From the NCBI GenBank assembly GCA_017860635.1, contig JAGDMK010000004.1, positions 1 to 35,244 on the forward strand: 35,244 nt of DNA, given 5' to 3'. The DNA comes from Bacteroidota bacterium (GTDB lineage Bacteria; Bacteroidota; Ignavibacteria; UBA10030; UBA6906). This document shows positions 1 to 35,244 of this stretch, one piece after another. Position numbers and translations under genes: made by a program. The notes under the pieces were generated by a model. That model worked only from the letters and a program-made list of their open reading frames with translations, did not search any database and had not been told where the DNA came from. Within the stretch, counting starts at the first letter, position 1, and the number at the start of each line of letters is the position of its first letter.

Positions 1-282
1 AACATCCTCCGCCGCGATGGACATCGGTGCCAGTACTGTGGAAGGGCGGATCTCCCGCTGACGGTGGATCATGTCATCCCGGTTTCCCGGGGAGGAGAAG
101 ACACGTGGGAGAACCTCGTCTGTGCTTGTGTCCGGTGCAACAATAAGAAGGGGGACCGCACTCCCGAAGAAGCCGTGATTTCGTTGCGGCGAAAGCCCAT
201 GCGTCCGAATCACGTGACCTTCATCCGTCATGTGGTCGGGTCTCTCGACGAGCGCTGGAAGCCCTACCTTTTCCTTAACTGA
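1..282 (+). CDS. HNH endonuclease, C-terminal part (gene begins upstream of the window)
   Basis: Frame 1 is open from base 1: NILRRDGHRCQYCGRADLPLTVDHVIPVSRGGEDTWENLVCACVRCNNKKGDRTPEEA. CxxC, DHVIPxSRGG and N/CxxCN match the HNH (McrA-like) motif. Confidence 0.9.
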   Translation, partial: NILRRDGHRCQYCGRADLPLTVDHVIPVSRGGEDTWENLVCACVRCNNKKGDRTPEEAVISLRRKPMRPNHVTFIRHVVGSLDERWKPYLFLN

Positions 283-421
283 TGGGGTGGGTGTTCCTGA
301 ACACTGCGGCAGCATGGGAATGTTCCGCAGGTGACAGGCTGACGGTTTGCGGTGATCACGCCCCCCGTATTCCCTGCGCTCCGGGCGAAGCGCAGCAGTC
401 CCCTCACACACCAATTCCACT

Positions 422-1411
422 ATGGATCGAATGAAGCAACGCAAGACAATTTTAAGCGGGATGCGCCCGACCGGAAAGCTCCACCTGGGACATCTGGTAG
501 GAGCACTGGAGAGCTGGGTCGCATTGCAGGGCGAATACGAGAATTTTCACCTTATTGCCGATTACCATGTCCTGACCACCAACCTGGATTCGTCGGGAAT
601 TCAGGCCAATTCCATCGACATGACGATCGACTGGCTGGCAGCCGGGATCGACCCTTCCCGGAGTCCGATATTCCGCCAGTCCCACATCAAGGAACATGCC
701 GAACTCCATTTGATCTTTTCGATGCTCATCACCGCCGCGCGCCTTGAGCGGAATCCCGCAGTCAAGGACCAGGTGCGCGACCTGCATATCGAGAACATCA
801 CGTACGGACATCTGGGGTATCCCGTACTCCAGGCCGCGGACATCCTCCTGTACAAAGGAGAACTCGTGCCTGTGGGTGAGGACCAGGTTCCGCACGTTGA
901 GATCTCACGTGAGATCGCCCGGCGGTTCAACACCCAGTACGGTGTGGTCTTCCCCGAACCCGAACCCAAGCTGACCCGCTTCTCGCGGCTGCCGGGGCTG
1001 GACGGAAAACGGATGAGCAAGTCTGTGGGGAACACCATTGTGCTCTCCGATCCGCCCGACGCCATCCAGCAGAAAATGCGCGGGGCAGTCACCGACCCGC
1101 AGAAAGTCCGGAAGAATGATCCGGGAAGACCAGAGATCTGCCTGGTGTTCACCTATCATCAGAAATTCAATGCGGGCGAGACGGCGGAGATCGAATCAGG
1201 GTGCCGGTCCGGTGCACTGGGCTGCGTCGAATGCAAACACCGCGCATGCACGCGGATCGTCGATGCGCTTACCCCGTTCCGCGACAAGCGCGCCTACTTC
1301 GATGCGCACCCCGGAGAGGTCGAACAGATACTGAACGACGGCGAACGCCGCGCACGCCTCCGTGCACAGGAGACGATGGCAGAGGTTCACGCCGCGATGA
1401 AACTCGGATAG
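422..1411 (+). CDS. trpS: Tryptophanyl-tRNA synthetase
   Basis: ILSGMRPTGKLHLGHLVGAL (HIGH-like), KRMSKSVGN (KMSKS). The start could also be the ATG at 431. Confidence 0.95.
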   Translation: MDRMKQRKTILSGMRPTGKLHLGHLVGALESWVALQGEYENFHLIADYHVLTTNLDSSGIQANSIDMTIDWLAAGIDPSRSPIFRQSHIKEHAELHLIFSMLITAARLERNPAVKDQVRDLHIENITYGHLGYPVLQAADILLYKGELVPVGEDQVPHVEISREIARRFNTQYGVVFPEPEPKLTRFSRLPGLDGKRMSKSVGNTIVLSDPPDAIQQKMRGAVTDPQKVRKNDPGRPEICLVFTYHQKFNAGETAEIESGCRSGALGCVECKHRACTRIVDALTPFRDKRAYFDAHPGEVEQILNDGERRARLRAQETMAEVHAAMKLG

Positions 1412-1415
1412 CCGC

Positions 1416-2159
1416 ATGTACCGTGTCAAACTGACTGAGTTCGAGGGTCCACTCGACCTTCTCCTGTTCTTCATCAGGCGGGATGAGCTGGATATCACCA
1501 ATATCCCGATCTCCCGGATCACGCAGGAGTTCCTCGAGTATCTCCATCTGATGGCATCGCTCGATCTGGAGGTGGCCGGCGAGTTCATCGTCATGGCCGC
1601 GACCCTCATGCAGATCAAAGTCCGCATGCTGCTGCCGCGCGACGAGAATGCTCCCGAGGAAGAAGATCCCCGGGCGGAACTGATCCGGCGGCTGATTGAA
1701 TACAAACGCTTCAAAGAGATGGCACAGGAGTTCGGGTCGCTGGAGGAGGAACATCGGAAAGTGTATTACCGCCGCTTCTTCGAAGGCGATACAAAAACGC
1801 TAGTGGAAGAGGAAGACGACGGCTTCCTGAAAGATATCTCCCTGTTCAACCTCATTGCGGCATACAAGTCGGCACTGGACCAGATGCCGCGCAAAGTGGT
1901 CCATGAAGTGCACCTGCTGTCCGTGACGGTGGATGAGCAGATGAGCTTCGTCATGGACTTCCTCCGGGTCCACGGTCCGACTACACTCCTGCAGCTCGTC
2001 GCGCACATGGTGGAAAAAATCCGGATCATCGTCACGGTGATTGCCGTGCTGGAACTGACAAAGAACAAGGCCATAGCTCTTGCGGTAGTGGACGGGAGGG
2101 ATGATATCGCCATTCGTCCGCTGACTTCTCTTGCGCCTATGGCGCTGGCATCTCGATGA
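1416..2159 (+). CDS. scpA: Segregation and condensation protein A
   Basis: YRVKLTEFEGPLDLLLFFIRRDELDITNIPISRITQEFLEYL; directly followed by scpB. Confidence 0.93.
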   Translation: MYRVKLTEFEGPLDLLLFFIRRDELDITNIPISRITQEFLEYLHLMASLDLEVAGEFIVMAATLMQIKVRMLLPRDENAPEEEDPRAELIRRLIEYKRFKEMAQEFGSLEEEHRKVYYRRFFEGDTKTLVEEEDDGFLKDISLFNLIAAYKSALDQMPRKVVHEVHLLSVTVDEQMSFVMDFLRVHGPTTLLQLVAHMVEKIRIIVTVIAVLELTKNKAIALAVVDGRDDIAIRPLTSLAPMALASR

Positions 2160-2848
2160 CTCCCGACCTCCCGCCTCCGCCCGTCAGCCGGCAGATCCTG
2201 GATGTGCTGGAGGCCCTCCTCTTCGCCACGGATGAACCGCTGTCCACAGGCCAGCTCACGGAGTTGCTCGAATACCTGTCGGAGCAGGACCGTCCCCGCC
2301 CGCTCAATGCAGATACCATCCTGTCATGCATCGCGTACATGAACCGCGAGTATGAGGTCCAGGGGAGGACATTCCGGATCAAGCCCATTGCGGGCGGGTA
2401 TCAGTTTGCGACGCTGCCGGAATTCGGCATCTGGCTTGGTCGCCTGGTGAGGGAACGGTCGAAGCGCAAGCTCTCCGTGTCCGCACTGGAAAGCCTTGCC
2501 GTCATTGCATACAAACAGCCCGTGACAAAACCCGAGATCGAAGCCATCCGGGGGGTAAACGCCGACTACGTTCTCCGCACGTTGATGGAGCGGAATCTCG
2601 TGACGATTGTCGGGCGGGCCTCCACACCGGGGCGTCCGCTTCTGTATGGTACCACGCGCGAGTTCCTCAAGCACTTCGGCCTCAACGATCTTGCTGATCT
2701 TCCGAAGCCACGGGAGATCGATGAATTGATGGCGGAAGCGGAGTACGAAGTGGAGAAGCGGATGCTGCGTGAGCTGGAGGAGAAACGGGAAGCGGAAGAG
2801 GGTAAGGATGAGGCAAGCGGACTGCATCTTGTGGACGGAGACGAATGA
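2156..2848 (+). CDS. scpB: Segregation and condensation protein B
   Basis: LEALLFATDEPLS...SLAVIAYKQPVTKPEIEAIRGVNADYVLRTLMERNLVTIVGRASTPGRPLLYGTTREFLKHFGL; ATGA overlap with scpA. Confidence 0.95.
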   Translation: MTPDLPPPPVSRQILDVLEALLFATDEPLSTGQLTELLEYLSEQDRPRPLNADTILSCIAYMNREYEVQGRTFRIKPIAGGYQFATLPEFGIWLGRLVRERSKRKLSVSALESLAVIAYKQPVTKPEIEAIRGVNADYVLRTLMERNLVTIVGRASTPGRPLLYGTTREFLKHFGLNDLADLPKPREIDELMAEAEYEVEKRMLRELEEKREAEEGKDEASGLHLVDGDE

Positions 2849-3618
2849 CCACGCGAAAGAAGACCGATGCTGGGCTGCAACCGGGCTCTCCGGATACGGT
2901 GCGCCTCAACAGGTTCCTGAGCATGTGCGGCGTTGCGTCACGACGGAAAGCGGACGAAATGATTGCCGCCGGTCTCGTCAGCGTGAACGGTGCCATCATG
3001 ACAAAACTCGGGACGACGGTTCGTCCGCAGCGCGACCGGGTTTTTGTCAACGGCAAGGAAGTCGCCCACGTCGACGCGCCGGTCTATCTGGTGATGAACA
3101 AGCCGAAGGATACCATCACCACGATGCATGATGAACGCGGCAGGGCGACCGTGATGGATCTGGTGCACGCCCGGAAGCGCGTCTTTCCTATCGGGCGGCT
3201 GGACCGGAACACGACGGGCGTCCTGCTCTTCACCAACGATGGGGCATTCGCAAACGCTCTCATGCACCCCCGATCCGAAATACCAAAGGCGTACCTGGTG
3301 ACGTGTGACAAAGCTGTGGAGCGTGAGCACATGGTCCAGCTTCGGAACGGCATCCGGTTGGACAAGAAGATGACCGCACCTGCCGATGTGGTGCCCATTC
3401 CCGGGAGCCGCGGAAAAGAGGTGGGGATCACCATTCACGAGGGCTGGAACAGGCAGGTACGGCGCATGTTCGAATCGTTCGGATATGATGTCCGGAAGCT
3501 GGATCGCGTCGCTTACGGACCTATCACAAAAGAGGGACTGCCACGCGGAGCCACCCGTCCGCTGACACCCCGGGAAATACGGCAACTCAAGACGCTGGCA
3601 GGTATCGAGAGGGAGTGA
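2845..3618 (+). CDS. rluB: RsuA/RluB-family rRNA pseudouridine synthase
   Basis: S4 domain (VRLNRFLSMCGVASRRKADEMI), catalytic GRLDRNTTGVLLFTNDG, EGWNRQVRRMFESFGYDVRKLDRVAYG; overlaps scpB. Confidence 0.88.
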   Translation: MTTRKKTDAGLQPGSPDTVRLNRFLSMCGVASRRKADEMIAAGLVSVNGAIMTKLGTTVRPQRDRVFVNGKEVAHVDAPVYLVMNKPKDTITTMHDERGRATVMDLVHARKRVFPIGRLDRNTTGVLLFTNDGAFANALMHPRSEIPKAYLVTCDKAVEREHMVQLRNGIRLDKKMTAPADVVPIPGSRGKEVGITIHEGWNRQVRRMFESFGYDVRKLDRVAYGPITKEGLPRGATRPLTPREIRQLKTLAGIERE

Positions 3619-3621
3619 CCT

Positions 3622-4677
3622 ATGCACAATTCACTGCTCCGCCGTGCCGCCCTCATCCTCTTCTCCTCCGTGCTTCTTGCCGCCTGCTCCTCTTCCGTGT
3701 ATCATGACGTCTATCCAACGCTCGAAGACGGACGCTATGACACCGAGTTTCCGTACAGAGGGTGCTCCAGGCAGCTGGAAGAAATCAGCGAGACAGTGCA
3801 TATGCTGAGCAGCATTGCGTACTATCGCACCTACACGTTCGACGAATCCGAGCGGATGCTCCTCGCGAACCTCACTCCCGATGTGCTGGAATCGCGGCAG
3901 GACCGTTCAGTGTACATCAACAGTACGGCCTCCGGGACGGCGACCGTCATCAGTTATGACGGCCACAACATCCTGCTCCTGACCTGTGCGCACATCGTCG
4001 ATTTTGAAGACACCGTGCTGTCATACGTCGTCGGGCGCGACCGGCGCGTGACGCCGTTTCTCAAGAGCGTGGCGGTCAAGGAGAAGCAGACAAACTACGT
4101 CGCCGTGCTGCCCGAAGGGGGAGAGATGGAGCTCCTGGCGATGGACAAGTCCGCGGACATCGCGTTGCTGAGCAAGCACTTTGTGACCGAACCGCCCACG
4201 CGTATCCGGGTGTTTTCCTATCCGCCGGGGAAAGCCCGTGATCTGGAGTGGGGGACATTCGTGTATCTCTTCGGGTACCCGTCGGGCTACAAGATGGTGA
4301 CCAAAGGGATCATCAGCAGTCCGAACAAGGACCGGCGCGGGACGTTCATGGTCGATGCGATGTTCAGCCGCGGATTCAGCGGGGGGATCGCGCTGGCCAT
4401 CCGGGATGGCGTGCCGAACTTCGAACTTGTCGGGATGATCAAACTCGTCTCCGCGCATTCCTCGTACGTTCTGACTCCGGAAAAAGAAAATGGAGAAATC
4501 GTCTACGACCCTGCGGTGCCGTATGAGGGTGCGGTGTATGTCGAACGAAAGCTCGAGGTCGAATCAGGCATCACGCAGGCAGTCCCGGTTGAGTCGATCC
4601 GGGAATTCATACAGAGTCGGGCGGCCCTTCTGCGCAGCAGAGGCTTTTCACTCGTGAGCTTCCTCAAGTCGGAGTAA
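3622..4677 (+). CDS. Trypsin-like serine protease, predicted lipoprotein
   Basis: Lipobox LLAACSSS; putative triad H (TCAHIVDF), D (DKSADIALL), S (FSRGFSGGIAL). Confidence 0.75.
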   Translation: MHNSLLRRAALILFSSVLLAACSSSVYHDVYPTLEDGRYDTEFPYRGCSRQLEEISETVHMLSSIAYYRTYTFDESERMLLANLTPDVLESRQDRSVYINSTASGTATVISYDGHNILLLTCAHIVDFEDTVLSYVVGRDRRVTPFLKSVAVKEKQTNYVAVLPEGGEMELLAMDKSADIALLSKHFVTEPPTRIRVFSYPPGKARDLEWGTFVYLFGYPSGYKMVTKGIISSPNKDRRGTFMVDAMFSRGFSGGIALAIRDGVPNFELVGMIKLVSAHSSYVLTPEKENGEIVYDPAVPYEGAVYVERKLEVESGITQAVPVESIREFIQSRAALLRSRGFSLVSFLKSE

Positions 4678-4685
4678 CAACACTG

Positions 4686-5525
4686 ATGCTGGACCAGGCA
4701 GGCGGCCTGCTTCTCTCGGATCTGAATCTCGCGCGCCGCATCGAGGCCGCGGATGCCGCAGTGGGGGTGACTTCCGCTGAGATCCACGCGCGCCTTCATC
4801 CGGAAGACGGTGCGATTGCAGAACCCATGGCAGGAGGAGTGGCTGTCTTCGTCGGCGTTTATTCACCGCTCACGCAGGCTCTCGGCATCGGGATGCGCGG
4901 CCCCGTGCGGAGCCTGGAAATGGACCGGCTGGAACGCTTCTTTGTCTCACGCGGCGCGACCGTGAACATCGAGCTGTGCCCCCTTGCCGACCCCTCGCTG
5001 GTCGAAGAGCTGGGGAAACGGGGCTACCGACTCCGCGAGTTCTCCAACATGCTCGTGCGCAAGATCCGCACGACGGAAATGCCGCCTGCCGGCTCCTCTG
5101 CAATCAGCGTCCAGCTCAGCTCCCCCGAAGAAGCCGATGTCTGGGCGAAAACCGTGGCCCTGGGATTCGGTGCGGATCTTGCCCAGGCAACTGAGAATGT
5201 CTCCGCGTTGCGCGACCTCGTGCTCCGCCCGACGACGAAATGCGTCCTGGCGTGGGTTGAAGGTCGGCCTGCGGGCGGCGGAGCGCTGTCGATCCATGAG
5301 GGCGTAGCTGCCATCTTCGGCGCAAGCACGGTTCCTTCGTTTCGGCGGCTTGGCGTACAAAGCGCCGTCATCCGTTCGCTGATCACGTATGCCCTCGAGG
5401 CCGAATGCGATACCGCCTATACGCTTACGCGTCCGGGGAGTGTTTCACAACGCAACGTTGAGCGACAGGGATTCCGGGTTGCGTACACCCGGGGCACGAT
5501 GGTGGGTCCGCGAGATCCCTCATGA
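4686..5525 (+). CDS. GNAT-family N-acetyltransferase
   Basis: IFGASTVPSFRRLGVQSAVIRSLITYALEAECDTAYTLTRPGSVSQRNVERQGFRVAYTR matches the GNAT acetyl-CoA motif. Confidence 0.8.
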   Translation: MLDQAGGLLLSDLNLARRIEAADAAVGVTSAEIHARLHPEDGAIAEPMAGGVAVFVGVYSPLTQALGIGMRGPVRSLEMDRLERFFVSRGATVNIELCPLADPSLVEELGKRGYRLREFSNMLVRKIRTTEMPPAGSSAISVQLSSPEEADVWAKTVALGFGADLAQATENVSALRDLVLRPTTKCVLAWVEGRPAGGGALSIHEGVAAIFGASTVPSFRRLGVQSAVIRSLITYALEAECDTAYTLTRPGSVSQRNVERQGFRVAYTRGTMVGPRDPS

Positions 5526-5556
5526 CCCGGCACCAGACACCATAAGGTCCAGTTCC

Positions 5557-6612
5557 ATGGTTCCCCGGCCAGCACATTCGACACGACGCGGTTTTCTGCA
5601 CACCATCGGTGCCGCTCTCGGCGGAGCCATCCTGATCCCGGACCACGTGCATGCGGGACCGCGGACCGTCCGCAAGCCGCCACGCCTGCGGGAGGGCGAC
5701 ACCGTTGGCCTGGTCAATCCCGCCGGGGCCACCTATGTCAGAGAAGACCTCGACATCGTGAAGGATACGCTGCGCGCACTGGGGTTATCCTGGAAACTCG
5801 GGACTCACGTCACCGACCGCTACGGGTATCTTGCCGGGACCGATGCGGACAGGGCAGCCGATCTCAATGCCATGTTCGCCGATCCGGAGGTTGATGCGAT
5901 CATGGCAGTCCGTGGGGGATGGGGATGCAACCGGCTGCTCCAGCTGCTCGACTATGAATCCATTGCGCTCCATCCCAAGATCCTCATCGGGTACAGCGAC
6001 ATCACATCTCTCCTGATTGCGTGTCTGGCCAGGACCGGCCTTGTGACATTTCACGGTCCCGTGGGAACCTCCACCTGGAACCAGTTCTCTGTGGGCTACT
6101 TCAAACGGGTGCTGATGGAAGGGAGCATGGAATGCTTCCGGAATCCCCGCGTAACAGGAGATTCCCTGGCGCAAACCCGCGACCGCGTGCACACCATCAC
6201 ACCGGGCAAAGCGCGTGGCGTCCTCATCGGCGGGAACCTCACCGTGCTGACGGCCATGCTCGGTTCTCCATATCTACCTCCCTGGGACAAGGTGATTCTC
6301 TTCCTGGAGGATGACAACGAGCAAATCTACCGCATCGACCGGATGCTCACGCAGCTCCGGCTTGCGGGTGTTCTCGGTGCCCTCGCTGGTGTTGTGTTCG
6401 GCAAATGTACGGATTGCGGGCCGGGCGGGGGGTACGGTTCCCTCACGCTGGAAGATGTGTATGCCGATGTTATTGCGCCATTCCGCATCCCGGCATTTGC
6501 CGGCGCGATGATCGGCCACATCGAGAACAAATTCACGGTGCCGCTGGGCGTCGAAGTAGAGATGGATGCATCCGACGGCTCGGTGACCATGCTCGAGAGC
6601 GCTGTGCGCTGA
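5557..6612 (+). CDS. S66 LD-carboxypeptidase with twin-arginine-type signal
   Basis: HSTRRGFLHTIGAALGGA leader; GDTVGLVNPAG, AVRGGWGCNRLL, LIGYSDITSLL, FHGP. Start set at ATG 5557; the longer ORF start at 5389 overlaps the upstream gene. Confidence 0.9.
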   Translation: MVPRPAHSTRRGFLHTIGAALGGAILIPDHVHAGPRTVRKPPRLREGDTVGLVNPAGATYVREDLDIVKDTLRALGLSWKLGTHVTDRYGYLAGTDADRAADLNAMFADPEVDAIMAVRGGWGCNRLLQLLDYESIALHPKILIGYSDITSLLIACLARTGLVTFHGPVGTSTWNQFSVGYFKRVLMEGSMECFRNPRVTGDSLAQTRDRVHTITPGKARGVLIGGNLTVLTAMLGSPYLPPWDKVILFLEDDNEQIYRIDRMLTQLRLAGVLGALAGVVFGKCTDCGPGGGYGSLTLEDVYADVIAPFRIPAFAGAMIGHIENKFTVPLGVEVEMDASDGSVTMLESAVR

Positions 6613-6699
6613 ACGCCGGGCAGTGCATCGACCTGCGTGCTGTTGTGATGAGGGCATGCAGTCTGGTTCATGTCTACCAATCATACCTGTGAGGTCAGT

Positions 6700-7362
6700 A
6701 TGGCGTCTGCCGTAGCACGACTGTTCTCCAAAACCGATCGGGATCGTATCCGTTCTGCCGTGGCTGAGGCGGAGGCCAGGACATCGGGCGAAATCGTTCC
6801 GTATGTTGTCGAGCAGAGCGACACCTATGAATATGCTGAATGGCGGGGTGGGGCGCTCGCGGGGATTTTGACGGCGACAACATTCGCGGCCCTTCACGAG
6901 CTGACGACCCTCTGGCTCCCCCTGAATTTCGCAGGCCTGATACTCGTCACGATCGTGGCGTTCGTCGCCGGCATGCTCCTCGTCCGATTCATCCCGCCGC
7001 TGAAGCGCCTGCTGGCCGGTGGGAGCGAAATGGACCATCGTGTCGCACAGCGGGCAGCAGAAGCGTTTGTCGCAGAAGAGGTGTTCAAAACCCGGGAACG
7101 GACGGGAATTCTCCTCTTCATCAGCCTCCTGGAACATCGCGTGCTTGTCGTCGGCGATACAGGGATTAATGCCAAGGTGGTGCAGCAGGACTGGGATGAG
7201 GTTGTCGCAACGATTGTCGCCGGGATAAAAGCGGGCACTCCCGCGGACGGCATCGTCGACGCGATCGGCATCTGTGGCAACCTGCTGCAACGGCAGGGCG
7301 TCCGGCGGCGGGTCGATGATACGGATGAACTGTCGGATTCTCTCAGGATGAGCGACCGATGA
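6700..7362 (+). CDS. TPM-domain membrane protein
   Basis: FSKTDRDRIRSAVAEAEARTSGEIVPYVVEQSD, two TM segments, TGILLFISLLEHRVLVVGDTGINAKV. Start may be 6670 or 6700. Confidence 0.8.
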   Translation: MASAVARLFSKTDRDRIRSAVAEAEARTSGEIVPYVVEQSDTYEYAEWRGGALAGILTATTFAALHELTTLWLPLNFAGLILVTIVAFVAGMLLVRFIPPLKRLLAGGSEMDHRVAQRAAEAFVAEEVFKTRERTGILLFISLLEHRVLVVGDTGINAKVVQQDWDEVVATIVAGIKAGTPADGIVDAIGICGNLLQRQGVRRRVDDTDELSDSLRMSDR

Positions 7363-8318
7363 GAACCATGGTCCCCGGAACCAGAAACGCCCTCGTGCTT
7401 TGGTGTACTCTTCTGCTTGCTGCCGCATGTATTCCGGTCGCCGGCGCAACAGAGGTTCCGTACCTCGGCGGCCGTGTCAATGACACGGCAGATCTGCTCT
7501 CAGCAGCGACAGAGCGGGATCTGGAGGCGCTGCTTGCAAGCCATGAGGATTCGACGTCCAACCAGCTCGTCGTCCTGACCATCAAGTCGCTCGAAGGCGA
7601 GGCCATCGAGGAGTATTCGATCAGGGTCGTCGACACATGGAAACTCGGTCAGAAGGGAAAAGACAACGGGGTGCTGCTGCTTGTGGCCCAGGACGACAGG
7701 CAGGTCAGAATCGAAGTCGGCAGGGGACTCGAAGGCGATCTGACCGATGCGCTGTGCGCCCAGATCATCCGGCGGGAAATCGTTCCGAATTTCAAGGCGG
7801 GTGACTACGACCGCGGCGTGCGGGCAGGAGTGGATGCCATCCTGGGCGCGATTGCCGGTTCGTATACGGCCGATGCCACAGACGGGGATTTCGGTGCATT
7901 CGGGGAAACCGGCATAAACATCTTTGCGTTTCTGTTCTTCCTTGCGATCGTCGGACTGTTCACGGTGATCGCCCTGATTACGCCGGGATGCGGGGGATGG
8001 TTCCTCTATGCGTTCCTGCTCCCGTTCTGGGGTGCGTTTCCATACGCGACTCTCGGTGCGCCTGTGGGGCCCGCTCTCGGACTTCTCTATGCTCTCGGGT
8101 TCCCGGTCTTGAAGGCTCTTCTTCCGAAGAGCACCTGGGGCAAATCATTCCTGAAGAAACTCGGATCCGCATTCGCGTCGGGAGGGAGCGGATCGGGCGG
8201 ATGGACTTCCGGACGGGGCGGTTCTTCAGGAGGGTGGGGTGGAGGCAGCTCTTCTGGCGGAGGATTCTCCGGCGGTGGAGGAAGCTTCTCGGGAGGCGGC
8301 TCGTCCGGAAGCTGGTGA
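7359..8318 (+). CDS. TPM-domain protein (YgcG-like) with signal peptide, TM segments and Gly/Ser-rich tail
   Basis: GRVNDTADLLSAATERDLEALLASHEDSTSNQLVVLTIKSLEGEAIEEYSIRVVDTWKLGQKGKDNGVLLLVAQDDRQVRIEVGRGLEGDLTD; C-terminal GGGSSSGGGFSGGGGSFSGGGSSGSW. Confidence 0.9.
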   Translation: MRTMVPGTRNALVLWCTLLLAAACIPVAGATEVPYLGGRVNDTADLLSAATERDLEALLASHEDSTSNQLVVLTIKSLEGEAIEEYSIRVVDTWKLGQKGKDNGVLLLVAQDDRQVRIEVGRGLEGDLTDALCAQIIRREIVPNFKAGDYDRGVRAGVDAILGAIAGSYTADATDGDFGAFGETGINIFAFLFFLAIVGLFTVIALITPGCGGWFLYAFLLPFWGAFPYATLGAPVGPALGLLYALGFPVLKALLPKSTWGKSFLKKLGSAFASGGSGSGGWTSGRGGSSGGWGGGSSSGGGFSGGGGSFSGGGSSGSW

Positions 8319-8367
8319 CGGTCATTGGTGCTCGGTTTATGTGTCAGAACACTTTGCGGAGCGAAGC

Positions 8368-8814
8368 ATGATTCTGGATTCATTGACGAACGCGAGCCGG
8401 TACGCAGCATTGCATCCGGAGTTCGGGAGGGTATTCGCATTCCTTGCAGATCCTTCCGCGCGTACCCTGGAGCCGGGCCGGAAAGAAATCGAAGGGAAGG
8501 ACGTCTATGCGATCGCCAGCACCGGCCCCGGGAAAGCCGCTCCGGATGCCCGCCTTGAAGCGCATCGCCGCTACATCGATGTCCATTTCCTCATCTCGGG
8601 CAAGGAGAGTATGGGGTGGAAGAGCGTCGAACGATGCTTCGATACAGAACAGCCTTATGATGACGAAAAGGATATTATCCTGTACTCGGATGATCCTGCG
8701 GTCTGGTTCACCATTCATCCCGGCAGCTTCGCCGTTTTCTTTCCCTGGGATGCGCACGCACCCATGGTCTCCGGCGGAGTGGTCCGAAAAATCGTCATGA
8801 AGGTTCTCCTCTGA
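8368..8814 (+). CDS. YhcH/YjgK/YiaL-family (cupin-like) protein
   Basis: MILDSLTNASRYAALHPEFGRVFAFL...EAHRRYIDVHFLISGKESMGW...FAVFFPWDAHAPMV. Start set to ATG 8368. Confidence 0.88.
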   Translation: MILDSLTNASRYAALHPEFGRVFAFLADPSARTLEPGRKEIEGKDVYAIASTGPGKAAPDARLEAHRRYIDVHFLISGKESMGWKSVERCFDTEQPYDDEKDIILYSDDPAVWFTIHPGSFAVFFPWDAHAPMVSGGVVRKIVMKVLL

Positions 8815-8816
8815 TC

Positions 8817-10058
8817 ATGTCCATGACCCAATCACCGCTGTCCCGCACCTGGTCGTTCGTTATGGTAGGAGCGACCACCGTTGTCGCCATCCTGAGCACT
8901 CTTCATCTCCTGACAGCCGACGAACCGGCCCCCTGGGTCCGGGTACTGGAATACGTCGTCTCGCTGCTCATGGTGGCCGATGTCGTCGTCCGCTGGAAGG
9001 CGGCTCCTCGGCAAAGAGCATACGGTCCGGCATGGCTGTTCGTGGATCTCGTCGCTGCAATGCCGTTCTATCTGTTCTTCGGGCTCAGATTGCCCGAGCT
9101 GCTCCGGCTGGGAAAGCTGCTTCGCGTTGTGGAGAGCATGAAGGAATGGTGGTCACACTACGTAGACAAGTGGAGCACCTTCCGCCTCCTGTACTTCGGC
9201 TACTGGATTACGCTTGCCGTCCACGTTCTTTCCTGCGGGTGGTTTGCACTCCGCGCCCTGACACCGGGCACTCACGGAGTGGAAAACACGTACATCCGGG
9301 CGCTCTACTGGTGCGTCACGACGCTTACGTCCGTCGGGTACGGCGATATCATTCCGCTCACCAATCTTGAGACGCTCTATGCGGTGTTTGTCATGGCCAC
9401 TGGCGTGGGCGTGTACGGCTATGTGATCGGCAATATCGCGCACATCATCGCGAATCTCCATCCATCCCGCGTGCGGTATGTCGAGACCATGGAGGGAATC
9501 AACGCATTCATGGAATACCGGGGTCTGCCGGCGGCACTGCAGCGGCGCATCCGCGATTTCTATTCCTACAGGTGGGAAAAACGCCTGGGCTTTGACGAGT
9601 CGGCCATCCTCGATGACCTGTCCCCGTCGCTCCAGAGTGATGTCTCGCTGTTTCTGAAGAGAGACGTCATTGAGAAAGTTCCGTTCTTTCATGGAGCAAC
9701 CGACGAGCTGATTCGGGAGATCGCCCTTGCCATGCGCCCGCAGGTGTATATGCCGGGGGACCTGATCTTCCGGGCGGGCGAGAAGGGGGCCGAGATGTTC
9801 TTCATTGGCCGCGGTCAGGTGGAAGTTCTGGCGAAAGACGGGGTGACCGTCCAGGCAACTCTCAGCGACGGACAGTTCTTTGGCGAGGGCTCTCTTGTCC
9901 TCGGCCAGCCCCGGAGTGCCAGCGTCCGCGCGATCGGGTTCTGTGATCTTTACGCGCTCGACAAGAATGTCTTTGAAGGCATCATGTCGCGCTATCCAGA
10001 TTTTGCAGAACATATCGGTGCCATGATGCGAGAACGGTTCGGACAGCCCCGGTCGTAG
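8817..10058 (+). CDS. Six-TM potassium channel with C-linker and cyclic-nucleotide-binding domain
   Basis: Pore TTLTSVGYGDIIP; C-linker YRGLPAALQRRIRDFYSYRWEKRLGFDESAIL; CNBD DLIFRAGEKGAEMFFIGRGQVEVL...FFGEGSLVLGQPRSASVRA. Confidence 0.9.
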   Translation: MSMTQSPLSRTWSFVMVGATTVVAILSTLHLLTADEPAPWVRVLEYVVSLLMVADVVVRWKAAPRQRAYGPAWLFVDLVAAMPFYLFFGLRLPELLRLGKLLRVVESMKEWWSHYVDKWSTFRLLYFGYWITLAVHVLSCGWFALRALTPGTHGVENTYIRALYWCVTTLTSVGYGDIIPLTNLETLYAVFVMATGVGVYGYVIGNIAHIIANLHPSRVRYVETMEGINAFMEYRGLPAALQRRIRDFYSYRWEKRLGFDESAILDDLSPSLQSDVSLFLKRDVIEKVPFFHGATDELIREIALAMRPQVYMPGDLIFRAGEKGAEMFFIGRGQVEVLAKDGVTVQATLSDGQFFGEGSLVLGQPRSASVRAIGFCDLYALDKNVFEGIMSRYPDFAEHIGAMMRERFGQPRS

Positions 10059-10136
10059 TCCGCACGCCCCGGACGCGGATCAGAGTCCGCGCTGCAAGGG
10101 AGAACACTCTTTTTTTATGAGCAAAGGATTGATGAC

Positions 10137-12287
10137 ATGATTCGCAGAGCTGCCAGTGCCGTCGTGATGCTGTGCATCGGAGTGCAGTTCCTTCTGGCTG
10201 ATGAGGGGATGTATCCTCTCACGCAGCTGCTGGAGATAGACCTGCGTGCGAAGGGACTGACGATCAGTGCGGAAGCACTGTATAACCCGCAGGGCACAAG
10301 TCTGATCGATGCCATTGTCAATATCGGCGGATGCACGGGCTCCTTCGTGTCCGCAGACGGCCTCATCCTCACCAATCATCACTGCGCGTTTCCTGCCGTG
10401 CAGGCCGCAAGCACGCCCGCACTGGATTATGTCACACACGGGTTCCTGGCCCGGAAGCGCGGTGAGGAAATCCGCGCGCGCGGCAACACCGTCCGCATCA
10501 TTGAATCCTACCGTGACGTATCTGCCGAGGTGCTCGGAGTGCTGGCTGATTCGATGTCGCCGGGCGAACGGACGCGTGCGCTCGCAGCGAAGTCCAAGAG
10601 CCTGGTCGCCGAAACAGAAACCCGGACTCCCGGGGTGCGGGGGGAGGTTGCGGAGATGTTCGCGGGGAAAACGTACGTGTTGTTCGTCTACACCTATCTC
10701 CGCGACGTGCGGCTGGTTTATGTGCCTCCGCGGGGGATCGGGGAGTTCGGGGGAGAAGAAGACAACTGGATGTGGCCGCGGCACACCGGCGACTTCGCGT
10801 TTCTCCGGGCCTACGTTGGACCGGATGGTTCGCCGGCAGACTATGCGCCGGAAAATGTCCCCTACCATCCCAAACGGTGGCTGCGCGTGCAGCCGCAGGG
10901 CGTCGATGAAAACGACGCGGTGTTCATACTCGGATACCCGGGACGGACCTACCGGCATCGGACGTCGCATTTCCTGGCATACGAAGAGAACGGCCGGCTT
11001 CCTGCAGTCGCTGATCTGTATGAGTGGCAGATCGCCACGATGCTTCGCATGGGTGCAGCAGACAGGAGCATAGCACTCAAGTACGACTCGCGGGTGAAGT
11101 CGCTGTCGAACACGTCAAAGAATTACAGGGGCAAGCTGCAGGGATTGCACCGTCTCCATCTGGTCCAGAGAAAACAGGAGGAAGAGAAGGGCATGCAGGC
11201 GTTCCTGGAGGCAGATCCGACGCTTCAGAAACGCTACGGCACGATGCTCCGGGAGATCGCCGACGTCTACGCGGCGATGACCGCGACTGCGGGGACCGAG
11301 GTCTTGCTGGACAACCTGCGCACAAGCTCCACGCTTCTCTCTCAGGCCTTTATCGCGACCGAAGGGGCCAGGGAACTCCGCAAACCTGATCTGCAACGTG
11401 AGTCGGCATACATGGAACGCAACATTGGTCGGACGCGCGACGGTGTGCGCCTGGCCTTGCAGAATTTTCACGAACCCGTCGACCGTGCACTGTTCGAAGA
11501 GGTTCTCCGTCGACTGCAGGCGCTGCCGGAGACGGGTCGTCATCCTATTGTGGACTCCATCCTCACGGAGATCCGCGGGCAGGGGGGCATAGGGCCGTGG
11601 CTGGATGATCTGTATGCGCGCGCAACGCTGCAAACCCCCGAGGCCGTCTTTGCACTCATGGACGGCTCGCCGGAGGATGCCTCGCGCTCCACGGATCCCT
11701 TCGTCCAGCTCTGCCGCCGCCTGACGCCGGTCTATTCCACGTTGAGAGAACAACGGCAGGACCGGGAGGGGAAGCTGACGAGACTGCATGGGGATCTCGT
11801 CGAAGTGAAACAGCTCTATCAGAAGACGACGTTTATTCCCGACGCAAACAGCACCATGCGGATGACCTTCGGGCGCGTCAGAGGGTATGCGCCCGCGGAT
11901 GCGACGGTGTACCGGCCGTTCACCACGCTGAAGGGAATCATCGAGAAAGCCACCGGTGTGCCGCCGTTTGCTCCGCCTGAACGGCTGATTGCGCTCTACC
12001 GCGAGAAGCGGTTCGGGAGGTATGCGCACCCATCGCTGGGAATGGTCCCGGTCGCGCTTCTCTACAATCTCGATACGACCGGAGGCAACTCCGGAAGCCC
12101 GCTGCTCAATGCAGCAGGAGAATTGGTCGGCGTGAACTTCGACCGCACGTTCGAGGCGACGATCAATGACTATGCCTGGAGTGAAGAATACAGCAGGTCG
12201 ATCGCAGTCGATGTCCGCTATGTCCTCTGGGTGACCGAATTCATCGGCGGCGCGCAGGAGATTCTCCGCGAACTGGGTGTGCAGTGA
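10137..12287 (+). CDS. S46-family dipeptidyl-peptidase (DPP7/DPP11-like)
   Basis: Signal peptide; GGCTGSFVSADGLILTNHHCAF; EEDNWMWPRHTGDFAFLRAYVGPDG; TTGGNSGSPLLNAAGELVGVNFDRTFEA; SIAVDVRYVLWV. Confidence 0.95.
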   Translation: MIRRAASAVVMLCIGVQFLLADEGMYPLTQLLEIDLRAKGLTISAEALYNPQGTSLIDAIVNIGGCTGSFVSADGLILTNHHCAFPAVQAASTPALDYVTHGFLARKRGEEIRARGNTVRIIESYRDVSAEVLGVLADSMSPGERTRALAAKSKSLVAETETRTPGVRGEVAEMFAGKTYVLFVYTYLRDVRLVYVPPRGIGEFGGEEDNWMWPRHTGDFAFLRAYVGPDGSPADYAPENVPYHPKRWLRVQPQGVDENDAVFILGYPGRTYRHRTSHFLAYEENGRLPAVADLYEWQIATMLRMGAADRSIALKYDSRVKSLSNTSKNYRGKLQGLHRLHLVQRKQEEEKGMQAFLEADPTLQKRYGTMLREIADVYAAMTATAGTEVLLDNLRTSSTLLSQAFIATEGARELRKPDLQRESAYMERNIGRTRDGVRLALQNFHEPVDRALFEEVLRRLQALPETGRHPIVDSILTEIRGQGGIGPWLDDLYARATLQTPEAVFALMDGSPEDASRSTDPFVQLCRRLTPVYSTLREQRQDREGKLTRLHGDLVEVKQLYQKTTFIPDANSTMRMTFGRVRGYAPADATVYRPFTTLKGIIEKATGVPPFAPPERLIALYREKRFGRYAHPSLGMVPVALLYNLDTTGGNSGSPLLNAAGELVGVNFDRTFEATINDYAWSEEYSRSIAVDVRYVLWVTEFIGGAQEILRELGVQ

Positions 12288-12446
12288 GTGTGTGTGCGGT
12301 AGCCTGTGTGCAGTGGGTGTCGTGCAGTCGATGTTGTGCAGTGGGTGTCGTGCAGTCGATGTTGTGCAGTGGGTGTCGTGAAGTGGGTGTTCTGCTGTGG
12401 GTGTTGTGCAGTGTCGGTTGTGCAGTGGCTATAGTGCAGCGCACTG
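12278..12446. repeat. 14-bp minisatellite array (consensus about TGTGCAGTGGGTGT, in places arranged as a 28-bp higher-order unit)
   Basis: TGTGCAGTGGGTGT/CGTGCAGTCGATGT alternate exactly from 12307 to 12376, then degenerate 14-nt units to about 12446. The first unit (12278-12291) contains the stop codon of the S46 gene. Confidence 0.9.
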
Positions 12447-12535
12447 TTGTGCGATGCACATGGATTCGCTGGACTCTGATTACATCGTTTCGTACATTTT
12501 AGTAATTACACTCTCTTTCATATGTGGAATGCCTC

Positions 12536-12829
12536 ATGGAACTAGGGCGCGTCGAAGGTACCGTTGTGTCCACGGCGAAGACTAGCCGGCTCAAAGGGTA
12601 CAAGCTGCTCCTGGTTAATCTGATCGGACCCGATGCTTCGCCAGGCACAAACCATGTCGTGGCAGTTGACGCCGTCGGCGCCGGGGAAGGAGAGGTTGTC
12701 ATCGTCGTGCGCGGAAGCTCCGCCCGCCAGGTCGATGACCTCTCCACTATCCCTACCGATACCAGCATTGTCGCCATCGTGGATTCCATCGAGTACCGCG
12801 GCAAGACCGTCTTCCGGAAGAGCTCCTGA
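12536..12829 (+). CDS. BMC-P (EutN/CcmL-family) vertex protein 1
   Basis: MELGRVEGTVVSTAKTSRLKGYKLLLVNLI...HVVAVDAVGAGEGEVVIVVRGSSARQV. Start set to ATG 12536 (GTG 12524 possible). Confidence 0.93.
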   Translation: MELGRVEGTVVSTAKTSRLKGYKLLLVNLIGPDASPGTNHVVAVDAVGAGEGEVVIVVRGSSARQVDDLSTIPTDTSIVAIVDSIEYRGKTVFRKSS

Positions 12830-12830
12830 C

Positions 12831-13103
12831 ATGAAGCTTGGAAAGGTTACCGGAAAAGTCTGGGCTACCGCCAAGGATCCCAAGCTGAACGGCGTGACGC
12901 TCTATGTCATGCAACCGATAGACGAGTCCGGGAAGGCGCTGGGGACTGAACTGATTGCTGTGGACACAATCGGTTCGCGTGAGGGAGACATTGTTTTCTG
13001 GGTGGGAGGTGCTGAAGCAACCTTTGCTTTTCCCGGGCGCCAGATCCCCAGCGATGTGACCATTGTCGGCCTTGTCGACCGCCTCGACATCCACGGCACG
13101 TGA
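12831..13103 (+). CDS. BMC-P (EutN/CcmL-family) vertex protein 2
   Basis: MKLGKVTGKVWATAKDPKLNGVTLYVMQPID...LIAVDTIGSREGDIVFWVGGAEATFAF...TIVGLVDRLDI. Confidence 0.9.
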   Translation: MKLGKVTGKVWATAKDPKLNGVTLYVMQPIDESGKALGTELIAVDTIGSREGDIVFWVGGAEATFAFPGRQIPSDVTIVGLVDRLDIHGT

Positions 13104-13107
13104 ACCC

Positions 13108-13392
13108 ATGATCCTCTGCAGGGTGGTCGGCTCCATCGTCTCCACAATCAAACACGATTCGTACAAGAACACGAAATTGCTGATCGTCCGCCCCATCACA
13201 CCTGAAGGAGTGCTCAAATCAGGGACCATGGTGGCGGTGGACACGGTCGGCGCGGGCGAGGGAAACACCGTGCTGGTGGCTTCCGAAGGGCGCGCGGCAA
13301 TGGAAATCATGGGATTTGCCGCCCGGCAGCCCCTCCGGAGCGTCGTGGTGGGGATCGTTGACCATATTGAACGCGGACACGGTGCATCATGA
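13108..13392 (+). CDS. BMC-P (EutN/CcmL-family) vertex protein 3
   Basis: MILCRVVGSIVSTIKHDSYKNTKLLIVRPI...MVAVDTVGAGEGNTVLVASEGRAAMEI...SVVVGIVDHIE. Confidence 0.92.
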   Translation: MILCRVVGSIVSTIKHDSYKNTKLLIVRPITPEGVLKSGTMVAVDTVGAGEGNTVLVASEGRAAMEIMGFAARQPLRSVVVGIVDHIERGHGAS

Positions 13393-14042
13393 CACAGGAT
13401 GAAGTGCGGAGATATGTGGAACAGGCGGTACGGGATGCGCTCGGGCAACGCCTCGGACCTTCCTCCGGAAACCTCGTGCCGCTGAACATCTCCGCACGGC
13501 ACCTTCACATCAGTCAGGAACATTTGGATATTCTGTTCGGACCAGGCGCACAGCTTACGAAGCTGCGCGATCTCCTGCAACCGGGGGAGTTCGCCGCAAA
13601 CGAAACCGTTTCGGTGGTCGGCGCCAATCGCCGCGTTTTCGAACAGGTGCGCATTCTGGGCCCCGTGCGGAAAGCCACGCAGGTGGAGCTGTCGTACACC
13701 GATGGCCGGTATCTGGGGATCAATCTTCCCGCCCGCGTGTCAGGCGATATTGCCGGCACGCATCCTGTTGTTCTGGTTGGGCCCAGGGGAGCGCTCCATC
13801 TGCCGCAAGGCCTGATTCGTGCCCTGCGGCACATTCACATCGGCGAAGATGATGCCGCACAGCTTGGCCTTCGCAACGGCCAGATGGTGAGTGTGCGCAC
13901 GACAGGCCCCCTGGCCATCACGCTCCACGAGGTGCTCATCCGGATGGGGAAGAACGCGCGGAGGGAAATGCATATTGACACGGATGAAGCCAATGCCGCC
14001 GGCCTGGGAGCCGGAGCCGTCGGCGAGATACTCAGGAGCTAG
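13389..14042 (+). CDS. pduL: Phosphate propanoyltransferase/phosphotransacylase PduL, with predicted N-terminal encapsulation helix
   Basis: VPLNISARHLHISQEHLDILFGPGAQLT...LRHIHIGEDDAAQLGLRNGQMVSVR (two HxH metal motifs). N-term MTQDEVRRYVEQAVRDALGQRLG. ATGA overlap with BMC-P3. Confidence 0.93.
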   Translation: MTQDEVRRYVEQAVRDALGQRLGPSSGNLVPLNISARHLHISQEHLDILFGPGAQLTKLRDLLQPGEFAANETVSVVGANRRVFEQVRILGPVRKATQVELSYTDGRYLGINLPARVSGDIAGTHPVVLVGPRGALHLPQGLIRALRHIHIGEDDAAQLGLRNGQMVSVRTTGPLAITLHEVLIRMGKNARREMHIDTDEANAAGLGAGAVGEILRS

Positions 14043-14097
14043 ACAGACGGTCCCTGGGAAGCGGGGACGCACAGAAGACTTCAGTCGCATTGGAACG

Positions 14098-15531
14098 ATG
14101 AGAGGCAGCGTGATCGATCAGCAGACTGTCAATGAGATTGTTAACACCGTTGTCGCGCGGTTGCGCACGGAGGGTGTCGGCGGAGCCTCGCTCCGTCCGG
14201 TTCAGACGCTCTGGGGTGTATACGACCGCGTCGAAGATGCCATTGCCGCGGCGCGGGAGGCACAACCTGCTTGGGCATCCACATCGAAGGCGGTGAAGGA
14301 GCGCGTCATCAATGCGCTCCGCGAGGTCATGCATTCCCGTGCAGAGGAGTTCGCCCTGCGCGAATGGGAAGAAACGGGACTCGGCCGCGTCGAGGACAAG
14401 GTGGTGAAAGTCCACAATGCCGCGCGGGCGACCCCGGGTCTTGAGGATCTCGAACCGCGTGTCTGGAACGGCGACAAAGGCCTTGTGGTCGAAGAATACG
14501 CGCCGTTCGGCGTGGTAGCTGCCGTCACTCCATCAACACATCCGATTCCCGTGTTGTTCAACAGCCTGGTCATTATTATTGCATCAGGCAACACGGTGGT
14601 GTTCAATGTCCACCCGGCCGCAAAAAGGGTTTCTGCGTATACCCTCGACCTGTTCAACCGTGCCATCCGGGAGAACGGGGGCCCCCAGAATGTCGCCACG
14701 ATGGCAGCCGAGCCGACAATCGAAGGTGCCGCCACGCTCTTCCGGGACCGCTCCATACGCCTCATCGCTGCGACCGGCGGCCCGGGTCTGGTGAAAGCCG
14801 CGTTTGCGTCAGGGAAAAAAGTTGTTGCCGCGGGACCCGGCAATCCACCGGTTCTGGTTGACGAGACTGCAGATCTCGACAGGGCGGCCCGTAACATCAT
14901 TGACGGGGCCGGGTTCGACAACAACATCCTGTGTGTTGCGGAGAAAGAAGCCTTCGTCGTAGACGCGGTCTACAGACCGTTCCTCGATGCCCTTGCGCGG
15001 CACGGCGCGGTGCGGTTGACAAAGGAGCAGATCGAGATACTTGCCGCAAAGGTGTTCTCAAAGGATGACCAGGGTCGCATGCAGACGAGCCGCGATTTCG
15101 TCGGCAAGAACCCCAGCGTGCTTGCGCGTGCTGCAGGTGTGAACGTGCCGGACAGCGTCCGCCTCCTCTTCGGCGAGGCCGAATTCGATTGCCCGTTTGT
15201 GCAGGAGGAGCAGATGATGCCCTATCTGCCGGTAGTGCGGGTCCGGGATGTGAATGAAGGCATTGCGCTCGCGTTCAAGGCCGAGCACGGCTACGGGCAC
15301 ACGGCGATGATCCATTCCAACAACCTTGATACAATTACGCGATACGGAAAGACAATGAATACCTCGATCGTCGTCGTCAATGGATCGAGTCTGGCCGGCC
15401 TCGGCGGCATGGCTGGGGAAGGCACATTCTCCCACACGCTCTCGAGTCCGACTGGGGAAGGAGTCTGTACGCCGCGGCATTTTGCACGCACACGCCGCCT
15501 TTCGTTCGGGGGGACGCTGCATATTGTGTAA
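14098..15531 (+). CDS. BMC-associated CoA-acylating aldehyde dehydrogenase (PduP/EutE-like)
   Basis: GLVVEEYAPFGVVAAVTPSTHPIPVLFNSLVIIIASGNTVVFNVHPAAK; catalytic region GAGFDNNILCVAEKEAFVVD; N-terminal VIDQQTVNEIVNTVVARLRTEG helix. Start set to ATG 14098. Confidence 0.92.
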   Translation: MRGSVIDQQTVNEIVNTVVARLRTEGVGGASLRPVQTLWGVYDRVEDAIAAAREAQPAWASTSKAVKERVINALREVMHSRAEEFALREWEETGLGRVEDKVVKVHNAARATPGLEDLEPRVWNGDKGLVVEEYAPFGVVAAVTPSTHPIPVLFNSLVIIIASGNTVVFNVHPAAKRVSAYTLDLFNRAIRENGGPQNVATMAAEPTIEGAATLFRDRSIRLIAATGGPGLVKAAFASGKKVVAAGPGNPPVLVDETADLDRAARNIIDGAGFDNNILCVAEKEAFVVDAVYRPFLDALARHGAVRLTKEQIEILAAKVFSKDDQGRMQTSRDFVGKNPSVLARAAGVNVPDSVRLLFGEAEFDCPFVQEEQMMPYLPVVRVRDVNEGIALAFKAEHGYGHTAMIHSNNLDTITRYGKTMNTSIVVVNGSSLAGLGGMAGEGTFSHTLSSPTGEGVCTPRHFARTRRLSFGGTLHIV

Positions 15532-15611
15532 CTCCGGCTTGATACCGGACCGGGGAACAGTCAATCTGTACTCTGTACGTTGATCACTTTCTCATACCAA
15601 GGAGCACGCAT

Positions 15612-15899
15612 ATGGCAATGGAAGCACTCGGAATGATCGAAACCCGCGGACTCGTCGGTTCCGTGGAAGCGGCAGATGCGATGGTGAAGGCCGCCCGCGT
15701 TCAGCTCATCGGCAAGGTGCTTGTCGGTGGCGGACTCGTGACTGTTTTTGTTCGCGGAGATGTGGCGGCATGCAAGGCAGCGACAGATGCCGGGGCTGCA
15801 GCAGCACAACGCGTCGGCGAACTGGTCAGCTCTCATGTTATCCCGCGCCCGCACGATGAGATCGAGATGATTCTTCCCCAGCGGACTGACAAAGCATAA
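15612..15899 (+). CDS. BMC-H hexameric shell protein (PduA/EutM-like)
   Basis: [87 protein letters not shown]. Confidence 0.97.
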
Positions 15900-15910
15900 G
15901 GAATCTCCAG

Positions 15911-16699
15911 GTGAACAACCTGCTCACCCTGAAAAGGGATCTAGTTGAAGTTGGCCGGCGCGTCTATGCCCGCGGATACGTGGCGTCAAATGACGGGAAC
16001 ATCAGTGCGCGGCTAGACGAGAAACGGGTCGTCATCACACCGACGGGCATTAGTAAAGGGTTCATGACGCCGGAGGATATGGTGGTGGTAGACCTGGAAG
16101 GGAAGGTGCTTTCCGGAACGCGGAAGCCTTCCTCCGAGGTCTACATGCACCTTGCGGTCTACAAGAACCGGCCTGATATCAACAGCGTGTGTCACGCCCA
16201 CCCCCCGTATGCCACCGGGTTTGCGGTGGCCGGTATTCCACTGGACAAATGCATCCTGCCCGAGGTCGTGATCGTACTCGGCGGCATACCGCTCGTGGAG
16301 TACGGCACGCCCGGTACGGAAGATTTCTTCCGTCCCGTGCTCAAGATCCTCGACAAGTACGATGCGTTCCTCCTTGCGAACCACGGTGCGCTGACGATCG
16401 GGAAGGAAATCTACAACGCCTACTATAAGATGGAAACCCTGGAACACTTCGCCCACATCGCCTTTGTGGCCGAGCAGCTTGGCCACATGACGGTGCTCAA
16501 CAAAGACCAGGTGGCGAAGCTGACCGATCTCCGGCAGAAGTTCGGCATCCGCACGAGCGTGGGATGCGTTTCCTGCGAAGAAGACCCCACGACGTGTTCG
16601 GTCCCGGCTCCGGAACCGCCGGCAGGAGGTCAGGATACGGAAGCCCTCGTCCGGAGCATCACGGATGCGGTCATGAAGAAACTCCAGCAAGGGTCATGA
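15911..16699 (+). CDS. Class II aldolase (FucA/RhaD-like) with C-terminal encapsulation-peptide-like helix
   Basis: SNDGNISARLDEKRVVITPTGISKGFMTPEDMVVVDLEG...VCHAHPPYATGFAVAG...LLANHGALTIGKEIYNAYYKMETLEHFA; tail TEALVRSITDAVMKKLQQGS. Confidence 0.93.
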   Translation: MNNLLTLKRDLVEVGRRVYARGYVASNDGNISARLDEKRVVITPTGISKGFMTPEDMVVVDLEGKVLSGTRKPSSEVYMHLAVYKNRPDINSVCHAHPPYATGFAVAGIPLDKCILPEVVIVLGGIPLVEYGTPGTEDFFRPVLKILDKYDAFLLANHGALTIGKEIYNAYYKMETLEHFAHIAFVAEQLGHMTVLNKDQVAKLTDLRQKFGIRTSVGCVSCEEDPTTCSVPAPEPPAGGQDTEALVRSITDAVMKKLQQGS

Positions 16700-17883
16700 A
16701 CATCGTCGTGTGCAACATCGGATCGAGCAGCTTCAAGTTTCAGCTGCTCGAGATGCCGGCAGAACACCAGCGCGCCCGCGGGTACACAGAGCGCGTGGGC
16801 AAGCAGGACGCGATTACGACTTACTGGGTGGGGGACCAGCAGGTGTCGCAGCGCGTCTCTCCCGTCCCGTCGCACCGCGAGGCAGTTCAGGAAGCGCTGG
16901 CATTCTTGCTGGATCCCGCCCATGGCCTGCTGACCTCGCTCGAGCAGCTCAGCGGCGTCGGCTTCAAGACCGTCCAGGCGGGGGAAAAGAACGGATCTGT
17001 GCTGTTGACGGACGACGTGCTCGAGGCCATGGAAGCGTATCGTGACCTTGCCCCGGCGCACAATCCCCCCTACCTCACGGCAATCAGGATGTTCCGCGAG
17101 CTCCTTCCCCGCACGCCGCTCGTCGGCGTGTTTGAGCCGGGATTTCACACCACCATCCCCGACTATGCCCGGATCTACGGAACGCCGTATGAGTGGTATG
17201 AGCAGCTGGGTGTCCGGAAGTATGGGTACCACGGAGCGTCGCACAAATTCATCGCGACGGAGGCCGTGCGGCTGCTGGGGCTGCCTGCAAACAATCACCG
17301 GATCATCTCCTGCCATCTCGGCGGCTCCTCTTCTCTCTGCGCCATCAGGAATGGAGCCTCCATCGACACTTCGATGGGCTTCACGCCGCAGTCCGGTGTG
17401 CTGCAGGGAACCCGCATCGGCGACCTCGATCCGTTCGTGCTTCCGTATGTGATGAAGAAAAAAGGGATCTCCCTCGAACAGGCTCTCGCGGAGTGTTCGA
17501 AGAACGGGGGACTGGCAGGGATATCAGGGATCTCCGCCGATATGCGGGAAATCAATGCAGGCGTGGCACGCGGGGACAGACGCGCGACACTGGCCCGCGA
17601 ACGATTTGTTTATGACTGCAAGCGGTATATCGGTGAATATCTCGTCCTGCTGGAAGGTGCCGATGCGATTGTATTTACCGGCGGGATCGGCCAGCGTGAT
17701 GCGGCCCTCCGTCGCGACGTGCTGTCAGCGCTGGCGTTCCTCGGGCTGAAACTGGATGCAGCCCGGAACAATGCTCATGCCACAGTGATCACGGCCGGAG
17801 ATTCTTCAATCGCGGGCCTTGTGATTGCCACAGACGAAGAGATCGTCGTTGCCCGCGAAACTGTCCGTGTGATCAGGCACTAG
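16696..17883 (+). CDS. ackA: Acetate/propionate-kinase-family protein (divergent, BMC-associated)
   Basis: MNIVVCNIGSSSFKFQLLEM; RKYGYHGASHKFIA; IISCHLGGSSSLCAI; SMGFTPQSGVLQGTRIGDLDP; FTGGIGQRDAALRRDV. ATGA overlap with the aldolase. Confidence 0.88.
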   Translation: MNIVVCNIGSSSFKFQLLEMPAEHQRARGYTERVGKQDAITTYWVGDQQVSQRVSPVPSHREAVQEALAFLLDPAHGLLTSLEQLSGVGFKTVQAGEKNGSVLLTDDVLEAMEAYRDLAPAHNPPYLTAIRMFRELLPRTPLVGVFEPGFHTTIPDYARIYGTPYEWYEQLGVRKYGYHGASHKFIATEAVRLLGLPANNHRIISCHLGGSSSLCAIRNGASIDTSMGFTPQSGVLQGTRIGDLDPFVLPYVMKKKGISLEQALAECSKNGGLAGISGISADMREINAGVARGDRRATLARERFVYDCKRYIGEYLVLLEGADAIVFTGGIGQRDAALRRDVLSALAFLGLKLDAARNNAHATVITAGDSSIAGLVIATDEEIVVARETVRVIRH

Positions 17884-17976
17884 CCTGCCCGGGTTCCCGC
17901 GGGCGGTCTGAGTCTGCTCCGTCGTGCGGCGCACGGCTGGTCAGAACGAACAGTGTGGGCCCTGCCGCTTTCCTGT

Positions 17977-19074
17977 TCACTGCCCCGGATCATTCATCAC
18001 ATGCGACTGATGCGCGATGGATTCCTGATGAATGATCTCGAACAGCTTCGTTACAAATTCCTCTGTCAGGTTTTTCATCTGTCCTTCCTGAAGCCGCGTC
18101 CGCACGATCTCATCCCACCGCTGCGATTGCAGGATCGTGATGTTGTTCTGTTTCTTGTAGACGCCGATCTGCTCCGCGACTGACATCCGTTCCGCCATAA
18201 TATCCAGCACTTCGTGGTCGATCTTGTCAATCCGCTCGCGCAGTTCCTCCAGCTTCGTTCTGGTCAGTACATCGGTGATCACCTCCTTGCGGAAGACGAG
18301 GTGATTCAGAAGCGCGCCGGTCTCTTCAGGCGTCAGCTGTTGCTGGGCATCGCTGAGGGCTTCGTCCGGACGGATATGCGCCTCGATCATAAGGCCGTCG
18401 AAGTTGAGATCCATGGCTGTCTGGGAGACGGCCTGCAGCGTGTCCCTCCGGCCGCAGATGTGGCTGGGGTCGCAGATGATCGGCAGTCCGGGGACCCTGC
18501 GCTTCAGTTCGATCGGGATTTCCCAGTTGGGCTTGTTCCGGTAGTGTGACCGCTCGAACGTCGAGAACCCGCGGTGGATTGCCCCCAGTTTTGTGATACC
18601 GGCCTTGTTGATCCGTTCCAGCGCGCCGATCCAGAGCTCGATGTCTGGGTTGATGGGGTTCTTCACGAGGACAGGGGTATCCGTTCCGCGGAGTGTGTCG
18701 GCGATCTCCTGGACGGCGAACGGATTCGCGCTTGACCGCGCGCCGACCCAGAGGATATCAATCCCGGCCTTCAGAGCGTCCTCCACGTGACGGCTGTTGG
18801 CGACCTCGACCGCGGTGGGGAGGCCGGTGGCCTTGCCGGCGCTGCGGATCCAGGCCAGCGCCGCACTCCCGATTCCCTCAAAGGCGGAAGGCCTTGTGCG
18901 CGGCTTCCACACGCCGGCCCGCAACGCATGCACACGCCCGAGCTTCTTCAGCGCTACGGCGGTCTGCATTACCTGGCTCTCGCTCTCGGCACTGCATGGT
19001 CCGGAGATGATCAGTGGCCGCGGTGCATCAAGACCGATAACACGCTGCCGTTCAAACGATATATGTGCTTCCAT
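17977..19074 (-). CDS. Bifunctional 3-deoxy-7-phosphoheptulonate synthase / chorismate mutase
   Basis: PLIISGPCSAESESQVMQTA...RAGVWKPRTRPSAFEGIG...PIICDPSHICGRRD; C-terminal AroQ-like LEELRERIDKIDHEVLDIMAERMSVAEQIGVYKKQ. Confidence 0.93.
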   Translation of the reverse strand: MEAHISFERQRVIGLDAPRPLIISGPCSAESESQVMQTAVALKKLGRVHALRAGVWKPRTRPSAFEGIGSAALAWIRSAGKATGLPTAVEVANSRHVEDALKAGIDILWVGARSSANPFAVQEIADTLRGTDTPVLVKNPINPDIELWIGALERINKAGITKLGAIHRGFSTFERSHYRNKPNWEIPIELKRRVPGLPIICDPSHICGRRDTLQAVSQTAMDLNFDGLMIEAHIRPDEALSDAQQQLTPEETGALLNHLVFRKEVITDVLTRTKLEELRERIDKIDHEVLDIMAERMSVAEQIGVYKKQNNITILQSQRWDEIVRTRLQEGQMKNLTEEFVTKLFEIIHQESIAHQSHVMNDPGQ

Positions 19075-19969
19075 TCTTCACCCCATTTGTGACATCATTC
19101 TTGGCTTCGTTCTTCACCCCGTTCATCCCGGCCAGCACTCTCCGGATGGCATTTGCCTCCTCCATTGTCCTGGCCAGCTTCGCGGTTTGCCCCGCCTCGA
19201 GCAACTCCTTGAACGCCGTAATGTTCTTGATGTACGCGTCAAGTGCCTCACACACGAACTGAGCGTTCTGTTCGAAGATGGGGGTCCACATGGCGGGCGA
19301 ACTCTTCGCGAGCCGCACCGTTGACTCGAACCCGGATCCGGCAAGGTCAAAGATCGTGGAGGTACTTTTCTCGATCTCAAGCACTGTAGTGGCGAGAACA
19401 AATGATGATATGTGTGAAATGTGCGACACATATGCGACGTGGCGGTCATGCTCACGGGCGTCCATGAAAAGCACCCTCATGCCAAGAACGCCGTAAAGTT
19501 CTGTGACGCGGGCCAGCGCGTCGGGATCAGATGACTCACGGTCGCAGATGATGCCGAGCTTGTCGCGGAAGAGTCCGTGCAGTGCTGCGCCCGGACCGCT
19601 ATTCTCCGTGCCTGCAATGGGGTGCGAGGGGACGAATCGGCCCCGACGGGGATGATCCTGCACCGCCTCGCAAATGCCCCGCTTCGTGGATCCCGCGTCT
19701 GTCACGACGGCGCCCGGAGCGAGTGCATCCAGGATGCCGGGCAGGAGCGTGGTGGCTGCGTTGACCGGCACCGCAAGGATGACGAGATCTGCTGATTCGA
19801 GCCCCTGGCGGAGATCCACGACTTCATCAACAAGCCCGAGCGAAAGTGCCCTGGATGCGTTGTCACTGCTTTGATCAACGCCCAGAATGCGGCCGGAGAA
19901 ACCCGAGGCCTTCAGGTCCAGGGCCATGGATCCTCCGATGAGGCCGACACCAATAACCGTCGTCGTCAT
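19052..19969 (-). CDS. tyrA: Prephenate dehydrogenase
   Basis: MTTTVIGVGLIGGSMALDLKASGFSGRILGVDQS...DLVILAVPVNA...TDAGSTKRGICEAV...FVPSHPIAGTENSGPGAA. Start set to ATG 19969, 4-bp overlap with the upstream gene. Confidence 0.92.
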   Translation of the reverse strand: MTTTVIGVGLIGGSMALDLKASGFSGRILGVDQSSDNASRALSLGLVDEVVDLRQGLESADLVILAVPVNAATTLLPGILDALAPGAVVTDAGSTKRGICEAVQDHPRRGRFVPSHPIAGTENSGPGAALHGLFRDKLGIICDRESSDPDALARVTELYGVLGMRVLFMDAREHDRHVAYVSHISHISSFVLATTVLEIEKSTSTIFDLAGSGFESTVRLAKSSPAMWTPIFEQNAQFVCEALDAYIKNITAFKELLEAGQTAKLARTMEEANAIRRVLAGMNGVKNEAKNDVTNGVKNGSTYIV

Positions 19970-21159
19970 ACAGGCCTCGCACTGGAATGGTGCAACGGTG
20001 AATGCCTCTGCACACGCTCGAGGGCGGCTCTGAGCGAGCCTGTCGGACTGCAAAGCGACAGTCGGAGGTACCGGCTGCCCCTGGGTCCGAACACGCTGCC
20101 CGGCGTCAGAAACAGGTGCATGGAGTGGAGGATCATGTCGCTCATCCCTTCCGCACTGGAGGCCTGCTCGGGAATCCGGCCCCACACAAACATGCCTGCC
20201 TGTCCGGCCTCCACGGTGCATCCGAGCTGCGTGAGCACGGACGTGCCGATCTCGCGCCTCCGGTCGTACTCTGCCTGCAACTGGCGGTACCATTCCGGTC
20301 CGGCCCGAAGAGCACGGATAGCGGCTTCCTGAACGGGAAGAAACATCCCCGATTCCACATTGCTGGCAACACGAAGGACTGTGTCAATATACTCTTTGTG
20401 ACCGGCCATCCATCCGACCCGCCATCCTGCCATGTTGTGAGACTTGCTCATGGATCCGAGTTCCACGGCGACGTCTTTTGCTCCTCCGCACGACAGGATG
20501 CTCATGGGTTCAGCCGAGGAGGTCAGCATGGAATAGGGGTTGTCGTGGCAAATCAGAATCCCGCGTTGCCGGGCGAAGTCGACCAGGCGCTGCAGCGTGG
20601 GACGCCGGGCTGGTGCTCCGGTGGGCATGTGCGGATAGTTCGCCCAAAGCATCTTAACGCCGGTCAGATCCATGCGCTCGAGAGCCTCCCAGTCCGGGGC
20701 CCATTCCTGATCAGGTCGAAGTGGGTACACCGCAACTTCCCCGCCTGCAAGGCGCGTGACCGACGAGTACGTGGGATATGACAGCTCGCTTACGAGTGCT
20801 CGGTCTCCCGGATTGAGAAACGCCAGGGTAAGATAGATCATTCCGTGTTTTGACCCGGGCAGGGGAAGGAGTTCAGTGGCCGGGTCAACCGACAGCCGGT
20901 GCGTGGTGAGAAGATACCATGCGATAGCCTCCCGCAGAGCCGGGAGCCCCTTGTGGGCCTGATATCCGTGGTGATCGGACTTCTGCGCAGATGAAGCAAG
21001 CTCATGGATTGTCGAGGACGACGGAGGGAGGTCGGGGCTGCCGACGCCAAGATTGATGACCGGCAAACCTTTGCCGACCATCTCATGGATCTCCCGAAGC
21101 TTCGCCGAGAAATAGTATTCCTCCACACCCAGTAACCGTTCTGAAGCTGGAATGATCAT
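19966..21159 (-). CDS. PLP-dependent class I/II aminotransferase, probably the aromatic/prephenate aminotransferase of this operon
   Basis: INLGVGSPDLPPSSSTIHELA...YQAHKGLPALREAIAWYL...MLWANYPHMPTGAPA...VELGSMSKSHNMAGWRVGWMAG. Confidence 0.88.
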   Translation of the reverse strand: MIIPASERLLGVEEYYFSAKLREIHEMVGKGLPVINLGVGSPDLPPSSSTIHELASSAQKSDHHGYQAHKGLPALREAIAWYLLTTHRLSVDPATELLPLPGSKHGMIYLTLAFLNPGDRALVSELSYPTYSSVTRLAGGEVAVYPLRPDQEWAPDWEALERMDLTGVKMLWANYPHMPTGAPARRPTLQRLVDFARQRGILICHDNPYSMLTSSAEPMSILSCGGAKDVAVELGSMSKSHNMAGWRVGWMAGHKEYIDTVLRVASNVESGMFLPVQEAAIRALRAGPEWYRQLQAEYDRRREIGTSVLTQLGCTVEAGQAGMFVWGRIPEQASSAEGMSDMILHSMHLFLTPGSVFGPRGSRYLRLSLCSPTGSLRAALERVQRHSPLHHSSARPV

Positions 21160-22001
21160 GCGCTTTTCTTTCCTCTTGGATACGTGCCCAGGACATGCAG
21201 TTCGTGGACGTAGGGGGTAATGACCGCCAGGGCATCTGTCAGATGCTGGATATCATCAAACTCCAGGTCGACATGCATGAAGTACTCCCACTCGCGTCCG
21301 AGAATGGGAAGCGATTGGATCTTTGTGAGGTTGCAGCCATGCTCAGCGAGGACGGTCAGGACACGGGCAAGACTTCCGCGCGTGTGTGAGACGTGAAACG
21401 CCAGTGAAGCCTTGTCCGGAGGAGGCATCTGTCCGTTGAGATGGTCTTTGTCCGTCAGGACCAGAAACCTGGTGAAGTTCCGCTTGTCCGTTTCAATCCC
21501 CGGGGCGAGAATGTTCAGGCCGTACAGCGATGCCGCCCGTCGCGCCGCAATTGCACCGATGCCCTTCTTGTGATGATCGCGTATCCAGGCCGCACTCGCT
21601 GCCGTGTCCGTGGTCTCAATCAGGCGGATCTGCGGATGCTTCTCAAAATATGCATGGCACTGCTGGATGGCCATGGGATGCGAATGCACTTCCCGGATAT
21701 CCTCAAGGCTTTGACCGGGGAGCGCCAGGAGGTTCTGGCGGATGGCCAGATAGATCTCGCCGATTACGGCAAGTGTGGAGGTGCGCAGGAGGGCGTAGTT
21801 CGGAAGTATCGTCCCGGCCACGGTGTTTTCGATCGCCATCACCGCGTACCGGACTTTGCGCTTCTTCATGACCTGAAACAGGTCACGAAATGTCTCGCAG
21901 GGAACAATGGTGAAGGGCGAGGGAAAGTACTGGGCACAGGCCTCGTCGTGAAATGATCCGGCTATGCCCTGAATGGCGATGATAGGTTGGTCTGGGTCCA
22001 T
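21156..22001 (-). CDS. pheA: Prephenate dehydratase with ACT domain
   Basis: MDPDQPIIAIQGIAGSFHDEACAQYF...MAIENTVAGTILPNYALL; ACT region HTRGSLARVLTVLAEHGCNLTKIQSLPILGREWEYFMHVDLE. Start set to ATG 22001, not the ORF-track start at 22109. Confidence 0.93.
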   Translation of the reverse strand: MDPDQPIIAIQGIAGSFHDEACAQYFPSPFTIVPCETFRDLFQVMKKRKVRYAVMAIENTVAGTILPNYALLRTSTLAVIGEIYLAIRQNLLALPGQSLEDIREVHSHPMAIQQCHAYFEKHPQIRLIETTDTAASAAWIRDHHKKGIGAIAARRAASLYGLNILAPGIETDKRNFTRFLVLTDKDHLNGQMPPPDKASLAFHVSHTRGSLARVLTVLAEHGCNLTKIQSLPILGREWEYFMHVDLEFDDIQHLTDALAVITPYVHELHVLGTYPRGKKSA

Positions 22002-22004
22002 ATA

Positions 22005-22033
22005 ACGAAAAATCCCGACTTGATGTCGGGATT
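22005..22033 (-). terminator. Intrinsic terminator (attenuator) immediately before pheA
   Basis: Minus strand AATCCCGAC-ATCAA-GTCGGGATTTTTCG: 9-bp stem, 5-nt loop, U-tract. Ends about 4 nt before the pheA ATG. Confidence 0.85.
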
Positions 22034-22074
22034 GGCTGTTGGTGTATGCAGTTAAGGGTGCATCAGTCCCGACA
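22024..22074 (-). promoter_or_regulatory. Predicted antiterminator pairing (22067-22074 with 22024-22031)
   Basis: Minus-strand TGTCGGGA (last codons of the leader ORF) is exactly complementary to TCCCGACA, the 5' arm of the terminator, making the two structures mutually exclusive. Confidence 0.7.
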
Positions 22075-22134
22075 CGATCCGCTCGCGCGATAGAAGTAAT
22101 AAAACGCAAAGCCGTGGAGGACGCTGGAATTCAT
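22063..22134 (-). CDS. Phe/Tyr leader peptide (attenuation control): MNSSVLHGFAFYYFYRASGSCRD
   Basis: Minus strand ATGAATTCCAGCGTCCTCCACGGCTTTGCGTTTTATTACTTCTATCGCGCGAGCGGATCGTGTCGGGACTGA. Six aromatic codons in a run of seven, upstream of pheA and followed by the terminator. Confidence 0.8.
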   Translation of the reverse strand: MNSSVLHGFAFYYFYRASGSCRD

Positions 22135-22201
22135 GCTCTTTAATAAAGCACTATCCATGTCAATAGCAAGCGGAAAAGATATAGTCCGTGCCTGATGCGC
22201 C

Positions 22202-23104
22202 TCAGAGGATCTTGTGCTGCTTCAAGAACTCTTTGATCCCGGCGTAAATCTGGAGCATTTCCGCGCGGGAGAACCCGCCGTGTTTGCCGTTTGGAATCGT
22301 CACCAGACGGTTGGGAACGCCCGCTTTATCCAGGGCCGCATGCAAGCGGGTCGCGTGTGCATAGGGCACAAGCTGATCGCTCGTTCCATGAATCGTAAAT
22401 ATGGGGGGAAGGTCTTTCCGGATGTACGAAAGCGGAGAAACCCGTTTTGCGATCTCCTCGCGGTCCTTGCCGTTGCCAATCCAGGAAACGGCGTAGTTCT
22501 GACGATTGGGTCCGGCAAGGAGATCCTGGACATCGGTTATCCCGAACCAGTTGACGATGGCTGCGACTTTGAGGACCGGGTTGGTCTGATCCCATTCCCG
22601 CGAGACGTCGAAACCGGCTGCGGAGTCCAGCATCCCCGTCATGAGCGCAAGATGGCCCCCTGCGGATCCGCCCGTTACCACAATGCGGGTCGTGTCAAGG
22701 TTATATGTCCTGGCATTCTTCATCACCCACCGCAACGCCAGACGGCAATCCTCCACTGCTGCCGGTGCCAGGGCCACCCGGGCAAGGCGATACTCCACGT
22801 TCACTATTGAGAAGCCCATTTCGAGGTAGGGAAGAAGATGGATGTTGTTGCTCTCCTTCGTTCCGCCTACCCAGCCCCCTCCGTGAATGTTGATCACGGT
22901 CGGTACAGGGCCGGTTGTGCTGCGCCGCGCATAGACGTCAAGTTTCGACTCGTAGCTATTCGCTACGGAATACGTAACGTTTGGAACGATCCAGTAGCTT
23001 TGCTGAATGTCGATCGCCCATCCGAACGGTTCGGCGGGTTGAGGCTGGCTGAGAGCCAGGGACACAGTCAAGAGCGTGAGCAGGAGCATGGCAATCGTAC
23101 GCAT
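22202..23104 (-). CDS. Secreted alpha/beta-hydrolase (BD-FAE/carbohydrate-esterase-like)
   Basis: Signal peptide MRTIAMLLLTLLTVSLALSQ; NIHGGGWVGGTKESN oxyanion motif; VVTGGSAGGHLALM nucleophile; HGTSDQLVPY; NGKHGGFS. Confidence 0.88.
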   Translation of the reverse strand: MRTIAMLLLTLLTVSLALSQPQPAEPFGWAIDIQQSYWIVPNVTYSVANSYESKLDVYARRSTTGPVPTVINIHGGGWVGGTKESNNIHLLPYLEMGFSIVNVEYRLARVALAPAAVEDCRLALRWVMKNARTYNLDTTRIVVTGGSAGGHLALMTGMLDSAAGFDVSREWDQTNPVLKVAAIVNWFGITDVQDLLAGPNRQNYAVSWIGNGKDREEIAKRVSPLSYIRKDLPPIFTIHGTSDQLVPYAHATRLHAALDKAGVPNRLVTIPNGKHGGFSRAEMLQIYAGIKEFLKQHKIL

Positions 23105-23210
23105 GAAAGGCCTCGGTCAAAAGTGTCGTGTGTGGTTGAGGAAGGTACCAATGACAATATAGGCGAGCGGGGGGAGAGAATCAACGGAACGAACGTGCGC
23201 CGCACCGCGG

Positions 23211-23445
23211 GCAGCCGCGCCGCCGACAGCTGCACCGTGGGTAGCCCCGGGGGAAAAGCCGCGCTGCAGACAGCCGCACCGTGGGTAGCCCTACCGGGCA
23301 GCCGCGCCGCGGACAGCTGGACCGTGGGCAGCCCCACCGGGGAACAGCCGCGCCACGGACAGCTGGACCGTGGACAGCCCTCCCGGGAACAGCTGCGCTG
23401 CGGACGGCTGCACGGGGGCAAGCCCACCGGGGACAGCTGCACTGG
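23211..23445. repeat. Imperfect about 45-bp tandem repeat, about 5.3 copies
   Basis: Units start at about 23211, 23258, 23298, 23345, 23390 and 23434 (partial), e.g. CAGCCGCGCCRCGGACAGCTGGACCGTGGRCAGCCCYMCCGGGGAA. Confidence 0.85.
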
Positions 23446-23507
23446 AGATTGGAAACAGTGAGCGGGAATGCCTACATTACGACCGACTATCGAAAGGATG
23501 TGCGGCC

Positions 23508-23972
23508 ATGCACAGGGCAGTGATCATTGCTCTCCTGCTGGGATGTGTCGCAACGGCGTTATCTCAGTCGCCTCCGTCCGTTGCTCCTGCGGGCCAGAGC
23601 ACGCAATGGACGATCGACCGTTGTGTCAACACATTCGACCCTTCCCGTGTGGACTCGACGAAGGCGGGCTATCAGTACTGGTTCGCAGACAAAACGTTCC
23701 TCGATGGCCGGACGCTCAAGCTGAGCGTGGTCCGCGCCGGTTCTGCTACCCATGCCCCTCACACCCATGGTGAAGATGAGTTCTTCTTTGTGCTGGAAGG
23801 AAAGGCAGAGTTTGTGATGAACGGCGATTCGGCCCGTGTCGGACCGATGACAAGCCTGTATTGTCCCCCGGGTTCCTTCCACGGAATCCGTAACATTGGA
23901 AGCACAGACTTGAAGTACCTTGTGATCAAGAAATACGAACCGGTCGCACTACCGGAACAGAAGAAACCATGA
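23508..23972 (+). CDS. Secreted cupin-domain protein
   Basis: Signal MHRAVIIALLLGCVATALSQ; THAPHTHGEDEFFFVLEGKAEFVMNGDSARVGPMTSLYCPPGSFHGIRNIG. Start set to ATG 23508. Confidence 0.88.
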   Translation: MHRAVIIALLLGCVATALSQSPPSVAPAGQSTQWTIDRCVNTFDPSRVDSTKAGYQYWFADKTFLDGRTLKLSVVRAGSATHAPHTHGEDEFFFVLEGKAEFVMNGDSARVGPMTSLYCPPGSFHGIRNIGSTDLKYLVIKKYEPVALPEQKKP

Positions 23973-26134
23973 GCAGACTACGGTTGAGAACACTCTCAGT
24001 CCCCAAAACGATCGGAGTCTCCACCGCGTCATTCGTGGCTGCGCTGCTTGTCGCGACGTCATCCATGCACGGAACCGCATTTGCGCAGGTCCAGGGTCGG
24101 GGGACAGACTCGGTCAGCATTGAACCGTTCAGAGATAGTGCACACCACTGGTATGACATCACCGATGAAGAGCATGTAATCACTCCTGTCGCAGGGCAAC
24201 GGCGCTACGCAAAGGGCCAGATGAAGGAGATCGCAGACAACATCCTTCTCTATCAAAAGAAGAATGGCGGTTGGCCAAAAAACTATGACATGCAGGCTAT
24301 CCTCACACCGCGGCAACGGGATGTGCTGCGCAAGCATGTGGATGACAACCAGACCACATTTGACAACGGTGCGACCCATGCGCAGGTGGACTTCCTCGCG
24401 CGGGCGTACCGTGCAACCCGGGAAGAGAAATACAGACGAGGGTGCGTGCGAGGGATAGAATTCATCCTTCAGGCTCAGTATCCGAACGGCGGGTGGCCGC
24501 AATTCTATCCTGACACGAGCGGCTACAGGCGGTATGTGACGTTCAATGACGGTGCAATGATGGGTGTGATGGGAGTGCTGCGGCATATCGCGACAGGGGC
24601 TGCGGAGTATGCATGGCTCGATGAGCCACTGCGGGTGAGAGCGAAGAGTGCATATGAAAAGGGACTTGCGTGCATCCTCGCATGCCAGATACGGGAGGGT
24701 AGGGAGTTGACGGGGTGGTGCCAGCAGCACGATGACCGCACGCTGAAACCCCGCCCGGCACGTTCCTTTGAGCCTGCCGCAGCTACAGGCATGGAGAGTG
24801 CGGAAGTCGTCCGGTTTCTCATGGAGATTGAGAATCCATCCAGGGAAATCATCGCGAGTGTACAGGGCGCCGTGGACTGGTTCTTTCGTTCCCGGATTAC
24901 CGGCATCCGTGCAGAGTTCGTCCGTGCACCGAACGCACGGTACCGGTTTCACGTGGCGGATTTTGACCGTGTGGTCATCTCCGATCCCGATGCTCCGCCG
25001 CTGTGGGCACGGTACTACGAGCTCGGGACAAATGTCCCGCTCTTCTGCAACAGGGACGGGAAGCCCGTGTACACACTGGGCGAAGTGGACAGAGAGCGGC
25101 GGACCGGTTATGCATGGTACACAGAAGAGCCGGCCTTCGTGATTGCCCGCTATCCGCCCTGGCAGCGGCGCTGGGATCCGGCACGGAATGTCCTGGCCGC
25201 AGACACACTTCTCCGGGCGCGTACCGTGCCAAGGGATACTTCATTCACGACGCAAAGCGCGTGGAGCAAGCTCCTGAAGCAGTACCCTCATGCCAGGCCT
25301 GCGACATTCGCCGGTTCCGGGAAGGTGCGGCTTCAGAAGAATCTTGTGTATGCTGCGCATGGATACAGGCACCTCTCTCTGGATATCTGCTCTCCCGCGG
25401 ACACGGCAGGCAGCCCGTATCCCGTGGTCATGCTGATCCATGGAGGAGGGTGGAGGTCAGGAGACCGGAGCCAGGAACTCCCTATGGCAGAAGCCCTGGC
25501 TGAGAGGGGATACGCGGCGGTGACGGTGGAATACCGGCTCTCCGCTGAAGCGCGCTATCCGGCAGGCCTCCACGATCTCAAGACTGCAATCCGCTGGATC
25601 CGTGCACACGCAGCAGAGTACGGGCTTCATCCCGACCGGATCGCCGTAATGGGCGGTTCTGCGGGAGGGACGCTGGCCGGATTGCTCGGGACGACGGCAG
25701 GATTGCCGGAGTTTGATGACAAGGGTGCCTACCCGGCAAGGTCGACGGCTGTCCAGGCCATTGTCGATATGGATGGAGTGCTTGACTTCGCTGATTCCGC
25801 GGAGAGCGGCAAGGATAATGATCCTGCCAGGCCGTCTGCCGGGAAGCTCTGGTTTGGCGCATCGTTCAAGGATAACCCTGACATCTGGCGGCACGCATCC
25901 CCGGTGCGATGGGTCAGTCGTCAGACACCCCCGTTGCTTGTCATCAACAGCTCAGTACCGCGGTTCCGCGGCGGGCGGGATGAGATGATCAGCCGGCTGC
26001 GCGAATTCGGGATTCCTGCCGAGGTCTATGAATTCCCCGATGCCCCGCACCCATTCTGGCTCATGCATCCCTGGGTCGACACGGTGCGGGACAAGGTCGC
26101 TGCGTTCCTGGACAGAGTCCTGAAAGGTGTCTAG
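23969..26134 (+). CDS. Pectate lyase (PL10-like) fused to a C-terminal alpha/beta-hydrolase esterase domain
   Basis: N-terminal NILLYQKKNGGWPKNYDMQ...NGATHAQVDFLARAYRATREEKYRRGCVRGIEFILQAQYPNGGWPQFYPDTSGYRRYVTFNDGAMMGVMGVL (PL10 type); C-terminal VVMLIHGGGWRSGDRS, IAVMGGSAGGTLAGLLG, DAPHPFWL. Confidence 0.92.
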   Translation: MSRLRLRTLSVPKTIGVSTASFVAALLVATSSMHGTAFAQVQGRGTDSVSIEPFRDSAHHWYDITDEEHVITPVAGQRRYAKGQMKEIADNILLYQKKNGGWPKNYDMQAILTPRQRDVLRKHVDDNQTTFDNGATHAQVDFLARAYRATREEKYRRGCVRGIEFILQAQYPNGGWPQFYPDTSGYRRYVTFNDGAMMGVMGVLRHIATGAAEYAWLDEPLRVRAKSAYEKGLACILACQIREGRELTGWCQQHDDRTLKPRPARSFEPAAATGMESAEVVRFLMEIENPSREIIASVQGAVDWFFRSRITGIRAEFVRAPNARYRFHVADFDRVVISDPDAPPLWARYYELGTNVPLFCNRDGKPVYTLGEVDRERRTGYAWYTEEPAFVIARYPPWQRRWDPARNVLAADTLLRARTVPRDTSFTTQSAWSKLLKQYPHARPATFAGSGKVRLQKNLVYAAHGYRHLSLDICSPADTAGSPYPVVMLIHGGGWRSGDRSQELPMAEALAERGYAAVTVEYRLSAEARYPAGLHDLKTAIRWIRAHAAEYGLHPDRIAVMGGSAGGTLAGLLGTTAGLPEFDDKGAYPARSTAVQAIVDMDGVLDFADSAESGKDNDPARPSAGKLWFGASFKDNPDIWRHASPVRWVSRQTPPLLVINSSVPRFRGGRDEMISRLREFGIPAEVYEFPDAPHPFWLMHPWVDTVRDKVAAFLDRVLKGV

Positions 26135-26178
26135 TCTCGGGCGCCGTGCCCACGCCCCTTCTGCCGAATCCTGCCTGT

Positions 26179-26200
26179 GTAATGAGCATATGCTCATTAC
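26179..26200. repeat. Perfect 22-bp palindrome GTAATGAGCATATGCTCATTAC
   Basis: Read directly; lies 45 bp after the pectate lyase-esterase stop in a convergent intergenic region. Can fold as a 9-bp stem with an ATAT loop followed by TTT. Confidence 0.85.
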
Positions 26201-26259
26201 TTTGAAGCGGCATTCTACGGCCTTTGTCAACCTTTCCTAAAGAGGGAGAGAACGGATCC

Positions 26260-26277
26260 CCCGGCGGTTACGCCGGG
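26260..26277. terminator. GC hairpin CCCGGCG-GTTA-CGCCGGG between convergent genes
   Basis: Perfect 7-bp stem with 4-nt loop; no T-tract, so terminator function is uncertain. Confidence 0.35.
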
Positions 26278-26370
26278 CGGGGAGAAGTCAGCATCCCCCC
26301 CGGCAGGCACGCTGGATGCGGAAGTGCACATTCCCCCTGAGTATGCACGCGGCCGGGGGGATAAGAAATG

Positions 26371-27597
26371 CTAGCGCGGAAACTTCTCCAGGATATCCCT
26401 GACGGCATCCTTGTGGAGGGCAACGCCGAGCATCTTCAGCTTCACGTAGTCTTCGTGGTAGAAGTAGTACCCGGGATGAGCGCTGTTGTAAGCGCTGCTC
26501 CAGGAATCCTTGATGAGATACCAGTCCTTGCCGTTCCGTTCGACATACCCCACGAGATGAAGGCCATGGTCGTCTGCCGTGGTGCCGTTGCTGAACCGGA
26601 ACTGCCGTGCAGCGTCATCGATCGCTGTCGAAGGGATGTCGAACGAAGGGACGACCGCAATCCCCGCCTTTCCCCTGGAGTATCCGGCCTCCGAAAAGTC
26701 CCCGCCGATTGCGAGCGAATACCCGCTGCGGATGGCGCGCTTCACGATCGTCATGAACACATCCAGCGGCACATTGTGGTACTCCTTGCTGTGCCACCAG
26801 TTGTCGGGCACCTCAAACTCGATCTTCGTGTAATACGGCTGTTCCAGCAATGAGAGAAAATCCACATAGTCATCCGGGTTCAGCCGCACCACAGTCTTCA
26901 GGTATTCTTTCGGACTCAACGGTTTCCCGTCGACAAGGAACGTTGCTGGGGGAGTTCCCATGTGGTGGTCCAGAAGTGCCCGCACGGTTGCGATGACCTC
27001 GGCTTCATTCCATGCCCCCGCCTCTTTGACCGACGTGAGGTACTTCTTGAATTCGGGAAACAGGGTGTACTCGTGGTTGTAGTACTTCTGACCCTCCTTG
27101 AGTCCGGTGAACGCTTCCCGCGGCATGGCACCATACTGCTTCAGGATTCTGAAGACCGCGTTGGCTTCGGATCCCTCACCCAGGTGGGATTCACCGCGCG
27201 TCCGGACGTATTCTCTGGCCTTCTCAACATATTCCCAGTAGACGGTGTGGAGCTCCGAGAGCTTGATCGTACGGCCGGACGTACGCATGATTTCCGATTC
27301 AAGGAGCGACGTCGCAGAAAAACACCAGCACATGCCCGAACGCCCCTGCAGCAGGGGAGGCAGGTGTTTAACCGTGGTGAACTCTTTGACCTCCTTCGGC
27401 TGATCGACAGCGGCGAAGTCCACCATCATCATGTTCTTTTTCGCATCCTTGTCCGGCTTTGCGCCATCCAGAATCGCATTGAGTGAATCCAGCATGGCAT
27501 CAATGCGGACCTCGAACACCGGATGAGCAACCTTCTCCTGGGCCCACGATATCATTGCGCACGCCCCGATGAGGGCAACGAAGAGAATGTGTCGCAT
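26371..27597 (-). CDS. Secreted C1B (bleomycin hydrolase/PepC-like) cysteine peptidase
   Basis: Signal MRHILFVALIGACAMISWAQ; LLQGRSGMCWCFSATSLLESEIMR (Cys); DDHGLHLVGYVERNGKDWYLIKDSWSSAYN (His, Asn). Start set to ATG 27597. Confidence 0.87.
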   Translation of the reverse strand: MRHILFVALIGACAMISWAQEKVAHPVFEVRIDAMLDSLNAILDGAKPDKDAKKNMMMVDFAAVDQPKEVKEFTTVKHLPPLLQGRSGMCWCFSATSLLESEIMRTSGRTIKLSELHTVYWEYVEKAREYVRTRGESHLGEGSEANAVFRILKQYGAMPREAFTGLKEGQKYYNHEYTLFPEFKKYLTSVKEAGAWNEAEVIATVRALLDHHMGTPPATFLVDGKPLSPKEYLKTVVRLNPDDYVDFLSLLEQPYYTKIEFEVPDNWWHSKEYHNVPLDVFMTIVKRAIRSGYSLAIGGDFSEAGYSRGKAGIAVVPSFDIPSTAIDDAARQFRFSNGTTADDHGLHLVGYVERNGKDWYLIKDSWSSAYNSAHPGYYFYHEDYVKLKMLGVALHKDAVRDILEKFPR

Positions 27598-27625
27598 ATA
27601 CGTTTCCTTTCGCACGAGACCGGAA

Positions 27626-29665
27626 CTAGTGAGTCTCGATCGAGAACTCCGGGACTGTTCCGGAGTCGATGACACGCACAGATGCGGTGCGGTTCCCTGA
27701 TGAGATATGGGCTGTGTAGACGGCACCTTCCCGGTCGACCCGCGCGCTCCCAATCGTGCCAGCCGACTGAGTAGGAACAAGAACCGTGACCAAGCATACC
27801 TCTTTGGCTGGCTGGGCAGTCGCCACGTCGGCATAAGGATAGAGCCGGGCCTGTGCCGGAGGAATGTCCGGCAGCGAAGCAGTGTATTTCACTCCGCTGT
27901 TGGAAGCAGCGCTGCCAGTGAGGCGGGCAAGGGGCCTCGTGATCGTGAAGGCCTCCTGGTGGACAACAACAGATCCTTTCCCATCCGTGTTGTAGCCATA
28001 GAACCGGGCCAGCACCGTCGACGCCGTGTCCCTCTTTAGAACCTTGTCAACGATTACCACGGCAGGAAGTTCCGTAAGGGTTACCACGGTTCGCGTGATG
28101 GACTGGACATCCGGCTGGACGAGTGCGTATGCAGGTGTGGCATCGCTTGTCCAGAAGAAATAGCCATCCCGTTCTCCTCTGCGTATAATCGTTGCCGACG
28201 CACGAGAAGAGTTGGTCCCTTCGCTTCCGTCAACGTACTGATGTCCCTTTCCGTCGATCAACACTGCGCTGTGCCCCGCAGTCAGGCGCATCTTCCAGGC
28301 AGGGTCCAAGCGGAAGTACGGCGGTCGGAAAGGATCAACAACGAGCCGCTCTCCGAAACACTTGACTATCAGGCTGTTGCGGTCAGCGTGCTCGTGGTTG
28401 AACGGACCTCCGCTGCGCAGGGCAACCACGAGATCGGCCGGTCGGTATCCTGTCCGCCCGACGAGCCACCCGAGATCTGAATGCCAGACCCGGCTCCCCG
28501 CGGGTGGAGGGGTGGAGGGGACTGTCGGATCGAAGTAAAGCACCGACCAGATATCCCGGGACTGTGCAAGATTCTCGCCGAACCAGCGTGCAATGCCGTC
28601 ACGGGTTTTTCCGGCAATCCAGAATGAGACCGATGCGTGTGCCGCGCCGCCTGCATCGCTGAAGTTCACAATCGTGAACGGTTCATCCTGTGTGGACTGG
28701 TTCATCGCGAAGAGGTAATCCTGATAGCCCTGCCAGTTCAGCATGTCGGTCAGGTCTGCGACACCCGAGCGGCGGAGAGCGTCGATGGCCTGGATGATGT
28801 GCAGCGTCGTGTAGTGGGCGTACGAGACGCCTTCGTTATACGACCCGTCCTTTGCGTAGATGTCACGGAATGTCCCGACGCTGTGGCTGGCCTGTTCGAG
28901 CCAGCGACGCGTGTCATCAGTGTCGCCCATGTGCGTTCGGTAGACGAGTGCCGAGAGCGCAAGTGCGGAAGCAGGAATGGCTTTGAGGTTGATCGTGTTG
29001 AGGATAATGGGCCACCGGGCAAGGCTGAGTCCCCGCTCCTGGGGGCGATGTGTGAAATACGTGCTCGTAGTATCCAATGACCACCCCTTCACGCGCTCCG
29101 GATAGCGCATGCCGTACGTCGCCAGGTAGCACGGTTCCGTGCCCCGTTCTGCCATGATTGTGAGCCAGCGCTTCCGCTCTGCAGAAGAGACCCGTTCTCC
29201 CAGGGCTTCGATGGTAATGGCAACGGCGATCGCCGAATTCGGCGCGCGCTGGAGTCCGATGACCTGTGTCCCGCCTTCGAGAAAGTAATCCCATTTCGGA
29301 AACTTCATCAGGGTCTCGACGCACTCCTTCGCCAGCGCGGCGGCGTCTGCGTCGCCCATGTACAAGTACAGGAGCGACATTTTTTGCGCCAGGTCGCCCA
29401 CGCGGGAGATATCATAGAGGTGGTCGTTGTAGCGCACCTCGGACCTGAGGAATTTCCGCTCGCGCACTCGGTCCAGGGTGTCCATTTGCGTTCGCAGTAT
29501 TGAAAAGAGAGGGTTTGTTGCGTACAATTCGCGGTACCGGGACATCTGTTGAGGTTCGAAGAAGACCCCGCCGCCAGTCGATGCGATCAGAACGGCCTGT
29601 ACGCCGAGAATCGCAGCGATCACCAGGCCGGATCTGAGAGTGGTGTGATCTGGACGAAAAACCAT
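27626..29665 (-). CDS. Heparinase II/III-family protein (polysaccharide-lyase-like)
   Basis: AITIEALGERVSSAERKRW...DGSYNEGVSYAHYTTLHIIQAIDAL...LVVALRSGGPFNHEHADRNSLIVKCFGERLVVDPF...HSAVLIDGKGH. Confidence 0.82.
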   Translation of the reverse strand: MVFRPDHTTLRSGLVIAAILGVQAVLIASTGGGVFFEPQQMSRYRELYATNPLFSILRTQMDTLDRVRERKFLRSEVRYNDHLYDISRVGDLAQKMSLLYLYMGDADAAALAKECVETLMKFPKWDYFLEGGTQVIGLQRAPNSAIAVAITIEALGERVSSAERKRWLTIMAERGTEPCYLATYGMRYPERVKGWSLDTTSTYFTHRPQERGLSLARWPIILNTINLKAIPASALALSALVYRTHMGDTDDTRRWLEQASHSVGTFRDIYAKDGSYNEGVSYAHYTTLHIIQAIDALRRSGVADLTDMLNWQGYQDYLFAMNQSTQDEPFTIVNFSDAGGAAHASVSFWIAGKTRDGIARWFGENLAQSRDIWSVLYFDPTVPSTPPPAGSRVWHSDLGWLVGRTGYRPADLVVALRSGGPFNHEHADRNSLIVKCFGERLVVDPFRPPYFRLDPAWKMRLTAGHSAVLIDGKGHQYVDGSEGTNSSRASATIIRRGERDGYFFWTSDATPAYALVQPDVQSITRTVVTLTELPAVVIVDKVLKRDTASTVLARFYGYNTDGKGSVVVHQEAFTITRPLARLTGSAASNSGVKYTASLPDIPPAQARLYPYADVATAQPAKEVCLVTVLVPTQSAGTIGSARVDREGAVYTAHISSGNRTASVRVIDSGTVPEFSIETH

Positions 29666-29809
29666 GGATTCTCCATAGGAAGGTGGGAAAATTCGAGCGA
29701 TGCTGCACCAAACCTATGGAAACCTGCGACGAGAATCAATCAATTTTGACATTTCTGTGACATTTCACGATCCCCGGAAGACGTATCTTGGTAAAAAGAG
29801 GAGGGCCAG

Positions 29810-30805
29810 ATGACGGCGAGAGCAGAGTACGGCAGGAGGATGGTGGCAGCGACTGCTGCGGTCGTTCTGACTATTGTCCTGGGAGGATGCACAACGACAG
29901 AGCAAGTCCAGATGTTTGTCCGCGATGCGTATGTTGATGGTCCCGTCATGTCACCGCCCGTACACGTGGCTACAGAACACGCACGAAACACCATGACCAT
30001 CTCGGCATACGGAGTTGCCCAGCGAGCGGCAACGTTTCGCGGTACCGTGGATGGCTCGGGGTCCGGGATGTGGCGTCCACAATCGGATACGATTCGGCAA
30101 CCCTCAGGGACGTCACTGCCGCGGGAAGACACCCGCACGCACAATCTGTTCTGGTATACGCCGGAATATTCAGGCGGTGTTCACTTCGACATAGCATGGG
30201 AGTCCTTCGCGCTTTCATTGGGCGGGGCCTTTGCCGCGCACGAAGGGTCAACCCGGATGGGCTGGATGGCAGGTGTTGGGTTCTTCTCACGGGAGACAAG
30301 CGCGGTCAGGGTGCGGTTCGATGTTGGCGTGTTCGGGCAGGCCATGGATTTCGATGCACGTGCGATGGTGATCACAACGAGGAGCACCGAGTGGTGGGGC
30401 AGCTCATCGAAAAGCGTGGACACGGCCTACTATTTCGACAGTGCCACTGAATCGGGATTAGGTTACTACGGATCGCTGACGGTCAATACGGCCCAAAGCG
30501 CCTGGCCCGTGAACCTCTTCCTGCAGCTCAACTGCGTCGTGCAGCCCCTCCTGAGTTACACGCCGCTGAGGCGGACGACCGTCGACTGGGTTCTCTTCTT
30601 TCCTGTTGAGAGCAGCTCCGGATCAGGAAAGGTGACGACATCCACGACGTTCCTCGGGATCGCTCCGGGCGTCTACCTGGAACCGTCCGCATCCTCCGTC
30701 CTGCTGGCAGGAGTTCGGATTGTGAAGGACGTGTCGGGGACGATGAAGAAGCCTGAAACTGTGGTGATGCCGTTTGTACAGTTCGGCCTGAGGATAGGCA
30801 TGTAA
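29810..30805 (+). CDS. Predicted lipoprotein/outer-membrane protein of unknown function
   Basis: Lipobox-type signal AAVVLTIVLGGCTTTEQ; alternating aromatic/beta-rich C-terminal part ending in an aromatic/hydrophobic strand (VVMPFVQFGLRIGM). Confidence 0.65.
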   Translation: MTARAEYGRRMVAATAAVVLTIVLGGCTTTEQVQMFVRDAYVDGPVMSPPVHVATEHARNTMTISAYGVAQRAATFRGTVDGSGSGMWRPQSDTIRQPSGTSLPREDTRTHNLFWYTPEYSGGVHFDIAWESFALSLGGAFAAHEGSTRMGWMAGVGFFSRETSAVRVRFDVGVFGQAMDFDARAMVITTRSTEWWGSSSKSVDTAYYFDSATESGLGYYGSLTVNTAQSAWPVNLFLQLNCVVQPLLSYTPLRRTTVDWVLFFPVESSSGSGKVTTSTTFLGIAPGVYLEPSASSVLLAGVRIVKDVSGTMKKPETVVMPFVQFGLRIGM

Positions 30806-30817
30806 GAGGGCCGTAAG

Positions 30818-30926
30818 TGCCTCAGTGAATCTTCCTTTCAAACGGGCCCCTCGTTGCCTCAGTCAAGTTTCTATTCGAACGGGGACTAGTTGCCCAGTTA
30901 AGTTTCTATTCGAACGGGGGATTGCC
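30818..30926. repeat. Three tandem 36-37-bp repeats (core AAGTTTCTATTCGAACGGGG)
   Basis: TGCCTCAGTGAATCTTCCTTTCAAACGGGCCCCTCGT / TGCCTCAGTCAAGTTTCTATTCGAACGGGGACTAGT / TGCCCAGTTAAGTTTCTATTCGAACGGGGGATTGCC. Confidence 0.85.
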
Positions 30927-30984
30927 TTTTATCCGCTGAGTGTGTACAATGTCGGTACGTTGTACTGTTCTTTCAGGATACCAG

Positions 30985-32031
30985 ATGACAGGACGATTGC
31001 CGCTTGCCGCTGTTCCTGTGATTCTGTTCTGCCTCGGCGCCCCTGTCGCGGCAGCGCAGAATCAGTTGCCTGCCTCCGGAGATTCCTCCGGGACCGCGGC
31101 GATTCCCTACGACCCATTTGGCCCTGAAAACGCTCCCGATCATACCGGTCAGGGTTCCGGTGGCGTCCTGACTCCCACCCCGCACGATAACACCATTCAC
31201 ACGTATTTCACCCGAATCAACGCTGACTACTACGGCATTCAATACATGCTGGATTCGCCACTGCAGATCGCGGTGGGATCAGGCTGGTCTGCCTATGAGA
31301 CGCACGGGTACGGCTTCCAGCTCAAACTACGGACGAGCGGCTTCAAGGAACGGTACTACGATCCCCTTCGTCAGGAGGATGTTCCGTACTATCTGCTCTC
31401 GGCGGACGGATCGTTCGAGCATCCCTATCGTGAGCGACGCGTCAGAGCGTACAAAGTGAGGATCCACGTGATCACCCGGACCGAGGGTCTGGGAATGCCA
31501 GGCGTCGGGGTCATCGTGTCGAAAGGGAACCTGTTGGTGGCGAGCGATCGCGCCATGGGACGAAGGGTGGATTGTGAGCTCACCTGGCTACAGGTGGCGG
31601 GGGGGTACGTGATGCCGCTCTCCCCGAGAAAGGGTGGCGTCAACCTTGCGATCTGCGGCGGCGTTGATCTCCTCGGGATGAAGTACCAGTCTGCCGTCAG
31701 CGAACCAGGCGACTTCGTGGGAGGGAAGATTGGATCGATCGGATGGCTGGCCGCCCTCGGGTGGAACGCGAACGCCATCCTCAACCTCGCTGGCTACCTG
31801 GGCGGTGAATACGGCTTCTCGACAGGAGCTCTGGTCACGCACTCCAACAGGATTGTGTTCTCAGACATCGCACGGACAACCGTCCTGCTGGGCATCCAGG
31901 CAACCGGACGGTGGTTCAATGTTGTGGGCGGCATTCAGAAAGAATGGGAGTACATTGATTTCCAGGGCAGTGAGGTGGCGGACAGGGCGCTACGGTATTA
32001 TGTCGGAGTAAATGTCTATTTCCGACGCTAG
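30985..32031 (+). CDS. Secreted/outer-membrane protein of unknown function
   Basis: Signal peptide MTGRLPLAAVPVILFCLGAPVAAAQ; long Gly/aromatic beta-rich region ending ...RALRYYVGVNVYFRR, compatible with an outer-membrane barrel. Start set to ATG 30985. Confidence 0.65.
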   Translation: MTGRLPLAAVPVILFCLGAPVAAAQNQLPASGDSSGTAAIPYDPFGPENAPDHTGQGSGGVLTPTPHDNTIHTYFTRINADYYGIQYMLDSPLQIAVGSGWSAYETHGYGFQLKLRTSGFKERYYDPLRQEDVPYYLLSADGSFEHPYRERRVRAYKVRIHVITRTEGLGMPGVGVIVSKGNLLVASDRAMGRRVDCELTWLQVAGGYVMPLSPRKGGVNLAICGGVDLLGMKYQSAVSEPGDFVGGKIGSIGWLAALGWNANAILNLAGYLGGEYGFSTGALVTHSNRIVFSDIARTTVLLGIQATGRWFNVVGGIQKEWEYIDFQGSEVADRALRYYVGVNVYFRR

Positions 32032-32049
32032 GAAGTGAGAGGAGAAGGC

Positions 32050-33852
32050 ATGCGTATTGGAGTCGCGGGATGGCTCACTCTGAGTCTCGTTGTTGGTTCG
32101 TGCGGACTGTACGAAGGCGGTGGAACCTTTCATGAAGACATCCAGGATCCGCCAAGGGTATCGCTTGCCGAACTCGCGCGCTATCTTCAAGAACGTTCAG
32201 GTGGACTGATCACTCCTTCCGGCTGCGACACGGGAATCGTCCGCGGCGCACCCACGTTCACCTGGGATCCATTCGACAGAAGGCGCATCGTTACTCCCTC
32301 CTCCATCGGCCACAACGAAGTCCAAAGTCTCTTTTCTTTCGACCAGGTTCGTTTTGTCCAGGGTTCAGGTGCCCCCGATTTCCTTGCTGCTGTCTATCAG
32401 GCATATCAGCGCATGCCGTTCGATCCCATGCGGCAGGCCTCAGTCCGGCCGTACAGGATCCCGGCAAGCTGGGGCGGGCTCTTCTTTCCGCCGATCAAGA
32501 TCCTCTCTCAGCCCATCCCGTTCTACGATGCCGGGCTGACGCAGGAGCGCACTGCACATGCGGATGGGTCGGCCTATTTTGACCCCGCATTTCAGCGGGC
32601 ACTCGACCTTGAGACGCAGACCGAACTGACGTACGGGAATTCCCTGCGGGCGCTGTATAACGGTGTGGAATCATATCCGGAAAAACTCCGGTTGGTTTCT
32701 GAGGCGAAGCACTTCCTTTATGTAGCTGTGATGGCAATCGTTGCAGATTCTACCGGACGTGAGCTCATACGCGCGATGGTGGACCGGAAGCGGGCCGGTG
32801 TGGACGTCCGTCTGATCGTCGATGATTTCTATACATTCTCCATCTCCGGCTTTGCGGTGGGAACACTGGAGAGGGAAGGGATTCCGGTCGCCAGGGTAGC
32901 GGATAAGCGACTGAACCAGATGGACAGGATGTTCCACAACAAGTTCTGGATACGCGATGGTACGGAGGCCATCCTGGGAGGGATGAATGTCCTGGATTAT
33001 GAAAACACGTCCACGGGGTTTGACTTCCAGAACCGGGATACGGATCTGCTGATTCGCGGACCGGCAGTAACAAGCCTTCTCGACAGCTACATCCGGCTCT
33101 GGAAGCGCTACGACAGGGAATCACGCCCGATCGCACTCGGAGAATCAACCCTGGTACGCCAGATCGAGAGTGAACGTGCGGCGGGCGTGCGCGGCGCCGA
33201 ACACTACGGCCGTTGGCTTGAGAATCCGGAAACACGGATGAACGGCATCTGCCGCACTGCGGTGCAGGGAGATGATGCCGATCCGCAGAGGATTGTGACC
33301 CTTCTGACGCGGTACGCAGAAAAGGCCCGTCACTCGCTCACGTTCACGACTCCGGGGATCGAGTGCAACACAGACGCTGAGGCCACGGGATCTATTGATG
33401 TGCTTGCGCGCACTTTGCTCCAAAAGGTCAGGCTTCCATCCTTCAGCGGCTCTGTCATCACGAACGGGATTGACGGAGGATGGGGAGAGTCGACCATCTT
33501 CCTCCGCACAAGAGTGAAGGACTCCGAACTGGTCGATGACCCGCTCTGGGTTGACATCATGACGCCGGTTGTTGATGGCGGCGGGAGAGAGGTCGCCGGC
33601 GACCTACGGGCGACGATGCGGCCGTTCCTGCGGGTGGGGTTCAGGGTGTACCAGTACATCAACTACATCCACGCGAAGGAATTCCTTTTCGACCGCCTTT
33701 TGGTGGGGATTGGGAGCTGGAACTTTGACGGGTACTCAGCAGACCGCAACCACGAGTCGATGGTGTTTTGCCTGGACAGCTCACTTTGCGCGCAGGTGGA
33801 ACGGCATCTTGTGCTCGATATGGTGAACTCGGTGCCGGTGGTCGTGAGATGA
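32050..33852 (+). CDS. Phospholipase D-like (two HKD motifs) predicted lipoprotein
   Basis: Lipobox LVVGSCG; HKD1 HNKFWIRDGTEAILGGMN; HKD2 HAKEFLFDRLLVGIGSWNFD (HxKx4D...GxxN). GTG 32035 is an alternative start. Confidence 0.85.
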   Translation: MRIGVAGWLTLSLVVGSCGLYEGGGTFHEDIQDPPRVSLAELARYLQERSGGLITPSGCDTGIVRGAPTFTWDPFDRRRIVTPSSIGHNEVQSLFSFDQVRFVQGSGAPDFLAAVYQAYQRMPFDPMRQASVRPYRIPASWGGLFFPPIKILSQPIPFYDAGLTQERTAHADGSAYFDPAFQRALDLETQTELTYGNSLRALYNGVESYPEKLRLVSEAKHFLYVAVMAIVADSTGRELIRAMVDRKRAGVDVRLIVDDFYTFSISGFAVGTLEREGIPVARVADKRLNQMDRMFHNKFWIRDGTEAILGGMNVLDYENTSTGFDFQNRDTDLLIRGPAVTSLLDSYIRLWKRYDRESRPIALGESTLVRQIESERAAGVRGAEHYGRWLENPETRMNGICRTAVQGDDADPQRIVTLLTRYAEKARHSLTFTTPGIECNTDAEATGSIDVLARTLLQKVRLPSFSGSVITNGIDGGWGESTIFLRTRVKDSELVDDPLWVDIMTPVVDGGGREVAGDLRATMRPFLRVGFRVYQYINYIHAKEFLFDRLLVGIGSWNFDGYSADRNHESMVFCLDSSLCAQVERHLVLDMVNSVPVVVR

Positions 33853-33959
33853 ACGGGGGTCGCCGGTTGTGCCAGGCGTGACGACGGATCTCAAGGGGGA
33901 GCGAACGGTGAGCCTTTCGTTTCGGCAGCGCCCGAAGTCCCTTCGAGATGCGTCCCCCC

Positions 33960-35244
33960 TTAGTGCATCCCCGATCCGCCGGACAGTTGCTTCACGAGAT
34001 CGCCGACGACCGCTTTCGCATCGCCGAACAGCATGAACGTCCGGTCCTGGAAGTAGAGCTCGTTGTCGATACCCGCGAACCCGGGGTTCTTGCTCCGCTT
34101 GATGGCGAACACCGTGCGTGCCTTGTCCGCATCGATGATGGGCATCCCATAGATCGGCGTGCTCTTGTCCGTCCGTGCCGCCGGGTTGACGACGTCATTG
34201 GCACCGATCACCAGCGCGACATCGCACTGGGACATCTCCGGATTGATGTCGTCCATGGGCACCTGATCGGTATACGGGATGTCGGCCTCCGCGAGGAGGA
34301 CGTTCATGTGACCGGGCATTCTGCCTGCCACGGGATGGATGGCGAACTTGACGGTGATGCCCCGTTTGGTCAGCTGGTCATAGAGCTCGCGGACTCTGTG
34401 TTGCGCCTGCGCCACGGCCATACCATATCCCGGGATGATGACGACGAGCGACGCCTGTTCCATGATCTGTGCCGCCCCTTCAATTGTCTCCTGCTTGTAG
34501 CGCCGTTCTTCCGTCCCGCCTTTTGAGGCCTGTACCTGTCCGAACGCGCCGAACAGCACATTGGTGAACGACCGGTTCATTGCGCGGCACATGATGATGG
34601 AGAGAATCAGACCGCTCGACCCATCCAGTGCGCCAGCAATGATCAGCAGCTTATTGTCCAGCACGAATCCCATCGCCACGGCCGAAAGGCCGGCGTAGGA
34701 ATTCAGTATTGAGATCACCGTGGGCATGTCCGCGCCGCCGATGGGGATGATCAGCAACACGCCGAAGAGGAGCGCCAGTGCTATGATGATCGGGAAGGCG
34801 ATCATCACCCAGGGGCCCGTCGGGTTCACGACAATGAGGACGCCGAGGGCGACGGCAAGGACCATGAGGCCGATGTTGGAGGCATTCTGGAGGGGATAGG
34901 TGACAGGGCGTTGCGGAATCCACTTCAGCTCCTGAAGTTTTCCTGCCGCCATCAGACTTCCCGTGAACGTAAGAAAGCCCAGGAGCACTTCGAGGATTAT
35001 CGCAGAGGTCCGGAATGGTGTCAACTGGACTGCGCCTTCACTGAGCCACAGGTAGAACTTGGCTGTGCCGACGAGCCCTGCAGCGAGACCGCCGAATGCA
35101 TGCGAGAGCGCGGTTCGCTGCGGGACGGCAGTCAGCGGGACACGAGAGAGAGGGACGCCCACGATGAAGCCGGCAATGATCGCAAGGATGATCCAGAGAT
35201 GGTGGACGATTCCCGGCTGGATCCAGGTTGCCACAACGGCAAGC
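33960..35244 (-). CDS. pntB: NAD(P) transhydrogenase subunit beta (partial; 5' end outside the window)
   Basis: LGFLTFTGSLMAAGKLQ, IGGADMPTVISILNSYAGLSAVAMGFVLDNKLLIIAGALDGSSGLILSIIMCRAMNRSF, VIGANDVVNPAARTDKSTPIYGMPIIDADKARTVFAIKRSKNPGFAGIDNELYF. Frame stays open to the window end. Confidence 0.95.
   Translation of the reverse strand, partial: LAVVATWIQPGIVHHLWIILAIIAGFIVGVPLSRVPLTAVPQRTALSHAFGGLAAGLVGTAKFYLWLSEGAVQLTPFRTSAIILEVLLGFLTFTGSLMAAGKLQELKWIPQRPVTYPLQNASNIGLMVLAVALGVLIVVNPTGPWVMIAFPIIIALALLFGVLLIIPIGGADMPTVISILNSYAGLSAVAMGFVLDNKLLIIAGALDGSSGLILSIIMCRAMNRSFTNVLFGAFGQVQASKGGTEERRYKQETIEGAAQIMEQASLVVIIPGYGMAVAQAQHRVRELYDQLTKRGITVKFAIHPVAGRMPGHMNVLLAEADIPYTDQVPMDDINPEMSQCDVALVIGANDVVNPAARTDKSTPIYGMPIIDADKARTVFAIKRSKNPGFAGIDNELYFQDRTFMLFGDAKAVVGDLVKQLSGGSGMH

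Follow-up and report, generated by a model that had tools for sequence, protein, structure and literature searches.

In the window, i.e. the whole 35,244-nucleotide stretch of DNA analysed here, the pheA gene is preceded on the minus strand by an element that very probably acts as a transcription attenuator of the classical ribosome-mediated kind, with charged tRNA-Phe and tRNA-Tyr as the signals sensed. Its parts, conservation, co-variation and geometry can be read from the DNA itself, and it is from these that we infer transcription, termination and the response to amino acids. The element brings together a short leader ORF in which codons for the end-product amino acids form a run, an intrinsic terminator located between this leader and the first structural gene, a mutually exclusive antiterminator predicted to use the 5' arm of the terminator at the correct spacing to the control codons, and downstream genes that, according to their domain content, make the amino acids sensed.

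The leader peptide ORF comprises 23 codons on the minus strand (22063..22134), from an ATG at 22134 to a TGA ending at 22063, and encodes MNSSVLHGFAFYYFYRASGSCRD, where the control codons F9, F11, Y12, Y13, F14 and Y15 form the run F-A-F-Y-Y-F-Y. The window contains 445 ORFs that start with ATG and encode 10-40 aa. Among them, at least six aromatics within eight residues are found in this leader alone, counted with its two in-frame starts, and none of the 32,059 ORFs obtained in 60 Markov simulations of the window shows such a run. Together with the strength of the pairing between the leader tail and the terminator arm, described below, this means that chance is no explanation for the leader. 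The second in-frame ATG, upstream at 22158, lies inside a promoter-like stretch and is not matched by any in-frame start in the closest relative, which makes 22134 the better leader start. The first-pass annotation had already proposed this 23-aa leader with its aromatic run, and had pointed out that the ORF track misses it and stretches pheA through it. Both points hold, the mechanical ORF list extending pheA to a TTG at 22109, across the leader in a different frame.

The terminator is a hairpin of the rho-independent type, AATCCCGAC-ATCAA-GTCGGGATT (segments 3 and 4; 22011..22033, minus strand), with a 9-bp stem and an energy of -13.3 kcal/mol, which was also picked up by an independent pattern scan. 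Its stem is followed by TTTCG, then TTAT, and then the pheA ATG at 22001, 9 nt from stem to ATG, and its U tract is short (UUUUU, then CG). The antiterminator 5' segment (segment 2, TGTCGGGA; 22067..22074, minus strand) lies within leader codons 21-23 and is exactly complementary to TCCCGACA of the terminator 5' arm, while the duplex between the leader tail UGUCGGGA and this arm reaches -15.3 kcal/mol, with z = -5.3 against dinucleotide shuffles. Thus, the terminator just ahead of pheA and the complementarity of its 5' arm to the leader end, both claimed in the first-pass annotation, are recovered here, the former also by the pattern scan. In the MFE fold, a putative protector segment 1 (GTCCTCCACG; 22113..22122, minus strand) could pair with segment 2 if the leader were untranslated, but its sequence is not conserved across the five genomes of the clade of the window, which makes it a weak candidate. 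Upstream of the leader there is a promoter-like block, CTTGC...TTTATTAAAG (22138..22176, approximate bounds, minus strand), with CTTGC invariant in the same five genomes. Its -10-like element ends just 5-10 nt ahead of the leader ATG, and the mRNA of the leader ORF may be fully or almost leaderless.

Four genes with overlapping ends follow on the minus strand: pheA (21156..22001), encoding a prephenate dehydratase with an ACT domain (PF00800, 5.9e-59; PF01842); a class I/II aminotransferase gene overlapping the pheA stop (19966..21159; from the domain search and the ORF list); tyrA, encoding a prephenate dehydrogenase with a putative start at MTTTVIG (19052..19969; PF02153, PF20463); and a gene for a DAHP synthase fused to a chorismate mutase (17977..19074; PF00793, PF01817). 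With this content, the operon makes both Phe and Tyr, as had been claimed from the start. Upstream of the operon, a BD-FAE-type hydrolase gene (22202-23104, minus strand) is encoded on the same strand, a position kept in all five clade genomes, directly or within a few kb. The region that separates the hydrolase gene from the following gene (23068-23461) is repeat-rich, with long overlapping ORFs on both strands.

According to the mechanism proposed here, RNA polymerase would start near the leader, and a ribosome would translate the 23-codon peptide. If charged tRNA-Phe or tRNA-Tyr is scarce, the ribosome would stall at a codon between 9 and 15. Segment 2 would then be exposed and could pair with the terminator 5' arm once this is made, and the antiterminator so formed would allow transcription to run on into the pheA-aminotransferase-tyrA-DAHP synthase/chorismate mutase genes. 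If both charged tRNAs are plentiful, the ribosome would instead reach the stop codon and cover segment 2, so that the terminator would form 9 nt before the pheA start.

This logic, in which stalling leads to the antiterminator and arrival at the stop codon to termination, had been put forward before, and is supported by the pairings and by ribosome-mask folding, where the RNA downstream of the ribosome was folded for successive A-site codons. The folding covered the five genomes of the clade, i.e. that of the window, two further ones from its genus and two from a second genus in the family. In all five, the antiterminator is predicted to be available up to an A-site at codon 17 and to be lost from codon 18. 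This boundary falls shortly behind the main run, whose last control codon is 14 or 15. With the ribosome at the stop codon, the terminator alone remains. Full-length MFE and equilibrium calculations predict that the terminator outcompetes the antiterminator even when the ribosome is stalled, so the switch must be kinetic, as in classical attenuators, with the antiterminator forming first and persisting.

The pheA products of the four close relatives are 74-85% identical to that of the window (74-100% counting the window's own). The leader has exactly 23 codons in all five genomes, ending in SCR(D/E) in the relatives; TCGTG.CGGGA.TGA, the region of the antiterminator segment, is invariant in the five; and the terminator is nearly identical in the four relatives, its U tract, TCGGGATTTTTC, being invariant throughout the clade. 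With stems so nearly invariant, co-variation within this clade is uninformative.

The best 80 loci for the window pheA, from a set of 84,980 species, were scanned for aromatic leaders. An ATG-start aromatic leader is present in 55 loci, including the window and almost all from Bacteroidota, and one further leader, in L068, has a TTG start. The first-pass annotation would have been refuted by homologous upstream regions lacking the aromatic ORF and the pairings, and this is not what they show: all four close relatives and 50 more loci carry both leader and terminator, and in most of them the tail pairs with the arm better than shuffled controls do. The search that found the terminators demands a hairpin and a U tract, so that independent evidence comes not from their mere presence but from the match between tail and arm. 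Tested against dinucleotide shuffles, this duplex is stronger at p<0.05 in 42 of the 55 loci and at p<0.01 in 23, with 13 missing p<0.05; the test starts at the first control codon, a definition picked after the result of an earlier version was known. That earlier version, with segment 2 taken from after the last aromatic codon, gave 23/55 at p<0.05 and was abandoned, having truncated the real segment 2 in several loci.

Firmer than this post hoc definition is a tail swap test, which uses no single-locus cut-offs. Between the 55 loci, the mean energy was -14.5 for native and -11.8 for swapped tails, with none of 2000 permutations as low, and for 19 diverse loci the values were -14.4 and -9.7, with none of 5000 as low. 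Tails and arms thus differ by lineage yet stay complementary, as in the pairs GGCCGGAG/CUCCGGCC (L063), AUGAGAAC/GUUCUCAU (L066) and GAGGGAU/GUCCCUC (L075), which gives the co-variation of the stems that had been suggested as a check in related genomes. In L032 and L033, a C-A mismatch interrupts the antiterminator.

The leader is present in 50 of the 54 loci with operon genes beside pheA versus only one of the 22 with a lone pheA (Fisher p 9e-14, in a test where related genomes are not independent and three part-operon loci are counted as operon). Three Flavobacteriales loci (L044, L057 and L092) have pheA-aminotransferase-tyrA without a leader, together with a TAnnTTTG promoter-like element right at the pheA start, and they look as if the attenuator was lost. 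L036, a Lentisphaerae locus counted as having no leader, contains a weaker candidate.

Both Phe and Tyr are present in 54 of the 55 leaders, which supports the mixed Phe+Tyr sensing proposed in the first-pass annotation. Within the attenuator reading, a sub-question, whose probability does not add to those of the other alternatives, is whether the element responds to Phe only, the Tyr codons having no sensing role. The classical E. coli pheA leader senses Phe, and Phe codons outnumber Tyr codons over all leaders (265 vs 184); even so, we consider a Phe-only attenuator unlikely, given the near-universal presence of Tyr, the position of Tyr15 as the last control codon in the window, and the fact that the sole leader without Tyr (MKTTKTNASFFFFWFSS, in L046, upstream of 3992) precedes a pheA without a tyrA-type operon, as far as the DNA examined shows. 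In L046, pheA is followed by a different aminotransferase-like gene.

The short distance between the end of the stem (22011) and the pheA ATG (22001), and the location of the hairpin within ~15 nt of the start in the clade of the window and several other loci, would fit translational attenuation, where the main role of the hairpin would be to keep ribosomes off pheA until the antiterminator forms, with little effect on transcription. This seems highly improbable, because a U tract follows the hairpin at every locus (required by the search, but also invariant in the clade of the window), and because the distance between the hairpin and the matched pheA start is 40-90 nt in many Bacteroidota loci, which is too much for initiation to be blocked. 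That the hairpin is a plain terminator of the upstream hydrolase gene, which does lie on the same strand, accompanied by a chance aromatic ORF, has a negligible probability, since across distant lineages the leader keeps its frame and length, and tail and arm co-vary so as to stay paired, the aromatic run was never seen in simulations, and the leader tracks the operon.

As for the origin of the presumed attenuator, this operon type is found within the order only in the genus of the window and one other. In other members of the family and order, pheA is distant (31-41% identity). Among the loci examined, those of the family have it without the operon, and those of the order yielded no aromatic leader. 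The pheA tree places the clade of the window on the Bacteroidota side, but joining it with its own order is not rejected by the AU test (p = 0.336), so that the operon and its attenuator may plausibly have been acquired horizontally, although this is not proven. The broadest scenario, a phylum-wide, formally undescribed family of Phe+Tyr attenuators that moved with the operon from Bacteroidota into an Ignavibacteria-type lineage, with a leader mRNA that is leaderless or nearly so, is tentative, and we regard it as possible rather than probable.

Other operons of the same genome were sampled through HisG, TrpE, LeuA-type and PheS searches, among which a leader candidate was found at hisG only. 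There (L142, G000:C136, reverse complement nt 228-302), a leader-like ORF, MNFKATILFHHHHHCGSRTIAPGG, with five consecutive His codons lies ~80 nt ahead of a hisZ-like gene and hisG. It represents a probable His attenuator, and suggests that the lineage uses attenuation more than once. The TrpE N-domain (PF04715) had no match in the whole G000 genome, an 88% complete assembly, which may reflect an assembly gap or the absence of the usual anthranilate synthase. The motif TGYCGGGANTGA was tried as the signature of a leader family and rejected: it occurs 15 times in the genome versus once for a reversed-pattern control, and an aromatic leader with a terminator is found at the pheA site only.

In Rfam, an E-value search with the window returned only a sub-threshold Trp_leader (18.5 bits vs 41) and no family above the gathering threshold, and tRNA was the only match for seven loci. 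The enterobacterial pheA/pheL and trp attenuators are the classical examples of ribosome-mediated transcription attenuation. They share with the element described here a short leader with the regulated codons and mutually exclusive antiterminator and terminator, as well as pheA as the first gene. Unlike them, this element has mixed Phe/Tyr codons, a joint Phe/Tyr operon downstream and a segment 2 inside the last codons of the leader, in addition to belonging to another phylum, having another sequence and lacking an Rfam match. The thr (Thr+Ile) and ilvGMEDA (Ile+Leu+Val) attenuators of E. coli are comparable in that a single leader responds to two or three amino acids from the same pathway, although the amino acids and operons differ. 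A wide comparative paper on attenuation, cited by others as Lopatovskaya 2010, may already list this attenuator.

A transcriptome study of Flavobacterium psychrophilum (PMC9723704) describes, ahead of pheA, a structured 5' element that is conserved in Flavobacteriaceae and has no match in Rfam; it also reports strong clues that leader peptides attenuate amino acid operons. That element resembles the one described here in its gene, the phylum of most relatives, the lack of an Rfam hit and the attenuation proposed, whereas the main text of that study gives no leader sequence, pairing logic or range beyond Flavobacteriaceae. The Flavobacteriaceae loci L040 and L041 carry the aromatic leader. The mechanism is thus known, and its association with pheA in the phylum is already noted in that text; what is added here is the Phe+Tyr leader, the pairing logic with its co-variation, the wide range, and the occurrence beyond the typical Bacteroidota families.

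The co-varying loci could serve as the seed of an Rfam family. They could also help annotation, given that ORF callers run pheA across the leader. In a lineage known from metagenome assemblies, the element provides a concrete, testable switch of aromatic amino acid synthesis, with its coordinates and its pairing logic, and the same attenuation logic recurs over many Bacteroidota families, beyond proteobacteria.
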